DNA from: Synechococcales cyanobacterium CNB
GTDB taxonomy: Bacteria > Planctomycetota > Phycisphaerae > Phycisphaerales > UBA1924
Assembly: GCA_030263455.1 (NCBI GenBank)
Contig: SZOZ01000007.1
Coordinates: 124,001 to 188,000 of the forward strand
Direction: 5' to 3'
Length of the DNA stretch: 64,000 nt
This document shows positions 1 through 64,000 of the stretch, one piece after another (the stretch's first letter is position 1; the number at the start of each line of letters is the position of its first letter). Below the pieces are notes generated by a model. It had not been told where the DNA came from and did not search any database. It worked only from the letters and a program-made list of their open reading frames with translations. The translations under genes and the position numbers were made by a program.

Positions 1-2
1 CC

Positions 3-1148
3 GGGCCGATCGACCCGCCCGCAGGCCCGGTCACCAGCACGATGAAGCCCCTCGACGTGGTCGAGCCTCGCATCCCGATCGGCCCCGCCACCACCCCAGG
101 CGACAACGACGCTTCGCCCAGCCTCTACAAGATCACCCAGCCAGGCTCGTACTACCTCCTCGGAAACGTCCAGGGTGTCAGCGGCAAGATCGGCGTCGAG
201 ATCGCCGCCTCCAACGTCACCATCGACCTCGCCGGCTTCACACTCCAGGGCGTCAACGGCTCAAACTCGGGCATCCTCGTAACCTCGCTCCAGTCGGGAA
301 TCACCATCCGGAACGGCACCGTCAACGGCTGGGGCGAGTCGGGCATCGACGCCACCAAATCCTCCGCCGCTCGCATCGAGTCCGTCACCGCGACGAACAA
401 CGGCGGGACCGGGATCACCACCAGCAATCTCGCTGTCATCACCGGGTGCATGGCGCGCCAGAACGCCTTCACCGGCATCTCCGCGGGCAGCGCCGTCACG
501 ATCAGGGACTGCGCCGCGGACGACAACGGTACTTCGGGCTTCTGGCTCGGCAGCGCCGCCACGCTCAACGGTTGCACGGCGCGGAACAACAACGCCTACG
601 GCTTCGAGCTGAACGACATCGCTTCCGCCAACAACTGCATCGCCACGCACAACAAGGCGACGGGATTCATCGCGGGCTACGGCTCCAACTATTCCTCCTG
701 CACGTCCGCGTACAACACCATCGACGGCTTCTGGTGCAACTTCGGCTCGATGGCCACCAACTGCTCCGCCTACCAGAACGGCCGCGACGGCTTCTACGTC
801 TCGTGCGGATCCGTCACCAACTCCCAGGCCACCATGAACCAGCGCGACGGCATCCGACTCGACATCGGCAACTCCACCGCCACGGGCAACACCTGCTTCC
901 AGAACGGCCTCGGGAACTCCGGCGCGGGCATCCGCGCCGTCGGTGCCTCATGCCGCATCGACTCCAACCAGGTCGTCTCCAACGCCTTCGGCATCCACGC
1001 CGCCCCGGACTGCATGGTCGTCCGAAACACCGCCCGCGGCAACACCACCAACTACTCCTTCCCCGTGGGGAGCGAGTACGGCCAGATCATCACCAACCCC
1101 GGCAGCGGCTTCAGTTCCACCAACCCCTGGGCGAACTTCGCGTACTGA
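3..1148 (+). CDS. Right-handed beta-helix repeat protein, 5' partial
   Basis: The reading frame is open to the left edge of the window, so the N-terminus and signal peptide are missing; 381 residues are visible. Upstream of the first ATG (base 42) the frame already reads GPIDPPAGPVTSTMKPL, which flows into SYYLLGNV, so 42 is not the true start. Most of the rest is a run of short, Asn/Thr/Gly/Cys-rich repeats of about 22 residues (patterns such as NGTVNGWGESGI and NCIATHNKATGF), the signature of a parallel beta-helix of the NosD/pectate-lyase fold. No catalytic site could be assigned. The protein is probably extracytoplasmic. It ends 32 bases before the next gene on the same strand, so the two may be cotranscribed. 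Confidence 0.8.
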   Translation, partial: GPIDPPAGPVTSTMKPLDVVEPRIPIGPATTPGDNDASPSLYKITQPGSYYLLGNVQGVSGKIGVEIAASNVTIDLAGFTLQGVNGSNSGILVTSLQSGITIRNGTVNGWGESGIDATKSSAARIESVTATNNGGTGITTSNLAVITGCMARQNAFTGISAGSAVTIRDCAADDNGTSGFWLGSAATLNGCTARNNNAYGFELNDIASANNCIATHNKATGFIAGYGSNYSSCTSAYNTIDGFWCNFGSMATNCSAYQNGRDGFYVSCGSVTNSQATMNQRDGIRLDIGNSTATGNTCFQNGLGNSGAGIRAVGASCRIDSNQVVSNAFGIHAAPDCMVVRNTARGNTTNYSFPVGSEYGQIITNPGSGFSSTNPWANFAY

Positions 1149-1180
1149 ACCGCGACCGCACCCGAACGCAGGAGCTCCCC

Positions 1181-1852
1181 ATGAGCACTCGCACGAAGCG
1201 CTCTCTCCCGGCAGCCGCACTCGCCGCCGCAGCGCTCGCCTCACCCGCTCTCGCCCAGACCAGCAACGTCTCACCCATCCACAAGTGGTCCTGGTGCGAG
1301 AACGCCGGCTGGATGAACTGGCGCGACGCCGGCTCCCCCACCGCCTCGCAGGGCGCAAAGGTCCACGCCACCTTCCTCTCCGGATTCGTCTGGAGCGAGA
1401 ACCTCGGCTGGATCAACCTCGGCGACGGCACCCCAGGGCTCGGCGACCGCTACGCCAACACCCACGGCACGGACTTCGGCGTCAACATCACGCCCGACGG
1501 CTCACTCGACGGACTTGCCTGGGCCGAGAACGCAGGCTGGATCAACTTCAACACCAAGCCCACCCTCCTCGTCCACAACCAGCACGCCCGACTCGACTCC
1601 GCCGCAGGGCGCTTCCGCGGCTACGCCTGGGCGGAGAATGTCGGCTGGATCAACCTTGACGACGACGAGCACTACGTCGCCGTCATCTGCGCCGCCGACT
1701 GGAACGCCGACGGCCCCGTCAACACCCTCGACTTCATCGCCTTCCTCAACGACTGGGCAGCCAAGGAACCACGCGCCGACGTCAACGGCGACGGCACGAT
1801 CAACACCCTCGACTTCATCGCCTTCCTCAACCTCTGGGCCGCCGGCTGCTGA
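1181..1852 (+). CDS. GC-type dockerin domain-anchored secreted protein
   Basis: 223 residues, starting at an ATG with CAGGAG 6-7 bases upstream. Residues 1-26 are a clear signal peptide (basic MSTRTKR, an Ala-rich core, cleavage near ALA-QT). The middle has four repeats around W(A/S)ENxGWxN(L/F/W), a short tryptophan-rich repeat of unknown function. The C-terminal 50 residues hold two dockerin-type calcium loops (DWNADGPVNTLDFIAFLN and DVNGDGTINTLDFIAFLN) and end in WAAGC. This tail is common in Phycisphaerales exported proteins and is presumed to be an anchoring or sorting module. The gene at 33276 has the same tail. The ligand and role of the repeat region are unknown. Confidence 0.8.
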   Translation: MSTRTKRSLPAAALAAAALASPALAQTSNVSPIHKWSWCENAGWMNWRDAGSPTASQGAKVHATFLSGFVWSENLGWINLGDGTPGLGDRYANTHGTDFGVNITPDGSLDGLAWAENAGWINFNTKPTLLVHNQHARLDSAAGRFRGYAWAENVGWINLDDDEHYVAVICAADWNADGPVNTLDFIAFLNDWAAKEPRADVNGDGTINTLDFIAFLNLWAAGC

Positions 1853-1902
1853 CGACACTCGCCGTGAACCCCGCGCCCCGACGAGTCTGGAGAGGGGTAA
1901 GC

Positions 1903-1929
1903 GAGGCCCGGAGGCCCACTCCGGGCCTC
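1903..1929. terminator. Bidirectional hairpin terminator
   Basis: An 11-base-pair perfect stem (GAGGCCCGGAG pairing with CTCCGGGCCTC) with a 5-base loop lies between the convergent ends of the dockerin gene and lexA. No long T tract follows on either side, so it may act as a strong stem or a Rho-assisted stop for both transcripts. Confidence 0.6.
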
Positions 1930-1965
1930 CGCTGTTGCCGGGACACGGCGACGACGCCGGAGCCG

Positions 1966-2577
1966 TCAGTAGCGGCGGACGACGCCGCGCACGATCCCCT
2001 GCACCTGGCAGTGCTTGACGCGGATCGGCTCGAACTGCGGGTTGGCGGGCTGGAGCCGGACGTGGTCGGACTCCTTGTAGAACGTCTTGAGCGTGGTCGA
2101 ACCGTCGGGCAGAAGCGCAACGACACGATCGCCATTCGAGGCCGTGTCGCGCCGTTCGATGAGAACGTAATCGCCGTCGAGGATGCCCTCGTCGCGCATG
2201 CTGTCGCCCTCGACCTTGAGCGCGAAGGTGGAGCCGGTGCGCGAGGCCTGGCAGAGCAGGTCGCCGAGGTCCACCTCATCGATGTCGGGGACTTTCTCGA
2301 TCGGGTACCCCGCCGCGATCTTCCCCACGAGCGGGAAGCGGAGCGGCCTCGCCTCGTCCGGCACCGCGATGCCGTCAGCGATCGACAAAGAGCGTGCCTT
2401 GTTGGGTTCGCGCACGAGCGCACCCTTCTTGATGAGCGCCTCGACGTGCTCGAAGACCGTGACCTTGCTGACGCCGATCTCGTCGGCGAGCTCCTGCATG
2501 GTCGGGGAATAGCCATGCCGGATGCGCCAGTCGCGGATCAGCTGCAGGATGCGGAGTTGCTTGGGCGTGAGATTCAT
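1966..2577 (-). CDS. lexA: LexA repressor
   Basis: 203 residues, the usual LexA length. The N-terminal winged helix (residues 1-65, LTPKQLRILQLIRDW, GYSPTMQELADEIGVSKVT) binds SOS operators. The C-terminal S24 peptidase domain has the self-cleavage bond Ala89-Gly90 (KIAAGYP), nucleophile Ser126 (GDSM) and general base Lys164 (TTLKTF). RecA-stimulated autocleavage is expected to derepress the DNA-damage regulon. The start is fixed by GGAGG 9 bases upstream of the ATG. A sigma-70-like promoter lies about 550 bases upstream (3125-3153). I could not find a known type of LexA box near it, so autoregulation is not shown. Confidence 0.95.
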   Translation of the reverse strand: MNLTPKQLRILQLIRDWRIRHGYSPTMQELADEIGVSKVTVFEHVEALIKKGALVREPNKARSLSIADGIAVPDEARPLRFPLVGKIAAGYPIEKVPDIDEVDLGDLLCQASRTGSTFALKVEGDSMRDEGILDGDYVLIERRDTASNGDRVVALLPDGSTTLKTFYKESDHVRLQPANPQFEPIRVKHCQVQGIVRGVVRRY

Positions 2578-2929
2578 GGTTGTGGTCCTCCACCATGAGG
2601 GTGAGCCGGCGCGCGGCGCGCTCGACATCCGACGAACAGGAAACTTCCAGTCCCGCGCACGACGCGGCGCGGAACGACTCTGCCATCGAGCGGAGCAAGG
2701 CAGCCTGCAAACCGATCGCCGACGCCGCCGCCAGCAGAAGCCCGGATGCCGCAACCGGCGAACGCAAGGACTCGCTCGTGCAGGCGTCGCGCCGGATCAA
2801 GGTTCCCGAGCCGGTCGGGTCGGGCAGGTACTCGCACTGGAACTCCCCGCCCGGACCGAACCGGAGCAGCGGCGCGTTGCGACGCGGGTGGGTGACGGTC
2901 CAACGACGGGGTGCAAGCAGGTTCAGCAC
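2375..2929 (-). CDS. Doubtful ORF upstream of and overlapping lexA
   Basis: This frame starts with GTG (GGAG about 8 bases upstream) and has a strikingly high share of G/C at third codon positions from 2929 down to about base 2580. It encodes a hydrophobic stretch (SPVAASGLLLAAASAIGLQAAL). It then runs about 200 bases into lexA in another frame, where the coding character is lost. I recognise no family. It could be a real small membrane protein whose C-terminus is frame-disrupted near the lexA start, or only compositional chance. Without it, 2578-3294 holds only a promoter and no recognisable gene. Confidence 0.2.
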   Translation of the reverse strand: MLNLLAPRRWTVTHPRRNAPLLRFGPGGEFQCEYLPDPTGSGTLIRRDACTSESLRSPVAASGLLLAAASAIGLQAALLRSMAESFRAASCAGLEVSCSSDVERAARRLTLMVEDHNHESHAQATPHPAADPRLAHPAWLFPDHAGARRRDRRQQGHGLRARRGAHQEGCARARTQQGTLFVDR

Positions 2930-3124
2930 GGCACGGCTCCGCGGTACGCGGCGAGGGCGCCGCGCGCCCCTCCGGACGCGCCACGCCGAGATGACTGGGC
3001 CTCCGACCCGAATAAGGTGCCATGCCGGACTCCCCGACTGGCCTGCCGGACTCCGAACCGACAGCCCCAACAATCGACCGACAACCGGATCGGGCGAGAA
3101 AGTTTCCCGTCCGATGTTCGGTAC

Positions 3125-3153
3125 AAGATAGCCAATCAGGTTCCACACGGCAA
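3125..3153 (-). promoter_or_regulatory. Sigma-70-like promoter upstream of lexA
   Basis: On the minus strand TTGCCG (3153-3148) and TATCTT (3130-3125) are separated by exactly 17 bases, in a locally AT-richer patch between dprA and lexA. It would give a leader of about 540 bases for lexA, or serve the doubtful ORF in between. Confidence 0.45.
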
Positions 3154-3294
3154 GCACAAAATCGGAAGTCCCTGTCAGAACCGGTTGTGGGGCTGTCAGG
3201 GGGGTGCGGCCGTCGTTTCAGCAGGGTCCGAGAGCCGTTTCATGCAGCGCGGAAAGTGCGCTGGGCCTCCGAACCCGGGGTTGGGAAAGCGAGA

Positions 3295-4458
3295 TCAGGT
3301 CAGCCGTTCGAAACGGCTGCCCACGCGACGCACCCGCCCGGCGATCTCCAGCATCGTGAGTTCGACGCGAAGGTCCGCAGCCGACAGGTCCGTCAGGGCG
3401 ACGAGTTCGTCGGTCGAACGCGGCGTGCCCAGCGCACCGACGATCCGTTGCTGACGCTCGCTCAGGTTCGGCGCTGCCGCCGGCTCTGGCTCGAACAGGC
3501 CCGCCGCGGGGTCCGCAAAGCGCGGAGCATGGGTGCCCGCTGCGAGGTGGCGCGCCGCGGATTCGAGGGTAGCCACGACGTCCGCTGGGCCCGTGACCAG
3601 GGCCGCGCCGCCGCGCTTGATGAGGTCGTGCGAGCCGGCGCTCGCGGGCGAATCGACCCGCCCGGGCAGCGCCATGACCTCACGCCCCTGCTCCTCGGCG
3701 GCGTGCCGGGCCGTGATGAGCGCACCGCTCCCCTCCGCTGCCTCGATCACGAGCACGCCGAGACTCAGGCCCGAGATGATCCGGTTGCGGCCTGGGAAGT
3801 TCTCCGGCGTCGGCACGACGCTCATCGGCAGTTCAGACACGATCGCCCCGCGCCCGTCCGCGACCTTGTCGTACAGGGGAGCATTGTCGGGCGGATAGGC
3901 GTGCACCAGCCCGCACCCGAGCACAACGATCGTCCGGCCCCCCGAACGCAGTGCTCCCCGGTGCGCCGCCGAGTCAATCCCACGCGCGCCGCCGGATACA
4001 ACCGTCAGTCCGTTCGAGGCAAGAACGCCCGCGAATCGCTCGGCCTGCTCGACGCCGTACCCCGTGCAAGCCCGTGACCCGACGATCGCCACCGGAAAGG
4101 CGTCGGCGTCCGCCGACCGAAGCACCCCCCGCACATAGAGAACGGGCGGAGCGGCGGGGATGGCGGCGAGCAACGGCGGGTACCCGTCGTCCCCCAGAGC
4201 AAGCATCGAAACCGAATGCCGCTCGGCGAGTTCGAGTTCGCGCTCGGCGAGCGACGCGGATTCCCTGAGGCCACGCGCGATGATGGTGGAGGTGCCGGCG
4301 CCGATGCCCCGAACACGCTCGAGTTCGCGCGGCGAGGCGTGGAGGGCACGCTCGGCCGTGCCGAAGGTTTCGAGGAGGCGTGCAACGAGGACTGGGCCGA
4401 GGCCCGGCGTCATGGTGAGACGAAGGAGGTCGAAAAGCCGGGGTGAGACGGCGGGCAT
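3295..4458 (-). CDS. dprA: DNA-processing protein DprA
   Basis: 387 residues. DprA binds incoming single-stranded DNA and loads RecA during natural transformation. Seen here: an N-terminal helix-hairpin-helix/SAM-like region (TMTPGLGPVLVARLLETFG, RVRGIGAGTS); the Rossmann-like SMF core (VAIVGSRACTGYG, VVSGGARGIDSAAH, PENFPGRNRIISGLS); and a C-terminal winged helix ending RRVGSRFERLT. The ATG at 4458 is preferred over more upstream starts because a TACACT -10 element (4471-4466) lies 7 bases before it, predicting a leaderless transcript. comEC is also in this window, 55 kb away. Confidence 0.93.
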   Translation of the reverse strand: MPAVSPRLFDLLRLTMTPGLGPVLVARLLETFGTAERALHASPRELERVRGIGAGTSTIIARGLRESASLAERELELAERHSVSMLALGDDGYPPLLAAIPAAPPVLYVRGVLRSADADAFPVAIVGSRACTGYGVEQAERFAGVLASNGLTVVSGGARGIDSAAHRGALRSGGRTIVVLGCGLVHAYPPDNAPLYDKVADGRGAIVSELPMSVVPTPENFPGRNRIISGLSLGVLVIEAAEGSGALITARHAAEEQGREVMALPGRVDSPASAGSHDLIKRGGAALVTGPADVVATLESAARHLAAGTHAPRFADPAAGLFEPEPAAAPNLSERQQRIVGALGTPRSTDELVALTDLSAADLRVELTMLEIAGRVRRVGSRFERLT

Positions 4459-4550
4459 GGGGCGGAGTGTACAGACCGCCTTGCTCCCCACCAGCGGCCC
4501 CGCGCGACGATACACTCCCCCGGGCAGGCCAACGGACGGAGCCGAAGGCG

Positions 4551-5927
4551 ATGATCACCCCATTTCAGATCGTGCGTGCGTGGTGTGGCGGGGTCGCGGC
4601 TACGGCGCGACCGCGCGGAGCGGTGGCGGTCCAGGCCGTCGGCGTAGCGCTGCTGCTCTCGCTCGTGAGCGTGTCGTGCCAGACGACGCCGCGGGCGTCG
4701 AAGGCTGCGGCGGGCGTGGAGCCGGACGTGCGCGTGCGGATCGTGCGCGAAGCGCCGTCCGTGCGGATCGCGGGGCCGGCACAGGTCGCCGTGCGGACGG
4801 TCGGCTCCTTCGGCGAGTGGATCGGCACGACGCCTCTGGACCTGCGCGCCGAGGCGGGCGTGCTCGTCGCCAAGGACGCGGCAGGCGTGGAACGACGCTT
4901 CGATCAGGGCGCGCCGGTCGAGGTGCGAGCGGTCGTCCCGGCACGTACCGCCCGCGCCGCGGGTTCACGCCAGCCCACCGAGCCGGACCTGCTCGTGGAC
5001 AACCGGGCCTTTCCGGGCACGGTCGAAGTCCACCCCCGCACAGACGCGGGCGAAGGCGCGATCGACGTGATCAACGTGACCACCATCGAGTCCTACCTCC
5101 CCGGCGTGCTCACGGGGGAACTGCTCGACAACTGGCCGCTCGAAGCGTACAGGGCACAGGCGGTCGCGGCACGGAGTTACGCCCTGCACGAACGGGCACG
5201 GGCGCGCCTTCGCGGCCGCGCGTTCGACCTCGAAAACACGGCGCGGAACCAGGTCTTCGCGGGCCGGACCCAGCACGAGGCCGCGGTGCGCGCGGCGCGC
5301 GACACCCGCGGCGAGGCCCTCACCGTCGGCGGCGACGTCCTGCGCGCGTACTACTCCAGCACCTGCGGCGGACGGCCCATGGGAGCGGGTTCCATCTGGC
5401 CCACCAGCACGGGGTGGGAGTTCAACGGCGCGCCCCCGCTCCAGGTGGATGCGCCACGGGCGACCTTCTGCGAGTCATCGCAGGCGTACCGATGGCAGGT
5501 CACGCGCACCGTCGAGGATGTCTCCAAACGCATCGCGGCGTACGGAGCGGCGAACGGGCTGTCAATCAAGGCGCTCGGGAACGTCCGCTCGATCGTGCCC
5601 GTCGAGGTGAACGCGGCCGGCAGGCCCGTGCAGTTCACCATCGCGGACGACAAGGGCAAGACCTACAAACTCAACGCCGAGCACCTCCGGCAGGCACTGA
5701 ACCACCCCGCCGAGGGGCTGCCCGCCCCGGAACGCGCCGCACAGGCACGCTCGGGAGACGTCGAGTTCGAGATGCGTGCACGCGAGATCGTCATCCGCGG
5801 ACGCGGGTGGGGACACGGCGTCGGTGCCTGCCAGTTCTGCATGAACGGCATGGCTCGACGACACTGGGACTACGGACGGATGCTCGCTCACTTCTACCCC
5901 GGAGCACGCCTCGAGCGACTCTACTGA
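4551..5927 (+). CDS. SpoIID/LytB-domain lipoprotein
   Basis: 458 residues. A lipoprotein signal (hydrophobic run ending LVSVSC) puts the protein on the outer face of the cytoplasmic membrane. The SpoIID domain is recognised from INVTTIESYLPGVLTGEL, EAYRAQAVAARSYAL, YYSSTCGGRPMG and the C-terminal GRGWGHGVGACQFCMNGMA. Family members are lytic transglycosylases acting on denuded glycan (SpoIID) or amidase enhancers (LytB); here a role in cell-wall remodelling outside sporulation is inferred. The start at 4551 gives an ideal lipoprotein leader; GAAGG lies just upstream. A TACACT element at 4511-4516 may be its -10, divergent from dprA. Confidence 0.85.
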   Translation: MITPFQIVRAWCGGVAATARPRGAVAVQAVGVALLLSLVSVSCQTTPRASKAAAGVEPDVRVRIVREAPSVRIAGPAQVAVRTVGSFGEWIGTTPLDLRAEAGVLVAKDAAGVERRFDQGAPVEVRAVVPARTARAAGSRQPTEPDLLVDNRAFPGTVEVHPRTDAGEGAIDVINVTTIESYLPGVLTGELLDNWPLEAYRAQAVAARSYALHERARARLRGRAFDLENTARNQVFAGRTQHEAAVRAARDTRGEALTVGGDVLRAYYSSTCGGRPMGAGSIWPTSTGWEFNGAPPLQVDAPRATFCESSQAYRWQVTRTVEDVSKRIAAYGAANGLSIKALGNVRSIVPVEVNAAGRPVQFTIADDKGKTYKLNAEHLRQALNHPAEGLPAPERAAQARSGDVEFEMRAREIVIRGRGWGHGVGACQFCMNGMARRHWDYGRMLAHFYPGARLERLY

Positions 5928-5940
5928 GTGCTGCTCATGC

Positions 5941-6081
5941 GGAGGCGCGGAGGGAAAGAGGAAGTCTCAGCGATGGCGCCTGCAATGCCGCAACCCAGGT
6001 CCCCGGACGAGAGGCCGTGGACTCGTCACACGCGAGACGACCGTCCCACCCGCTCTGTCAATCTTTCCCCTCCGCGTCTCC
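5941..6081. repeat. Long-range inverted repeat between convergent genes
   Basis: The sequence at 5941-5958 (GGAGGCGCGGAGGGAAAG) is repeated almost exactly in inverse orientation at 6063-6081 (one substitution, one extra base), enclosing about 104 bases. The region lies between the convergent SpoIID-like and lipoprotein genes and contains no coding sequence that I can support. It may be a small palindromic repeat element or a termination structure. Confidence 0.4.
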
Positions 6082-6106
6082 GCGCTCCCGCGTGAGACAG
6101 CCCCTC

Positions 6107-6481
6107 TCAGCGAACGACGTCCGTTCGCTCCAGCCGGTAGTAGATGAAGGTACGGTCGGTCGTCGAGAAGAGCAGCCTGCGCTGGCGGTCAAGGGTCGTG
6201 CGCGGCTCCTGCGGCCAGCCGTCGAGCGCCGTGCGCGGATGCGGCTCGCGCAGCGCGAGAGCCGAGTCGCGCCGCCTGCCGGCCTGCGCGAGATCCACCG
6301 GCGAAGCCTCGGCCACCACGCGACCGGGCAGGACGGCCTCCCAGGTGGGATTCGGCGCGGGCGCGGGGAGAGAGGCACGGCGCGCGGAAGAGGTGGACTC
6401 ACATCCCAGGCCGGCGGCGGCGACGCCGATCGCCAGGACCGCGGGCGCGATGGGGACGCTTCTCTTCCTCACACCCGCCAT
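6107..6481 (-). CDS. Small putative lipoprotein, unknown function
   Basis: 124 residues starting MAGVRKRS, with a hydrophobic segment and a lipobox-like AAAGLGC around residue 24. The rest (PGRVVAEASPVDLAQAGR, LDRQRRLLFSTTDRTFIYYRLERTD) matches no family I know. It is convergent with the SpoIID-like gene and divergent from the Topo VI A homologue. The start is chosen for the signal peptide; upstream extension to 6622 adds an unlikely sequence. Confidence 0.55.
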   Translation of the reverse strand: MAGVRKRSVPIAPAVLAIGVAAAGLGCESTSSARRASLPAPAPNPTWEAVLPGRVVAEASPVDLAQAGRRRDSALALREPHPRTALDGWPQEPRTTLDRQRRLLFSTTDRTFIYYRLERTDVVR

Positions 6482-6696
6482 GGTACAAGCGGCGTGCCGC
6501 GGATCGAAGGGGATTCGCGGGCAATGTGACGGGGTCGCGGCGGCCAGCGTGTTGACGCGGGGCAACGCCGTGGCGTGGGGACAACACAAAACGGGGGTGA
6601 GGCGGCCCGGGATCCGTATCATGCGTCAAGTCGATGCCGATCGCGGAAGAAGAGGGGCGCAGTGGGGTACGTCTCGACGGCAAGGATGCGATGACC

Positions 6697-7902
6697 ATGG
6701 CGAAGAAGACGACGGGAACGAAAGCGAGTTCGGGAGGCCGGGGAGAAGCGCTCCCTGACGGTCGCGGCTCGTCCGGAGGGCGCACGCCGGCCGGGAAACG
6801 CCGATCGACGCGCGGCGGCGACGGAACGCTCGAAAAGATCGGCGCGCTCGCTCGGAGCGTCGCACAGGCAGCGCACGCCGGCGAGGCGCCGACGATCGAG
6901 GTGCCGACGCGCGCGAAGTCAAACACGACGTGGGACCGCGAGAACGGCATCCTGCGGATGGGCGACGCCACACAGACCCGCGAACTCTTCAACCTGAATC
7001 AAGCGAAGGTGTTTATGCAGGTGGTGCTGCAGGCCGCGGGGATCAAGGGCCTGCTGGAAGAGGGCAAGACCGCGAGCCTGCGAGCGATGTTCTACAGGGG
7101 GCTGCACACGATCCCAGGGACGAAGGAAAAAACATTCGCTGACCAGAGCGAGAGCGACGCCGCGCTCGAAGACCTGGAGGTCACCCTGGGTTCGCTGCGT
7201 GAGGAGCTGCACGTCTTCGCGGACGTGCGCGGCTCGCTGGTCGGGAACATCACGTTCGTAGACACTGGAGACGAGATCGACGGGCGGAGGATGGGGTCCG
7301 GGGGCTATTCGATCCCGAGCATCGTCGAGCCGGACGTCATCCAGTTCAAGCGGTGCGACGCGAAGTTCGTGCTGCACGTCGAAAAGGCGACGGTGTGGCG
7401 ACGGTTCAACGAGGATCGGTTCTGGGAGACGCACAACTGCATCCTCACGCACGGGGCGGGACAGCCGCCGCGAGGAGTCCGGAGGCTTCTGCGTCGATTC
7501 CATGAGGAGTTGAATCTGCCCGTCTATTGCCTCCTCGACTGCGACCCCTGGGGACACTACATCTACAGCGTCATCAAGCAAGGCTCCATCTCCCTCGCCT
7601 TCGAGAGCGAGCGGCTCGCCATCCCGCAGGCGAAGTTCCTTGGCCTCCGCGCGATCGACTACCAACGCTGCGGACTCTCCGACGACGTCCAGATCGCGCT
7701 CAACGAAAAGGACGTCGCACGCGCGAAGCAGATCGCCGCCTACCCCTGGTTCAAGGACAAGCCCGCCTGGCGAAGGGAGATCGACCAACTCCTCCGCAAC
7801 GGCTTCAAGATGGAGGTCGAATCGCTCATCACAAAGGACATCAGCTACGTGACCGAGACCTACGTCCCGGAACGGCTGAAGGCCAAGGACTGGCTGGATT
7901 GA
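6697..7902 (+). CDS. DNA topoisomerase VI subunit A-like (Spo11/Top6A family)
   Basis: 401 residues. The first 70 are low-complexity, basic and Gly/Ser-rich. The core matches the Spo11/Top6A fold: catalytic Tyr133 in SLRAMFYRGLH within the winged-helix domain, a Toprim glutamate in VEKATVWRRF (Glu229) and the Asp pair in LLDCDPWGHYIYS (Asp281, Asp283) for Mg2+. In archaea this subunit cleaves DNA as an A2B2 complex with the GHKL ATPase Top6B. No B subunit is present in the window, so the protein is orphan here. ATG 6691 and an upstream ATG at 6634, 11 bases after a TATCAT element, are alternative starts; AAGGA at 6682-6686 favours 6691/6697. Part of the N-terminus is encoded by a dispersed repeat (6749-6772). 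Confidence 0.85.
   Translation: MAKKTTGTKASSGGRGEALPDGRGSSGGRTPAGKRRSTRGGDGTLEKIGALARSVAQAAHAGEAPTIEVPTRAKSNTTWDRENGILRMGDATQTRELFNLNQAKVFMQVVLQAAGIKGLLEEGKTASLRAMFYRGLHTIPGTKEKTFADQSESDAALEDLEVTLGSLREELHVFADVRGSLVGNITFVDTGDEIDGRRMGSGGYSIPSIVEPDVIQFKRCDAKFVLHVEKATVWRRFNEDRFWETHNCILTHGAGQPPRGVRRLLRRFHEELNLPVYCLLDCDPWGHYIYSVIKQGSISLAFESERLAIPQAKFLGLRAIDYQRCGLSDDVQIALNEKDVARAKQIAAYPWFKDKPAWRREIDQLLRNGFKMEVESLITKDISYVTETYVPERLKAKDWLD
6749..6772 (+). repeat. Dispersed 24-base repeat, copy 1 (inside coding sequence)
   Basis: The 24-base sequence beginning CGCTCCCTG and ending CGGTCGCGGCTCGT recurs at 49701-49724 with one mismatch. Here it is read as ALPDGRGS in the disordered N-terminus of the Topo VI A homologue, so the repeat seems to have landed in a tolerant coding region. 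Confidence 0.6.
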
Positions 7903-7997
7903 CGGCAGCTCGGCACCGGGCACGCTGCACGAGTCCTCGCGCGGGATAGCATTGCCCCCTTTCGAGAGCTGATCGCCGGAACCCAGGGGCGCAAGGC

Positions 7998-9077
7998 ATG
8001 GAAGTCGGGATCGTCGGGCTGCCGTACGTCGGAAAAACCGCGCTCTTTCGTGCCTTGACCGGCGTCGCCGCCGACCCCGGCGGCGCGGCCCGCGCCAATG
8101 TCGGCGTCGCCCCGATCCCCGATCCCAGGCTCGACGCCCTGGCGCGGCACGTCGAGACCAAGAAGATCGTGCCCGCAACCCTCAAGGTCGTCGACGTGCC
8201 CGGACTCGTCCGCGGGGCGTCGGAGGGGGGGGGACTCGGCAACGCCTTCCTCAGCCACGTCCGCGACGTCGACGCACTCATCCACGTCGTCCGATGCTTC
8301 GAGAGCGCGGCCGTCCCCCACGTCGATGGCTCCCTCGACCCCGCCCGCGACATCGAGACCGTCGAACTCGAACTCATCCTCGCCGACCTCCAGATGGTCG
8401 AGAACGCCATCCCCCGCGCCGAGAAGTCCGCCCGCAAGAAAGAAGCCGACTCGGAGGCACGCCTGAGCGTCCTCAGGAAGGCCGAACCACTCCTCAGCGA
8501 AGGCAAGCCCGTTCGAGGTCTCGAACTCGAAAACGACGACGAGCGACGCGCCATGCGCGGCCTGGCCATGCTCTCCGCCAAGCCGGTCCTCTACGTCGCC
8601 AACGTCGGCGAGAACGACCCCAGGGGTGAGGGCGAACACGCACGCCGTGTCCGCGAGCACGCCGCGGCCCATCACGCCGGGTTCGTTCCCGTCTGCGCCC
8701 AGATCGAGGCCGAACTCGCTGAACTCGAACCGGGCGAGCGGGCCGAAATGCTCGCCGCTCTCGGCCTCGAGGAACCTGCCCTCCACAAACTGGCACGGGC
8801 CGCCTACGCCCTGCTCGGCCTCCAGAGTTTCTACACCGCAGGCCCGAAGGAAATCCGTGCCTGGACCATCCCCGCAGGCAGCAGGGCACCCCAGGCCGCC
8901 GGCGCGATCCACACCGACTTCGAACGCGGGTTCATCCGCGCCGAGGTCTATTCCGTGGACGACATGCAAAAGTACGGCTCCGAAAAAGCCATCCGCGACG
9001 CGGGCCGACAGCGCACCGAGGGCAAGGACTACGTCATGCGCGACGGCGACGTCTGCCACTTCCTGTTCAATGTGTGA
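7998..9077 (+). CDS. ychF: Ribosome-associated ATPase YchF (Obg family)
   Basis: 359 residues, the standard length. N-terminal G domain: P-loop GLPYVGKTALF (the usual GLPNVGKST has Tyr for Asn here), switch II DVPGLVRGASEGGGLGNAF and a G4-like NVGEND in place of NVDE, in line with YchF preferring ATP to GTP. A coiled-coil insertion (about 125-190) and a C-terminal TGS domain (AWTIPAGSRAPQAAGAIHTDFERGFI, ending GDVCHFLFNV) follow. YchF binds the ribosome and modulates translation and stress responses. A nine-G run at 8225-8233 is in frame in the conserved switch region. Single gene; TAGCAT at 7947 is a possible -10. Confidence 0.95.
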   Translation: MEVGIVGLPYVGKTALFRALTGVAADPGGAARANVGVAPIPDPRLDALARHVETKKIVPATLKVVDVPGLVRGASEGGGLGNAFLSHVRDVDALIHVVRCFESAAVPHVDGSLDPARDIETVELELILADLQMVENAIPRAEKSARKKEADSEARLSVLRKAEPLLSEGKPVRGLELENDDERRAMRGLAMLSAKPVLYVANVGENDPRGEGEHARRVREHAAAHHAGFVPVCAQIEAELAELEPGERAEMLAALGLEEPALHKLARAAYALLGLQSFYTAGPKEIRAWTIPAGSRAPQAAGAIHTDFERGFIRAEVYSVDDMQKYGSEKAIRDAGRQRTEGKDYVMRDGDVCHFLFNV

Positions 9078-9147
9078 CACCCGACGAACAGAGCCTCGAA
9101 CGGCGCCGCGCCACGGATCGCTCATGGCCGGGGCGTATCATGCGGGC

Positions 9148-9747
9148 ATGGTGCGGGGTGTGATGGTCGCGCTGGCAGGGTTCGCCGCGATCGGTGCGGG
9201 GTGTTCTCGCACCGATCCGTTCGCCGAGAAACCGGCCGACGCGCCCCCGGAGACGGTGCACGCGGCCGAGGCCCGCGCGGAGAAGGCGGCCGACAGCCTC
9301 GCGCGTGCGCTGATCGCAGAACTGCAGCAAGCGATGGGAGACGGCGGCGCGGCGCGCGCTCTCGATGTCTGCCGCGACGCGGCCGAGTCCATCCGCGCGG
9401 AGGTCTCGGCGAACGAGGGCGTCGACGTCCGCCGCACCGCCCTCCGCGTGCGCAACCCCGCCAATGCACCGGACGAGTGGGAACGGGCAACCCTGGAGTC
9501 GTGGGCATCCGGTGCGGCCGCCCCGGGGCCGGTCTCGCGTGTCGTGCAGACAGGCGGCGCGACCGAACTGCGCTGGATGCGCCCGATCGTGCTGATCGAC
9601 CTGTGCGTGCACTGCCACGGCACGACCGAGCGGCTCGCGGCCGGCGTCCCGGAAGCCTTGGCACGCTTCTACCCCTACGACCAGGCGACAGGCTTCGAGG
9701 TCGGCGACCTGCGAGGCGCCTTCAGCGTTCGTATCCCGCTCGACTGA
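9148..9747 (+). CDS. DUF3365 (Tll0287-like) lipoprotein with heme-binding motif
   Basis: 199 residues. A signal peptide with lipobox (AAIGAGC) is followed by a DUF3365/Tll0287-like domain: a helical stretch LARALIAELQQAMG, VCRDAAESI, then RVRNPANAPDEWERATL, and the CxxCH motif CVHCHG near residue 155 expected to hold one c-type heme. Such domains are periplasmic sensor or redox modules. The ATG at 9148 is preferred because a TATCAT -10 element (9136-9141) lies 6 bases upstream; the ATG at 9124 would be upstream of that promoter. Partner and electron route are unknown. Confidence 0.8.
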   Translation: MVRGVMVALAGFAAIGAGCSRTDPFAEKPADAPPETVHAAEARAEKAADSLARALIAELQQAMGDGGAARALDVCRDAAESIRAEVSANEGVDVRRTALRVRNPANAPDEWERATLESWASGAAAPGPVSRVVQTGGATELRWMRPIVLIDLCVHCHGTTERLAAGVPEALARFYPYDQATGFEVGDLRGAFSVRIPLD

Positions 9748-9846
9748 GGCACAAGGATGATCCGGTGGTGCCGAAGCCTCGAACGGATCGGCGGCTACGG
9801 AATGGCCCGGACCGCGAGCGGCTCCCGGACCGTATGATGCCCGCCC

Positions 9847-10764
9847 ATGGCCGACTGCCCGTCCAGAGCGTCTCGCAGGGTCATCGCCTGCCTGCTCGCC
9901 ACGCTCGCGGCATGCCTCGGTGCGTGCGCCGGCCCGCGCCCACACCCGCCGGCACCACCCGCGCCCGTGGTGCGCGGCGCGGAGAGCGGCATCGAGGTGT
10001 CGTGGTGGGTCGTGGACGACCGCGAGGGCGCACTGGCGGCGACCATCCGTGAGCACCTCGGACGCAACGTTCCAGCCCCGCGAGAGCAGGTCGAGCTGTG
10101 GCACGCGAACGGCCTGCACGTCTTCGCCGTGCCCGTCACCGCGGTCGAGAGCCTCCGGTCACGCCTGCCCGTGCTCGGCCCCGTGCAGCGACAGTGGCTC
10201 GGCCTCCTGCCGGAATGGGCCGAAGTGGTCAAGGGGCCTGAACTCTCGTCGGAACGCTACGTGGGGCTTGATTCCGGCGTCCTCCGCATGGAACCGGGCC
10301 GACTACGGCTCCTGGCACGCTGCTGGACCGCGCCGGACCTCTCGCGCGCCGACGGTTCAGGACCGGCCGCACTCCTGAGGCTGGAACTGATGCCACAACT
10401 CCTCGAGCGTCGGCGCCGCGATGCCATCGCGCCTCTGACGGAGCAGGACGTATCCGGCGCGGCCGTGTCGGGGCTTTCCTTCCCCCGCCTGACGCTCTCG
10501 CTCACAGCCGATGGTGGCGACGCACTCCTTGTCGTCGGCGCGCCCCCGGGGCACGACTGGTCGGTCGGTTCACCCGCGCTCCGTCCCGAGACGCCTCAGG
10601 ACACGGCCTTGGTGTCCCCGTTTGGACCGCCGCCTCCGGGCGCGCCCACGATCGGGGAACTGATGCTGACGGGAGCGCCGCTCTCGTCTTCGTCGGAGAC
10701 CACCCGCGTCGTGGTCGTCGTGCTGCCGCGCGTGTCGGAACGATTCGAGTTGATCCGCAACTGA
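9847..10764 (+). CDS. Putative lipoprotein, unknown function
   Basis: 305 residues, signal peptide with lipobox (ATLAACLGAC) followed by a proline-rich linker (PRPHPPAPPAPV). The rest is a mixed alpha/beta protein (IEVSWWVVDDREGA, HANGLHVFAVPVTAVESLRSRL, SGLSFPRLTLSLTADGGDALLVVGAPPG) of a kind often seen as uncharacterised planctomycete envelope proteins; I cannot name a family. TATGAT at 9833-9838 lies 8 bases before the ATG, predicting a leaderless transcript. It follows the heme-motif lipoprotein on the same strand but has its own -10 element. Confidence 0.7.
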   Translation: MADCPSRASRRVIACLLATLAACLGACAGPRPHPPAPPAPVVRGAESGIEVSWWVVDDREGALAATIREHLGRNVPAPREQVELWHANGLHVFAVPVTAVESLRSRLPVLGPVQRQWLGLLPEWAEVVKGPELSSERYVGLDSGVLRMEPGRLRLLARCWTAPDLSRADGSGPAALLRLELMPQLLERRRRDAIAPLTEQDVSGAAVSGLSFPRLTLSLTADGGDALLVVGAPPGHDWSVGSPALRPETPQDTALVSPFGPPPPGAPTIGELMLTGAPLSSSSETTRVVVVVLPRVSERFELIRN

Positions 10765-10836
10765 GGCCGACAGCATGACCGCAGGGCAGGCAGACGTAGC
10801 GGCGGCCCCGATCGGCGCGTGCCGGGGGAGCACTCG

Positions 10837-11817
10837 ATGGCGGCGGTGATCGACGCCCTGTTCTTCGTCGCCGGTCTCGTGCTGCTCGTCAAGAGCGCGG
10901 ACTGGCTCGTGATGGGAGGCGCGCTCATCGCCGAAGGGCTGGGCGTTCGCCCCCTGGTCGTGGGCCTCACGATCGTCGCCTTCGGAACCAGCGCGCCAGA
11001 ACTCGCCGCAGGCGTCGGCGCCACCCTGCGGGACCACGGCGAGATCGTCGTCGGAACCGTCGTCGGATCGAACATCGCAAACGTTGCGCTGATCCTGGGG
11101 GTGGCGTCGCTCATCCGGCCGGTCGCCTGCAGGCGACCCGTCGTGGTGCGAGAGATGCCGATCATGCTCGTCGCCATCACCGCCGGAGCGTGCGCGATGC
11201 TCGGGGGGGGGGTCAGCCGCCTCGAAGGCGCAGCCCTCGCCGCGGGCATCGGCGTGTACGTCTGGCTCGCCTACCGCGTCGCCAGACGCGCGCCCGAACT
11301 CTTCGAAGCCGACGCGCCGAAGCTCGAACCGCCCCCCGAGGGCGGTTTCCCGCCCCGGTGGTGGGCGAAGAACGCCGCTCTCGTCCTCATCGGGTCCGCC
11401 GGGCTGGCGCTCGGCGCCCACCTCCTCGTCTCCGGCGCGGAGTCGCTGGCGCGATGGCTCGGCGTGTCCGAGCTCGTGATCGGGCTGACCGTGGTCGCCA
11501 TCGGAACGTCGCTCCCCGAGTTGTTCACCTCCGCCAGGGCCGCGATGACAAGGCACTCCGACATCGCGGTCGGGAACGTCGTCGGCTCCAACGTGTTCAA
11601 CTCGCTCTGCGTGATGGGCGTCGCCGCGCTCGTGGCGCCGCTCTCCGTGCCCGAGGCCTCGATCCGCCGGGACGTTCCGGTGATGCTCGGGGTCGCCGCC
11701 CTTGCGCTCTTCCTCATGGCGCCCCGCAAGAGGCTGACCCGGGCCGCCGGCTGCGTCCTCCTCCTGACCTACGCCGCATACACCGCGGGGATCGCCGCCG
11801 TGTCGTTGGGCACGTGA
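10837..11817 (+). CDS. Calcium/sodium antiporter (CaCA family, YrbG-like)
   Basis: 326 residues, about ten membrane segments. The two inverted alpha-repeats that form the ion site are visible: GLTIVAFGTSAPELAAGVGA...GTVVGSNIANVALILG and GLTVVAIGTSLPELFTSA...GNVVGSNVFNSLCVMG, separated by a soluble Pro-rich loop (ADAPKLEPPPEGGFPP). Family members exchange Na+ or H+ for Ca2+ across the cytoplasmic membrane. The start at 10837 is set by GGGGGAG 7 bases upstream. A G10 run (11213-11222) is in frame. Convergent with the Bax-inhibitor-like gene. Confidence 0.92.
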   Translation: MAAVIDALFFVAGLVLLVKSADWLVMGGALIAEGLGVRPLVVGLTIVAFGTSAPELAAGVGATLRDHGEIVVGTVVGSNIANVALILGVASLIRPVACRRPVVVREMPIMLVAITAGACAMLGGGVSRLEGAALAAGIGVYVWLAYRVARRAPELFEADAPKLEPPPEGGFPPRWWAKNAALVLIGSAGLALGAHLLVSGAESLARWLGVSELVIGLTVVAIGTSLPELFTSARAAMTRHSDIAVGNVVGSNVFNSLCVMGVAALVAPLSVPEASIRRDVPVMLGVAALALFLMAPRKRLTRAAGCVLLLTYAAYTAGIAAVSLGT

Positions 11818-11899
11818 GAAAGGCCGATCGTCACGGACACCCTCCGGCACAAGAACCTCTGTGCGCGACAGCCCCGGCTCCGGGCAGACCGCGTGGCGT

Positions 11900-12670
11900 T
11901 CAGCGGCTGCGGAGCTTGGCCAGGAGTCTCAGCACTTCGATGTAGAGCCAGACGAGCGTGACGAGCAGCGCGAATGCGCCGTACCACTCCATGTGCTTGG
12001 GCATGCCGCGCTCGACGCCCGCTTCGATGAGCTCAAAGTCGAGAACGAGGTTCATCGAGGCGATAACGACGACGAAGAGGGAGAAACCGATGGAGAGCAT
12101 GGAAGCGTTCTCGAAGGAGAGCAGCGAGGCCATGCCGTACACGCCGAAGAGGCTGAGCAGGAGGGCGACGAGATAGAAGATCATGATGCCGGCCGTCGCT
12201 GAGATGACGCAGGTGCGGAAGACCCGGCCGGGCCGGACGACGCGAGTGACGTAGGCGAGCAGCACCGCGGCGAAGATGCCGAACGTGAGGCCGATGGCCT
12301 GGAAAACCACGACCTCGCCGCCCGGTCCGAGCCGCTGGGCGACGACGAACGACAGCACGCCGAGGAACGCCCCCTTGAGCAGGGCGTAGACGGGGCCGGT
12401 GAATCGCGCCGCGGCGGGCTTGAAGACCGTGATGAGCGCGAGGACGAGGCCGCCGATCATGCCCGCGAGAAGGATGGGAATGGCAAGGCCGGCGTTGGCC
12501 GGGTTGGTGACGATCATCCAGGCGGCGAGGCCCGCGCCGGCGCACAGGCTCAGCAGGACGCCCGAGGCGGTGACCGTGCCGTTGAGCGTCATCGTGTTGG
12601 AGCGAGCGGCGACTTCGTAGGCCGTGGAGCCGGGCTGGAAGGCGTTCAGGGCCGGGTTGGCGGTGCGCAT
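11900..12670 (-). CDS. Bax inhibitor-1/YccA-family membrane protein
   Basis: 256 residues with a short cytoplasmic N-terminus (MRTANPALNAFQPG) and seven membrane segments, matching the BI-1/YccA-like superfamily (KPAAARFTGPVYALLKGAFLG, NLVLDFELIEAGVERGMPKHMEWYGAF, LVWLYIEVLRLLAKL). Homologues are stress-related channels or inhibitors of membrane proteases; the role here is not shown. The start has AGGAGG 7 bases upstream and a TACAAT -10 candidate at 12704-12699, so this gene has a conventional leader, unlike many of its neighbours. Confidence 0.88.
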   Translation of the reverse strand: MRTANPALNAFQPGSTAYEVAARSNTMTLNGTVTASGVLLSLCAGAGLAAWMIVTNPANAGLAIPILLAGMIGGLVLALITVFKPAAARFTGPVYALLKGAFLGVLSFVVAQRLGPGGEVVVFQAIGLTFGIFAAVLLAYVTRVVRPGRVFRTCVISATAGIMIFYLVALLLSLFGVYGMASLLSFENASMLSIGFSLFVVVIASMNLVLDFELIEAGVERGMPKHMEWYGAFALLVTLVWLYIEVLRLLAKLRSR

Positions 12671-12794
12671 GGGGGTGCCTCCTGTGCGTTGTGGCGCCAT
12701 TGTAACAACGCCGAGAAGGAGGCGGTTGCGAGCGGATGTGACCGAAGCGGGACCGCCGAACGCCCGCCCGGACTGGCGGTGCGCCAGGGCCGAT

Positions 12795-14345
12795 TCAGGC
12801 ATCGTGGCCGAGGAAACCACCCTGGTCGCCGACACGGTGGAAGGCGATGGTGTTCGTGGCCTTGGCGCAACCCAGGGGCTTGCCGGCGAGGAGGACCACC
12901 GGCGTCCCCCGGACCGCCCAGCCGCGGGCGAGCAGGTCGCGGTCCACCTGGGCGTTCCAGTCCGCGAGCCGGCCCGAGGGGGGGGGCGGCGAGCACACCG
13001 GCGTGACGCCCCGAAGAAGCGCCATGCGGCGCGTCGCTCGGAGACTGGAGGAGTACGCGACGATGGGAATGGAGAACTCGTTCTGCGAGAGGTAGCGGGC
13101 GGTGCCCCCCGCCTGCGACCAGCACACGACGAGTTCCGCTCCGCAATCGTGAGCCACGTGCCACGCGCCGTGCGCCAGCGCCGCCGTGCGGTAACGCTGC
13201 TCCACCAGCCGCCGCGGCGGGTCGGCACGCTGCGGGAGCGCGGCCAGGTGGCGCTCCGCCTCCAGCGCGATGCGACGCATCGTGTCCACCGCGAGGTCGG
13301 GCCGCTTCCCGACCGCCGTCTCCCCGGAGAGCATCAGGCACCCCGCGCCGTCGAAAATCGCGTTCGCAACGTCCGACGCCTCGGCACGGGTCGGCGTCGC
13401 GTTCTCGATCATCGTCTCGAGCATCTGCGTCGCAACGATGCACGGCTTGCCCCATTCCGCCGCCGCCGCGACGATCCGCTTCTGCACGACCGGCACGCGA
13501 ACAAGGTCCATCTCGACGCCCAGATCGCCCCGTGCCACCATGATCGCGTCCGCGGCGTCTGCGATCGCGTCGATGGCTTCCACCGCCTGCGGCTTCTCAA
13601 CCTTGGCGATCACGGGGATCGCAGCCCCCTGCTCGTCCCCAGGCTCCGTCTTGCACGCGGGGCACATGCCCCCGAGGCGACGCTTCAGGTCCAGCACGTC
13701 GTCGGCGCGGCGAACGAAGGAGAGCGCGAGGAAGTCCAGCCCGTGCTCGACCGCCCACTCAACGCACGCGAGATCGCGGTCGGTGAGGGCGGGGGCGGAG
13801 AGGTCGGAGTCGGGAAGGTTGATCCCCTTCCCCGTCGTGACCAGGCCCCCCACCGTCACACGGCATCGCAACCACTGGCCCCGAGGGTCCGCCTCGACCG
13901 CCAACATCCGGATCGCCCCGTCGTTGATCAGAACCCGATGGCCCACCTCAACCTCGCGCGCGAGCGGTTGATACGAGCACGGCAGCAGCACGGTGCGCTG
14001 CCCATCGCGGTCGGACTCGTAGCGGGCCTCCTCCAGGTCACTGCGAATGACCGCGTCCACCCCGGCGTGCAGGACCACGCCCGTCGCAGGAACGCGACCG
14101 ACGCGGATCTTCGGCCCGGGCAGGTCGCCGAAGACGGCCAGGGGAAGCCCCACCGTCTCCGAGACGGCGCGCACGGCGCGCAGACGCCGCAGGTGATCGT
14201 CGAACGAGCCGTGGGAGAAGTTCAGACGGAATACGCTCGCCCCGGATTCGACAAGCGCGCGGACCATCTCGGGCGACTCGGACGCCGGCCCGAGCGTGGC
14301 GATGATCTTGGTCAGCGTCGGCCTGCTCTCGACCTCGTGGGGCAT
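12795..14345 (-). CDS. pyk: Pyruvate kinase
   Basis: 516 residues. Converts phosphoenolpyruvate and ADP to pyruvate and ATP, the last step of glycolysis. Motifs: TKIIATLGPAS, FRLNFSHGSFDDH, GDLPGPKIRVG, the catalytic-lysine segment PVIAKVEKPQA, the metal-binding MVARGDLGVEM and TPTRAEASDVANAIFDG. An unusual insertion with a CPAC pair (GGMCPACKTEPGDEQGA) precedes the catalytic strand. The C-terminal domain is somewhat diverged, ending in VGDQGGFLGHDA, so allosteric behaviour is uncertain. AAGGA lies upstream of the ATG. A nine-G run at 12978-12986 is in frame. Confidence 0.95.
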   Translation of the reverse strand: MPHEVESRPTLTKIIATLGPASESPEMVRALVESGASVFRLNFSHGSFDDHLRRLRAVRAVSETVGLPLAVFGDLPGPKIRVGRVPATGVVLHAGVDAVIRSDLEEARYESDRDGQRTVLLPCSYQPLAREVEVGHRVLINDGAIRMLAVEADPRGQWLRCRVTVGGLVTTGKGINLPDSDLSAPALTDRDLACVEWAVEHGLDFLALSFVRRADDVLDLKRRLGGMCPACKTEPGDEQGAAIPVIAKVEKPQAVEAIDAIADAADAIMVARGDLGVEMDLVRVPVVQKRIVAAAAEWGKPCIVATQMLETMIENATPTRAEASDVANAIFDGAGCLMLSGETAVGKRPDLAVDTMRRIALEAERHLAALPQRADPPRRLVEQRYRTAALAHGAWHVAHDCGAELVVCWSQAGGTARYLSQNEFSIPIVAYSSSLRATRRMALLRGVTPVCSPPPPSGRLADWNAQVDRDLLARGWAVRGTPVVLLAGKPLGCAKATNTIAFHRVGDQGGFLGHDA

Positions 14346-14456
14346 CGGCGAGTTCCTTGCATCACGGCACAGAGTAGGAATGAACAGGAACGCGAACGGC
14401 GCGAGGAGGGCGAAGGGCGCAGAGAGGTCTGGATGCGGTCCCGTAGCACGGGTTGT

Positions 14457-16076
14457 TCAGTGCTGTTCTTCGGCCATGCGGAGGATCGCGCGATAGTTCT
14501 CGCGGAACGCACTCGTATAAACAATCCGCAGGCGCGCGAGGACGGCCGGATCACGCCACGAGCCGCGAACCGCGCGGTAGTTCTCGGGCGTGAAGGGGAG
14601 GAGAGCATCGCCGGGGCAGCCCGGCTCCGCCTCGCCGAAGAGAGACCGCCACAGGCGCGAGACCTGCTCCGGCTCGGGAAAGGCGTAAAAGAGGCGCTCC
14701 ATCTCGGCGAGCGTGTCGGCTGGCGCGCCGCTCTCATGCGCGCGATGTACGGCGCTCCATGCGCCGCGGATGTCGGCAAGATTGTCCACGGCGAACGCCC
14801 CCATCATCAGCCCGATCGCGCCGCGCCACCCCGCGCTCGGCGTCGTCGAGGCGATCTCGAACGGGTTCACCCTGTCGATCAGGTAGTCGCCGTAGCGCTC
14901 GTAGAAGTCGCGGCGGGCCGGCATCCGGCGCAGCTCATGCATCGTCGGGCCGAGCGGGCGCGAATCGGGGCCGGGCGGGTTGGAGGCGCCGGCGGGCACG
15001 CTCGTCGCGTGGAAGTTCCAGAGGGCCTGCCCCTCATCGGTGAGACAGAACTCGACGAAGCGGCGGGCCAGGTCGGGGCTGGGCGCGCCGTTCAGAATGG
15101 AAACGGGGTCCGCGTCAACATACACGGCGCCAGGCGGATCGGTGTAGCCGACACGCGAGGTCTCCGGAGTCTCACCCGCTCGTGTCACCACCTGCGCCTG
15201 CGTCCGGCCGTAGAAGTCGATGGCCAGCCCCGCGGCCGCCTCACCCTGGCTCACGTCGATCGGAGGCTTGGTCGAGGAGTTCGTGAAGTAGCGGGTGTTG
15301 CCGCACATGGCGCGCAGCAGACGCCAGCCCTCATCCCACCCGTAGCGCGAGAGAATCGCGTCGAAGGTCGTGGTGATCGAGCCGGACTGCCTCGGGTCGG
15401 CCAGGGCGATCCATCCGGCAAGACGCGGGTCCCCGAGGTCGTCAAAGGTTTCGAGGTCGCGCCGCCCGAGCAGTCGCCCGACCGTATCCCGGTTGTAGAC
15501 GATGCCGAAGGAGGAGAGCGCGGTGCCCAGCCAGTACTGATCGGGGTCGTAGAGATGCCCGGAGCCGATGGCGTTCTCCCCGTACCACGCGTCGAGCGTG
15601 CCCCGGTCGAACCCCGCCGGCGCGGACATGGATACGGCGACGGGCACGCTCCCGCCGGGTAGCGTGATCGAGACCCCGTCACCGGCCTTGAGCCGCGAGT
15701 GGTCGTACGAGCCCCCGCCGAACATGACATCGAAGGTCACCGCGCCCGGGTGCAGCACGACCCGGCCTTCGGCAGTGACGCCGTACCGGCCCGACGCGAG
15801 CGCGGCGTTGAACTGGGCCTGCAGTTGCTTCAGAATCTCGGAGGTGCCCCCCGGACGCCGGTAGTCGATCCGGACGGCGCGGCCGTGGGTGCGCCGATGC
15901 CAGCGGTCGAACGCATCCGCGAACTCCCGCTGAATCTGGCGGACGTGCGGCGTGATGACGATCAGGGTGAGTGCGTCGTCGCCGGGGGGGGGTGCCTCGC
16001 GGCGCGCGCCGAGGACCAGCGGCACGCCGAGGATGGCCGCCAGGGCGAGAACGATCATCGCGCGGCCGAGCGCCAT
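14457..16076 (-). CDS. ABC-type extracellular substrate-binding protein
   Basis: 539 residues. N-terminal signal (MALGRAMIVLALAAILGVPLVL) and a periplasmic binding-protein fold of the iron/ putrescine-type family 1: LTLIVITPHVRQIQREFADAFD, FDVMFGGGSYDH, YWLGTALSSFGIVYNRD, GAVYVDADPVSILNGAPSPDLARRFVEFCLTDEGQALW. The ligand is not predictable by eye. It is larger than typical (about 340) owing to a C-terminal helical extension after SVPAGASNPP. No permease or ATPase lies next to it. TACACT at 16088-16083 is 6 bases before the ATG, so the long upstream open frame is not part of it. Confidence 0.85.
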   Translation of the reverse strand: MALGRAMIVLALAAILGVPLVLGARREAPPPGDDALTLIVITPHVRQIQREFADAFDRWHRRTHGRAVRIDYRRPGGTSEILKQLQAQFNAALASGRYGVTAEGRVVLHPGAVTFDVMFGGGSYDHSRLKAGDGVSITLPGGSVPVAVSMSAPAGFDRGTLDAWYGENAIGSGHLYDPDQYWLGTALSSFGIVYNRDTVGRLLGRRDLETFDDLGDPRLAGWIALADPRQSGSITTTFDAILSRYGWDEGWRLLRAMCGNTRYFTNSSTKPPIDVSQGEAAAGLAIDFYGRTQAQVVTRAGETPETSRVGYTDPPGAVYVDADPVSILNGAPSPDLARRFVEFCLTDEGQALWNFHATSVPAGASNPPGPDSRPLGPTMHELRRMPARRDFYERYGDYLIDRVNPFEIASTTPSAGWRGAIGLMMGAFAVDNLADIRGAWSAVHRAHESGAPADTLAEMERLFYAFPEPEQVSRLWRSLFGEAEPGCPGDALLPFTPENYRAVRGSWRDPAVLARLRIVYTSAFRENYRAILRMAEEQH

Positions 16077-16082
16077 GGCGTG

Positions 16083-16112
16083 AGTGTAGGGTCCGCGGCG
16101 AGGCGGTAGACT
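16083..16112. promoter_or_regulatory. Divergent -10 elements
   Basis: TACACT on the minus strand (16088-16083) and TAGACT on the plus strand (16107-16112) lie 6 and 9 bases from the start codons of the divergent binding-protein and helicase genes. The whole intergenic region is only 45 bases, so the two promoters overlap and both transcripts should be nearly leaderless. Confidence 0.6.
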
Positions 16113-16121
16113 CGGGCCGCG

Positions 16122-19100
16122 ATGCTCGAAGAACTGAACGAGGCGCAGCGGGCGGCGGTGGAGCACGAGGGCGGTCCCCTGATCGTCCTCGCGGGGCCGG
16201 GAACGGGCAAGACGCGGGTGATCGTCCACCGCATCGCCCACCTGATCGACGCACGCGGGGCCGAGCCGGAGTCGGTGCTGGCCGTGACCTACACGGTCAA
16301 GGCCGCCGACGAGCTGCGCGAGCGACTCACCGGCCTGGTCGGCGCGGGCGTGGCGGACCGCGTGCGGGCGCACACGTTCCACGGGTTCGGGCACCGCGTG
16401 GTGCGGCGATTCCCAGACCTGCTCGGCCTGTGGCGCGAGCCGGAGTTGATCGACTCGGCCCAGCAGCGACGCCTGATGCGGGCGCTGATCGCCGAGCATC
16501 GGGTGTACGGGCAGGCCATCGGGCGCGGGTACGAGGCCCTGATCGAGGAAGCCGAGCGGCATTTCGAGGCCTTCCGCAACGCCGGGCTGACGCCGGCACG
16601 ATGCATGGCGTTCGCGCAGGCATGGGCGGAGCGGACCGCGCGAAGCGAGCGTTCCGACGGGACGCCGGTCGTGGATGAACGCGAGGCAGCCGCGGAACGC
16701 GAGGCGCAGGCCATGTTCGCAGGGCACGCGCGGCTGTTCTCCCTCTTCGAGGCCGCGTGCCGAGATCGCTGCTGGGTGACCTTCGCGGACCTGATCGCCA
16801 TGCCCGCGGAGTTGCTGCTCGGGGGAGGGCGGGCGGCCGCGATTCTGCGCGATGAGTGCCGGCACGTCGTCGTGGACGAGTTTCAGGACGTGAACCGCGC
16901 GCAGGTCGAGTTGCTCAGGCTTCTCGCCCCGCCCGAATCCAACCCCGACCTCGCCGTCGTCGGCGACGACGACCAGGCCATCTACGGCTTCCGCGGGGCG
17001 GACGACCGGGCCTTCCAGCGATTCGCGTCCCTGTGGTCCGGGGCGCGCACGGTCGAACTGACCGTCAACTACAGGTCGGAACGCCCGGTGATCGAGGCCG
17101 CGAACGCCGTCATCTCGCTCGCCGAGGAACGCTTCGCACCGGACAAGGTGATCGAACTGCCCGAGACAAGGCGCGACGCGCCCACGCCCGCAGGGTCCGG
17201 CGTCGAAGGCGTGCTCCTGGAGGACGACTCCCAGGGCGCGGACGTGATCGCCTCCATGATCGCGGCGGCGAAGGCGGCACAACCCTCCAGAACTTGGCGA
17301 GAGTTCGCCGTGCTCGCGCGCTCAAATCTCGACCTCGACAGGGTCGCGGCCGCCCTGCACATCGAGGGCGTCCCCTTCCAGCAGCGCCGCGAGGGCAGGG
17401 CTGCCGACGACGAGGGCGTGAAGGATCTGCTGGCGTGGGTGGAGTTGCTGGTGAACCCTTCGGCGTCGTGGGCGGCCCGGCGCCTGCTCGTGCGGCCGCC
17501 CTTCAGCGCCGGACGAGAAGCCGTCGTGGCCGCCGAGGCGCTCTTCCGCGGCCGCGCAAGCCGCGCGGACATGGGAGATGGAGACCCCCCCCCAGCGTAC
17601 GTCGAGTGGCTCGCCGCGAACGGACCGGACGATCCGGGCATCACGCGGTTCGTCGAAGCCGCCCGGGAACTCGCCCAGTTCGCGGGATCCGCCTCGGCCG
17701 CATCGGCAATCTACAGGATCGTGACCCGCTGCGACCTGGCCCACGCAGACCTCCTCCCGGCACGCGAGCGGGCGCGCCGCGTGTCGTGCCTCGTCGCCGC
17801 GCTGCGCTTCGCGCGGACCGTCCAAGCAAGGCTGGACGCGCCGGGAGACCTCGCGTCGTTCCTGTCGTACTACCAGGACTTGAACCAGCGCGACCGAGGG
17901 TTCGAGACGACAGGATGGGACAGGGTCGATCGGAGCGAGGACGAGGAGGAGCAGGAGGACGCCGTTCAGGTGCTGACCGCGCACTCGACCAAGGGGCTGG
18001 AGTTCGACGAGGTCTTCGTCGCTCGCGTGAACCCCCAGCACGGGTTCCCGAAAACGGGCGGCGATGAGTGGCTGGAACTGCCGCCCGGCCTGCTCGACGA
18101 CCACGACGACAGACGGTCGGCGAAGGAACGCGCCAAGGCCGAGGAACGGCGGCTCTTCTACGTCGCCTGCACGCGGGCGCGGCGGCGTCTCGTGCTGCTC
18201 TCGAAGCGCACGAAGACACGGAGCAGGAGCACCCACTACTTCCAGGAGTTGCAGCACGGCTCCCCGGCCCTGATCGTGATACACGACGCCGCGGACGTCC
18301 TGGCGCGCGCCGCCGAGCACGGCGTGGGCGCCTTCGCTCGCACCGCGCTGGACAGAGAGGCGCCCGAGTTCGCCGAGGCGGCCCGCCGGCGCGACGAAGC
18401 CGCGGCCCTGCGGCGCGCGGCACGGCTCGATGCGGCCGGTGCGCTGGACACCATGGACCGACCGGGAGTGACCTCCGAAGAACTGGCGGAGGCCGCCGCA
18501 CGCCTGCGCGAAGCCGCCGCCTTGGTCGCCATCGCCGCGCACGCCCAGCGCACCGGCTCCGCGCCCGAGTGGGTGGTGCACGAGTCGGAGCGCGCGCGAC
18601 GCGCGGCGGCACGCCTGGCGGGCGCGCGGGCGACCGCCCCGCTTCCAGAAGGTCCGATCGAACTGCGCCCCATGCGCCCCCCGCTCTCCCTGAGCTACAC
18701 CTTCGTGCACGACTATCAGCGCTGCCCGCGGTGCTTCTTCGTCAAGCATGTGCTGAACCTGCCCGAAGAGGGGCGCGAAAGAGCGACCTCCGGGAAGTGC
18801 GTGCACCTCGCGCTGGAACGGTTCTACGCGCGGTGGCGGGACGCCGACGCGGAGGGCACGGCGCGCCCGGGACAGGCCGACCTGCTCGAGTTCGGAAGGC
18901 GAGCGTACTTCGGGTCGCTCGCGCCGGGAGAACGCGCGGACGCTGGCGCACTGGACGAAACGCTCGCCCTGCTGCGAACCGCCTACGACCGCCTGCACGA
19001 GCCGACCGTCGAGGTGCTCGAAGTCGAACGGCTCGTGACGATGCCCTACACCGCCTCCGGCGCGGAGCACCGCCTGGCCGCGAAGATCGACCGGATCGAT

Positions 19101-19412
19101 CGCGTCGAGGGGGGGGTCCGCATCGTGGACTACAAGTCGGGATACCCGTCGAAGCGGCTCACGGTACCGGACACGGACGACCTGCAACTGGGCATCTACG
19201 CCATGGCCGTGCGGCAGCTCTACCCCGGCGCGGCCGGAACGGCGGAGTACTGGCTCCTCCGCACCGGCGAACGTGCGGCCGTCGCGCTGGCGGACCTGGA
19301 CCTGGGCGCCGTGCGCGGGGTGATCGACGAGGTCGTCCGGGCCGTGCTCGCGGGCGACTACCCGCGCGGCAAGAACTGCGACGGCACGTGCGAAATCCTG
19401 GGGCTTGAGTGA
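16122..19412 (+). CDS. UvrD/REP-family helicase with C-terminal PD-(D/E)XK nuclease
   Basis: 1096 residues. SF1A helicase: Walker A VLAGPGTGKTRV (about 23-34), TYTVKAADELRERL, Walker B VVVDEFQDVNR, GDDDQAIYGFRGADD, TVNYRSE and VQVLTAHSTKGLEFDEVFV with the RRLFYVACTRARRRLVLL motif VI. The last 250 residues form a RecB-like nuclease: SYTFVHDYQRCPRCFF, KCVHLALERFYARW, LAAKIDRIDR and VRIVDYKSG. Cys pairs at CPRC and CDGTC could hold a metal or Fe-S cluster, but the usual four-Cys spacing is not clear. A helicase-nuclease in one chain resembles AddA/AdnB; no partner subunit is nearby. Role inferred: end resection or repair. Confidence 0.9.
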   Translation: MLEELNEAQRAAVEHEGGPLIVLAGPGTGKTRVIVHRIAHLIDARGAEPESVLAVTYTVKAADELRERLTGLVGAGVADRVRAHTFHGFGHRVVRRFPDLLGLWREPELIDSAQQRRLMRALIAEHRVYGQAIGRGYEALIEEAERHFEAFRNAGLTPARCMAFAQAWAERTARSERSDGTPVVDEREAAAEREAQAMFAGHARLFSLFEAACRDRCWVTFADLIAMPAELLLGGGRAAAILRDECRHVVVDEFQDVNRAQVELLRLLAPPESNPDLAVVGDDDQAIYGFRGADDRAFQRFASLWSGARTVELTVNYRSERPVIEAANAVISLAEERFAPDKVIELPETRRDAPTPAGSGVEGVLLEDDSQGADVIASMIAAAKAAQPSRTWREFAVLARSNLDLDRVAAALHIEGVPFQQRREGRAADDEGVKDLLAWVELLVNPSASWAARRLLVRPPFSAGREAVVAAEALFRGRASRADMGDGDPPPAYVEWLAANGPDDPGITRFVEAARELAQFAGSASAASAIYRIVTRCDLAHADLLPARERARRVSCLVAALRFARTVQARLDAPGDLASFLSYYQDLNQRDRGFETTGWDRVDRSEDEEEQEDAVQVLTAHSTKGLEFDEVFVARVNPQHGFPKTGGDEWLELPPGLLDDHDDRRSAKERAKAEERRLFYVACTRARRRLVLLSKRTKTRSRSTHYFQELQHGSPALIVIHDAADVLARAAEHGVGAFARTALDREAPEFAEAARRRDEAAALRRAARLDAAGALDTMDRPGVTSEELAEAAARLREAAALVAIAAHAQRTGSAPEWVVHESERARRAAARLAGARATAPLPEGPIELRPMRPPLSLSYTFVHDYQRCPRCFFVKHVLNLPEEGRERATSGKCVHLALERFYARWRDADAEGTARPGQADLLEFGRRAYFGSLAPGERADAGALDETLALLRTAYDRLHEPTVEVLEVERLVTMPYTASGAEHRLAAKIDRIDRVEGGVRIVDYKSGYPSKRLTVPDTDDLQLGIYAMAVRQLYPGAAGTAEYWLLRTGERAAVALADLDLGAVRGVIDEVVRAVLAGDYPRGKNCDGTCEILGLE

Positions 19413-19474
19413 CCATCGCCCCCGCGGCCGACCCCGCGCCCCCCGCTCCGCGCAACGGCTTCACGCGGTCCGGC

Positions 19475-22387
19475 TCACCCCACGACCACGTTCACGAGTC
19501 GGCCCGGAACGACGATCACCTTGCGCACGGCGCGGCCGGCGATCGCCTCACGCACCTTCGCGTCCGCGAGCGCGATCGACTCGATGCGCGCCGCGTCCGC
19601 GTCGGCGGGAACGATCACCTTCGCCCGCACCTTGCCCGCGATCTGCACCGCGATCTCCACCTCGTCGTCGCGCAGCATCGACTCGTCGTACTCGGGCCAC
19701 GACGCGTGCGAGACGAACCCCCGTCCCCCAAGGCGGCTCCACAACTCCTCCGCCAGGTGCGGCGCGAACGGCGCAAGCACACGCGCGAAACGGTCGGCCT
19801 GGCTCCGCGTCAGCCCGCACGCGGTCGTCGCCGAGTTCACGAACTCGATCATCGCAGCGATGGCGGTGTTGAACGCCAGACGCTCGACGTCCGCCCCGAC
19901 CTTCGCGACCGTGCGGTGCAGGAGTTTCTCGACCGCCGGGTCTTGCGTCCCGCCCGCATCGGCGTCGCCGACCAGCCGCGGCTCACCGGTCTCCTCGTCG
20001 ATGATGAGCCGCCACGCGCGCTGCAGAAAGCGGAACAGGCCCGTGATGTCGCGAGGGTTCCATGGCTTGGCGGCCTCCAGCGGTCCCATGTACATCTCGT
20101 ACAGCCGGAACGTATCCGCCCCGTACTCCGCAATCACGTCGTCCGGGTTGATCACGTTGCGCAGGCTCTTGGACATCTTCGCGACAATCTGCGCCACCGG
20201 CCTGCCCGACGCCCGCTCAACGAACACCCCCTCGCCCCGCTCCTCGACCTCGTCCACGGGAACGAGCGTCTTGTCCTCACGCTGGTAGGCGTGGCTCAGG
20301 ATCAGCCCCTGGTGGAAGAGCCTGGCAAAAGGCTCATCGGTCGATACCAGGCCGAGGTCGAACAGCACCTTATGCCAGAAGCGCGCGTAGAGCAGGTGCA
20401 GCACCGCGTGCTCCGCGCCGCCGATGTAGAGATCGACGCCGCCGGCTCCATCCTCTCCGCCGCGGTACCGCCCCTCCGCTGTTCTCCCTTTCATCCAGTA
20501 CCGCTCCGCCGCCTCGCCCACGAAGCGATCCGCGTTGTGCGGGTCGCAGTAACGCAGGTAGTACCAGCACGAGCCGGCCCAGCCCGGCATCGTGTTCGTC
20601 TCACGCGTCACCGGCGCATCCGGCGGAAGCCCACGCACGCCCGCCTCGCCAGCCGTCGTGCGAAGCCAGGCGGTCGCCTTGGCGAGCAGCGGCACCGGCT
20701 CGTCGCTCTCGATCGGCTGGTAGTCCGCAAGCTCCGGCAGACGAACGGGCAGCGCATCGTCCGCCACCGCGTGGTGCCGGCCCCGCTCGTCCCACACGAT
20801 CGGGAACGGCTCGCCCCAGTAACGCTGCCGGCTGAACAGCCAGTCGCGCAGACGGTAGTTCACTCGCCTTCGCCCGACGCCCCTCTCCTCCAGCCACGCG
20901 ATGATGCGCTGCTTCGCCTCCGCGATGCACAGGCCGTCCAGGAAGCCCGAGTTGATCGCCGGCCCGTCCCCGAGGTACGGCCCGTCGCCGAAACCGGGGG
21001 GGGGCTGCACGGTCCGCACGATCGGCAGCCCGAATGCCCGTGCAAAGTCCCAGTCGCGCTGGTCCTGGCCGGGCACCGCCATGATCGCGCCCGTGCCGTA
21101 CCCCATCAGCACGTAGTCCGCCGTCCAGACCGGGATGCGCCCGCCTGTCGCAGGGTTGATCGCGTAAACCCCCGTGAAGACGCCCGTCTTCTCCCTGCTC
21201 TCCTGGCGCTCGACGTCCGAGCGATTGCGCGCCGCCAGCACGTAGCCGCGCAGAGCGTCGACGTCCGTCTCCGCGCCTGGGTAGTCGAGTGCAGCGTCCA
21301 CCAGCGGGTGCTCGGGCGCGACCACCATGTACGTCGCCCCGAAGATCGTGTCCGGGCGGGTCGTGAAGACACGCAGGGACTCGCCCGTCCGATCCCCCTC
21401 CCTGCCCAGGATCGGGAACTCGACCTCCGCCCCTTCCGATCGACCGATCCACTCGGCCTGCTGCGTGCGCGTGCTCTCGGGCCAGTCCACGCTCTCCAGC
21501 CCGCGCAACAGACGCTCGGCGTAGGCCGTGATGCGGAACATCCACTGCCGAAGCGGCTTGCGGAAGACGGGGAATCCCCCCCGCTCGCTGCGCCCGTCGA
21601 TCACCTCCTCGTTGGCCAGCGCGGTGCCGAGCCTCGGGCACCAGTTCACCGTCTGCACGCCCACGTACGCGAGGCGGTAGGAATCGACGATCATGCGCCG
21701 CGTGTCGTCGTGCATCTCCGCCCACGACATCACCGGCTTGTCAGAGCCGATGTCGCCCGCGCCGGCGTACTCCGCAGCGTTCGGATTCAGCCGCGGCGCA
21801 CGCTCGCCCGACTCGAACTCACGCACGAGTTCGTCGATCGGCCTGGCGCGCCCCCGCTCCGTGTCGTACCAGGACTCGTAGATGCGAAGGAAGACCCACT
21901 GCGTCCAGCGGTAGTAGTCCTCGTCGATCGTACCGAACTCTCGAGACCAGTCGTAGCAGAACCCGAACCGCTTCAACTGCCGACGGAAGTTGTCGATCGC
22001 ACGGCGCGTCGTGACGGCGGGGTGAACCCCCGTCTGGATCGCGTACTGCTCCGCCGGCAGTCCGAACGCATCCCATCCCATCGGGTGCAGCACGTTGTAG
22101 CCGCGCATCCGCCGGTAACGACACACTATGTCCGTCGCCGTGTACCCCTCCGGGTGACCGACGTGCAGCCCCGCGCCGGAAGGATACGGAAACATGTCGA
22201 GGCAGTAGAACTTGCGACGCGAGGCGTCGAACCCCGCCTCGCCGGGGTTCGGCTGGCGGAACGCCCCTTCCCCCTCCCAGCGCCGCTGCCACCGAGTCTC
22301 GATCGCATCCGCGAGCGCGGCCGTATAGCGGTGCGGCGGGACGGATGGGTCGGCATTCCGGCTCGGTTGATCGGCGCTCATCGGCAT
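19475..22387 (-). CDS. leuS: Leucyl-tRNA synthetase
   Basis: 970 residues. Class I synthetase charging tRNA-Leu. HIGH-type motif in MFPYPSGAGLHVGHPEGY, the KMSKS loop in VAKMSKSLRNVINPDD, and the CP1 editing domain with TRPDTIFGATYMVVAPEHPLV. The C-terminal anticodon-binding region ends with IAVQIAGKVRAKVIVPADAD and VRKVIVVPGRLVNVVVG. ATG 22387 and ATG 22381 are both possible. A terminator for folC lies just upstream, so leuS has its own promoter; TACGCT at 22409-22404 is a weak candidate. A nine-G run (20996-21004) is in frame. Confidence 0.97.
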   Translation of the reverse strand: MPMSADQPSRNADPSVPPHRYTAALADAIETRWQRRWEGEGAFRQPNPGEAGFDASRRKFYCLDMFPYPSGAGLHVGHPEGYTATDIVCRYRRMRGYNVLHPMGWDAFGLPAEQYAIQTGVHPAVTTRRAIDNFRRQLKRFGFCYDWSREFGTIDEDYYRWTQWVFLRIYESWYDTERGRARPIDELVREFESGERAPRLNPNAAEYAGAGDIGSDKPVMSWAEMHDDTRRMIVDSYRLAYVGVQTVNWCPRLGTALANEEVIDGRSERGGFPVFRKPLRQWMFRITAYAERLLRGLESVDWPESTRTQQAEWIGRSEGAEVEFPILGREGDRTGESLRVFTTRPDTIFGATYMVVAPEHPLVDAALDYPGAETDVDALRGYVLAARNRSDVERQESREKTGVFTGVYAINPATGGRIPVWTADYVLMGYGTGAIMAVPGQDQRDWDFARAFGLPIVRTVQPPPGFGDGPYLGDGPAINSGFLDGLCIAEAKQRIIAWLEERGVGRRRVNYRLRDWLFSRQRYWGEPFPIVWDERGRHHAVADDALPVRLPELADYQPIESDEPVPLLAKATAWLRTTAGEAGVRGLPPDAPVTRETNTMPGWAGSCWYYLRYCDPHNADRFVGEAAERYWMKGRTAEGRYRGGEDGAGGVDLYIGGAEHAVLHLLYARFWHKVLFDLGLVSTDEPFARLFHQGLILSHAYQREDKTLVPVDEVEERGEGVFVERASGRPVAQIVAKMSKSLRNVINPDDVIAEYGADTFRLYEMYMGPLEAAKPWNPRDITGLFRFLQRAWRLIIDEETGEPRLVGDADAGGTQDPAVEKLLHRTVAKVGADVERLAFNTAIAAMIEFVNSATTACGLTRSQADRFARVLAPFAPHLAEELWSRLGGRGFVSHASWPEYDESMLRDDEVEIAVQIAGKVRAKVIVPADADAARIESIALADAKVREAIAGRAVRKVIVVPGRLVNVVVG

Positions 22388-22413
22388 CGCTCGCGGGACG
22401 TGAAGCGTACTCC

Positions 22414-22445
22414 AAAAACAACGAAAGCCCCGACAACGGCGAGGC
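22414..22445 (-). terminator. Rho-independent terminator after folC
   Basis: Read on the minus strand, stem GCCTCG pairs with CGGGGC (one G-T pair) around a 7-base loop, followed by a T-rich run TTTCGTTGTTTTT. It stops folC transcription before leuS. Confidence 0.6.
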
Positions 22446-22562
22446 CCCGAGGGATCGCGCCATGCCCACGACGCATCAACCCACCGGGCGGTGCGAAAGT
22501 CGGAGCGGCAGCGGCGTGCAAACGCCGGTCATGGCCGACGACTCTAGGCCCTGTTGACTCCC

Positions 22563-24038
22563 TCAGCCCTTGGCCTCCACCTGCTGACCGGGCTTGCGCC
22601 TCGCCGCGGCCTCCGCGAGCAGACGCTTCGCCTCACCAGCCAGGTAGAACGAGCCGGTGACCAGGATCAGGTCGTCACGCCCCACGGCCCGGTACGCCGT
22701 GTTGATCGCGTCCTTCAGCGAAGGCTCCACCTGCGTCATCTTCGGGCTTTTCTCCGCGAAACGCCGCTGCAACTCCGCGGGGTCGCAGGCCCGGGGGTTG
22801 TCGGACGACCGCGTAAAGATGATCTTGTCCGCACCGAGCCCGATCCTCGCCAGCATCCCGTCCACGTTCTTGTCCGATGCGCACCCGAAGATCATCACCA
22901 TCGAGTCGTAGCGAACGTGCGTCCCGATCGCCCGCACCAGCGCGTGCAGGCTGTCCGGCGTGTGCGCACCGTCGATCAGGATGCGCGGGGAGGACCACAC
23001 CTGCTCAAGCCGCCCGTTCGCGGGCGTCGCCGCCAGACCCAGCGCCACCTGGCGCTCCGGCGTGTCGAACCCCCGGTCACGCAGGTGGTCCAGCGCCGCG
23101 AGCGCCAAGCCGCAGTTCAGCGCCTGATGCTCGCCCTTCAGCGGCACCGCCAAGTGCTCGTACGTCGTCCGCGGCGAGGACAGGCAGACCCTCGCGTGCG
23201 GGCCGAGTTCCGGCGTCGCCTCGAGACGGTAGGAAAAATCGATCTCCTTGCCGAGAACTCGCAGCGGCGCGCCGATTCGCTCCGCCTCCTCGCGGAAGAC
23301 GCCCATCACCTCGTCGCTCTGCGGGAAGGTAATCGCCGTCACCCCGGGCTTCATGATGCCCGCCTTCTCGCGCGCGATCTCCGCCAGCGTCGAGCCGAGC
23401 AGCCGCGTGTGCTCGAGCTGGATCGCCGTCAGGATGCACACCTCGGGCGTCACCACGTTCGTCGAGTCGAGCCGACCGCCCAGCCCGACCTCGAGCACGG
23501 CCGCGTCCACCGCACGCTCCGCGAAGAACCGCAGCGCCAGCGCGGTCAGGAGTTCGAAGTACGTTGCCCGACCGTGCCTCGCCTCGACCGCCTCCGCCGC
23601 CGCCGCCGCCGCGCCCAGCGCGCCCGTGAACTCGTCCTCGTCGATCCACTGGTTGTTGATCCGAACACGCTCACGCACGTCCGTCAGGTGCGGGCTGGTG
23701 TAGATGCCGGTCGTGTAGCCGCACGAGGAGAGACACGACGCGAGCATCTCGGCCGTCGAGCCTTTGCCCTTGCTCCCCGCGACGTGAACGCACCGAACGT
23801 CACGCTCAGGATTGCCCAGCGCCTCCATCATCGCGCGCATGCGGTCCAGGCGAAAGACACCGCGGTCCACGTTCGCAGGACGCATCCGCTCGACGTTCAC
23901 GCTCTCGTTCAGGTACTTCAGCGCGGTCTGGTAGCTCGCGAACCGCTTCGGGCGGCGGATGCGGGCTTTCACGGACGCGGCCGACTGTCCGGACGATCGC
24001 CCCGGGGCTTTCCCGGCGGCGCTGGAGGTTCGGGGCAT
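22563..24038 (-). CDS. folC: Folylpolyglutamate/dihydrofolate synthase (FolC)
   Basis: 491 residues. Mur-ligase-family enzyme adding glutamate to (dihydro)folates with ATP. Motifs: P-loop VAGSKGKGSTAEMLAS, TSPHLTDVRERVRIN, AVLEVGLGGRLDSTNVV, ITAIQLEHTRLLGSTL, PRILIDGAHTPDSLHALV. The N-terminal 35 residues are a basic Ala/Ser-rich extension beyond the usual start. The ATG at 24038 is chosen because TAGAAT (24052-24047) lies 8 bases upstream, predicting a leaderless mRNA. The C-terminus has the typical GSFYLAGEAKRLLAE. Confidence 0.93.
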   Translation of the reverse strand: MPRTSSAAGKAPGRSSGQSAASVKARIRRPKRFASYQTALKYLNESVNVERMRPANVDRGVFRLDRMRAMMEALGNPERDVRCVHVAGSKGKGSTAEMLASCLSSCGYTTGIYTSPHLTDVRERVRINNQWIDEDEFTGALGAAAAAAEAVEARHGRATYFELLTALALRFFAERAVDAAVLEVGLGGRLDSTNVVTPEVCILTAIQLEHTRLLGSTLAEIAREKAGIMKPGVTAITFPQSDEVMGVFREEAERIGAPLRVLGKEIDFSYRLEATPELGPHARVCLSSPRTTYEHLAVPLKGEHQALNCGLALAALDHLRDRGFDTPERQVALGLAATPANGRLEQVWSSPRILIDGAHTPDSLHALVRAIGTHVRYDSMVMIFGCASDKNVDGMLARIGLGADKIIFTRSSDNPRACDPAELQRRFAEKSPKMTQVEPSLKDAINTAYRAVGRDDLILVTGSFYLAGEAKRLLAEAAARRKPGQQVEAKG

Positions 24039-24165
24039 AGCGGCAGATTCTAAGCCGCACAACCCCCCCGTCGAAGCGCGATCTTCACACTTCGCCCGGC
24101 GCGATCGCTTTCCGCGGCGCCGCAAGGACTTGCAGCCAAACGCCGCCCGCCGGGACGAAGCACGC

Positions 24166-24939
24166 TCACCCCGATCGGACCGCATGAAGCGCCATCACCG
24201 CCTTCATCTCACGCACCGCCTCCCGCAAGCCCACAAAGACCGCCCGGCTCACGATCGCGTGCCCGATGTGCAACTCCTCCACTCCCGGGAGCGCGGCGAT
24301 CGGCCCCACGTTCACGTAGTTCAACGCGTGCCCGGCGTTGAACCGCATCCCGGCGTGCCGGATGCGCGCGCCCGCGTGCGCCACACGCTCGAGCTCCGAA
24401 CGCAGCAAGCCGCGCCGAAAGTCGCCCCCGCACTCCGCGAAGGCGTGCGCATACGGCCCGGTATGCACCTCGCACACGTCGAACCCGGCCGCCGCCGCGG
24501 CGTCCACCTGCCGGTCGTCCGCGTCGATGAAGGCAGACACCAGCATCCCCGCGCCGCGCAGCCGCGCGACGACCTCCTTCATCCGGGCCGACTGCCCCGC
24601 CACGTCCAGCCCGCCCTCGGTCGTGACCTCGGTGCGCCCCTCGGGGACGAGCATGGCGGTGTCGGGGCGGATCCCCCGGGCGATCTCAACCATCTCGTCC
24701 GTGGCCGCCATCTCGAGGTTGACCTTCACCGCGACGAGGCGGCGCAGGAGTTCGACGTCGCGGTCCTGGATGTGGCGGCGGTCCTCGCGCAGGTGCATGG
24801 TGATGCCGTCGGCCCCGCCGAGTTCGGCCTCGTGGGCCGCGCGGACCGGGTCCGGCTCGCCCTGCTCGGGCGGCACGCCGCGGTAGCGTGCCTGCCGGAC
24901 GGTGGCGACGTGGTCGATGTTGACGCCGAGTTGGATCAT
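24166..24939 (-). CDS. pdxJ: Pyridoxine 5'-phosphate synthase
   Basis: 257 residues. Condenses 1-deoxyxylulose 5-phosphate with 3-amino-2-oxopropyl phosphate in vitamin B6 synthesis. Conserved segments: [93 protein letters not shown] and [23 protein letters not shown] at 24951-24946 is 6 bases before the ATG (leaderless). The MauE-like gene of module A ends 9 bases upstream of this start, so read-through from the module is possible. Confidence 0.97.
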
Positions 24940-24948
24940 GCGCGCAGT

Positions 24949-25425
24949 CTACGCCGGCGCGAGCGCGGGCCGGCCCCGGAGCGGACGCCCCAGCAACGCC
25001 GTGAACACGGCGAACGCCAGATTGCGAGCGGCGATCCCGGTCCAGTCCTCGACGTTCGAAGACGCGAGCACGCCGCATCCGCACGGCGCAGGGACGGGCG
25101 GCGGGCGGAGCGTGAGGAGGAGCGCGTAGACGCCGAAGAGGCCGAAGAGTGCGGCGAGAGCCATCGCGGCACGCGCGGGCGCTCGCCCCGCCATCAGCCA
25201 CAGGAGCGCGGCGATCGCCGCGCCGAGTTCGACACCGATCACCGCCCAGGCGGCCGGCGGCGTCAATGTGTCGGGCACAAGCCCGTGCGACGACAGGACG
25301 GAGGCGAACCCGTCCGGGTTTATGAGTTTGACGAAGCCCGTGTACAGGAAGAGGGCCGCCTCGGCGAGCAGCACGGCGACGGCGAGGCGCCGCCACGTTT
25401 CGCCCGCGAGCCGCCGCGCCGTCAT
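24949..25425 (-). CDS. MauE/DoxX-family membrane protein, module A gene 4
   Basis: 158 residues, about four membrane segments: AVAVLLAEAALFLYTGFVKLINPDGF, AWAVIGVELGAAIAALLWLM, AMALAALFGLFGVYALLL and a C-terminal helix. Between helices 3 and 4 lies APCGCGVL followed by WTGIAARN. The layout matches MauE/DoxX-type proteins, which are thought to pass electrons between thiols and the quinone pool; MauE is needed to form the disulfides of methylamine dehydrogenase. The start ATGA overlaps the stop of the preceding anchored protein, indicating translational coupling. Its paralogue is at 32253-32730. Confidence 0.75.
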   Translation of the reverse strand: MTARRLAGETWRRLAVAVLLAEAALFLYTGFVKLINPDGFASVLSSHGLVPDTLTPPAAWAVIGVELGAAIAALLWLMAGRAPARAAMALAALFGLFGVYALLLTLRPPPVPAPCGCGVLASSNVEDWTGIAARNLAFAVFTALLGRPLRGRPALAPA

Positions 25426-26393
25426 CGCCGGCGCACCCACGCGTAGATGCCGACGGCGACGAAGACCACGCCCACGCCGATGAGCGGCCAGTCGAACGAC
25501 GAGCGCCTGGGAGCCTCGGGAAATGGCGGAGCGGGACGGCGTGACGCGGCGGCGTCTTCGGAGCCGGTGTTCGCCGGTGAGACGTTCGACGTGTTGGAGG
25601 TGGAAGCGACGGACCAGCGGACCCCGTGGTCCAGCGCGCCGGCGCGCTCTGCTCGCTCGACGACCGCGCTCATGCTGAACTCATCGGCCGGGTTCGGCCC
25701 TGCGAGCCGGATGTCGGAGGGCGTCCAGCCCCAGTTCTTTCCGTACCGCCTGACGACGCCGAAGGGGAGGGTGTCGTCCTCGACGTACTCGTAGGCGTAG
25801 GTGTTTCCCGTCGCTGCAAACTCAACCGCCGTGAGGCGTCCCTCGCCGTTGATGTGGTAGACCAGCGGCTTGCGGTCGGGGACGAAGTCGCCGCCCGGGT
25901 TCCAATCGAACATCTGGCGGTTGCCGAGGGGGAATCGGAACGTGACGCTCCAGCCGCCGTCGCGGGCGCGCTCGATCTTGGTGGCGTGCTCCGCGTTTGC
26001 CTCGATGAAGCGGAGCGTGAGGTCGGGAAACGTCCGCTCGACCAGCGTGTCGTGGACTTCGCGCGGGCTGCCCTCCCAGCGCTGGACGCGCCCGTTTCGC
26101 CTCGTGTTTGCGAACATCACGCCGTTGGCATCCACTCCCCAGACACGCCCGCCCGAGGCGTGGTACCACGCGCCGGTCGCCGCGTCGTACCCGGACATGC
26201 GCACGTGGTCCGAGCCGTCCGAGTCGGCGACGAAGTGGACGGCGCCGCGCGTGGCGATCCGCTCCTTCAGCCACGAGCGCAACTCGTCCGGCGCGGCCTG
26301 AGCGAGCGCATCCCGAGTGATCGTCAGCACCATCGTCACGAGCGCGAGACGAAGCATGTTCTTCGAGTATCGGGTTGACGACACGTTGTCCAT
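25422..26393 (-). CDS. Exported C-terminally anchored protein, module A gene 3
   Basis: 323 residues, unknown family. N-terminal signal (NMLRLALVTMVLTITRDALAQA), a globular beta-rich part (AVHFVADSDGSDHVRMSGYDAATGAWYHASG, IERARDGGWSVTFRFPLGNRQ), a Ser/Thr/Pro-rich linker, and a C-terminal membrane helix ending in IYAWVRRR. The helix plus Arg tail resembles a tail anchor or sorting signal, but no PEP or LPXTG motif is seen. GGGGGAGG lies just before the ATG. The paralogue at 31246 shares the pattern GVVxA, FP, VERA-xGGW and the same type of C-terminus. Stop overlaps the start of the MauE-like gene. Confidence 0.7.
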   Translation of the reverse strand: MDNVSSTRYSKNMLRLALVTMVLTITRDALAQAAPDELRSWLKERIATRGAVHFVADSDGSDHVRMSGYDAATGAWYHASGGRVWGVDANGVMFANTRRNGRVQRWEGSPREVHDTLVERTFPDLTLRFIEANAEHATKIERARDGGWSVTFRFPLGNRQMFDWNPGGDFVPDRKPLVYHINGEGRLTAVEFAATGNTYAYEYVEDDTLPFGVVRRYGKNWGWTPSDIRLAGPNPADEFSMSAVVERAERAGALDHGVRWSVASTSNTSNVSPANTGSEDAAASRRPAPPFPEAPRRSSFDWPLIGVGVVFVAVGIYAWVRRR

Positions 26394-26422
26394 CTGACCT
26401 CCCCCGAATCACGTACTCCGGG

Positions 26423-26866
26423 TCACGACTCCCCACCGCCGCTCCCGCAGGGGTTGCCGACCTCGCACCCATTGAACCCGGTTGTGTAGAACGTTGTATC
26501 CGAAGCGGAGCCATCGCGCACGATGCAGCACATGCCCCAGGGGTCTGGGCCGCACAATGTCATGCTCCATCCACTCGGCACGGGGTTGTTCGGGTCGTCA
26601 CACGGCCACGAAGCGGAGTCGCCCTCTCCGTATGTATAGCAGTAGTACGTCTTGAGACTGGCTCCAGACCCATCTTTGCCCGGGGTACCAGACTCGCATC
26701 CCCGTTCGCAGTAGATCATCTCCTCCGAACCGCAATCGTCGCACCCGAGCGGCGTCTTGGGCCTGTAGCAGGGCTGCTGCGGCTGCGAGAGCGCTGTCGC
26801 GACGATTGCAGTGAGCGCAGCGGCGAATGTGACTCGCTTCCAGATGGTTCCGATTTCGCGCTTCAT
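26423..26866 (-). CDS. 12-cysteine exported protein, module A gene 2
   Basis: 147 residues. Signal peptide (MKREIGTIWKRV, then an Ala/Val-rich core, cleavage near ALSQ). The mature part has exactly 12 cysteines (33, 42, 45, 53, 57, 76, 89, 105, 113, 114, 134, 140), enough for six disulfides, and is rich in Gly, Ser, Asp and Pro. Tail: GFNGCEVGNPCGSGGGES. No family recognised. Its counterpart at 30793 has the same length and cysteine number and shares PCDD...C...CC. AGGAG upstream of the ATG overlaps the stop codon of the prepilin-like gene, so the two are coupled. Confidence 0.72.
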   Translation of the reverse strand: MKREIGTIWKRVTFAAALTAIVATALSQPQQPCYRPKTPLGCDDCGSEEMIYCERGCESGTPGKDGSGASLKTYYCYTYGEGDSASWPCDDPNNPVPSGWSMTLCGPDPWGMCCIVRDGSASDTTFYTTGFNGCEVGNPCGSGGGES

Positions 26867-26877
26867 GGTGCTTGCTC

Positions 26878-27570
26878 CTATCGGTCGCGTCCTTCGACGC
26901 CGTACCACGTGGTCATCACGGGGAACCCGATGTTGCTGACATCGTCGTACACGAACTCGCCGCCGGGCAGAAAGTCCATCCACCGGCCGATCAGCGCGCT
27001 CCCGTCGGCCATGGCGACGGGGCCGGGCGAACTGTCCGGAAGACAGCACCAGCGCGGCGGCGAGTTGCTGCGCTTCGACCAGGTGAAGAACCAGCCGAGC
27101 ATCCCCTTGGAGGCCGGCAGGCGCGTCTGGCGGCGATACACGGGCACCGGCGACTCATCCCACACGTTCTGGTCGGGCGTATTGCCCGGCTCCATGCGGC
27201 GCGCGTCGTAGACCATGCAGAGCGAGAGTTGGAAGACGGAGGCTCGCTCCGCCGCACGGTCGTCGATCATGCCCTCCCGCTTGAGCGTCTCGTACCATTT
27301 GGCGGAGCACGCGCCGACGGTGTCGAACGCCGCGAATGGGTACAGGTCGTTGTGCTCGTTGCCGTACATCTCGACCAGGGCCGCCTGCTGCTGGATCTCG
27401 CCGAGCAGGGAGGTCAGACGCCCCTGGTGCCAGGTCTGTCGAACCGACGGCAGCAGCAGGCCGACCAGGATCGTCAGCACGCCGAGGACAACAACGAGTT
27501 CGGGGAGGGAGAAGCCGCGCCGAAAGGCAAGGCCTCGTGCACGAACCGGGCTGGTCCGGGTCGGCCGCAT
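26878..27570 (-). CDS. Prepilin-like protein, module A gene 1
   Basis: 230 residues. Basic leader then the prepilin peptidase site and methylation helix RRGFSLPELVVVLGVLTILVGLLLP (residues about 17-41, cleavage after Gly19). The C-terminal domain carries VAMADGSALIG, the DG element typical of planctomycete H-X9-DG/DUF1559-like pseudopilins, and ends GFPVMTTWYGVEGRDR. This tail aligns with GHPVVSTWLGTKGADR of the copy B protein. The ATG at 27570 lies 6 bases after a TATACT element, predicting a leaderless transcript. First gene of module A. Confidence 0.82.
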   Translation of the reverse strand: MRPTRTSPVRARGLAFRRGFSLPELVVVLGVLTILVGLLLPSVRQTWHQGRLTSLLGEIQQQAALVEMYGNEHNDLYPFAAFDTVGACSAKWYETLKREGMIDDRAAERASVFQLSLCMVYDARRMEPGNTPDQNVWDESPVPVYRRQTRLPASKGMLGWFFTWSKRSNSPPRWCCLPDSSPGPVAMADGSALIGRWMDFLPGGEFVYDDVSNIGFPVMTTWYGVEGRDR

Positions 27571-27576
27571 GGGGCC

Positions 27577-27607
27577 AGTATACCACGCGACCCCCCCCCC
27601 CCGTCAA
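27577..27607 (-). promoter_or_regulatory. Module A promoter with poly-G spacer
   Basis: Minus strand: TTGACG (27607-27602) and TATACT (27582-27577) are separated by 19 bases, most of them a homopolymer; the plus strand shows C12 at 27591-27602. A change of one or two bases in the tract would move the spacer through the 17-18 optimum. This is the arrangement of phase-variable promoters such as Neisseria porA. Transcription should begin at or beside the prepilin ATG. Confidence 0.6.
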
Positions 27608-27706
27608 CCCATCGTGACGATTTCTGGCGGTCGTCTGTTTGAGAACACTGGCGTTGAATCGGATTGTGTTAGGGTTCTGAACGCTGATGGAAAACGAAAA
27701 TCAGAC

Positions 27707-27736
27707 TTGACAAATCGCAATGAACTTCAATAATAC
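27707..27736 (+). promoter_or_regulatory. Promoter of DUF2089 gene
   Basis: TTGACA (27707-27712), 18 bases, TAATAC (27731-27736); the ATG follows after only 5 bases. It lies in an AT-rich patch (about 27605-27741) that stands out from the GC-rich surroundings and separates divergent transcription of module A and the DUF2089 gene. Confidence 0.65.
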
Positions 27737-27741
27737 GAAAA

Positions 27742-28104
27742 ATGGCTGTCGAGATTGATAAATCCGTCGAGTCACACCCCCTCTGCCGGCTGCCGCGGGA
27801 GGACCTGGACCTGGTGGCGGAGTTGGTGCTGGCGTCGGGGTCGCTGAAGGCGGTTGCTGAGGCGTACGGGGTGAGTTACCCCACGATCCGGGGGCGGGTG
27901 GACCGGGTGATCGAGCGGCTGCGGATGGTGCTCGAAGACCGCAAGCCGGACCCGGTGACGGACCTGCTGGCGGACCTGGTAGCCAGGGGGGAACTGACGG
28001 GGGCGACGGCGAGGCGGATTCGAGATGCGGTGCGCGAGGCGAGGAAGACGGGGCATGAAAGGCCCCGCCCCGAGGAACTGGGTTCCGAGGGAATGAACGG
28101 ATGA
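27742..28104 (+). CDS. DUF2089-family putative regulator
   Basis: 120 residues. The segment HPLCRLPREDLDLVAELVLASGSLKAVAEAYGVSYPTIRGRVDRVIERL matches the DUF2089 family, with a helix-turn-helix-like ending (VSYPTIRGR). The usual N-terminal zinc ribbon is absent, so this is the short form. Family function is not well established; DNA binding is inferred. Leaderless by promoter position. Followed 13 bases later by a membrane protein, probably one operon; its location between two identical modules suggests, but does not prove, a control role. Confidence 0.78.
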   Translation: MAVEIDKSVESHPLCRLPREDLDLVAELVLASGSLKAVAEAYGVSYPTIRGRVDRVIERLRMVLEDRKPDPVTDLLADLVARGELTGATARRIRDAVREARKTGHERPRPEELGSEGMNG

Positions 28105-28117
28105 GAGGAGGCGTGTG

Positions 28118-28471
28118 ATGGAACCGTGGGTGCCGCTGGACAAGGCGTGGATGCTCGGGGCGTTCATCGGCGGGGGCGGCGGCACGGCCATCGGCCTGCT
28201 CGGGGCGACGGCGGGCGTGCTGGCGCCGCGGGGCATCGGCCGACGGGCGGTGCTCGGGTCGATGCTCGCCTTCGCGTTGATCGGGCTTGGGCTGGTTGTC
28301 GCGGGCGTGGTGGGGTTGATCGTGGGCCAGCCGTTCCACGTCTGGTTCTGGCTGCTGCAGCCGGGCGTGATCTTCGCGTTTGTTACGGGGCCTCTGATCC
28401 CGGTGGTCGCGCGGCGCTACGCGCAGGCCGAGCAACGCCGGCTGGATGCGGAGGCACTGAGGCGGGGGTGA
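28118..28471 (+). CDS. Small membrane protein, unknown
   Basis: 117 residues, three predicted membrane helices (AWMLGAFIGGGGGTAIGLLGATAGVLA, VLGSMLAFALIGLGLVVAGVVGLIVG, WFWLLQPGVIFAFVTGPLIPVVA) and a basic tail RRYAQAEQRRLDAEALRRG. GAGAGGAG precedes the ATG at 28118. It follows the DUF2089 gene closely, a pairing that suggests a regulator with a membrane partner. No family is recognised. Confidence 0.65.
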   Translation: MEPWVPLDKAWMLGAFIGGGGGTAIGLLGATAGVLAPRGIGRRAVLGSMLAFALIGLGLVVAGVVGLIVGQPFHVWFWLLQPGVIFAFVTGPLIPVVARRYAQAEQRRLDAEALRRG

Positions 28472-28480
28472 GGGGTGAGA

Positions 28481-28548
28481 TACGAGCCCCGAGCGGAAGC
28501 TCGGGCGCGCGTCCTCCTTTGACCCCGTGCTTCCGCACGGGGCTCGTA
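28481..28548. repeat. REP-doublet (REPIN-like) palindromic element
   Basis: Two arms, TACGAGCCCCGAGCGGAAGC... (28481-28505) and the inverse at 28523-28548, match over 25 bases except for two compensating changes. Each arm is also a hairpin (CCCGAGC-GGAA-GCTCGGG; CCCCGTGC-TTCC-GCACGGGG). The element lies between convergent genes and can act as a bidirectional terminator. The structure, with paired REP-like palindromes in inverse orientation, is that of a REPIN. Confidence 0.65.
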
Positions 28549-28555
28549 CATGCAC

Positions 28556-29518
28556 TCAACATGAAGGCGAATCCGGCGTCACCGTGTGCTCGGGCGCTTC
28601 GCCGGTGAGCACGCGCCAGACGTCGCGCACGACCCAGGACATCTCGCGCTTGGCGTGGCGGGTTGCGCCGGCGACGTGGGGCGTCAGGCGCGCGTTCGGC
28701 AGGCCCCAGAGCGGGCACGACGAGCCGGGCGGTTCGGGGTCGAACACGTCCAGCACGGCGGCGGCACGCGGGTTGGCTCGCAGGAAGGCGGCGCACGCGA
28801 CGGCATCGACGACGAAGCCGCGGCTGGTGTTGATGAGCAGGGCGTCGGGCTTCATGCGGGCGAAGGCGGACGGGCCGAGCAGGGCGCGGTTCGAGGGGCG
28901 GGCGTCGACGTGAACACTCAGAACGTCGGCGGCGGCGAGCAGGTCGTCGAGCGGGACCGGCTCCGCGCCGTGGCGATCGGCATGGTCGATTTCGCGCAGC
29001 TCGTGGTATATGACGCGCATGTTCAACGCGGCGCCGAGCCGAGCCACCTGCGAGCCGATCCGCCCGAGACCGAGCACCCCGAGCGTGAGGCCCGCGATCT
29101 CGCGCTCGGCCTCAAGACTCTTCCGCAGCCGGTTCCACTCGTCGGGCGGGAGCGGGCGGTCGAGCGCGGCGCGCGGGCGCAGGACATCCAGCATCGCGGC
29201 GGCGACGAACTCGACGACGGCCCGCGTGTTCGCGCCGGGCGTGTTCACGACGGCGACGCCTCTCGCCGCGCACGCGGCCACGTCGATGTTGTCCACGCCG
29301 ACGCCGGCTCGTCCGACGACGCGCAGGCGCGGCGCGGCGGCGAGCATCGCATCGTCCACGCGCGTGTAGGTCCGCACGATCAGCCCCTCGGCCCGCGCAA
29401 GCAGACCGAAAAAGCCCGGACCGTCAGCGGCGCACCGCACCAGTTCGCACCGCTCGGCGAGCCACGCCGCGGGCCTCGGGTCGAGGTCCTCGGTCTGAAT
29501 GACGAGCGGGCGGGCCAT
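28556..29518 (-). CDS. D-2-hydroxyacid dehydrogenase (SerA-like)
   Basis: 320 residues. NAD-dependent D-isomer-specific dehydrogenase: N-terminal lid with GRAGVGVDNIDVAACAARGVAVVNTPG, Rossmann motif GVLGLGRIGSQVARLG, then INTSRGFVVDA, DVFDPEPPGSSCPLWGLPNARLTPHVAGAT containing the catalytic Glu/His pair. Closest in feel to 3-phosphoglycerate dehydrogenase without the regulatory ACT domain, so serine synthesis is plausible but other 2-hydroxyacids are not excluded. TAGCAT (29533-29528) lies 9 bases before the ATG. It lies between modules A and B in the opposite direction to its flanking genes. Confidence 0.85.
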   Translation of the reverse strand: MARPLVIQTEDLDPRPAAWLAERCELVRCAADGPGFFGLLARAEGLIVRTYTRVDDAMLAAAPRLRVVGRAGVGVDNIDVAACAARGVAVVNTPGANTRAVVEFVAAAMLDVLRPRAALDRPLPPDEWNRLRKSLEAEREIAGLTLGVLGLGRIGSQVARLGAALNMRVIYHELREIDHADRHGAEPVPLDDLLAAADVLSVHVDARPSNRALLGPSAFARMKPDALLINTSRGFVVDAVACAAFLRANPRAAAVLDVFDPEPPGSSCPLWGLPNARLTPHVAGATRHAKREMSWVVRDVWRVLTGEAPEHTVTPDSPSC

Positions 29519-29599
29519 CGCGGCATGATGCTACCCCGAACCCTCGGCGCACCCGGGGTGGAGCAAGGCAGGCCCCGGCTCCGGGCCGCCGCACGAACC

Positions 29600-29857
29600 A
29601 TGCTCCGACCTCAGCACCCCGCGATGCACGCGGCGGCGGACACGGCTGCGGCGGAGCGCGACCCCCGGGACTTCTCCGCCGAGGCGTGGGCGCGTCTGCG
29701 CGAGAGCCTGCCGGCCGACGACCGCCACCTTGCCGAACTGCGGATGCGCGGGCTGGACTGGGCGGCCATCGCCGAGCAACTCGGCACCAGCGAGACCGCG
29801 GCCCGCCAGCGATTCAGCCGAATCGTGCGAAGTCTGCGCGCGGAGGAGGAAGAATGA
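29600..29857 (+). CDS. Free-standing sigma-70 region 4-like protein
   Basis: 85 residues from ATG 29600 (ATG 29525 and 29624 are alternatives; no clear RBS). The C-terminal half, SLPADDRHLAELRMRGLDWAAIAEQLGTSETAARQRFSRIVRSLRAEEEE, is a sigma region 4 helix-turn-helix of the planctomycete ECF type. Region 2, which binds core polymerase and the -10 element, is missing. It is either the remnant of a sigma factor or a stand-alone regulator. It ends about 120 bases before the module B promoter. Confidence 0.55.
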   Translation: MLRPQHPAMHAAADTAAAERDPRDFSAEAWARLRESLPADDRHLAELRMRGLDWAAIAEQLGTSETAARQRFSRIVRSLRAEEEE

Positions 29858-29979
29858 GCTCGGATGGGTCGATGCCCGGGCCGAGGCCGCTCATCGCGAG
29901 CTTCACTGTCGTTTTGCTAACATCCACAAGCCTCTGTGCTGTATGCTCATGCGCACGACCGGACTCACCTCCAACTCCC

Positions 29980-30009
29980 TTGACAGGGGCGGCCGGCCCT
30001 TGGTATCCT
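29980..30009 (+). promoter_or_regulatory. Module B promoter
   Basis: A consensus-like promoter: TTGACA (29980-29985), 18 bases, TATCCT (30004-30009). By the spacing rule of other genes in the window the transcript begins near 30016, where a GTG codon stands 6 bases after the -10. Confidence 0.75.
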
Positions 30010-30046
30010 GCTGTTGTGGCGGGTATCGGTTCAGTCCAACCGGTTG

Positions 30047-30056
30047 CCCCCCCCCC
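30047..30056 (+). repeat. C10 homopolymer before module B prepilin start
   Basis: Ten C residues directly abut the ATG at 30057. A frame opening at the leaderless-position GTG 30016 runs through this tract and is out of frame with the prepilin; C8 or C11 would join the two frames. Confidence 0.6.
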
Positions 30057-30758
30057 ATGGGGGAGTGGCTTGTCGCTTCTTGCCGCAGAGGGCACTGCCG
30101 CGTTGCGTTCAGCCTGATTGAGTTGATCGTTGTTCTCGGCATTGTGATGGTGCTGATCGGTCTGCTCCTGCCGTCACTCGCCGCGGCGCGTGAGCGGTCT
30201 CGAATGACGCGACTGGCGGTCACGGCGAGAAGCAATGCCCTTGCCGTGGTCGCCTACGCGGGCGACCACGACGACGTGTATCCGATCGCATCAGCCGACG
30301 TAGGAAACGCGATGCTCGACTGGGACGATCCCCTCATCGCGGAGGGCATTCTTCCGTCCAAGGCAGCGGTCGATCCGGACGGCGTTCGCGAGCATGGCGG
30401 ACCGAAGTTCGCCCTGTCGGGCGCTCTTGTGCATCCGTCACGCTTCTTGGAACCTGGCGCCACCCTGCCGATCGACCTCGCGAAGGCCTCGCCGATCCGC
30501 CAGTCCGAGGTCGCGTATCCGTCACAGAAAGGCATGATGGTCCGCTGGCTGTTCGTGCGCGACGGAGTCCACACCTTCTGGACGTGGAATCCCTACGACC
30601 GACCGATCGCGCCCGTGGCCTGGACGGATGGGCACGTGTCCGAGCATCGATGCACGGACTTTGCCCTGGCGTACCCGTACTTCGAGAACTGGGTCGGTCA
30701 TCCGGTCGTGAGCACGTGGCTCGGGACAAAGGGCGCCGACAGACTTGCGCTCGAATGA
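30057..30758 (+). CDS. Prepilin-like protein, module B gene 1
   Basis: 233 residues from ATG 30057. Basic leader SCRRGHCRVAFSLIELIVVLG, with Ala rather than Gly at the prepilin peptidase site, and a hydrophobic helix to about residue 42. The C-terminal part has VAWTDGHVSEHRCTDFA and ends VGHPVVSTWLGTKGADRLALE, homologous to the module A prepilin. No ribosome-binding site precedes the ATG; the promoter (29980-30009) would place the 5' end near a GTG at 30016 that is currently out of frame because of C10. So the true start, and whether the gene is on, are uncertain. Confidence 0.75.
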   Translation: MGEWLVASCRRGHCRVAFSLIELIVVLGIVMVLIGLLLPSLAAARERSRMTRLAVTARSNALAVVAYAGDHDDVYPIASADVGNAMLDWDDPLIAEGILPSKAAVDPDGVREHGGPKFALSGALVHPSRFLEPGATLPIDLAKASPIRQSEVAYPSQKGMMVRWLFVRDGVHTFWTWNPYDRPIAPVAWTDGHVSEHRCTDFALAYPYFENWVGHPVVSTWLGTKGADRLALE

Positions 30759-30792
30759 ACCACGATGGAGCACACGCAAAGGAGGCATCGCC

Positions 30793-31236
30793 ATGACGAA
30801 CACACTCGCCGGACGAATCGCCGGAGCGATCGGGCTGGCTGCGGCGCTCACCGTGATCGCCGCGCCCGACTACTGCTACTTCCTCGAGCGGGTGCAGGAT
30901 GGTGAGAGTTCGGGGTGCGGCTCCGGGGCGTCCTTCTGTCTGAACAACACCATCGTCTGCGATGTCGGTCTCACGACGCGGGTCGACTACGGCTGCGGCA
31001 AGAAGGGGCCGATGTCATTCCCCGGTGTCGTCCGCAAGTGCTTCAAGATCACCAATGCGATTACGCACCCCTGCGACGATGACGATGAGCCTGCGGGCGC
31101 GGATCCGGTGGGATGCCGGACGGAATCCGGCGTATGCTGCTACGGTACCCTGACCTACGACAGTAACGTGCCCGGTGATCCGTACATGAGCGTTGCTTCC
31201 GGCGCGCGCTGCTGCAATGTCGTCGTCTCCGAGTAG
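30793..31236 (+). CDS. 12-cysteine exported protein, module B gene 2
   Basis: 147 residues, same length as the module A counterpart. Signal peptide MTNTLAGRIAGAIGLAAALTV, then a mature part with 12 cysteines (28, 42, 49, 56, 68, 83, 94, 108, 115, 116, 140, 141). Shared features with copy A: PCDD, a further Cys 14-16 residues on, a CC pair 7-8 later and a late pair of Cys. There is no tryptophan, so it is not a methylamine-dehydrogenase small subunit, which also has six disulfides and needs two Trp. AAAGGAGG 7 bases upstream is a strong ribosome site. Function unknown. Confidence 0.72.
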   Translation: MTNTLAGRIAGAIGLAAALTVIAAPDYCYFLERVQDGESSGCGSGASFCLNNTIVCDVGLTTRVDYGCGKKGPMSFPGVVRKCFKITNAITHPCDDDDEPAGADPVGCRTESGVCCYGTLTYDSNVPGDPYMSVASGARCCNVVVSE

Positions 31237-31245
31237 CGCCGCCCC

Positions 31246-32256
31246 ATGCTGACCAGTCGTCTCATGCTGGCCGGCGCCGTGTCGGGCGCCGTGACGCACG
31301 CGACACCGACGGAGTCGGCGCCGCTCGTTCAATGGCTGGAGACGCGTCCCCAGACGGTTCAACCGGCGACCGATGATCACACGCCCGAATCTCTCGCATC
31401 GGCAATCGTCAGCGGTTGGCCGGCGCAGGGTTCGATCTTCGCGCACTACACCGACGAACACGACAACGACCTTCGGGTCGCGTTCGATTTCGCATCCCGC
31501 GCTTGGAACAGCATCCGAGCCAGAGAGGTCATCGTCGCCCGGGATCCTGACGGAGTCGTCTACGCGGGCAGGATCGATGCAGGGCGCTTGCGGGAAACGT
31601 CGCCCGGCGGGGCAGACTGGGTTCTCGACCATGTCTTTCCCCAAGTGGGTGTTGTGAATGTGCTTCGAGCGCCGAACGCGAACCCTCGTGTGGAGCGCGC
31701 GAACGGTGGCGGGTGGATCGTTGTGGTGTCGCTGCCTCGCGCATCACGCTACCCGCCCGCCGAGCGACTCTCTGAGTTTGACATCCAACAGTGGGGCGGA
31801 CCCCATGGCATGTACAGGGACGTTACTTTTGTGATCCGCGATGATCTAACCGTCGCGTCAATCACTCGCCCGACGCGACCAAGTCATGCGGAACCGGGCA
31901 TGGAGACGCTCGCGTTCGACACGGCGGAGACGGGCATCCCTGGCTTCCAGGTTGTCCGCACCCACCCACCCCCCGGTAAGCGAATCCTGACCCACTTCGA
32001 GCACGACCGAGCGGGCGCTCCCGAGCGATTCACAGCCGGCGCAGTCCTCAGAGAGGCGGAGTTGCGCCGAATCGAGCATCGCCCGCGGGTGCAGGTCATG
32101 AGCGCGGACGAGGCGGACGCCAGCCCCCGATTGCGCCCTGCTCCCATACGCGACGCGAAGTCCTCGATCGAGTCACTGCGGATTGGGTTGCTCGGCGGCG
32201 GAGTACTCTTCCTCGTAGTCGGAGCCCTCGCGTGGTTCAGATTGCGACGAGCATGA
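31246..32256 (+). CDS. Exported C-terminally anchored protein, module B gene 3
   Basis: 336 residues. Signal-like N-terminus (MLTSRLMLAGAVSGAVTHA), a globular region with GSIFAHYTDEHDNDLRVAFDFASRAW, DPDGVVYAGRIDAGRL and VERANGGGWIVVVSLPRASR, which aligns with the module A protein, then RIGLLGGGVLFLVVGALAWF and the tail RLRRA. This is a membrane anchor with a short basic cytoplasmic end. It starts 9 bases after the 12-Cys gene and its TGA stop overlaps an ATG (32253) as in module A. No known family. The N-terminal start could also be the ATG at 31264. Confidence 0.7.
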   Translation: MLTSRLMLAGAVSGAVTHATPTESAPLVQWLETRPQTVQPATDDHTPESLASAIVSGWPAQGSIFAHYTDEHDNDLRVAFDFASRAWNSIRAREVIVARDPDGVVYAGRIDAGRLRETSPGGADWVLDHVFPQVGVVNVLRAPNANPRVERANGGGWIVVVSLPRASRYPPAERLSEFDIQQWGGPHGMYRDVTFVIRDDLTVASITRPTRPSHAEPGMETLAFDTAETGIPGFQVVRTHPPPGKRILTHFEHDRAGAPERFTAGAVLREAELRRIEHRPRVQVMSADEADASPRLRPAPIRDAKSSIESLRIGLLGGGVLFLVVGALAWFRLRRA

Positions 32257-32730
32257 CGCGGAGCGCCCCCCCGGCGGGAGGTCAGCGTCCGGGCAGTCGT
32301 CGTACTCCTCGGAGCCGCGTGGCTGCTCGTTGCGGGCATAAGCAAACTCTTCGGACCCGAGATCTTTGCCGATGCGCTGCACGCGCACGAAGTCGTGCCG
32401 GCGGAGTACGTTTCGTTCGTTGCGTTTGCCTTCCCGATCGCCGAGGTCGCCATCGGTCTTGGGGTGACGGGTGCCCTCGTCCTGGGAAAGTCCGTGAGGG
32501 CAAGCGCAACCACCCCGCTCGCCGTGTACAGCGTGTTCTTTGCGTATGCGCTCTGGCTTACGCAATACCCGCCGGATCAACCGGCCGCATGCGGCTGCGG
32601 ATTCTCGTCCGCGCCGGTCGATCGTTGGGGTCCGATCGCACTGCGGAATGGGGCGGCAACGGCGGTCTTGGTCGCCTGCGCGCTCCTTCCATGGAAGCAG
32701 GATCAAGTCCTTTCACGGCCGAACGCGTGA
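32253..32730 (+). CDS. MauE/DoxX-family membrane protein with out-of-frame start, module B gene 4
   Basis: The protein frame from 32257 to 32730 reads VRAVVVLLGAAWLLVAGISKLFGPEIF, later helices, QPAACGCGFSSAPVDRWGPIALRN and a last helix, clearly the paralogue of the module A MauE-like protein. But no ATG, GTG or TTG precedes the first helix in this frame. The expected start, ATGA at 32253 overlapping the stop of gene 3 exactly as in module A, is one base out of frame because of a seven-C run (32266-32272). With six Cs it would read MTRSAPRREVSVRAVVV. The alternatives are a slipped or phase-off gene, a programmed frameshift, a sequencing error, or restart at GTG 32395 giving a 111-residue form without helix 1. 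Confidence 0.65.
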
Positions 32731-32781
32731 CCGCAGCGAGCCACCATCGACGATCGCTGGCAGCCACCGCAGCGTGCGTCT

Positions 32782-33141
32782 TCACCGCCGCGCGTCGTCA
32801 CCCCCGTCCAGGTCCGCCGGCTCCAGCACCGCCGACATCGAACCCTGGCACGACGCGATGAACGGGTCCGCGCCGAAGCCGTGAATCTGCTGCACCTTCA
32901 GTTCGGCGTGCTCGCGGTGGGTCGTCAGCACCACGGCTCGGCCCTGCGTGTCCACGCGCCTGGCGATCTGGAACGCTCGCTCCTTCGGGTGCCCGAAGAG
33001 CCGCTGCATCATCGCGATCACGTACTCGTACGAGTGCTGATCGTCGTCGAGCAGCACGACGTTCCACGGGCGCGGCCGCTTCGTCTCGGGCTTGTCGGCC
33101 GCCCGGGGGAGCGTCCGGACGGCGGTCGGGGTCTCGCTCAT
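32782..33141 (-). CDS. clpS: ATP-dependent Clp protease adaptor ClpS
   Basis: 119 residues. ClpS hands N-end-rule substrates to ClpAP/ClpCP. The core PWNVVLLDDDQHSYEYVI, MMQRLFGHPKERAFQIARRVDTQGRAVVLTTHREHAELK and VQQIHGFGADP is well kept, with the Asp residues of the NVVLxDD loop that bind N-terminal residues. The N-terminal 25 residues are a flexible extension. TACGAT (33153-33148) is 6 bases before the ATG (leaderless). No clpA/clpC in the window. Convergent with module B. Confidence 0.93.
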   Translation of the reverse strand: MSETPTAVRTLPRAADKPETKRPRPWNVVLLDDDQHSYEYVIAMMQRLFGHPKERAFQIARRVDTQGRAVVLTTHREHAELKVQQIHGFGADPFIASCQGSMSAVLEPADLDGGDDARR

Positions 33142-33275
33142 GCCCGAATCGTACCGCGCCCGGGCGCGCCGGAGAAGCCCCCCAGCCTGCGCCGAGGGGC
33201 TTCAACCGGACCTGCGAAACTCGTGGGTGCGCTCCCGCTCCCCGCCAACCGGGCCTGCCGCATCACCCGGTTCGG

Positions 33276-34517
33276 TCAGGGGCAGCCGGCCGTGTAGGCG
33301 TTGAGGTAGGCGATGAAGTCGATCGTGTTGATGACGCCGTCGCCGTTGAAGTCCGCGTGGCACACCGGATTGACGGTCAGTTGCGCCACGTTGCTCTCGA
33401 CCGCGCCGCAGGTGCCCGTGACGCGTACCGAGTACTCGCCCGCGTCGCCGAGGCTCGCTGCTGGGATGAGGATCGAGGTGTTGGTCTCGCCGTCGATCTC
33501 GACGCCGTCCTTGAGCCACTGGTAGCCGATCCCCTGACCGACGGCGGTGACCGCGAATGCGGCGAAGCGCCCCTCGTCCACTGTCAGCGCGCCGGGCTGT
33601 TGCAGGATGACGGGGAACGCCAGGTTGCGCCGGAAGAGGAGGTGGTCGCTCTGCGAGCCGCCGATGTGGCCTCCGAAGAGGAGCATCTCGTTGCGTCCGG
33701 CGTCGTAGGCGACGTGGTGATCGCTGCGTGCGGACGGGCTGCTGTCGGGGTAGACCCGCGACCAGTTCTCCCCATCCCACTCCCACGTGTCGTCGTAGAG
33801 GAACGTGCTGGCGCCTCCAAAGAGCATGATCCTGCCGCGCTGCGGGTCGTAGGCGAGGGAGTGGTAGACGCGCCCGGGCGGAGCGTCGAGCGGCGCCAGG
33901 AGCGTCCACCCCTCTCCGTCCCATTCCCACGTGTCGTTCCAGTACTGCCCGCCCCCCGAACCGCCGAAGTACACCGTGCGCTGGCGAACCGGGTCGTACG
34001 CGGCGCGCCCGTCGCTGAGGTTCGGTCCACCGACGTGCTTCGTCACGTTCACGCCGTCGTAGACATAGGTCATCCCGCGTTCGACGATGAGCGTCACGGC
34101 CCGTGCCTCGTCATAGACGACGCTGATGCTGCTGGACGTGAGGAGGATGTTGTCGCCGCCGGGACTCCGCAACTGCCAGCCGTCCGGCCCGCCGTCCCAC
34201 TCCCACAGCGCGTTGTTCGGCCCCTTGCCGTAGACCAGCACCATCACGCCGCGTGCGGAGTCGTAGGCCATCGCCGGCTGGAGGTAGGATTGGGCGTCAC
34301 CGGTCCTCGTCCATGTCAGGCCGTCCCACTCCCACTGCTCCGCCATCGTCAGCAGCACGACCGTGTCGCGCTTGGGGAAGTAGGCGATCGCGCTCTCGAC
34401 GGCCCTCCACTGCGGTCCGACGCCGATCTCCCGCCACTCGTAGCACGATTGGGCGTCGGCCGCGCCCGTCGCACCGAGCGTCGCCGCCAAGACCGTGATG
34501 CCGATGAGCCGTTGCAT
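33276..34517 (-). CDS. Kelch-like, Ig-domain, GC-type dockerin secreted protein
   Basis: 413 residues. Signal peptide MQRLIGITVLAATLGATGAADAQ; about six kelch-type beta-propeller repeats (TWEWDGEGWTLL, AYDPQRGRIMLFGG, LFGGHIGGSQSDH); an immunoglobulin-like domain (ILQQPGALTVDEGRFAAF, YQWLKDGVEIDG, LGDAGEYSVRV); and the tail CHADFNGDGVINTIDFIAYLNAYTAGCP, one dockerin-type calcium loop and a terminal Cys as in the gene at 1181. The start is set by AAAGGAGACGG before the ATG. It is extracellular, presumably anchored by the C-terminal module; ligand unknown. Confidence 0.85.
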   Translation of the reverse strand: MQRLIGITVLAATLGATGAADAQSCYEWREIGVGPQWRAVESAIAYFPKRDTVVLLTMAEQWEWDGLTWTRTGDAQSYLQPAMAYDSARGVMVLVYGKGPNNALWEWDGGPDGWQLRSPGGDNILLTSSSISVVYDEARAVTLIVERGMTYVYDGVNVTKHVGGPNLSDGRAAYDPVRQRTVYFGGSGGGQYWNDTWEWDGEGWTLLAPLDAPPGRVYHSLAYDPQRGRIMLFGGASTFLYDDTWEWDGENWSRVYPDSSPSARSDHHVAYDAGRNEMLLFGGHIGGSQSDHLLFRRNLAFPVILQQPGALTVDEGRFAAFAVTAVGQGIGYQWLKDGVEIDGETNTSILIPAASLGDAGEYSVRVTGTCGAVESNVAQLTVNPVCHADFNGDGVINTIDFIAYLNAYTAGCP

Positions 34518-34678
34518 GATCCGTCTCCTTTCGCAGGGTTTCGTTCGGGCGGCCCACCGGCCGCCGTCATCCCTCATCCGCGAAAGGCCGTCACACCCGG
34601 ACAGGGCCGGCGCGTTTTCCCGCGATCGACTCCCCGAGAACCCCGGCGGGGCTGCCGGGCTGCCACGCAGGCCCGCGA

Positions 34679-37321
34679 CTACTCCCCGGTCCGCTCGCCG
34701 AACTCGGCGGAGAGGGCCTCGGCCTCCTCCTGACGCCCGGTTTCCGCCAGCAAGCGGCAGAGCACGCCCAGCACGTTGAGCGTCTCCGGGTGGTCGACGC
34801 CGAGCGTGCTCCGAAAGCCGTCGAGCGCCCGCCGGAAGTGCCCCTCCGCCTCATCCGGTCGGCCCATCTCCCACAGCAGCCCCCCCATGTTGTGGATCGA
34901 GTTCAGCGTGTCCGGGTGCGACTCGCCCATGCTCCTCACTCCGAGGTCGATCGCCTCGCGGAAGCACACCTCCGCCTCGTCGAGTCGGCCCAGCGACCAC
35001 AACATGCCCCCGAGGTTGTTGATCGAGGTGAGCGTCGCGGGGTGCGTGTCGCCCAGCGCGCGACGGCTCGTCTCGACCACGCCGCGCAGGCACGCCTCGG
35101 CCTCGCTCACGCGCCCCTGGTCGAGCAGCAGCCGACCGTGGTTGCTCGCCGCGATCAGCGTGGACAGGTGCGCCTCGCCGAGCACGCGCCGGTACCCCTC
35201 CGCCGACTCGCGCAGGTGCGGCTCCGCACCGTCAAGATCGCCCAGCAGGTGCAACATGCCCCCGAGGTTCCCGATCGCGGCCAGCGTGTCCGGGTGGTCC
35301 ACGCCTGCGGTGCGGCGCAGGTCGGCCACCGTGTCGCGCGCGAGCCGGACGCCGTCCTCGTGCCGGCCCATCATCCACAGCAGCACGCCGAGGCTCGTCC
35401 GCGTGCTCAGCGTGTCCGGATGGTCCGCGCCGAGCACGCGCTCACGACCGGCCAGCGCGTCGCGGTACAAAGACTCGGCCTCGAAGAGCAACCCGCGCGA
35501 GTGCAGCAGCAGGCCAAGGCTGTTCATCGACGCGAGCGTCTCCGGGTGCTCCGCCCCCAGCCGCTCGCGCCGGACGTCCAGCGCGGCCGTCTGCGGCGCC
35601 AGTGCGGCCTCGTGCAGGCCGACCTCGCGCATCGTGCTCGCCGCCGTCTGCAACAGCCTCGCCCGCACCAGCGGCTGCTCGCCGAACTGCGCGTCGATCG
35701 CGGCCAGGGCGCGCCCGAAGACCTGCTCCGAGAGCGTGTCGAGCGCGACGCCCGTGAAGTTCACGCCCGCCAGCTCGCCCTCAAGCCCTCGAACCGCTTC
35801 ACGCACACCTTCCTCATCCATGCCCCGCGCGCCGAGCGACCGCGCACGCTCCTCGACGATCCGCTCGCGGATGCGATCACCCATCGCGGCGGCGTCGATG
35901 CTGCTCAACTGCGCCGCCTGGAACGCCGCCACCTGCTCGAGGTCGCGCGCCCGAGCCGCCGACTCCTGCTCCGCGTCCCTCGCCCGGTCGAGCGCCTCGA
36001 CCGCGTCGATGCGGCGCGCCTCGGCTCGCACAAGACCGTACCCCGTCCCCGCGATCCCGCCCAGGAGCAACGCCGCCATCGCAGACGCCGCGATCACTCC
36101 CGCACGGTTCCGGCGGACGAACTTCCGCACCCGGTACGGAGCCGACTCCGGCCCGGCCAACAGGCTCCGGCCTGCGAGGTAGTTGCGGATGTCGTCCGCC
36201 ATCTCGCTCGGCGTCCGGTACCGCTCTGCGCGGTCCTTCCGCATCGCCTTCAACGGAATCCACTCCAGCTCGCGCCGCAGCAGCCCGGCGAGTTCGTTCG
36301 GCGCGGTCTGCCGCCGGCGCGCGCTCTCCGCCGCGCCGGCCGACCCGCGCGAGAGCCGCTCGCTCGGCCTCGGCGGCTCCACCTCGCGGACCGTGCGACG
36401 CACCTCGTCCAGCCCGCCGCTCCGCAGCCGCTCCCCGTCAAACGGCAACGACCCGGAGAGCAACTCGTACAGCACGACGCCGAGCGAATACACGTCCGTA
36501 CGCGTGTCGATGTCCACCGCCCCCAACGCCGCCTGCTCGGGACTCATGTATTCAGGCGTGCCGATCAGCTGCCCCTGCTCGGTGAAGAGCGTCACGCGCG
36601 TCGGCGTCGGGGCGAGCGCCTTGGCGACGCCGAAGTCGATCACCTTCACCACCGGCCCCCGCTCCCCGTCGTGCACGAGAATGTTCCCGGGCTTGATGTC
36701 CCGGTGGATGATCCCCTTCAGGTGCGCGTGCTGCACCGCCTCGCACACGTCGATGAACAGCCCCAGCCGGGCACGCACCGGCAGAGAACGCCCGTCGCAG
36801 TACGCCGTGATCGGCTCACCCGGAACGTGCTCCATCACGAAGTACGGCAGGCCCCGCTCCGTCGCGCCCGCGTCCAGCACACGCGCAACGTTCGGGTGGT
36901 CCATCACCGCAAGCGCTTGCCGCTCCGCCTCGAACCGGGCGATCACCGCCCGCGAGTCCATGCCCGGTTTGATGACCTTCAGCGCGACACGACGCCGCAC
37001 CGGCTCCGTCTGCTCCGCGAGATACACCACCCCGAACCCGCCCTCGCCCAGACGCTCGACGAGCGCGTAGCGGTCGATCCGGTCGCCCGGTCCCAGCCCC
37101 TCCGCACCCGGCGGCGCCGCGAACGCACCGAGCGAGACGCCGCTCTCCGGCGGCGTCAGGAATCCGCCACCGCTCTCGTGCGCCAGCAGTTCCTCCACCT
37201 CACGGCGGAGTTCCGCATCGCCCCCGCACTCGCGGTCAAGGTACATGCCCCGATCCGCCGGCGACGCGTCCAGCGCGCCGAGAAACACGGCCTTCACTCT
37301 CGCGGCGCGCTCCTCACTCAT
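34679..37321 (-). CDS. Serine/threonine protein kinase with TPR repeats
   Basis: 880 residues. Cytoplasmic kinase domain (about 83-390): glycine loop LGEGGFGVVYLAEQ, VALKVIKPGMD, catalytic HRDIKPGN, KVIDFGVAKAL and the APE-like GTPEYMSPEQAAL. One membrane helix (AGVIAASAMAALLLGGIAGTGYGLV), then a coiled region and about eight TPR units of the kinesin-light-chain type (repeats around HPDTLxSxxxLGxLL). Typical planctomycete Hanks kinase. Its ATG lies 8 bases inside the upstream ECF sigma gene, so they form a translationally coupled pair; the kinase probably signals to or through that sigma factor. Confidence 0.93.
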   Translation of the reverse strand: MSEERAARVKAVFLGALDASPADRGMYLDRECGGDAELRREVEELLAHESGGGFLTPPESGVSLGAFAAPPGAEGLGPGDRIDRYALVERLGEGGFGVVYLAEQTEPVRRRVALKVIKPGMDSRAVIARFEAERQALAVMDHPNVARVLDAGATERGLPYFVMEHVPGEPITAYCDGRSLPVRARLGLFIDVCEAVQHAHLKGIIHRDIKPGNILVHDGERGPVVKVIDFGVAKALAPTPTRVTLFTEQGQLIGTPEYMSPEQAALGAVDIDTRTDVYSLGVVLYELLSGSLPFDGERLRSGGLDEVRRTVREVEPPRPSERLSRGSAGAAESARRRQTAPNELAGLLRRELEWIPLKAMRKDRAERYRTPSEMADDIRNYLAGRSLLAGPESAPYRVRKFVRRNRAGVIAASAMAALLLGGIAGTGYGLVRAEARRIDAVEALDRARDAEQESAARARDLEQVAAFQAAQLSSIDAAAMGDRIRERIVEERARSLGARGMDEEGVREAVRGLEGELAGVNFTGVALDTLSEQVFGRALAAIDAQFGEQPLVRARLLQTAASTMREVGLHEAALAPQTAALDVRRERLGAEHPETLASMNSLGLLLHSRGLLFEAESLYRDALAGRERVLGADHPDTLSTRTSLGVLLWMMGRHEDGVRLARDTVADLRRTAGVDHPDTLAAIGNLGGMLHLLGDLDGAEPHLRESAEGYRRVLGEAHLSTLIAASNHGRLLLDQGRVSEAEACLRGVVETSRRALGDTHPATLTSINNLGGMLWSLGRLDEAEVCFREAIDLGVRSMGESHPDTLNSIHNMGGLLWEMGRPDEAEGHFRRALDGFRSTLGVDHPETLNVLGVLCRLLAETGRQEEAEALSAEFGERTGE

Positions 37322-37919
37322 CCGTCGTGCCCCCGTCCTCGTCGTGCACCTGCAGCTCACGACGCAGCCACGACCGCCCGTACGCCCACTCACGCCGCAC
37401 CGTCCGCGGCGACACCCCCATGACCTCCGCCGCCTGCTCCTCGCTCAGGCCCGCGAAGAACCGTAGCATCACCACCTCGTGCGCACCGGGGTCGTTCGAC
37501 TCCAGCCGCCGCAACGCATCGTCCAGCGCGACCATGTCCTCCACGGGCGTCTCGATCGCCGCGGCCGTCGCCTCGTCCAGCGCGGCGCCCCGCGAGCCTC
37601 CGCCGCGCTTCGCCGTCAGCCGGGCGCGCGCGTGCTCGACGAGGATGTTCCGCATCGCGCGGGCCGCCGCACCGAAGAAGTGCGCACGGCTCTCCCACGC
37701 CGGCTGCACGCCTCCCGGCCCCAGCAACTTCATGTACGCCTCGTGCACCAGCGCGGTCGGTTGCAGCGTCTGCCCCGGCGCCAGCCCCGACATGCGGGAA
37801 CGCGCCAGCACACGCAGTTCCTCGTACACCAGCGGCAACAGACGCGCGTGCGCCCCCTCGTCCCCAGCCCGGAGCTGCGCCAGCACCACCGTGACCGCGT
37901 GACGCTCCCCCGGGTCCAT
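37314..37919 (-). CDS. ECF-type RNA polymerase sigma factor (planctomycete type)
   Basis: 201 residues. Sigma region 2 (LLPLVYEELRVLARSRMSG, LQPTALVHEAYMKLLG, FFGAAARAMRNILVEHARAR) and region 4 (EVVMLRFFAGLSEEQAAEVMGVSPRTVRREWAYGRSWLRREL) are both complete. The KRGGG motif between them is usual for the Gemmata-type ECF family. No anti-sigma gene follows; instead a TPR kinase overlaps its end, as is common for this group. TAGGCT (37932-37927) lies 7 bases before the ATG, the same hexamer as in front of the second kinase gene (45538). Confidence 0.92.
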   Translation of the reverse strand: MDPGERHAVTVVLAQLRAGDEGAHARLLPLVYEELRVLARSRMSGLAPGQTLQPTALVHEAYMKLLGPGGVQPAWESRAHFFGAAARAMRNILVEHARARLTAKRGGGSRGAALDEATAAAIETPVEDMVALDDALRRLESNDPGAHEVVMLRFFAGLSEEQAAEVMGVSPRTVRREWAYGRSWLRRELQVHDEDGGTTDE

Positions 37920-38019
37920 GCTCACCAGCCTAATCGATCCCGCCCCGGAAGGAAGCCGGTTGCCCGCCGGAGAACGCTCCGCGGAGCACCGCCGAGCGAA
38001 CGCGACCCGGCCGACCCCG

Positions 38020-39624
38020 TCACGCCCCGAACGCCGACTCCGCCAAGTCGATCGCACGCGCCAACGCGGCGGCCTTGTTCACCGTCTCCAGATACTCCGG
38101 CTCCGCCTTCGAGTCCGCGACGATCCCCCCCGCGGCCTGCAGGTAGTACGTCCACGACCCCCTCCCCCCCCGCGGCACGCTCGCCGTCGGCACCACCATC
38201 GTCCGCAACGCCAGCGCGATGTCCATCTCTCCGTCCAGCGAGACGTACCCCATCCCCCCCCCGTACGGCCCGCGCCGCACCGGCTCCAGCTCGTCGATGA
38301 TCTGCATCGCCCGGATCTTCGGCGCGCCCGAGATCGTCCCCACCGGCAGCGTCGCCGCCAGCGCGTCCCACGCGTCCAGCCCCTCTCGCAACACGCCCGT
38401 CACCGTCGAGCTGATGTGCATCACGTGGCTGTAGCGCTCCACCTCCATCACGGCCGGCAGCTCGATCGTGCCCGGCACCGCCACGCGCCCAACGTCGTTG
38501 CGCCCAAGGTCAACGAGCATCACGTGCTCGGCCCGCTCCTTCTCGTCCGCCAGCAACTCGCGCTCCAGCCCCGCGTCCTCCTCCGGCGTGCGACCGCGCG
38601 GACGCGTCCCCGCCAGCGGTCGGTTCGTCACCACCAGCGCCCCGTCCCCCCCCCGGCGCACCCGGCACAGAATCTCCGGACTGGACGCCACGAGAATGCA
38701 CCCCTCCCCCTGCATGTACACCATGTACGGGCTGGGGTTCACCGCCCGCAGCGCGCGATAGACATCGAACGGATCGGCCTCGCTCACCCGCTCAAATCGC
38801 TGCCCGATCACGACCTGGAAGATGTCCCCCGCGCGGATGTGCTCCAACGCACGCTCGACCATCGCCGCGTGCTGCTCTCGCGTGACGTTCGAACGCAGCG
38901 GCGCGGGCACGCCCTCGCGCTCGACGCGCCCCGCGGGCAGCGGCTTGCTGTGCCGCTCGATCTCCGCGATGCGCGCCTCGATCGCCGCCACCGCGCGGTC
39001 GTACGCCTCCCCCGCCTCGTCGCCCGGCGCGAGCATCGCCAGCCGCACGACGTGGACCAGCTTGTCCACGTGGTCGAACGCCACCACGCCGTCGTACAGC
39101 CCGAAATGCATCTCCGGCAGGCCACGGTCATCCGACGGCGCGTGCTCGAACGGAAGCTTCTCCGGCTCGGCGTACCGCACCGTGTCATACGACGCGTACC
39201 CGAACCACCCCCCCAACGGGCACGCCGGCAGCGCGGGGCGCGCGCCCGACGGCGGACGCACCAGCCGCACGCCCGCGGTGATCCCTCGCGGCGCCAGCAG
39301 CGGGTTCGCTTCTTCTCCCTCCTCGACCCGACCCGTCGCGTGGTCGCTGATGCGCACGCGGAACCGGCGCGCCACCACCTCCAGCGCGGGCCGCGCGCCC
39401 AGGATCGAGTACCGCCCCTGCCGCTCCCCCCCCTCGACCGATTCCAGCAGGAACGACGGCGCGGTCCGCTCGTCCGGCGCGACCAGCCGACGGTACGCCA
39501 GCACCGGCGTCAACTGGTCCGAGAGCAGCCGAACCCCGACCGGCACCGCAAGCGTGACGCCCGGCGTCGCCGAACGCTCCGAACGCACCAGCGAAACGAA
39601 CTCGTCCCTCGTCAGGCTCGCCAT
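38020..39624 (-). CDS. trpE: Anthranilate synthase component I
   Basis: 534 residues. Chorismate plus glutamine-derived ammonia to anthranilate, first step of tryptophan synthesis. The regulatory LLES motif for tryptophan feedback is present (SFLLESVEGGERQGRYSILG). Catalytic region: IRAGDIFQVVIGQRF, NPSPYMVYM, SSPEILCRV, LAGTRPRGRTPEED, DLGRNDVGRVAV, VEVERYSHVMHISS, LPVGTISGAPKIRAM, YGGGMGYVSLDGEMDIAL. Component II (trpG) is not in the window. TAGACT (39637-39632) stands 7 bases before the ATG. The closely related para-aminobenzoate synthase is less likely given LLES. Confidence 0.92.
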   Translation of the reverse strand: MASLTRDEFVSLVRSERSATPGVTLAVPVGVRLLSDQLTPVLAYRRLVAPDERTAPSFLLESVEGGERQGRYSILGARPALEVVARRFRVRISDHATGRVEEGEEANPLLAPRGITAGVRLVRPPSGARPALPACPLGGWFGYASYDTVRYAEPEKLPFEHAPSDDRGLPEMHFGLYDGVVAFDHVDKLVHVVRLAMLAPGDEAGEAYDRAVAAIEARIAEIERHSKPLPAGRVEREGVPAPLRSNVTREQHAAMVERALEHIRAGDIFQVVIGQRFERVSEADPFDVYRALRAVNPSPYMVYMQGEGCILVASSPEILCRVRRGGDGALVVTNRPLAGTRPRGRTPEEDAGLERELLADEKERAEHVMLVDLGRNDVGRVAVPGTIELPAVMEVERYSHVMHISSTVTGVLREGLDAWDALAATLPVGTISGAPKIRAMQIIDELEPVRRGPYGGGMGYVSLDGEMDIALALRTMVVPTASVPRGGRGSWTYYLQAAGGIVADSKAEPEYLETVNKAAALARAIDLAESAFGA

Positions 39625-39720
39625 CGCGTCGAGTCTATGGATCGGGCGTCCCCCCCGCGTTCCGCACCCCTTCGCCCGACACCCGCGACCGCGAAACACG
39701 CGCGCGGGTACATTCAGACG

Positions 39721-41535
39721 ATGAACACCCTCGCGACCATCGCGGCCTCCCTCGCCACCACGATCGGCCAGCCCGATCCCGCCGCCTTGCAACCCGACCT
39801 GCCGCCGCAGGTTCTGCTCGGCCGGCGCGCCGAACTCATCCGCGCCAACGCGCCCGTCATCCCCGACGTCGTCATCGTCCCCGACGGCGCGTCCTACCTC
39901 GCCGCCATCGCAGCCTGGCGGCCCGACGCACGCTTCCCCGTTCTCATCGACGACGGCTCCTGGCAGGCAGGCGAGGACATCGCACGCTTCGTACGCGCCT
40001 TCGAACCGAGGCGCGTCGTGCGCTGGTCCGGCGGCGATCGCGCCGCCCGCGGCGACGCACGGCGCGAGGCCGTCGAGCGCGCCGTCTCGGACGCATGGAG
40101 CGCGCCGCGGGATGCCGGATCGATCGTTGACTTCTGGCGATCCAGGGGGCACGTCCCGTCGGCGATCGTCGTCGCCGACGGCGCAGACCCCGCCTGGACC
40201 GCCGCGCTCGCCCTCGCCGCCGGACGCGCCCTCCCGATCGCATGGGTAACGCTCGAACGGCGCAACGTCAGCGGCGCGATCTCACGCACCGACGCCGACG
40301 CGCTCTGCGCCGAGATCGAACGCGCCTGCGACGCCACCGGCCTCTCGTGGCGCACCCTGGGCGACGACCTCGACGCCGTTGCCCTCTGCCTCAACGCCGC
40401 CGTCAAGATCGAGACCACCGAACGCGAGTTCGTCGCCACGACCGACCGCGTCGGCCGCCCAGCGATCGGCGCGAGCGCGGGCGAGCGGTGGGCCTGGGCG
40501 TCGCAGCTCTTCGGGACCGAGGCCGAGGCCGCCTACCGCGCGATGTGCTCGCTCTTCCTCCGACCCGCGAGCGCATGGGTGTTCGACACCTACCCCCACG
40601 AGGCGCCGTGGTCGCACTACGACGGCACGGAGGCCGCCGCCGTGCTGCGCGAGGCCGGACTGCGTGTCACCCTCGACGATGCGCCACGCCAGGGCTTGGC
40701 CGACTGGCGGGCACGCTCGCTCCGCGCCATCGACGCGGGCATCGTGCTGCTCAACTCGAAGGGAAACCGCGACTGGTTCGACCTCTCGCCCGGCAGGGCG
40801 CACGCGGGCGACGTGCCCGTGCTCGGCGTCCCCGCCATCGTCCACATGGTCCACTCCTGGTCCGCCAATGCGCCGCGTAACCGCGCCACCGTCGGCGCAC
40901 GCTGGCTCGAACGCGGCGCCTACGCCTACTGCGGCTCCGTGCAGGAGCCGACGCTCTCGGCCTTCGTCCCCACCCCCGCCGTCGCCAAACGCCTCGTCGC
41001 GGGCGCGCCCTGGGCCGCCGCCGTGCGCCACGAGGGCACGCCGATCTGGCGCGTCGCCGTCATCGGCGACCCGCTCATCACCCTCGGCCCGCCCGCGCGA
41101 CGCCTCGACGAACCTCTGCCGCTCGACGGCGCGGAAGACCTCGCCGAGACGACCAGGCGAGCCGCAAGCAAGACGGACTTCGAGGCGCTCGTCCGCTCCC
41201 TCTCGCTCTCGGGGCGCGACGCCGAGGCCGCGAGGCTCGCCGGCGCACTCCTCGCCGAGAAGCGCGAAGCCGTCACGCCCGCCTTCGCGCGTCACGCGCT
41301 CTATCCCGTCTTCCGCGCCGGCGCGGACGCCGCCTTCCTCGACCTCTACGCCCGCCTCGCCCCCGAAGACGCCGCCGACGGCGCGGCCCGCGACGCCCTC
41401 TGGTTCGTCGCCCGCCGCACCGTACCCCAAGGCGGCGACGCGCGCGATCACGCCCTGCTCTTGCTCCGGCAGCACGCCCGACCAGAGCAACTCGACGCCG
41501 ACAACGCCGAACTCGCCGCGCTCGTCGGCGGCTAA
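39721..41535 (+). CDS. Uncharacterised protein with C25-peptidase-like C-terminal region
   Basis: 604 residues. The N-terminus has a short helix but no convincing signal peptide. The first half repeats Rossmann-like strand patterns ([51 protein letters not shown]). Around 375-455 it reads [34 protein letters not shown] and [13 protein letters not shown], the order of the His, Cys and GDP elements of the gingipain/C25 group, so a caspase-like protease is a possible guess. TACATT (39709-39714) is 6 bases before the ATG. It is divergent from trpE. Confidence 0.65.
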
Positions 41536-41633
41536 GGCGCTCTCCCGCCGCTCGCCCCGGAATCCGAACCCCGCGCTCCACTGCCGCACCGCACGCGACC
41601 GATACCATCCCCGACGACGCCGGAGACCGCACC

Positions 41634-42695
41634 ATGGCCCAGACGCCGAAACGGGCGCTCATCACAGGGATCACGGGACAGGACGGCTCCTTCCTCGCCG
41701 AGTTCCTCCTCGCCAAGGGCTACGAGGTCCACGGCATCATCCGGCGCGCCAGCAGTTTCAACACGGGACGCATCGACCACGTCTACCAGGACCCCCACCA
41801 CAAGGGCACGCGCCTCTTCCTCCACTACGGAGACCTCTGCGACGCCAACTCCCTCGCCAAGCTCCTCGACCAGACCAAGCCCGACGAGGTCTACAACCTC
41901 GGCGCGCAGAGCCACGTCCGCGTCTCCTTCGACCTCCCCATCTACACCGCCGACGCCGTCGCACTCGGTGCGCTCCGCCTCCTCGAAGCCGTCCGCGACC
42001 ACCAGCAACGCACCGGGCGGCAGGTCCGCTACTACCAGGCCAGTTCCAGCGAGCAGTACGGCCTCGCCGTCGAGACCCCACAGTCCGAGACCACCCCCTT
42101 CCGCCCCCGCTCCCCGTACGCCTGCGCCAAGGTCATGGCCCACTACGCCACCGTGAACTACCGCGAGTCCTACGGCCTGCACGCCTCCTGCGGCATCCTC
42201 TTCAACCACGAATCCGAACGGCGCGGCGAAACCTTCGTCACCCGAAAGATCACCCGCGCCGTCGGACGCATCCGCATGGGCCTCCAGGACAAGGTCTACC
42301 TCGGCAACCTCGACTCCAAGCGCGACTGGGGATACGCCGGCGACTACGTCCGCATGATGTGGACCATGCTCCAGCAGGACGAGCCGGACGACTACGTCAT
42401 CGCCACCGGCGAAACCCGCTCCGTCCGCGATTTCGCCGAGGCCGCCTTCTCGCACGTCGGACTCGACTGGAAGGCCCACGTCGCCTTCGACCCGCGTTAC
42501 CTCCGACCCGCAGAGGTAGACCTGCTGCTGGGCGACGCGACCAAGGCCCGCGCCCGCCTCGGCTGGTCGCCCACCACCACCTTCGACGAACTCGTCCGCC
42601 GCATGGTCGAGCACGACCTCGAACTCGCCCGCCGCGAACGCACCCTCACCGACGCCGGCCACGCCATGCCCGACTTCACGGGGCACGACCAGTAG
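41634..42695 (+). CDS. gmd: GDP-mannose 4,6-dehydratase
   Basis: 353 residues. Short-chain dehydrogenase-type enzyme making GDP-4-keto-6-deoxymannose for fucose-type sugars. NADP-binding [23 protein letters not shown], then [39 protein letters not shown], catalytic SSSEQYG and [30 protein letters not shown] and [25 protein letters not shown] lies upstream of the ATG. Partner fucose-synthase (fcl) or glycosyltransferase genes are absent, so this is a single gene in the window. Confidence 0.95.
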
Positions 42696-42724
42696 ACCGC
42701 GCCCCAGCGTTCACGCCGCAAACC

Positions 42725-45538
<2,814 letters not shown>

Positions 45539-45835
45539 CACGCCAGCCTATCCGGGCCGCGGCTGGTTCACGGCATCCGGGCCGTTCGCACGGGCCGGAC
45601 ACGGGGAGCGAGGAGAGAGGCCCGGCGAGCGGCGCGGCCGCCCTGAAACCCGCACGCCGGGCTTCCGCTCGGCGGTGGGCGAAGAGAGGAGTGCGGGAGC
45701 GGGCGTCTATCGCAGGGCCGGGTTTCGTGTTCGCTTCCGGCCTGCCGCTCCACCTCTACAAGCGACAACCGTCCGCGACACTCACGCGCGCGATCGCCCT
45801 TTCCGCCCCAGCGGTCTCGGGTCGCTCTCCGGGAT
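45539..45835. other. Intergenic stretch without recognisable gene
   Basis: About 300 bases between gatB and the second kinase gene (both leftward). Apart from the kinase -10 element at 45545-45550 I see no convincing gene, RNA or repeat; small open frames here lack a recognisable product. Confidence 0.5.
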
Positions 45836-47407
45836 TCAGCCGTTGCTCAGTTTCTCGATCAGCCTTTCCCGCGCCGCATTCGCGTCCGCCGCCCCACCGC
45901 TCGCCTTCATCACCGCGCCGACCAACCGCCCGATCGCCGCCTGCTTGCCGGAACGCACGTCCTCCGCAGCCCGCGGGTTCTCCGCGATCGCACGCTCGCA
46001 CCAGGCATCGAGCGCCGCGTCGTCCCGCACCGTGATCAGCCCGCGTGACTCGGCCACTACCCGCGGGTCCGCCCCCGCGTGCGCCGGCTCGCAGAGCAGG
46101 GCAAGAAGTTCATCCGCCGCCGTCGAGCCGAGGTCGCCCGCGTCGCGCATCGCCACGATCGCCGCGAGTTGCTCCGCCGACACGCCGAGCCGCGAGACCA
46201 GCGTGCTGCGCTCGTTCGCCAGCCGCGCCCCGTGCTGCAGCACGAACCCCGCCGCCAGACGCCCCGCCCGCTCGCGCGCCACGCCGCGCTCGACCGCACC
46301 GTCCGCCGCCGCGTCCAGAAACTCGCACACCTCGCGCTCCTCGACCAGCTGCGACGCCTCGGCGGGCGAGAGGTCGTAGCCCTCGCAGTACCGGCGCACT
46401 CGAGCGACCGGCAGTTCCGGCAGGCTCGCGCGCAGCCGCTCCACCCACGCCTCACCCATCGCCACCGGCGGCAGGTCCGGGTCGGGGAAGTAGCGGTAGT
46501 CCTCCGCGTCCTCCTTCTCACGCTGCACGTACGTCGCCCCGCGATCCGCGTCCCAGCCGCGCGTGGTCTTCTCGCCCGGGCCGTGCTCGCGCCCGTCAGC
46601 CACCCACCGCCGCGGCTGCTCCGTCAGCTCGTGCGAGATCGCGCCGTGCAACGCACGAAACGAGTTGAGGTTCTTCACCTCCACGATCGGCGTGTGCACG
46701 ACACGCCCGTCACGCAGCGTGAGCCGGCAGTTCACGTTCGGCTCGAATCGCACGTGCCCGCGCTGCATCACGCCCTCCGTCACCCCGAGAAACCGGCACG
46801 TCTGCCGCAGCAGCCGCGCGAACGCCGTCGCCTCGTCCGCAGAGCGAAAGTCCGGCGCGGTCACGATCTCCAGCAGCGGCGTGCCGGCACGGTTCAGGTC
46901 CACGATCGAGAAGTCGATCGCACCACCCCCCGGCGCCTCGTGAAGCAGCTTGCCCGCGTCCTCCTCCAGGTGCGCACGGATGATGCCGATGCGCCGGGTC
47001 GCGCCCGCCGGATCGATCCGCCCCTGCGCGTCCGTCGCCGGCAGTTCGAACACGCCGTCGAAGCACAGCGGCAGGTCGTACTGGCTGATCTGGTACCCCT
47101 TCGGCAGGTCGGGATAGAAGTAGCTCTTCCGATCCCACCGCGAAAGCGGCGCGATCGTGCACCCCAGCGCCAGACCCACCAGCGCGGCCATCTCCACCGC
47201 CGCCCGGTTCATCACCGGCAGCGTACCAGGCAACGCGAGCACCACCGCGTCCGTCAGCGTGTTCGGCCCGGAATCGTGGAACTCGGGGTGCGCGGGGTTG
47301 GACGCACGCGTGAACATCTTCCCACGCGTCGCCAACTCAACGTGAACCTCAAGGCCGATGATCGGCTCGGTGGACACAACGTCAGCCATGGAACGAGCGG
47401 CCGCCAT
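45836..47407 (-). CDS. gatB: Aspartyl/glutamyl-tRNA amidotransferase subunit B
   Basis: 523 residues. Part of GatCAB, which amidates Glu-tRNA-Gln or Asp-tRNA-Asn. GatB signatures: IIGLEVHVELATRGKMFTRASN, DRKSYFYPDLPKGYQISQYD, EEDAGKL, SIVDLNRAGTPLLEIVTAPDFRS, EVKNLNSFRALHGAISHEL, and DAEDYRYFPDPDLPPV; the C-terminal YqeY-like domain binds tRNA (EKLSNG end). gatA and gatC are not next to it. The start at 47407 (MAAARSMADVV) is chosen over 47389 because TACGAT lies 6 bases upstream. Confidence 0.95.
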   Translation of the reverse strand: MAAARSMADVVSTEPIIGLEVHVELATRGKMFTRASNPAHPEFHDSGPNTLTDAVVLALPGTLPVMNRAAVEMAALVGLALGCTIAPLSRWDRKSYFYPDLPKGYQISQYDLPLCFDGVFELPATDAQGRIDPAGATRRIGIIRAHLEEDAGKLLHEAPGGGAIDFSIVDLNRAGTPLLEIVTAPDFRSADEATAFARLLRQTCRFLGVTEGVMQRGHVRFEPNVNCRLTLRDGRVVHTPIVEVKNLNSFRALHGAISHELTEQPRRWVADGREHGPGEKTTRGWDADRGATYVQREKEDAEDYRYFPDPDLPPVAMGEAWVERLRASLPELPVARVRRYCEGYDLSPAEASQLVEEREVCEFLDAAADGAVERGVARERAGRLAAGFVLQHGARLANERSTLVSRLGVSAEQLAAIVAMRDAGDLGSTAADELLALLCEPAHAGADPRVVAESRGLITVRDDAALDAWCERAIAENPRAAEDVRSGKQAAIGRLVGAVMKASGGAADANAARERLIEKLSNG

Positions 47408-47553
47408 CGAAACATCGTACCAGCCTCGCGCCGAAACACGCACAACACCGTGAAAGCGGCGCATGCGCGGATCAGCACCCGAACCATCTCGCACCGGGGC
47501 GGAGTCTCTGCGCCCAGGGGCGGGAACTCGCAGCCCCCGGCTCCATCGTCCTC

Positions 47554-48693
47554 TCAGACTTCGCTCAGCGGGTCGCGGTCCGTCGTCGACACGACGATCT
47601 CGACCCCGGCCACCAGCGTGCGGAGCCGCTCCGCGAGGCGAGGCAGGTAGCCGCGCTCTGTGTTCGTGTGCCCCGCGAGCAGAACGCTCATGCCCGCGTG
47701 CAGTGCGCCCAGAACCGCGTGGTGCGTCATCTCGCCCGTGATGAAGGCGTCGCACCCCTCGCGCCGCGCCAGCGCAGCCAGGTCGCCGCCCGAGCCCGGC
47801 ACGACGCCGAGCGTCGCGATCGGGCGGTCCTCTCCCACCAGCGCGACCTTGATCCGGGCGCGGTCGAGGAAGCCGCGCAGACGCTGGGCGAGTTCGCGCA
47901 TCGTCGCAGGCCGGTCGAGCGTCAGCCGCCGACCGGTGCCCGCGCCACGCAACGGCTTGGGCACGAGCTCGTAGACGTCGAACGCCGGTTCCTCGTAGGG
48001 GTGAAACTTGCGCAGCGTGTCGATCGCCAGCGGCAGCGCCCGCTTCGAGCAGACCATCTCAAGTCGAAGTTCCGAGACCTCTTCCAGCCGACCCGGCGTC
48101 CCGACCGTCGGCCTCGCGCCCTCACCCGCGAGAAACGTGCCCGTCCCCGTCACTCCGAACGAACAGACCCGATACGCCCCGATGATCCCGGCCCCCGCCG
48201 AGGCGAGCGCATTGCGGACCTTCTCCGCCTCCGCGTACGGAACGAAGGTCACGATCTTCACCTCCTGCTCGGGGTCGCGCGCGCCGTGCGGCGTCAATGC
48301 CCGACAGTCCCCCTCCACCCGACCCTGCCCGCCGGAAAGCCCCTCGCACAGCCAGTCGGTCACGCCGCCCGGCGCAGCGTCCAACGCAGTGTGCGGCGAA
48401 TAGATCGCAATCCCCGACTCCGCCGCCCCCAGAATGATGCGCTGACGAGGCGTCCGGTCCGTCACGCGGTTCAGCGGCTCAAAGATCGGCGGGTGGTACG
48501 CGACTATCGCCCGCGCACGCCGATCGATCGCCTCCTCGAGCACGCGCTCCGTCAGGTCGATCGTCAGCAGGACCGGACCGTCCAGCTGACGCGAGGGCGA
48601 GCCGACCTGCAGTCCCACCTTGTCCCACGGCTCAGCGTACTCGAGCGGGGCGATCCGCTGCATCGCATCCATCAGGCTCTGCACCGTGGTCAT
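47554..48693 (-). CDS. Nif3-like dinuclear metal centre protein
   Basis: 379 residues, the long form of the Nif3/YbgI family with a PII-like domain inserted in the middle (EVKIVTFVPYAEAEKVRNALASAGAGIIG). Metal ligands are expected in ARAIVAYHPPIFEP, SPHTALD and the C-terminal GHTNTERGYLPRLAERL. GTP cyclohydrolase I type 2 is the old name; the true substrate is not known. GGAGGAGG precedes the ATG and TAGACT at 48725-48720 is a likely -10, so this gene has a short conventional leader. Confidence 0.9.
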   Translation of the reverse strand: MTTVQSLMDAMQRIAPLEYAEPWDKVGLQVGSPSRQLDGPVLLTIDLTERVLEEAIDRRARAIVAYHPPIFEPLNRVTDRTPRQRIILGAAESGIAIYSPHTALDAAPGGVTDWLCEGLSGGQGRVEGDCRALTPHGARDPEQEVKIVTFVPYAEAEKVRNALASAGAGIIGAYRVCSFGVTGTGTFLAGEGARPTVGTPGRLEEVSELRLEMVCSKRALPLAIDTLRKFHPYEEPAFDVYELVPKPLRGAGTGRRLTLDRPATMRELAQRLRGFLDRARIKVALVGEDRPIATLGVVPGSGGDLAALARREGCDAFITGEMTHHAVLGALHAGMSVLLAGHTNTERGYLPRLAERLRTLVAGVEIVVSTTDRDPLSEV

Positions 48694-48777
48694 GCGCCTC
48701 CTCCGGCCCCGGTCGGAGCAGTCTAGGTGGGTTTCGACCAACTGAAAATCAACCGAACCCCGTACGTATGATCCGCC

Positions 48778-49686
48778 GTGCCGCACGGGACCGTCACTCG
48801 CCGCGCCTACGCCAAACTGAATCTTGCGCTCGCCGTCGGCCCCCCCGAGGGCGAGGCATCCGCACGCCCGGGGTGGCACCGCATCGCCTCGTGGTCGTGC
48901 GCCATCGGACTCGCCGATGAGCTGCGCGCGCGACGCCTCCCCGACGGCGCGGCCAGCACGTGGTCCTTCGCCTGCACGCCCGACGCGCCGCGACGCTTCG
49001 CCTTCGACTGGCCACCCACCGCGGACCTCACCTACCGCGCCCACGCGCTGCTCCAGCACGAGACGCGCCGCCCCCTCCCGACGGCGTTCACGCTCTCGAA
49101 ACGCATCCCGCCACAGGGTGGATTGGGCGGTGGGTCCAGCGACGCTGCCGCTGCCCTCCTCGCCCTCAACGAACTCTTCGAGCTGCGCCTCAGCGCCGAA
49201 CGGCTCCGCGACCTCTCAACCCGAATCGGAAGCGACGTCGCCTTCTTCATCGACGAGACAGACCCCCCCAGGCCCGCACTCGTCACCGGCTTCGCCGACC
49301 GCGTCGAACGCACCACCCCGGCGCCATGCGGGGTCGTGCTCATCGTCCCCCCCTTCGGCTCCGCCACGCCGCAGGCCTACAAGGCGTTCGACTCGCTCCG
49401 TCCAGGCCCCCTCCGCGAGCGCGAAGTCCGCGAGATGGCACGCACAGGCAGGCCGGCACGGGCTGCCCTCTTCAACGACCTGCGCGAAGCCGCGTTCACG
49501 CTCCACCCCGCGCTGCGAACGCTCCGCGATCGCGCCGAGCGCGCGACCAGCCGGCCCGTCCACCTCACCGGGAGCGGGAGCACGCTCTTCGTGCTCTGCG
49601 AAACAAGCGAAATGAACACGATCGCGGAGCGCGCCGCGCGGGCGCTCCCCGACGCCTCGATCGTGGCGACGGAGTGCGTGGGATAA
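48778..49686 (+). CDS. ispE: 4-diphosphocytidyl-2-C-methyl-D-erythritol kinase
   Basis: 302 residues, GHMP kinase of the non-mevalonate isoprenoid pathway. Substrate motif RRAYAKLNLALAVG with the conserved Lys/Asn, ATP-binding KRIPPQGGLGGGSSDAAAALLALNELF, the GSDVAFFI segment and the C-terminal HLTGSGSTLFVLCE. The GTG at 48778 is taken as the start because TATGAT (48767-48772) ends 5 bases before it and no in-frame ATG is near. Other MEP-pathway genes are absent. Confidence 0.9.
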   Translation: MPHGTVTRRAYAKLNLALAVGPPEGEASARPGWHRIASWSCAIGLADELRARRLPDGAASTWSFACTPDAPRRFAFDWPPTADLTYRAHALLQHETRRPLPTAFTLSKRIPPQGGLGGGSSDAAAALLALNELFELRLSAERLRDLSTRIGSDVAFFIDETDPPRPALVTGFADRVERTTPAPCGVVLIVPPFGSATPQAYKAFDSLRPGPLREREVREMARTGRPARAALFNDLREAAFTLHPALRTLRDRAERATSRPVHLTGSGSTLFVLCETSEMNTIAERAARALPDASIVATECVG

Positions 49687-49700
49687 GGCGCGGGGCGATT

Positions 49701-49724
49701 CGCTCCCTCACGGTCGCGGCTCGT
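49701..49724 (+). repeat. Dispersed 24-base repeat, copy 2 (intergenic)
   Basis: Matches 6749-6772 at 23 of 24 positions (CGCTCCCTC at the left, CGGTCGCGGCTCGT at the right). It lies between ispE and the ROK kinase, ending 7 bases before the latter's TACACT -10 element. Confidence 0.6.
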
Positions 49725-49743
49725 CGGGCCGTACACTGGCGGC

Positions 49744-50760
49744 ATGAGCAGGCCCGGACCCATCGTCGGCATCGACCTCGGCGGCACGAACATGCAGATC
49801 GGCGTCGTGACCCGCGACGACCATGCCGCCGGCGTGCGCATCGTCGGACGCTGCCGGCGAAAAACCAAGGCCGACGAGGGGATGGAGAGCGTGCTCGCCA
49901 GAGTCGCCGAGGGCGTCGACCGCGCCTGCGCCGACGCGGGCATCACGCGCGGCGACCTCGAAGCCGTTGGGATCGGCGCGCCCGGCGCGGTCGAGCCTTC
50001 CGCGGGCGTCGTCCTCGAAGCCGTCAACCTGCGCTGGGACAACGTGCCCCTCGCGGGCCTGCTCGCCGAGCGTCTCGGCGTCCCCATCATCGTCGACAAC
50101 GACGTCAACGCCGCGGTCTGGGGAGAGTTCGTCGCCGGCGCGGGCCGCGGCGTCACCGACCTCCTCGGCGTCTGGGTCGGCACCGGCATCGGCGGCGGGC
50201 TTGTCCTCGGCGGACGACTCCACTACGGCCACTTCCTCACCGCGGGCGAGATCGGCCACATGCACGTCCTCCCCACAAACCCACCCGGACAACGAACGCT
50301 CGAACACAACTGCTCACGCTCCGCAGTCGTCGAACGGATCGTGCGCCTCGTACGCAGCAACCGAAAATCCATGGTCACCGAACTCGTCCAGGGCGACTTC
50401 GACAAGATCCGCTCCAAGACCATCGCTGAGGCATACGCCGCCGGCGACTCACTCGTCCGAGAGGTCGTCGACGACTCCGCCGACCTCCTCGGCGCCCACG
50501 TCGGCGGCATCGTCACCCTCCTCGCCCTGCCGCGCGTCGTGCTCGGGGGGGGGCTGACCGAAGCCGTCGGGTCCCCCTACGTCGCCCGCGTGCGCGACGC
50601 CGTCCGCCGCGTGGCATTCCCCGACAAGTGCAAGGCCGTCGACGTCGTCGCCAGCGAACTGCTCGACGACGCAGGCATCATCGGCGCCGCCCTGCTGGCG
50701 GCGGAAAAGATCGACGGACAGGCTGCCGCGAAGCGGCAGAGCGGAAGAGCGACGGTGTGA
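49744..50760 (+). CDS. ROK-family sugar kinase
   Basis: 338 residues. ATP site IVGIDLGGTNMQIGVV, sugar and catalytic region GIGAPGAVEPSAGVV, NLRWDNVPLAGLLAERLGVPIIVDNDVNAAVWGE and GVWVGTGIGGGLVLGGRLHYG, all typical of bacterial glucokinases. The zinc site is incomplete: the histidine in AGEIGHMHV is present but the CxCGxxGC loop is replaced by NPPGQRTLEHNCSRSA. Either it folds without zinc or the substrate differs. TACACT (49732-49737) lies 6 bases before the ATG. A nine-G run (50545-50553) is in frame. Confidence 0.88.
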   Translation: MSRPGPIVGIDLGGTNMQIGVVTRDDHAAGVRIVGRCRRKTKADEGMESVLARVAEGVDRACADAGITRGDLEAVGIGAPGAVEPSAGVVLEAVNLRWDNVPLAGLLAERLGVPIIVDNDVNAAVWGEFVAGAGRGVTDLLGVWVGTGIGGGLVLGGRLHYGHFLTAGEIGHMHVLPTNPPGQRTLEHNCSRSAVVERIVRLVRSNRKSMVTELVQGDFDKIRSKTIAEAYAAGDSLVREVVDDSADLLGAHVGGIVTLLALPRVVLGGGLTEAVGSPYVARVRDAVRRVAFPDKCKAVDVVASELLDDAGIIGAALLAAEKIDGQAAAKRQSGRATV

Positions 50761-50823
50761 CGCCCCGAACGGCGGCACAATCGCCCGGCCCGCGCCCCAT
50801 CCCGTTCCACTCCGTCACTCCCC

Positions 50824-51297
50824 TCACTCACCGAAGTCGATCGTCCCGCTGTCAGAGAACGAAACGCTCGGACGGTTCAGCCCCGCCTCGAACATCGCCT
50901 CCGCGAACGCCCCGGGCGTCACGTAGCGCATCGTGCCCTGCAGGCGATACGCGTGGACGCCGCGCAGCATCCCTTCGCCCGTCCGCAGCGGGACCACCGC
51001 CGGAAGCCGAATCTGCTGCGTCCCGTCACGCCGCAGCGTCGCCTCTGCCGATCGCTCGCCGGTGAAGACACGCCGGTCGTCCACTGTCAGCGAGTAGAAC
51101 ACCTGCCGCAGCGGCAGCTCCACCCGGTTCGGGTTCTCCGCGTCAAGCACGAACTCGACCGCAACCCCCTCGCTCGTACGCTCGACCACGCGAACCTCGC
51201 TCACCGAGAGCGACGGCGCACGAGCGCCGGAGCAGCCCCCCGGCCCGATGCACGCGAGCAGGCTGACCAGAGACAACACGATCGGGTGGCTCTTCAC
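50824..51297 (-). CDS. LEA14-like (WHy-domain) lipoprotein
   Basis: 157 residues from a GTG start. Lipoprotein signal IVLSLVSLLACIGPGGC, then a beta-sandwich resembling the LEA type 2/WHy domain (VSEVRVVERTSEGVAVEFVLDAENPNRVELPLRQVFYSL, GERSAEATL, LRGVHAYRLQGTMRYVTPGAFAEAM). Such domains are associated with dehydration stress or pathogen response; here the role is unknown. TACCCT (51309-51304) is 6 bases before the GTG, which supports this start codon. Confidence 0.75.
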   Translation of the reverse strand: MKSHPIVLSLVSLLACIGPGGCSGARAPSLSVSEVRVVERTSEGVAVEFVLDAENPNRVELPLRQVFYSLTVDDRRVFTGERSAEATLRRDGTQQIRLPAVVPLRTGEGMLRGVHAYRLQGTMRYVTPGAFAEAMFEAGLNRPSVSFSDSGTIDFGE

Positions 51298-51384
51298 GCC
51301 GGGAGGGTATCACGCCGGGCGCGTGCGGATGTTCTGGCACCGAGAACCGCGGCCCGCAGGGCCAAGCCCCGCGACGCAACGCCG

Positions 51385-51894
51385 TCACGTGCCCCCGACC
51401 GGCTGGGCGAACGAGACCCACTCCTCCCCGAAGTGCTCCGGCATCGCCGCGATCGCACCCGCCAGCGCGGGCGCGGCCTCGACGTAGGCAACCCACCGAA
51501 CCATCAGCCAACCCAGCACCGCGCAGCACACGATCGCCGCCACCTCCGCCGCGCGGCGCCGACGCAGACGCAGCAGAATACCCACCGCCAGCACCGTCGT
51601 CGCAAGCTTCCATGCGATCAGCGACAACGGCCCGCCGCCGTGCATCACGATGCGGGCGAGAGGGTTGCTCTCGATCATCCCGACGTGGTTCAGGTACGTC
51701 ATCGTCATGGCAAGGTCAGCCAGGCTCATCACACCTACCGCCGCCATCAGGACCGCCACCCGGCACCCACGCCACTCCGAGCCGAGCAGCACACCCAGCC
51801 CCGCCCAGCCCCGCAGCGGGTGGTGGGACTGCCCGAGGGCGACCGCCGCGCCCCCCCCGACACCCGGCCCGGCCTGTGGAGAACGGAAAGCCAT
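51385..51894 (-). CDS. DUF5658-like small membrane protein
   Basis: 169 residues. Four membrane helices; the segment LADLAMTMTYLNHVGMIESNPLARIVM matches the DUF5658 pattern (D..T...L...G..E.NP). LRLRRRR marks a cytoplasmic loop. Function unknown. The ATG 51894 is the first good start; it lacks both a ribosome site and a TAnnnT element at the usual distance, so an internal start near residue 48 (MAAVGVMSL) is possible. Confidence 0.65.
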   Translation of the reverse strand: MAFRSPQAGPGVGGGAAVALGQSHHPLRGWAGLGVLLGSEWRGCRVAVLMAAVGVMSLADLAMTMTYLNHVGMIESNPLARIVMHGGGPLSLIAWKLATTVLAVGILLRLRRRRAAEVAAIVCCAVLGWLMVRWVAYVEAAPALAGAIAAMPEHFGEEWVSFAQPVGGT

Positions 51895-52043
51895 GTTCGC
51901 TACGCATTTCGGCGCGCCTTGACGGGTCAATGAGCCGACAACGTGCCATACTTCCTTTCGAGCACACCGACCCTCCCGGCCGTGCCGTTGCGGCAGATTG
52001 GGAGGGTCGTACCGATACGCCCACCAGCCGGGAGGCACACCCC

Positions 52044-55000
52044 TTGAACCGACCGAGACCAACCGCGACCCGGCTCGCCGGCGTGGTCCTCGTTCTCGGG
52101 CTAGCCACGCTCGCCCATGCTCAGGTGCCCAACCCCGTCTATATGGACGACTCGCCAAGGGCACGCGACGCCCTCGGCCAACTCGACGCCCTGCTCGCCG
52201 CAGGCAACCACCCGGAAGCGGTTCGCGCGCTCCAGCGCCTTCTCGACGAGGACGCAGAACGCGTCATCGAAACCACGCATGACGCCGACCTCCTCGTCAG
52301 CGTCCGCCGCCGCGTCCATGAACGTCTCCTCGCCGACCCGGACCTGCTCGAACGCTACCGCCTCGCCGAGAGCGAGCGCGCAAGGGCCTTGCTCGCCGCA
52401 GGCGAAGCGCCCTCGGTCGAACGCTCCCGCCTGCTCACCCCCGCAGGGTTCGACGCCGCCCTCCTCGTCGCGCGCGAACACCTCGAAGCCGCCCGCTTCG
52501 AAGCCGCACGCCTCACGCTCGAACAACTCGAAACGCACCCCGACCGCGCTTCCGACGCCAGGCGAGCACGCGACGCCGCCCAGGCCCTCGCCCTCGTCGC
52601 CTCCTACCTCGACCGGCCCGCGGTCTGGGCACGCGCAGAGCGCTGGGCTGACGACGCACTCCCCGATCGACGCGCCGTCGCCTGGCCGGAGGCCGCTGGC
52701 GTGCGCTCCTACGACCCCACCCAGCCCGGACCCGCGATGGACCCCGCCACGCTCCTCCCCACGCCCATGCGCACCGTCGATCTCCGGCCCGGCCGACGCG
52801 AGGCCGAACGGCCCGCACGCTCGGGACGCGGCGGCTCCCTCATCGAGGCACCGTGGCTCTACCCGGCCGTCGTCGGCGACGTCGTCTACATCAGCGACGG
52901 ACAAGCGATCAGCGCCTGGGACCGCTTCACCCTCGCACCGCGCTGGCGCGTCGTGCCTCGCGGCAGCGACGCCGCCGCGATCATGGACGAACCCTTCACC
53001 GCACGCCAAGCACGCTTCGCTCGCACCGTCGAGGACGCCAACGTCGTCGTCGTCGCAGACCGTCTCGCCATCGCCGCCACAGGCATGGCCGCCTCCGGCG
53101 GACGCACAGGCGACACCCGCCTCCACGCGCTCGACCGACGCTCCGGCCGCGTGCTCTGGTCCGTCGCACCCGACGCCCTCGACCCACAACTCGTCGAGGC
53201 CACCGTCCGCGGGCCTGCCGTCGTCGAGGGCGATACCGCGATCGTCTCCCTGCGCAAGTTCCAGCAGTCACGCCGCGTCGTCAGCCTCTATCTCGCCGGC
53301 CTCGACGTCGGCACCGGCGAACTGCGATGGCTCCGACTCCTCGGCAGCGCAGGCTCGCTCGGCTTCCAGACCGTCGGCCGCGCCTCGGACTGGCCGCTCC
53401 TCCACGAAGGAATCGTCTACCGCGCAGACGAACTCGGCCTCGCCGCCGCCGTCGAGGCCGCCACAGGCCGCGTCGTCTGGGCACGCAGGATGCCCGCCGT
53501 CGGACGACAGGGCTACCCCTTCACCCTCCCCTGGGCGACGAATCAGCCCGTCCCCGACCGCGACACCCTGCTCCTCATCGCCCCGGGTCGGCAGGCCATC
53601 CTCCGACTCAACACCCTCACGGGCGCGGTCCTCGGCGCACGCAACGCCGCTGACCTCGGCGAACCGGACTACCTCGTCCGCATCGGCGACCGCCTCGCCG
53701 CTGTCGCCCAGAACCAGATCGCGTTCGTGCCGCTCGCCGAAACCGAGAGCGCCGCGCCGGCCGTCCTGCGCTTCGGGGAGGACGGCATCGTCGGTCGAGT
53801 CGTCGTCTCGGGCGACCGCCTCCTCGCGCCTGTCCCCGAGGGTGTCGCCGTCATCGACCCGGACGCCCCGAACAACGCCAGGATCGTCCGCCTCGACGCC
53901 TCCGGCAACCTCCTCGCCCTGGACAGCCAGCTCCTCGTCCTCGGCAACGAACGCCTCCACAGCTACCTCGTCTGGGAAGAGGCCGCCCGCGTCCTCAGCG
54001 GCCGGATGCAGGAAACGCCCGACGACCCCGACCCCGCCATCACCTTCGCCGAACTCGCCTACCGCGCCGGAAAACCCGACCGCATCATCGGCGCCTGCGA
54101 CGCCGCCCTCGCCGCCATCGACCGCAACCCCGCTTCGGAAGCCAACCGCGCCGCCCGCGAACGCCTCTTCGGCGTCCTGCGCACGATGGTCGAAGCCGCC
54201 AGCCGACGCTGGTTCAGCGAGGGCGCGGCGGACCCCAGCCGACCCGACGCCCCCCCCTCGCCGCGCGACGAGCCGGTCATCGGCGACCTGCGGCTCCTCG
54301 AAGACCTCATCGCCCGACTCGGCCGCGTCGCAGACGCCCCAGAGCAACGCGTCGCACACCTCCTCGCACTCGGACGCCTCCGCGAAGTGCAGAATCGGCA
54401 CCCACTCGCCGTCGAGGTCTACCAATCCGTCCTCGCCGACGCCGCTCTCGCAGGCGCAGCCTGGACCGGCCCCACCCTCAGCGTCCGCGCCGATGTCGAA
54501 GCCTCCAGGCGCGTCCGACGAATCGCCACCGAACGCGGCATGGCCCTCTACGCCCCGTTCGAGAACGAGGCCGCGCAGCGACTCGCCGGGACCAACGACC
54601 CCGGCTCCCTCGAGGCCATCGCCAGGCGCTTCCCCATGGCCGAGGCCGCCGCACGCGCGTGGCTCCGCGCCGCGGAGACGCACGAGCGCGCAGGCCGCGC
54701 TCCCGCCGCCACCGCCGCCCTCGAAGCCGGAATCGAAGTCCTCGAAGCCCGCGCCGCCGCTGGCTCAGCGCCCGACCGCTCGCTCCTCGGCGAACTCGCC
54801 GGAAGGCTCGTGACCACCCTCGTCCGCTCCGGACGCTACGACTCCGCCGCGGACCGCCTCGCCTCGCTCGCGGCGAGGCACGCGCGCCTCGCCCTCACCA
54901 CCGCCGGCACACCCATCGACGCCGAGTCGATACGCGCCGAACTCCTCGGACGACGCGAATCCGCGCGCCGACTCCCCGCCATCGGCGCGTCCGTCCAACG

Positions 55001-56276
55001 CGACTCCGTGCAGGCCCTGCGCGGTTGGTCCATCCTCCGCCCGCTGGTGCGCGACGGCGCGCACCGCGACGCGGGTGGCGCGCTCCTCGCCTCGCCTGAA
55101 CGCAGCGCGGTCTCGCTCTGGACACCCGACCCCACCGGCCCGGGACTCGTCCAACGCTGGGAAGCCACCCTCAACGCAGTCCCCACGCTCCTCCGCATGG
55201 ACCACGACGCCGCCGTCGTCTACGTCCCCGGCGATTCCGGAGGCACGTTCGCCCGTCTCTCCGCCGCCGACGGCGCGGTCGCCTGGCAGACCCAGCCCGT
55301 TGCCGACCTCCTCGCAGGCAAGGCCGACGGTGCCCTGGCCGACGACGTCCTCACCGAAACACCCCTCGACGGGCCGGTACGCTACAGCGACCTCCTCGTC
55401 GCGCTCGACGAGCAGACGCTCGCCGTCGTCACCCGCAGCGGCGCGGTCGCCGTCGTCGACCTCGCGACGGGACGCACGCTCTGGACTGCCCGCACCGACG
55501 CCATGGTCGTCCACGACGCCGACGCCGCCGCGGGGCTGCTCGCCATCGGCGGCGCGGGACGACGCGCCGACGAGGCCGCCGAACCCGAACCCGTCCTCGC
55601 CGTCTACGACCTCCGCACAGGCCTCCTCCTCAACCGCATCGGCGACGTCGTCGGACGCGTCCGCTGGGTCCGCGTCACCCCGCGCGGCCGGCTCATCGCG
55701 GGACTGGAACGCGGCATCCTCTCCCTCACCCCCCCCGCCGCCGACTTCGACTGGATCGCCACCGACGAAGCCGCACAGGTTTCCGCCGGCGCATGGACGC
55801 TCGACGACCGCCTCTTCCTCCTCACCGCGGAGGGCGACCTGCGCCTCGGCTCCGTCTCCACCGGCCGCTTCCGCGAGATGCCCCTCGAAACACGCAATCG
55901 CGTCGAGCCGGCCGCCAATGCCGACCTCGCCCCACTCGGCGACCTCGCCCTCTTCGGCTCGACCCGAGGGCTGGTCGTCTTCGGCGAGGCGGCTCGCCTC
56001 GTCGGCGCGGACGCCCTCGACGGCTCCGTCCGCTTCGTCACGCCCGCCCTCGGCTCGCCTCACTCCGTCGCCGTCGAAACGCGCGGCACGCCCGATCCGG
56101 AAGGACGCGGCTCCACCCACGCCGTGATGATCTTCGAGTCGCAGACCGGCCGCCTCGTGGCGACCGAGCGCGTGCTCCTCGGCGCTCCCCCGCGACGCGT
56201 CGCCCTCGTCGAGGGACGCATCCTCCTCACCGCAGGCCAGACGACACTCGTCCTCCCGACGCCCCCGGGCCGGTGA
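52044..56276 (+). CDS. Large PQQ-like beta-propeller secreted protein
   Basis: 1410 residues from TTG 52044, preceded by GGGAGG; this start gives a proper signal peptide (RLAGVVLVLGLATLAHA, then QVPNPVY). ATG 51930 would add 38 residues that mask it. Order: a helical TPR-like region (GQLDALLAAGNHPEAVRALQRLLDED), a first PQQ-like/Pyrrolo-quinoline repeat propeller (VVGDVVYISDGQAISAWDRFTLAPRW, LHALDRRSGRVLWSV), a central helical region, then a second propeller (LVALDEQTLAVVTRSGAVAVVDLATGRTLWTAR). No enzyme residues are assigned; homologues may be scaffold proteins of the BamB type. CATACT near 51957 may be its -10. Confidence 0.8.
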   Translation: MNRPRPTATRLAGVVLVLGLATLAHAQVPNPVYMDDSPRARDALGQLDALLAAGNHPEAVRALQRLLDEDAERVIETTHDADLLVSVRRRVHERLLADPDLLERYRLAESERARALLAAGEAPSVERSRLLTPAGFDAALLVAREHLEAARFEAARLTLEQLETHPDRASDARRARDAAQALALVASYLDRPAVWARAERWADDALPDRRAVAWPEAAGVRSYDPTQPGPAMDPATLLPTPMRTVDLRPGRREAERPARSGRGGSLIEAPWLYPAVVGDVVYISDGQAISAWDRFTLAPRWRVVPRGSDAAAIMDEPFTARQARFARTVEDANVVVVADRLAIAATGMAASGGRTGDTRLHALDRRSGRVLWSVAPDALDPQLVEATVRGPAVVEGDTAIVSLRKFQQSRRVVSLYLAGLDVGTGELRWLRLLGSAGSLGFQTVGRASDWPLLHEGIVYRADELGLAAAVEAATGRVVWARRMPAVGRQGYPFTLPWATNQPVPDRDTLLLIAPGRQAILRLNTLTGAVLGARNAADLGEPDYLVRIGDRLAAVAQNQIAFVPLAETESAAPAVLRFGEDGIVGRVVVSGDRLLAPVPEGVAVIDPDAPNNARIVRLDASGNLLALDSQLLVLGNERLHSYLVWEEAARVLSGRMQETPDDPDPAITFAELAYRAGKPDRIIGACDAALAAIDRNPASEANRAARERLFGVLRTMVEAASRRWFSEGAADPSRPDAPPSPRDEPVIGDLRLLEDLIARLGRVADAPEQRVAHLLALGRLREVQNRHPLAVEVYQSVLADAALAGAAWTGPTLSVRADVEASRRVRRIATERGMALYAPFENEAAQRLAGTNDPGSLEAIARRFPMAEAAARAWLRAAETHERAGRAPAATAALEAGIEVLEARAAAGSAPDRSLLGELAGRLVTTLVRSGRYDSAADRLASLAARHARLALTTAGTPIDAESIRAELLGRRESARRLPAIGASVQRDSVQALRGWSILRPLVRDGAHRDAGGALLASPERSAVSLWTPDPTGPGLVQRWEATLNAVPTLLRMDHDAAVVYVPGDSGGTFARLSAADGAVAWQTQPVADLLAGKADGALADDVLTETPLDGPVRYSDLLVALDEQTLAVVTRSGAVAVVDLATGRTLWTARTDAMVVHDADAAAGLLAIGGAGRRADEAAEPEPVLAVYDLRTGLLLNRIGDVVGRVRWVRVTPRGRLIAGLERGILSLTPPAADFDWIATDEAAQVSAGAWTLDDRLFLLTAEGDLRLGSVSTGRFREMPLETRNRVEPAANADLAPLGDLALFGSTRGLVVFGEAARLVGADALDGSVRFVTPALGSPHSVAVETRGTPDPEGRGSTHAVMIFESQTGRLVATERVLLGAPPRRVALVEGRILLTAGQTTLVLPTPPGR

Positions 56277-56355
56277 ACGCGGCCACGTCCACGCCGGTCG
56301 CCACGCCGCGTGCTGCACGAACCGCTCCTTCGCCTCCGCCTCCACGATGGCCACG

Positions 56356-56816
56356 TCAGTCCGTCACGCTCGACGGCTCGCGCCCGTGCTCCATCGCCTC
56401 GATCTTGCTGATGCGCCTCGCGTGCCGGCCCCCGTCGAAGGGCGTCCGCAGAAAGACATCGACGATCTTCTCGATCAGTCGCACGCCGAGCAGATCACCG
56501 GAGAGGCAGATCACGTTCGCGTCGTTGTGCGAGCGGCAGAGTTGGGCCGTGAGCTCGTCGTGCACGACCGCCGCCCGCACGCCCGGCACCTTGTTGGCCG
56601 CGATGCTCATCCCGATGCCCGTCCCGCAGATCAGCACACCGCGCTCCGCCTGCCCCGAAGCGACGGCACGCGCGACAAGCCACGCAGGCTCCGGATAGTC
56701 GCACACCTCGCCGCCGCAGTCGCCCAGGAGCTGCACCTCGTGCCCCTCGCCGGAAAGCTTGGCAAGAAGCGTGCGCACGGCGGCGTGCCCGCGGTGGTCC
56801 GCGCCAAGCGCGATCT

Positions 56817-56820
<4 letters not shown>
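56356..56820 (-). CDS. rpiB: Ribose 5-phosphate isomerase B
   Basis: 154 residues. Interconverts ribose 5-phosphate and ribulose 5-phosphate in the pentose phosphate pathway. Motifs: IALGADHRGHAAVRTLLA, the catalytic Cys in GVLICGTGIGMSIAANKVPGVRAAVV and HNDANVICLSGDLLG. Its ATG overlaps the stop of the upstream YrdC-phosphatase fusion (ATGA). In Bacillus subtilis the same order ywlC-ywlE-ywlF (rpiB) occurs, so this is old synteny with a fusion. Confidence 0.93.
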
Positions 56821-57944
<1,124 letters not shown>

Positions 57945-57975
57945 CTTCTGAGTATGCCCGAGAACCAGGCCCCGA

Positions 57976-58350
57976 TCAATCGCCGTCCGCACATTGCACC
58001 GACACGCCGCACGATTCCTCCCGCCGGCGCCGCGATGCAATCCGGGCATACATCCGGCCACCGACCCACGAAACACCCGGAACATGCAGCAACACGCCGG
58101 GGATTAGACCGAGCGGTGTCAGCATCAGGGCGCGACGAACCGCTGGAAACCCGACCAGAACCCTCCCATCGGAAGTTCTCATCGGCATCCCGCCGAGGGC
58201 GACATCCGCAGGAACCGGGAGCTCCGTCGGGCCGACCTGGGTCATGTCCACAAACTCAAGCCGGCGCAGCCAGTCCAGCCGGCGGAGCCACCGCGAAGTC
58301 CGTCGGCACACCCCGCACCCGCCGTCGTAATAACACGTCTCCCGTGCCAC
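57976..58350 (-). CDS. DUF393/DCC-family thiol-disulfide oxidoreductase-like protein
   Basis: 124 residues from GTG 58350. The N-terminal motif CYYDGGCGVCRRTSRWL contains the DxxCxxC of the DCC family (thioredoxin-like fold), followed by FVDMTQVGPTELPV, SDGRVLVGFPAVRRAL and a C-terminal basic stretch. A general thiol redox role is assumed. An ATG further upstream (58425) is possible but adds poorly conserved sequence and crosses the hairpin at 58364-58382. It ends 31 bases before the start of the fusion gene. Confidence 0.75.
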   Translation of the reverse strand: MARETCYYDGGCGVCRRTSRWLRRLDWLRRLEFVDMTQVGPTELPVPADVALGGMPMRTSDGRVLVGFPAVRRALMLTPLGLIPGVLLHVPGVSWVGGRMYARIASRRRREESCGVSVQCADGD

Positions 58351-58363
58351 GCCGGATTCTTGC

Positions 58364-58382
58364 GCCGGACCGAGGGTCCGGC
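58364..58382. promoter_or_regulatory. Hairpin/inverted repeat in divergent promoter region
   Basis: A perfect 8-base-pair palindrome GCCGGACC-GAG-GGTCCGGC lies between the divergent DCC and prepilin genes, directly before TAGAAT (58386-58391), a candidate -10 for the prepilin gene. It may be an operator or an RNA hairpin. Confidence 0.4.
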
Positions 58383-58520
58383 CCGTAGAATCCACCGCGT
58401 GTCCGCCTGCCGGGAGCAACAGCATCCCGGCGGCGGACGAACAGGAAGGCAGAGGCCCGCCCCCGCGGCGGGCGTCGCTGCGCGTCCCCGAGCCGGGGCC
58501 GCCCGCCGAGGGAGTCGATC

Positions 58521-59582
58521 ATGCCGAGCCGCAGAGCCTTCACCCTGATCGAACTGCTCGTCGTCATCGCAATCATCGCCATCCTGCTGGCGATCATCAT
58601 CCCAGCGCTCGGCGGCGCGCGCACCGTCGCGCGACGCACCGCCACCCACGCCCTGATGACCGATCTCGCGAACGCCATCACCCAGTTCGGCCAGGACAAC
58701 AGCGGACGATTGCCGGGCTACTTCACACAGCAGACCCTCGGACGCAACCCGCAGGGCCAGGGGCTGACCGTCCTCGAAAATGCCATGATCGAGCTCGCCG
58801 GCACCCGACAGATCACCTCCACCTCCGCGCTCGGACAGCCGGGCGGCGCGCCCGGCGAGAGCGTCGTCCTCCAGGGCGTCAAGCCCGAGGGCGTCCAGGT
58901 CAACCCCGACCTCGCGGGCGTGGGCGATGACGTGTACTTCGTCCCGCCGGCGCGGAACTACGTGGCGCAGCCGATCGGCAAGCAGGCAGGCAAGCCCGGC
59001 GCAACCGCACCAGAGGGCGAGAAGCAACTCCCCGACCTCGTTGACTTCTTCGGCAGCCCGATCCTCCTCTGGATCGAAGACGAGTCCGCCCCGCGCGCCA
59101 CCACCACCGCCGCCGAGTTCGCCGCCGCTGAGTACAGACCCAGCGCGCAGCATCCGTCGCGATTCTATTGGCGCGCCAACCAGGGCTTCCTCTCCTCCAC
59201 AAGCCTCGGCAAAATCGGCAAGGACCAGACCGTCGAGAGCCTCATCGGCGCCGCAAACCCAAACAACGAAGTCGTCCAGTCCCTCATCGGCCTCCTCGGC
59301 GACCCGAAGGGACCGACGCCCGCCAACTACGACCAGAACACCGTCCTCCCAGGCTCGCCGCGCGGACGGTTCGTCATCCACTCCCCCGGCGCGGACGGCG
59401 TCTTCCTCGGACGCAAGGACCGCGGCGGGCGGCGGCTCCCCTCCGGCGACCCCACACTCAAGTACGCTTGGAACTTCTACGTCCCAGGCTCCGGCACCAA
59501 GTACACCGACAGCAAGGGCGCGATCACCATCGAGGACGTCCTCGACGGCTTCGACGACATCGTCCTCCCCGGCGGCAACTGA
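58521..59582 (+). CDS. Prepilin-type N-terminal cleavage/methylation protein
   Basis: 353 residues. Leader MPSRR then AFTLIELLVVIAIIAILLAIIIPAL, the prepilin peptidase site with Ala at -1 and the Glu5 needed for assembly. The rest is a large globular domain with inserts (GDDVYFVPPARNYVAQPIG, FVIHSPGADGVFLGRKDRGG). It is longer than a major pilin; probably a pseudopilin of a type II secretion or type IV pilus-like machine. GAGGGAG precedes the ATG. comEC follows on the same strand, which fits a DNA-uptake link, but they have separate promoters. Confidence 0.85.
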   Translation: MPSRRAFTLIELLVVIAIIAILLAIIIPALGGARTVARRTATHALMTDLANAITQFGQDNSGRLPGYFTQQTLGRNPQGQGLTVLENAMIELAGTRQITSTSALGQPGGAPGESVVLQGVKPEGVQVNPDLAGVGDDVYFVPPARNYVAQPIGKQAGKPGATAPEGEKQLPDLVDFFGSPILLWIEDESAPRATTTAAEFAAAEYRPSAQHPSRFYWRANQGFLSSTSLGKIGKDQTVESLIGAANPNNEVVQSLIGLLGDPKGPTPANYDQNTVLPGSPRGRFVIHSPGADGVFLGRKDRGGRRLPSGDPTLKYAWNFYVPGSGTKYTDSKGAITIEDVLDGFDDIVLPGGN

Positions 59583-59615
59583 CCCGACCCGCGCCTCGCC
59601 GACTCCTTCCGATTC

Positions 59616-59644
59616 TTGACGGATCACCCCACGCCCGCGACGCT
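59616..59644 (+). promoter_or_regulatory. comEC promoter
   Basis: TTGACG (59616-59621), 17 bases, GACGCT (59639-59644); the ATG at 59650 follows after 5 bases, so a leaderless transcript is expected, although the -10 lacks the first T. Confidence 0.45.
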
Positions 59645-59649
59645 GTGCC

Positions 59650-62199
59650 ATGCTCGCAGGGGTCGATCCGCTCGCGCCTCGGACAGGTCCAGCACCGCCC
59701 GCTCGCGCGCGCGCCCTCGCCGCGTTCGCATCCATCGCCCTCGGCATGATCGCCGCACGGGAGTGCGCGCCGCTCGCCCTGCCCGCGCCGGTCTGGTTCG
59801 GCGTCGCGTGCGCAGCCGCCGCGGCCTCGCTCCTCCTCCGCCGACGCGCGTGCGCGTTCGCTCTCATCGCCGGCGCCATCGCATTCGGCGCAGGGTGGTT
59901 CACGCTCCGCATCCTCGAAACCCCGCCGGACAGCCTGCGCGCCCTCCTCCCCACCGACGACGGAACAGCGCCGACGATCGGCGTCGAACTCGAAGGCGTC
60001 GTCCTCGACGATCCGAGGCGGGCTCGCTCCTCACCCGGCAGGCTCGCCAACTTCGCTTTCTCCGGCGAGCCGGCATGGACCTTCCGCCTCCGCACTGACA
60101 CCGCCTACGCCGAACACGGCCCGGTGCGCGCCTCCGGCGTCGTCAGGGTCGCCGTCGTCGGGGGCACGGGCGAAGACATTCGTGCCGGCTCGCGCGCCCG
60201 CGTCACCGGGAGGCTCTCCCCCGTCCCGCGCCCACTGAACCCGGGTGAGCCCGACTCTCGCTTGTGGGCGGCGCAACGCAACGAGGCCGGCAGGCTCCGA
60301 GTCCCGGACCCTTCGCTCGTGCGCCACGAACCCACCCTGCCCGGCGCGATCCCCGCGGCCGAGGCGTGGTGGCTGCGCACACGCGCCGCGATGCACGGCC
60401 GCGCCTTCCGCGTCCTCAAGGGCAATGAAACCGACGACCCCGCGCCGGGACGCACGCTCATGCTCGCTCTCCTCCTCGGCGAGGACGAGGGCACGCTGCG
60501 CCCGCTGCGCGACGCCTTCGCACGCCAAGGACTCTCGCACCTCCTCGCCATCAGCGGGTTCCACCTCACCATCATGGCGGCCGTCGCGCTCTCCACGGTC
60601 CGACTCACCGGCGAGCGCGGACGCCTCGAACCCCTCATCGTCGGCGTGCTGGTCGCCCTCTACATGACCGTCGTGCCCGCGAACGCCCCGGTCCTCCGCG
60701 CGGGCTGGATGATCCTCCTCCTCCTCGCCGCCGAGGCGGCCGGAAGACGCTACGACCGCCTCGCCGTCCTCACCTGGATCGCCTCAGCGATGATCCTCGC
60801 ACGCCCCATGGACCTCTGGTCCCTCGGCTTCCAACTCAGCTTCGGCCTGACCGGCACCCTGATCTGGCTCGCTCCGACCGCACACGCCCGCCTCTTCGGT
60901 GCCCTCCGCACCGGCCCACACGACCCGCCCGACGCCCTCGGGCCGCGCTGGTGGGCGGAAAAGGCCAGGGGACTCGTCTCCGTGAGCCTCCTCTGCTGGG
61001 CGGCCGCACTGCCCACCATCGCCCATGCCGTCGGCGTCGTCAGCCCCCTCGCGGTCCTCTGCACCGTCGTTCTGGTGCCCGTCGTGCTTGCGCTGCTCTT
61101 CGCGGGCTACGCCGTCCTCACGCTCGGCGCTGTTCTGCCGTCCGCGGCCGCGTGGGCAGCCGACGGCGTGCAACGCATCGGCGACGCCGCCGCGTGGATC
61201 GTCGAGCGCTTCGACGACGTGCCCGGCACCGCGCTCTACACGCCGCGACTCTCCCTCACGCTCACCCTCGCCGCGACCACGCTCGTCCTCTACTGGTTCG
61301 CGCGCGGCCACCTGCGCGACCGCTTCGCATGGGCAGCCGCCGCAGCCCTCGCCCTGTGGACCGCCGCAGAAGCGTTCAACCGAACTTCGCTCCACGCCGA
61401 CACGCTCCTTCGCATCGACGCGATCGCCGTCGGCGACGGGACGTGCCTCCTCCTGCGCTCGGGACGCGACGCCCTGCTCTGGGACTGCGGCTCGACGGAC
61501 CCCGGGATGGGCGTCATCGACATCCCACGCGCCCTGCGCCGCCTCGGCGCCCACCGCGTTCCCGCCGTCATCATCACGCACCCCGACTACGACCACTACT
61601 CCGCACTCCCGGACGCCGCCCGCCCGCTCGGCGTGCGCGAACTCCTCGTCGGACAGCGGACACACGAACGGGCACGCGCCCAGCGCGTCGGCCCGCTCCG
61701 CACGACATACGACACCCTCGCGACGCGCGGCACACGGGTGCGCGTCGTCGGCGCGGGCGACACCATCACCCTCGGGCACGCCACCGTCCGATTCATCGCA
61801 CCACCGGACGGAGCGGGATACCTCGCCGACAACGATCACTCCCTCATCGCGTTCGTGGAGGCACGAACCGACCACGGCTCGACGGTGCGCGCTCTGCTCA
61901 CGGGAGACGCGGGACCCGCCGCCCTTGCCGCTCTCCTCGCCCCACACGCGGACCTGCGCGCGAACGTGCTCGAACTCCCCCACCACGGCAGCCACAACCC
62001 GCAGGCCCGCGCGCTCGTGGCCGCCTCGAACCCCGCCGTCGTGCTGCAATCGACCGGGCCGTCTCGCGTCAACGACCCCCGATGGACGCCCGAGCACGCA
62101 GGACGCGCCTGGCTCGTGACCGCCGCCCACGGCGCCGCATGGACCGAGCTGCGCCGCGACGGCACGGTACGCCACGGCGCAACGCATACGGCGAGATGA
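59650..62199 (+). CDS. comEC: DNA internalisation protein ComEC/Rec2
   Basis: 849 residues. N-terminal helices and OB-like DUF4131 region (about 100-220), the competence core with LLGEDEGTLRPLRDAFARQGLSHLLAISGFHLTIMA, about ten membrane segments, and a C-terminal metallo-beta-lactamase domain (about 590-849) with HPDYDHYSALPDA, LLTGDAGPAALAALL and LELPHHGSHNP. ComEC forms the inner-membrane channel for single-stranded DNA, the hydrolase domain degrading or processing the other strand. The zinc-site motif is HPDYDH rather than HxHxDH, so activity may differ. It ends 7 bases from the convergent gene. Confidence 0.93.
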   Translation: MLAGVDPLAPRTGPAPPARARALAAFASIALGMIAARECAPLALPAPVWFGVACAAAAASLLLRRRACAFALIAGAIAFGAGWFTLRILETPPDSLRALLPTDDGTAPTIGVELEGVVLDDPRRARSSPGRLANFAFSGEPAWTFRLRTDTAYAEHGPVRASGVVRVAVVGGTGEDIRAGSRARVTGRLSPVPRPLNPGEPDSRLWAAQRNEAGRLRVPDPSLVRHEPTLPGAIPAAEAWWLRTRAAMHGRAFRVLKGNETDDPAPGRTLMLALLLGEDEGTLRPLRDAFARQGLSHLLAISGFHLTIMAAVALSTVRLTGERGRLEPLIVGVLVALYMTVVPANAPVLRAGWMILLLLAAEAAGRRYDRLAVLTWIASAMILARPMDLWSLGFQLSFGLTGTLIWLAPTAHARLFGALRTGPHDPPDALGPRWWAEKARGLVSVSLLCWAAALPTIAHAVGVVSPLAVLCTVVLVPVVLALLFAGYAVLTLGAVLPSAAAWAADGVQRIGDAAAWIVERFDDVPGTALYTPRLSLTLTLAATTLVLYWFARGHLRDRFAWAAAAALALWTAAEAFNRTSLHADTLLRIDAIAVGDGTCLLLRSGRDALLWDCGSTDPGMGVIDIPRALRRLGAHRVPAVIITHPDYDHYSALPDAARPLGVRELLVGQRTHERARAQRVGPLRTTYDTLATRGTRVRVVGAGDTITLGHATVRFIAPPDGAGYLADNDHSLIAFVEARTDHGSTVRALLTGDAGPAALAALLAPHADLRANVLELPHHGSHNPQARALVAASNPAVVLQSTGPSRVNDPRWTPEHAGRAWLVTAAHGAAWTELRRDGTVRHGATHTAR

Positions 62200-62206
62200 C
62201 GCAGAC

Positions 62207-63661
62207 CTACCGCTGCTCAACCACACCCGACACGTCCGGACCGTCTTCGGCGGTGTCGCCGTTCACGCCCTTGATCGTGTGCGGGTCGATGCGACGCACC
62301 GGCGACGCCGCCGCCACCGTGATCGCCGTGGCGAACGCAAGCGTGAGCGCCAGCGACGCAGGGCCGACCAGGCGCAGGTGCCACAGCGCGGCCACCACGC
62401 CGCGCGGACCCACCGCCGCCCGACGCAGCCGGCACGCCAGCACGGGCAGCAGCAGAAGCAGCAGCGGCTCGGTGTACCGCTGCCACAGCTTGTAACTCGC
62501 CATCTGCGCCGCCGTGAACGCAACGACCGACACCAGCATGATCCAACGCTCGCGCCGCGGCAGGGCGACGAACCACGCGAGCACCGCGCACGCCCCCAGC
62601 GGCGCGAGCAGCACGATCAGCGTCGATGTGCGACCGCCCATCACCACCGGCGCCTTCTGCACCAGGTTCCACAGGCCAGAGTAGCGGCCCGCCTCGGTGC
62701 TGTAGGTCGTCTCCGGCAGCAGCGCGGCCGCGAGCCCGCCGACGATCGCCAGCGCAAGCAGCAGCCGCTGCTTCCGCACCGCCTCCGCCGCCGCGGGCGC
62801 GAGGAACCCCGCGTAGAACAGGCTGAACGCCCCGAACAGCGAGAGAATGAACGCTGGCGCGGCAGCATTGCCCCCCGTGTGCCGCTCCTGGAACGTCGGC
62901 GGAGTCAACCCGCCCCACAACCGGTGAAAGTACAGCACGACCAGCGCGGCCGGAACCGTCGCCGCCACCGCGAGCGCGGTCCGCGCGACCCGCAGCGCCG
63001 GATCGCGCAGGAGCGCACGCGCATCCCCCATCGCGTCGAACGGCTCGCCGTCCTGCGCGTCGCGCACACCCAGCCACGCGCCCGCCCACAGCGCCGCCGC
63101 CGCCCACAGGTGCGACTGGCGCACGAACACCAGCCCCGCCAGCAGCACCCCCCCCCCGATGATCGTCGGCGCGTCAACCCGACCCCGAAGCGCGAGCAGC
63201 AGCGCCGCAAGCACGCCCAGCCAACCCGCGTTGTCCGGCAGCAGCCACACCCCGCTGAAGAAGACGTACATCGACGCCGCCGCGGGCATCACGAGCAGCA
63301 GCGCCGCCCGCCCCGCCCTCCGGCACGCCAGCCCGAGCGCGACAAGCAACGCGACGGTGAAGAGCGACCCGACGAACTGCAACGCCCGCGGCGAGTCCGA
63401 CACGAACCGCGCGAACGCCGCCAGCAGCGTGTGATACCCTGGCGTCGTCGCCGACAGATAGTCCGAGTAGTCCAGCCGCGGCCACTCCTCCGCGAACCGG
63501 AGGATGGCCGGCAGATGGAAGTTGACCTGGTCGTGCGCCCCGCGCCCCCGGGTGTTGCCCGACACGATCAACCCCCACGCCGCCAGCGCGAACACGCCCG
63601 CGGGCACAAGGCAGGGCCAGAGCGGCCCACGGTCGGTCGGGGTATGTTCGCGCGCGATCAT
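62207..63661 (-). CDS. ALG10-like membrane glycosyltransferase
   Basis: 484 residues, about eleven membrane helices. The first external loop VSGNTRGRGAHDQVNFHLPAILRFAEEWPRLDYSDYLSATTPGYH carries the acidic D and H and the TTPGYH motif that mark the DIE2/ALG10 group of GT-C enzymes (alpha-glucosyltransferases in eukaryotes, using dolichyl-phosphate-glucose). A bacterial member would use a polyprenyl-phosphate sugar. Substrate is unknown. No neighbouring glycan genes, and no clear promoter signal. Confidence 0.75.
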   Translation of the reverse strand: MIAREHTPTDRGPLWPCLVPAGVFALAAWGLIVSGNTRGRGAHDQVNFHLPAILRFAEEWPRLDYSDYLSATTPGYHTLLAAFARFVSDSPRALQFVGSLFTVALLVALGLACRRAGRAALLLVMPAAASMYVFFSGVWLLPDNAGWLGVLAALLLALRGRVDAPTIIGGGVLLAGLVFVRQSHLWAAAALWAGAWLGVRDAQDGEPFDAMGDARALLRDPALRVARTALAVAATVPAALVVLYFHRLWGGLTPPTFQERHTGGNAAAPAFILSLFGAFSLFYAGFLAPAAAEAVRKQRLLLALAIVGGLAAALLPETTYSTEAGRYSGLWNLVQKAPVVMGGRTSTLIVLLAPLGACAVLAWFVALPRRERWIMLVSVVAFTAAQMASYKLWQRYTEPLLLLLLPVLACRLRRAAVGPRGVVAALWHLRLVGPASLALTLAFATAITVAAASPVRRIDPHTIKGVNGDTAEDGPDVSGVVEQR

Positions 63662-63733
63662 GGGGCTTGGCTCTGCATCCGGGCGAGGGCATCCGGTAGG
63701 CTTGGGCGGGGAGGCATCGGAGGAATCAGGGTC

Positions 63734-64000
63734 ATGACTGTACTTCGGCGTGCGCCCGGATGGTTCGCGCTGGCGTGGTTTGCTTGTTTCTGCTCGGCGC
63801 AGGAGTCGCGGGTGATCGTGAGGGCCGAGTACGAGGACTGCCTGCGCGGCATGTGGCTGGGCCAGAGCATCGCCAACTGGACCGGGCTGCTCGCCGAGGG
63901 CAAGGTGACCCAGCCGCCGTTCCTGACCGACGACGACTGGGGGATCAACCTCGGCAAGGGACCGCTGCGGTTCATCCTCGACCAGGATCCGTGGCTCGCG
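63734..64000 (+). CDS. ADP-ribosylglycohydrolase-like protein, 3' partial
   Basis: Runs off the right edge; 89 residues visible. Signal peptide-like start MTVLRRAPGWFALAWFACFCSAQ, then EYEDCLRGMWLGQSIANWTGLLAEG and DDDWGINLG, the opening of the ADP-ribosylglycohydrolase (DraG-like) fold (RGMWLGQxIANWTG). The export signal is odd for a family usually cytoplasmic, although secreted planctomycete members exist. GGAGGAATCAGG stands before the ATG, and TAGGCT (63697-63702) is a likely -10. The catalytic part is outside the window. Confidence 0.7.
   Translation, partial: MTVLRRAPGWFALAWFACFCSAQESRVIVRAEYEDCLRGMWLGQSIANWTGLLAEGKVTQPPFLTDDDWGINLGKGPLRFILDQDPWLA

Follow-up and report, generated by a model that had tools for sequence, protein, structure and literature searches.

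Putatively phase-variable gene cassettes for exported, cysteine-rich proteins with MauE and prepilin-like partners in a planctomycete genome

Introduction

MauE proteins (PF07291) are known from methylamine utilization, where the gene lies next to an exported, probably disulfide-rich protein, although the biochemical role of MauE has only been speculated on (PMC7794033). MauE-family genes are also reported beside small predicted precursor peptides in candidate RiPP clusters of Streptomyces (PMC7794033). Among prepilin-like proteins, the expanded N_methyl + SBP_bac_10 pseudopilins of Planctomycetales are encoded by many genes spread around the genome, often flanked by genes for exported proteins (PMC8567305), and the Verru_Chthon cassette (TIGR02596 and partners) is a repeated multi-gene cassette with prepilin-type proteins. 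Finally, Neisseria-type contingency loci carry poly-G/C tracts between the -35 and -10 boxes at many loci of one genome.

Here, we analyzed a 64,000-nucleotide stretch of a planctomycete genome (the window; contig SZOZ01000007.1, positions 124,001 to 188,000), in which a first-pass annotation had pointed to two 147-residue exported proteins with 12 cysteines each. The genome was searched by family and pattern. The two proteins belong to a set of about 15 similar cassettes, each pairing a different exported, cysteine-rich protein with its own prepilin-like protein and a MauE-family protein. As in methylamine utilization, these MauE proteins score above the curated cut-off, carry a C-x-C motif and are encoded next to an exported, probably disulfide-rich protein, but they are multi-copy, are often fused in frame to a prepilin, and no methylamine dehydrogenase-like subunit was found among the neighbors. 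Compared with the Streptomyces clusters, the partners are full-length proteins with predicted Sec export, accompanied by a prepilin, and no RiPP enzymes were seen. The two prepilins of the window had no SBP_bac_10 (DUF1559) match, and their matches to TIGR02596 were far below the cut-off (14.0 and 9.8 bits against 70). A literature search found nothing relevant on MauE with prepilins, or on prepilins with cysteine in Phycisphaerae.

Results

Two cysteine-rich proteins lie in paralogous four-gene cassettes

The observation on the two proteins was confirmed: both ORFs encode 147 residues, begin with a basic/hydrophobic signal peptide and have 12 cysteines, all located after the signal. The C-C pair and the PCDD motif are present and align. 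The cysteine patterns match only partly, however, as only 7 cysteine columns are invariant in an 11-member alignment, the two proteins are 21% identical overall, and the remaining cysteines lie at different places. A detector requiring a signal-like N-terminus and at least 6 mature cysteines found exactly these two ORFs on both strands of the 64 kb, so they are not chance.

Both proteins are encoded in paralogous cassettes containing a prepilin-like protein, the cysteine-rich protein, a membrane-tethered protein with a predicted LolA/LolB-like fold, and MauE. The cassettes are named after the MauE copies of the genome (m1 to m17), and the window contains m4 and m8:

24949-25425 (-), m4: MauE-family membrane protein with a CGCG motif; ATGA overlap with the preceding gene
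25422-26393 (-), m4: signal peptide, predicted LolA/LolB-like domain and C-terminal TM helix with an Arg tail (membrane-tethered, carrier/chaperone-like protein)
26423-26866 (-), m4: exported cysteine-rich protein, 147 aa, 12 Cys
26878-27570 (-), m4: prepilin-like protein (RRGFSLPELVVVLGV N-terminal motif)
27577-27607 (-), m4: promoter, TTGAC-G12-TCGCGTGG-TATACT, with the ATG 6 nt after the -10; the homopolymer (27591-27602) lies in the spacer
29980-30009 (+), m8: promoter-like string TTGACA-18-TATCCT, one of only two such strings in the window
30047-30056 (+), m8: C10 tract directly before the ATG of the prepilin
30057-30758 (+), m8: prepilin-like protein, 233 aa (CRVAFSLIELIVVLG)
30793-31236 (+), m8: exported cysteine-rich protein, 147 aa, 12 Cys
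31246-32256 (+), m8: homolog of the LolA-like tethered protein
32253-32730 (+), m8: MauE-family protein; ATGA overlap with the preceding gene, frame off by one at a C7 run (32266-32272)

The MauE proteins of m4 and m8 scored 67.5 and 60.1 bits, respectively, against a PF07291 cut-off of 27. The frame shift in the m8 copy means that this gene is broken, switched off or affected by an assembly error. The m4 prepilin matched TIGR02532 (22.7 bits, cut-off 16.3) and was recovered by a family HMM, although its Pfam N_methyl score of 20.5 is just under the cut-off of 21.2. The m8 prepilin, also identified with the family HMM, has a cleavage/methylation motif that is clear by eye, but no model scored above its cut-off and matches to GspG/ComG models were weak.

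The m4 tethered protein, which has homologs A2/A5, was modeled with a pLDDT of 73. Nearly all of the best structural matches belonged to the LolA superfamily (Z 10.6, rmsd 4.0, 191 residues aligned). This predicted fold rests on a model for one type (type A) of tethered protein only, and only weak profile hits were obtained between the five types. Searches of the cysteine-rich and tethered proteins against Pfam, NCBIfam and PDB sequences gave no meaningful match; several of these exported protein families have no database match.

The cassettes are repeated in this genome and in its relatives

We found 17 clear MauE copies in the genome: one housekeeping copy, 15 beside an exported cysteine-rich ORF on the same strand, with no stray detector hits around them, and one degenerate copy. 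In ten related genomes, 39 of 56 MauE genes have both a prepilin and a cysteine-rich neighbor, 10 have neither, 6 have only a prepilin and 1 has only a cysteine-rich neighbor (Fisher p=2e-6). Nine of the 10 with neither are the single-copy housekeeping clade, which together with m1 has 100/97 support. In 24 cases, MauE is fused in frame to the prepilin, with the prepilin cleavage motif about 20-40 aa after MauE where it was located. The C-x-C motif is kept in 72 of 73 MauE. Among MauE loci sampled outside this family, no prepilin cassette was found, though a few have cysteine-rich neighbors.

The association is not absolute. Three MauE copies in this genome have a stop or a frameshift (m7, m11 and m8), and the ortholog of m4 in one related genome (G001) has lost MauE but keeps the neighbors seen, so MauE in cis is dispensable or replaceable. 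In addition, the short cassettes (m5, m7, m12, m16 and m17) have no recognized tethered protein.

Cysteine numbers are even but not constant

The first-pass annotation had likened the proteins to cystine-knot-like or toxin-like families under diversifying selection and had drawn a parallel with a MauE-dependent methylotroph protein holding six disulfides. This interpretation was only partly supported. The cysteines are indeed conserved while the rest varies, and the link to MauE is real and systematic (15 of 17 clear MauE genes here and 40 of 56 in the relatives). The number 12, in contrast, is not a family constant: paralogs carry 6-14 cysteines, and the equal length and cysteine number of the two proteins are a coincidence within this range, so the parallel with the six disulfides of methylamine dehydrogenase is fortuitous. 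The cysteine number is nearly always even (42 of 48 proteins under 50% identity, p=5e-8), which supports disulfide pairing. The first-pass annotation also missed the prepilin, the LolA-like protein, the roughly 15-fold repetition and the homopolymer promoters.

Diversifying selection, for which a dN/dS comparison had been proposed beforehand, was not supported. Pairwise NG86 estimates on orthologous pairs gave dN/dS values of about 0.07-0.36 for the cysteine-rich genes, raised relative to most flanking genes but below 1, with raised dS too. This fits fast divergence or allele replacement rather than detectable positive selection. A cystine-knot or toxin identity had no family match, and the structure model of a cysteine-rich protein, which was of low confidence (pLDDT 56), gave no meaningful fold match.

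We considered whether the cysteine-rich proteins could be secreted, bacteriocin-like antibacterial toxins oxidized by MauE, with the tethered protein of the same cassette as a cognate immunity protein. They are small, exported, predicted to be disulfide-rich and hypervariable, and MauE genes occur in the candidate RiPP clusters mentioned above. Moreover, in type A cassettes the cysteine-rich and tethered genes diverge together between close species (50% and 47% for m4 and its ortholog L037; 56-59% and 67% for m14 and L033), while MauE, prepilin and most flanks stay at about 79-97%. This reading nevertheless seems unlikely, as the tethered protein has a predicted LolA-type carrier fold, several cassettes lack a tethered protein, the tethered protein of m2 and its ortholog L030 is conserved (81%) while the cysteine-rich protein is not (48%), and no toxin, bacteriocin or immunity family match was obtained.

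Homopolymer tracts lie in promoter-like sequences of several cassettes

Several cassettes have a poly-G/C tract of 10-24 nt between -35 and -10 promoter hexamers, including m4 (G12), the promoter of which is conserved in the ortholog L037. Genome-wide, there are 11 runs of 11 or more, 6 of which are at cysteine-rich cassettes. These include all four runs of 12 or more, which lie at cassette 5' ends, whereas the other 5 runs are exactly 11 and lie inside ordinary genes. Of 38 cassette tracts of 10 or more, 22 are flanked by TTGA[CT] and TANNNT, against 0 of 13 elsewhere, and such tracts recur in many genera. In one case, the tract differs in length between orthologs (G11 in m10, G9 in its ortholog L039) inside an otherwise conserved promoter. 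This is the anatomy of phase variation, as in the Neisseria-type loci, but here it is found in planctomycete pseudopilin/MauE cassettes and switching is inferred from sequence alone. A literature search for phase variation with planctomycetes returned only papers that mention the group once each. It should be noted that not every cassette has a tract (none of 10 or more near m2, m3, m5, m12, m13 and m14) and that the m8 tract is not in the promoter spacer.

Alternatively, the tracts could be neutral by-products of high G+C intergenic DNA or assembly errors, with the cassettes expressed constitutively. The genome is G+C-rich, runs of 8-10 are common, and tract lengths in metagenome assemblies can be wrong. 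We regard this as improbable given the location of the runs of 12 or more, the 22 of 38 tracts between promoter-like hexamers and the recurrence across genera.

A model for the cassettes

The explanation we favor, with moderate confidence, is that the two proteins are the variable cargo of a repeated export-and-fold cassette whose expression is phase variable. In this view, the cysteine-rich protein would be exported by Sec, and MauE, through its conserved C-x-C loop, would help form its disulfides in the periplasm. A membrane-tethered LolA-like protein (type A, perhaps other types) would hold or hand on the product, and the cassette's own pseudopilin, assembled by a type IV pilus/type II secretion-like machine, would carry or display it at the cell surface, so that the product is surface-exposed or secreted. 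Slippage in a G/C homopolymer between the -35 and -10 boxes would change promoter spacing, so that each cell expresses a different subset of about 15 alternative cassettes. The sequence data directly establish the cassette, its repetition and linkage, the gene fusions, the even cysteine numbers, the homopolymers inside promoter-like strings and the tract-length difference between orthologs. Disulfide formation and its catalysis by MauE, the role of the LolA-like protein, delivery by the pseudopilin, surface location and on/off switching are inferences.

A further, more tentative possibility is a planctomycete surface-diversity system in which a multi-copy cassette couples a hypervariable disulfide-rich exported protein to a dedicated MauE thiol oxidant, made in many cases as one polypeptide with the pseudopilin and cut apart by prepilin peptidase, with many of the cassettes under their own phase-variable homopolymer promoter. 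If true, free-living planctomycetes would have a contingency-locus repertoire of the kind known from host-adapted pathogens, probably aimed at phages, grazers or neighbors. It would also give MauE many natural partner substrates and link a pseudopilin directly to disulfide formation through the 24 gene fusions.

The cysteine-rich proteins could instead be structural components of a disulfide-crosslinked envelope, varied by copy number. Cysteine-rich wall proteins (YTV domain) are known from other planctomycetes (PMC8567305), and even but variable cysteine numbers would suit crosslinking. This appears doubtful, since the YTV proteins are reported only from Planctomycetales, none of the proteins scanned here matched a known family, and promoter phase variation and strong divergence do not suit a constant structural protein.

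We also asked whether MauE replaces VKOR. No VKOR or DsbB match was found in the genome, in line with the favored explanation, and VKOR is absent from 49 of 61 family genomes, but one genome with 13 MauE (G037) has it, so there is no simple exchange. A prepilin peptidase and six two-domain GspF-like proteins are present in the genome, also in line with the favored explanation.

The two cysteine-rich proteins and their surroundings

We first confirmed that the two ORFs reported by the first-pass annotation exist as described. Each encodes a protein of 147 aa with a signal peptide, followed by 12 cysteines.
26423-26866, minus strand: exported Cys-rich protein of cassette m4
30793-31236, plus strand: exported Cys-rich protein of cassette m8
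A simple detector (signal-like N-terminus, mature part of 40-190 aa, at least 6 Cys, little Arg) found these two ORFs and nothing else on both strands of the 64-kb window. The C-C pair and the PCDD motif do align, as had been claimed, but the two proteins are about 21% identical and only part of the 12 Cys positions correspond. Seven Cys columns are invariant in an 11-sequence alignment of their family.

Each protein is encoded by the second gene of a four-gene cassette on its own strand, and these cassettes were named m4 and m8. They encode, in order, a prepilin-like protein, the Cys-rich protein, a protein with a signal peptide and a C-terminal membrane helix plus Arg tail (hereafter the tethered protein), and MauE. 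The last two genes overlap by ATGA in both cassettes. The cassettes are inverted relative to each other and are separated by unrelated genes. In the MauE tree, they fall in one clade (type A) but are not sisters: m8 groups with m11, and m4 with its orthologue and m14. They are therefore old paralogues and not a recent duplication.

Repetition of the cassette in the genome and in its relatives

A profile search with PF07291 gave 17 matches above its cut-off and one weak match in this 3.2-Mb genome, and all were retrieved and oriented. Fifteen have a Cys-rich exported ORF on the same strand within about 1.6 kb, while one (m1) has none and one (m15) is degenerate and carries a transposase-like fragment. 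Prepilin relatives lie at most of them, and in m5 and m16 MauE and the prepilin form one reading frame. Mature Cys numbers are 6-12 in this genome. Three of the MauE copies here, those of m8 (32253-32730), m7 and m11, carry a frameshift or an in-frame stop. In the orthologue of m4 in the related genome G001 (locus L089), MauE is cut after about 20 codons and is followed by a gene that, by eye, looks like an NYN-type protein.

The genome belongs to a family of planctomycetes; the named relatives found are 'Planctomycetota bacterium BJ19' (same genus) and 'Phycisphaeraceae bacterium ACE_PLA10'. Nearly all genomes of the family have MauE, in 1-18 copies, compared with usually 0-4 elsewhere in the phylum. 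In 60 loci from other genomes of the family, 56 MauE were scored: 39 had a prepilin and a same-strand Cys-rich neighbour, 6 a prepilin only, 1 a Cys-rich neighbour only, and 10 neither. Nine of these 10 are the best-conserved copy of their genome and form, together with m1, one clade (support 100/97) with one member per genome. One MauE is thus housekeeping and the rest belong to cassettes. Twenty-two ORFs of these loci, plus m5 and m16, have MauE fused in frame to the prepilin, with a canonical prepilin motif (G/A-FTLIE) about 20-40 residues after the MauE domain where the motif was located. Among 48 Cys-rich proteins under 50% identity, 42 have an even Cys number (p=5e-8).

The MauE loci sampled outside the family showed no such cassette, though a few have Cys-rich exported neighbours. 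At L102 (genome G285, another planctomycete family), a MauE-containing ORF lies next to an ORF that by eye resembles a C39 peptidase, with a Cys-rich exported ORF (8 Cys) about 2.4 kb upstream of MauE on the same strand. At L094 and L095 (genome G251, a distant planctomycete family), MauE lies near exported ORFs with 12 and 16 Cys but without a prepilin match.

Divergence and selection

Orthologous cassettes in the same genus show Cys-rich proteins at 48-59% identity in several loci, while most flanking genes are about 83-97% identical. In m4 and m14, compared with their orthologues L037 and L033, respectively, the tethered protein diverges with the Cys-rich protein, while MauE and the prepilin do not. 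Other loci (m3, m7, m10, m16) are better conserved. The dN/dS of the Cys-rich genes of clear orthologues is 0.07-0.36, and dS is often raised as well. The first-pass annotation had likened these proteins to cystine-knot-like or toxin-like families under diversifying selection. The data suggest fast turnover or allele replacement and not demonstrable positive selection, although pairwise NG86 on short, divergent genes is a weak test.

Predicted fold of the tethered protein and redox machinery

An AlphaFold model of the tethered protein built from 11 homologues (mean pLDDT 73) matches LolA/LolB-superfamily proteins almost exclusively (best Z 10.6, rmsd 4.0 over 191 residues). Other cassette types have analogous proteins in separate sequence groups (the largest with 23 members), whose homology to type A is only weakly indicated. 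The model of the Cys-rich protein is poor (pLDDT 56).

No VKOR or DsbB match was found in the genome, which encodes one prepilin peptidase and 12 GspF domains, i.e., six two-domain proteins. The C-x-C of MauE is kept in 72 of 73 copies and, judging by the Arg-rich loop between helices 2 and 3, should face the periplasm, an inference from sequence alone.

Homopolymer tracts in promoter-like strings

The m4 cassette starts with TTGAC-G12-TCGCGTGG-TATACT and an ATG 6 nt after the putative -10, and the same arrangement is found in its orthologue L037. Similar strings occur at m6 (C15), m10 (G11), m11 (C13), and m17 (C10), as well as at many family loci (up to 24 nt in the spacer), with a related form at m16 (C14) and at an orphan Cys-rich gene (C11). 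This orphan locus (L118, 4008-5693; G000, contig C9, about 217.5 kb) has a Cys-rich exported ORF with 12 Cys and no MauE match nearby; its C11 tract precedes TATCAT, and the ORF is followed by a 367-aa protein with a C-terminal TM and Arg tail. Cassettes without MauE may therefore exist too.

Genome-wide, there are 11 runs of 11 or more: 5 at MauE cassettes, 1 at the orphan Cys-rich gene, and 5 (each exactly 11) inside ordinary genes. All four runs of 12 or more are at cassettes (Poisson p about 2e-7 over the cassette span); the cassettes were defined before the tracts were counted. Of the runs of 10 or more in all DNA examined, 22 in cassettes have TTGA[CT] before and TANNNT after, against none of 13 outside. 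The m10 promoter-like region and its orthologue L039 are nearly identical except for G11 versus G9. In m8, the promoter-like TTGACA-18-TATCCT has no tract, but a C10 run sits directly before the prepilin ATG, and its MauE is off frame at a C7 run. G001 has three runs of 12 or more, two of them at cassettes, and other family genomes have more such runs than could be placed.

Interpretation and comparison with known systems

What the analysis establishes is a recurrent cassette with linked and sometimes fused parts, even cysteine numbers, and homopolymers in promoter-like strings, one of which differs in length between species. That MauE oxidises the cargo, that the LolA-like protein carries it, that the pseudopilin delivers or displays it, and that slippage switches each cassette are all inferred. 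Phase variation is typical of surface-exposed or secreted products, which is why we prefer a surface or secreted role over a structural one. A toxin-immunity reading remains possible. The parts are of known kinds, but this combination was not found in the papers searched, which were open-access only, so that this absence is weak evidence of novelty. MauE beside predicted peptide precursors has been noted in Streptomyces (PMC7794033), and the expansion of other pseudopilins in Planctomycetales is known (PMC8567305).

Other features near the cassettes

A short ORF (29624-29857) that by eye resembles a sigma-factor region 4 lies directly upstream of the m8 cassette and might be a regulator or a remnant. 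Finally, a repeated C-terminal motif like DFNGDGVxNxxDxxxYLNxxxAGC was seen in several exported proteins (window positions 33276-34517; L118, 2833-3825; and the C-termini of proteins near m1, m2, and m13). This motif is dockerin-like and is possibly an anchoring or sorting signal.

What the first reader, a model, noticed from the sequence alone, without database searches (positions are those of the whole stretch)
27577..27607. Module A promoter has a C12/G12 tract as its -35/-10 spacer
TTGACG and TATACT are 19 bases apart, the spacer being mostly G on the coding strand. Loss of one or two bases would bring the spacer to 18 or 17, the optimum. Such tracts are known to give phase-variable transcription in Neisseria porA. 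Caveat: G/C runs of 8-10 are frequent in this genome, though those lie in coding sequence.
Basis: partly seen in the sequence, partly recalled or inferred. Interest (0 to 1): 0.6.

Follow-up and report, generated by a model that had tools for sequence, protein, structure and literature searches.

The report
Poly-G promoter switch, repeated across family
A run of twelve identical bases sits between the two control boxes of a gene switch, and the same unusual layout recurs in front of related secreted-protein genes in many related bacteria, which suggests that these cells turn those genes up and down by slippage of the run.

Summary
In detail: on the minus strand TTGACG and TATACT are 19 bases apart, the spacer holds the rest of a G12 run, and TATACT ends 6 bases before the ATG of a prepilin-like gene (leaderless layout). 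It is one of many. Two congeners keep the promoter boxes and tract in diverged intergenic DNA, with spacers of 20 and 21. An order-wide pattern search (151 genomes) found 61 G-tract and 24 C-tract promoters of this design against 2 and 1 with the reversed pattern. In an unbiased set of 79, the first downstream gene is of a kind found in the window's four-gene operon (prepilin-like, Cys-rich secreted, 330-390 aa secreted, MauE) in 49; control 9 of 93. All four G/C runs of 12 or more in this genome lie upstream of such genes. One orthologous promoter pair has G11 in one species, G9 in the other. Ordinary leaderless promoters in this genus have spacers of 16-17. Best reading: a family-wide set of slippage-driven promoter-spacer phase-variation switches (porA/hifA type) in a probable planctomycete, aimed mainly at one uncharacterised secreted/pseudopilin system. 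Switching itself is not shown.

The parts
27602..27607 (-). -35 box TTGACG
   Evidence: kept in two congeners (TTGACG, TTGACC)
27591..27602 (-). G12 tract (C12 on plus strand), most of the -35/-10 spacer
   Evidence: 4 of 56 runs in the genome are 12 or longer
27577..27582 (-). -10 box TATACT, with TGG before it (extended -10)
26878..27570 (-). F1: prepilin-like protein, 230 aa; ATG 6 bases after the -10 box
   Evidence: TIGR02532 over cut-off; ORF
26423..26866 (-). F2: small Cys-rich secreted protein
   Evidence: ORF and composition; no Pfam or NCBIfam match
25422..26393 (-). F3: 323-aa protein with N-terminal hydrophobic stretch and C-terminal TM segment
   Evidence: no family match
24949..25425 (-). 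F4: MauE-family membrane protein, start overlaps F3 stop
   Evidence: PF07291 67.5 bits; sequence
29980..30009 (+). Module B promoter TTGACA-18-TATCCT, tractless
30047..30056 (+). C10 run directly before the ATG of module B
30057..32730 (+). Module B: F1, F2, F3 and F4 paralogues

Best explanation
The tract is a contingency element: the spacer of a sigma70-type, leaderless promoter that drives a four-gene operon (prepilin-like protein, Cys-rich secreted protein, secreted protein with a C-terminal TM segment, MauE-family redox membrane protein). Gain or loss of single Gs by slipped-strand mispairing changes the -35/-10 distance (now 19; the genus otherwise uses 16-17) and so the transcription rate, giving mixed populations of strongly and weakly expressing cells. 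The same device sits at several unlinked copies of this gene system in this genome and across its family, so cells may vary independently in which copies they express. Shown: the layout, its conservation, its recurrence, its association with these gene families, and tract-length differences between orthologues and between paralogues. Inferred: slippage within clones, effect on transcription, surface exposure, biological role.
For: Promoter validity: boxes kept in two congeners inside diverged intergenic DNA; 6 bases to the ATG, and ATG offsets after the -10 box peak at 6-7 (21 of 84 sites). Recurrence: 61 unique G and 24 C sites in 151 genomes against 2 and 1 reversed-pattern hits; phylum-wide G10 pattern 28 rows in 18 of 294 genomes against 4. 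Targets: in the unbiased 79 sites the first gene is F1 11, F5 (F3-like) 15, F2 18, F4 5, none 30; run control 9 of 93, random control 35 of 600 (Fisher 2e-13, 3e-31). With only F1 and F4: 16 of 79 against 2 of 93. Hydrophobic N-terminus: 66 of the 79 sites that have an ORF (84 examined) against 12 of 45 window genes. In this genome 4 of 4 runs of 12 or more, 2 of 7 of length 11 and 2 of 45 of length 10 lie at such genes (three of these were placed by inspection, not by the strict rule). Repeat type rather than sequence recurs: G, C and, in G015, (TG)n in the spacer at homologous genes. Length: G11 versus G9 in an orthologous promoter; module A 12 / C+12 / 4+A+10; paralogue pairs G11/G12 in G018, G12/G15 in G437. 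Tract promoters have dispersed spacers: 34 of 79 within 16-18 against 22 of 29 tractless leaderless ones (p 0.004).
Against: No read-level, clonal or transcript data; length differences are between species or paralogues, not isolates. mutS and mutL are encoded, which usually damp single-base slippage (recalled). G/C runs of 9-10 also sit in housekeeping genes (leuS at window 20996; mutS), so long runs as such are tolerated. The extended -10 could make the promoter less dependent on spacing. 30 of 79 tract promoters have no recognised module gene, and the Cys-rich rule of 600 random places. F5 was seeded from a tract site, and all HMMs were then trained on site proteins, which is partly circular. 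Of 25 family members inspected, 10 have no spacer tract of 8 or more, including the C12 paralogue and its two orthologues.
Confidence: 0.78

Rival explanations
1. The tract is a fixed-length structural or regulator-binding element of the promoter (DNA stiffness, a protein that binds G runs) and does not switch.
For: The tract and boxes are kept in three species; MutS and MutL are present; tract lengths at module A differ little.
Against: Spacer lengths of tract promoters run from 14 to 22; the repeat may be G, C or TG and may sit at different places in the spacer; the orthologous pair differs by exactly two Gs.
Confidence: 0.12
2. Neutral homopolymer: GC-rich genomes grow G/C runs by slippage and some land in promoters by chance.
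For: 56 runs of 10 or more in the genome, most of them in coding sequence; runs of 9-10 in housekeeping genes.
Against: 85 sites against 3 reversed-pattern hits; concentration at one set of gene families; all 4 runs of 12 or more lie upstream of such genes.
Confidence: 0.04
3. The promoter works through its extended -10 (TGGTATACT), and the TTGAC and tract have little effect.
For: TGG precedes TATACT in two of the three congeners.
Against: GGGTTGAC is kept while the surrounding intergenic DNA diverges; many other tract promoters lack TG before the -10 box.
Confidence: 0.06

Closest known systems
Neisseria meningitidis porA promoter (poly-G between -35 and -10)
   Same: Homopolymeric G tract in the spacer; length sets expression level. 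PMC3639595, passages read, reports 11G, 10G and 9G variants under antibody selection.
   Different: One porin of a human-adapted bacterium; here dozens of promoters over a whole family, many leaderless, in front of a pseudopilin/Cys-rich/MauE system, and switching is not yet shown.
Haemophilus influenzae hifA/hifB (TA repeats between -35 and -10 of pilin genes)
   Same: Repeat proposed to alter promoter spacing of a pilin gene (PMC2651432, passages read); G015 here has (TG)n in the spacer of a prepilin-like gene.
   Different: Dinucleotide tract, divergent promoter pair, chaperone-dependent fimbriae rather than prepilin-type proteins (the last point is recalled).
Simple-sequence-repeat phasomes of Neisseria, Haemophilus and Campylobacter
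   Same: Many contingency loci in one genome, mostly surface or secreted products (search listings).
   Different: Those are mainly translational and spread over many functions (recalled); here promoter tracts converge on one uncharacterised gene system.

Membership tests
Promoter-spacer SSR phase-variable locus (porA type) | Repeat tract lies between -35 and -10 boxes | tested here: met
Promoter-spacer SSR phase-variable locus (porA type) | Tract length varies between isolates or clones | tested here: inconclusive
   Differs between species and paralogues; one genome per species is held, no reads
Promoter-spacer SSR phase-variable locus (porA type) | Transcription depends on tract length | not testable with these tools
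   needs reporter or RNA data
Promoter-spacer SSR phase-variable locus (porA type) | Product is surface-exposed or secreted | tested here: inconclusive
   Hydrophobic N-terminus in 66 of 79 first genes against 12 of 45 control genes; localisation not tested
Prepilin-type proteins (TIGR02532 / PF07963) | N-terminal cleavage/methylation motif | tested here: met
   TIGR02532 22.7 bits over cut-off 16.3; PF07963 20.5, just under its cut-off 21.2
GspG, ComGE and other named pseudopilins | Full-length model above curated cut-off | tested here: not met
   19.5 of 88.85 (GspG), 20 of 49 (ComGE)
MauE (PF07291) | Pfam gathering score | tested here: met
   67.5 (module A) and 33.1 (module B) bits over 27

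The most novel reading that the evidence does not exclude
A family of probable planctomycetes carries a dedicated promoter phasome: its longest homopolymers are promoter-spacer switches that independently turn copies of one pseudopilin/Cys-rich/MauE gene system up and down, so that a clonal population becomes a mosaic of cells displaying different combinations of secreted Cys-rich and pilin-like proteins. Some copies (module B, C10 inside a leaderless reading frame) may switch at translation instead.
Probability: 0.5. Interest if true: 0.85.

Novelty: new variant of a known kind. Interest (0 to 1): 0.72.

Why it matters
Repeat-driven phase variation is known mostly from host-adapted bacteria; PMC4060949 (passages) states that long simple repeats correlate with dependence on a eukaryotic host and that mononucleotide repeats are avoided over all phyla. 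Dozens of such promoters in one bacterial family, converging on one uncharacterised gene system, would mark that system as the thing these cells diversify (phage, predator or partner contact are guesses) and give a natural experiment on what drives phase variation. It also offers a function-blind way to find members of the system: look for the tract.

Tried and rejected
Probable Planctomycetota is inference: PF07596 has 12 matches here and rings in 0 of 14 control genomes, plus recalled hallmark families.

Structure of gene 3: AlphaFold2 with only the two window copies in the alignment gave mean pLDDT 39, so no fold search was run. Pfam and NCBIfam gave nothing for genes 2 and 3.

Loss of mismatch repair as the cause of long runs: rejected, mutS and mutL are present. 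Chance: disfavoured by controls. Sequencing artefact: exact lengths in draft assemblies are uncertain, but the layout recurs in many separate genomes. The divergent DUF2089-like gene (27742-28104) was considered as part of the module and dropped: it is the stretch that matches in genera where the query's module A part does not match at DNA level.

Rows dropped: sites with a spacer outside 14-24 were not kept; double readings of one site were merged (84 unique); 5 sites found only through the prepilin search (two in L086, two in L087, one in L098) were removed for the unbiased 79. Five of 84 sites had no ORF to score for the N-terminus. G034_a lies at a contig end with little upstream sequence.

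Full report
OBSERVATION. The minus strand carries TTGACG (27607-27602), a 19-base spacer (G11 + TCGCGTGG) and TATACT (27582-27577); the full run is G12 (C12 at 27591-27602 on the plus strand) and its first G is the last base of TTGACG. The ATG of a 230-aa prepilin-like protein (27570) follows TATACT after 6 bases, so a normal transcription start would fall on or next to the ATG: a leaderless message. The run is the longest homopolymer in the window; expected runs of 12 or more from first-order transition rates are 0.03 (C) and 0.003 (G) per window.

NEIGHBOURHOOD. The gene heads a tight operon: prepilin-like F1 (26878-27570), Cys-rich F2 (26423-26866), F3 (25422-26393, C-terminal TM segment) and MauE-family F4 (from 25425, overlapping the stop of F3). 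Module B (30057-32730, plus strand) holds paralogues of the same four genes. Its promoter TTGACA-18-TATCCT has no tract, but a C10 run abuts the ATG at 30057. A GTG lies 6 bases after that -10 box and its reading frame passes through the C10 run; at the present length this frame ends at a stop after 33 codons. This may be a translational switch; that is inference.

CONSERVATION. Two congeners carry the orthologous region at 86-88% DNA identity. In the alignment the intergenic DNA has diverged, but GGGTTGAC, the G-rich tract and GGTAKACT are kept. Tracts are G12 (own), C+G12 (G002) and GGGGAG10 (G001); spacers 19, 20 and 21.

THE FAMILY OF PROMOTERS. Upstream regions of 25 members of the prepilin-like family (13 genomes): 13 have a G or C run of 8 or more inside the -35/-10 spacer, one (G015) has a TG repeat filling a 19-base spacer, 10 have neither, one is cut by its contig end. 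The repeat can be G, C or TG at homologous genes, so repetitiveness rather than one sequence is what recurs.

UNBIASED SEARCH. The pattern TTGAC-N(0-12)-G9-N(0-12)-TANNNT over 151 genomes of the order gave 65 rows (61 unique sites) in 29 genomes against 2 hits of the reversed pattern. The C9 version gave 25 rows (24 unique) in 17 genomes against 1. At phylum level the G10 version gave 28 rows in 18 of 294 genomes against 4; many first genes there have signal-like N-termini by eye, none hits the four HMMs, and two loci pass the Cys-rich rule.

WHAT LIES DOWNSTREAM. HMMs for F1, F3 and F4 were seeded from the window, one for F5 (an F3-like first gene) from an own-genome site, and F2 was called by a rule on length, cysteines and a hydrophobic N-terminus. 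In the unbiased 79 sites the first gene is F1 in 11, F5 in 15, F2 in 18, F4 in 5, none in 30; within the window's own taxonomic family 43 of 60 are recognised. The same procedure of 93 flanks of own-genome runs and 35 of 600 random places. With only F1 and F4 the comparison is 16 of 79 against 2 of 93. Many operons continue with other module genes. First genes have a hydrophobic N-terminus in 66 of the 79 sites with an ORF (84 sites examined) against 12 of 45 window genes.

OWN GENOME. 56 distinct G/C runs of 10 or more. Five lie in strict spacers (15, 13, 12, 11 and 10 bases). Two more, a 14 and an 11, lie upstream of Cys-rich secreted genes between a TTG and a TATCAT, by inspection, with apparent spacings of 14 and 12 that the strict rule does not accept. 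Counting these and module B's C10, 4 of 4 runs of 12 or more, 2 of 7 of length 11 and 2 of 45 of length 10 are at module-type genes (Fisher 7e-5 for 12 or more against 10).

LENGTH CHANGE AND SPACING. The Cys-rich gene promoter at G000:C9:69300 has G11; its orthologue G002:C218 has G9, with closely similar flanks and one substitution between the boxes. Paralogue pairs differ by one (G018 G11/G12) or three (G437 G12/G15). Leaderless promoters found by TTGAC-N14..22-TANNNT-N6-ATG in 7 genomes: tractless ones have spacers 16 (7), 17 (13), 18 (2), other values 7; tract ones 19 (3), 20 (1), 21 (1). In the three congeners all 10 tractless ones are 16 or 17. Tract promoters overall: 34 of 79 within 16-18 against 22 of 29 (p 0.004). 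Their histogram has two maxima, at 16 and 19, which I do not interpret.

RESULTS AGAINST. mutS and mutL are present. Runs of 9-10 occur in leuS and mutS. The -10 box is extended (TGG). No isolates, reads or RNA are available. The HMMs were trained partly on the genes tested. Ten of 25 family members lack a tract. Exact homopolymer lengths in draft assemblies are uncertain.

LITERATURE. porA (PMC3639595, passages) and hifA (PMC2651432, passages) are the precedents. PMC2831843 (passages) treats tracts in coding genes; the words planctomycetes, rhodopirellula and intergenic do not occur in it. PMC4060949 (passages) reports avoidance of short-unit repeats over all phyla. Searches for phase variation with Planctomycetes or Planctomycetota, homopolymer with Phycisphaerae and repeats with Planctomycetes listed no paper that, from titles and abstract openings, describes phase variation in this phylum; the library lacks most subscription papers and preprints.

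VERDICT. The mechanism is of a known kind; its scale, its concentration on one uncharacterised gene system, and the lineage are what is new.

Noticed in passing
window 30016-30120: Module B: a GTG 6 bases after the -10 box opens a frame through the C10 run that is out of register with the prepilin-like gene and stops; a possible translational phase switch, or the ATG at 30057 is simply the start.
   Followed up: partly
whole window: G-run lengths are bimodal (G5 21, G6 2, G7 0, G8 1, G9 5, G10 1), with more runs of 9-10 than of 6-8; unexplained.
   Followed up: no
G000:C5:37672-37681 (L030): A 10-base G/C run lies inside mutS (C5:36300-38966); slippage there would inactivate mismatch repair.
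   Followed up: no
window 20996: A 9-base run lies inside leuS (19475-22387).
   Followed up: no
L093 (G034_c prepilin-like gene): The gene begins with repeated ATGGGC units that offer several in-frame starts.
   Followed up: no
L252 (G002 orthologue of the C9:69300 Cys-rich gene): One base fewer shortly after the ATG relative to the G000 copy.
   Followed up: no
window 24939-24951: TAGACT lies 6 bases before the ATG of the pdxJ-like gene, directly after the MauE gene: another leaderless-looking -10 box, without a clear TTGAC.
   Followed up: no
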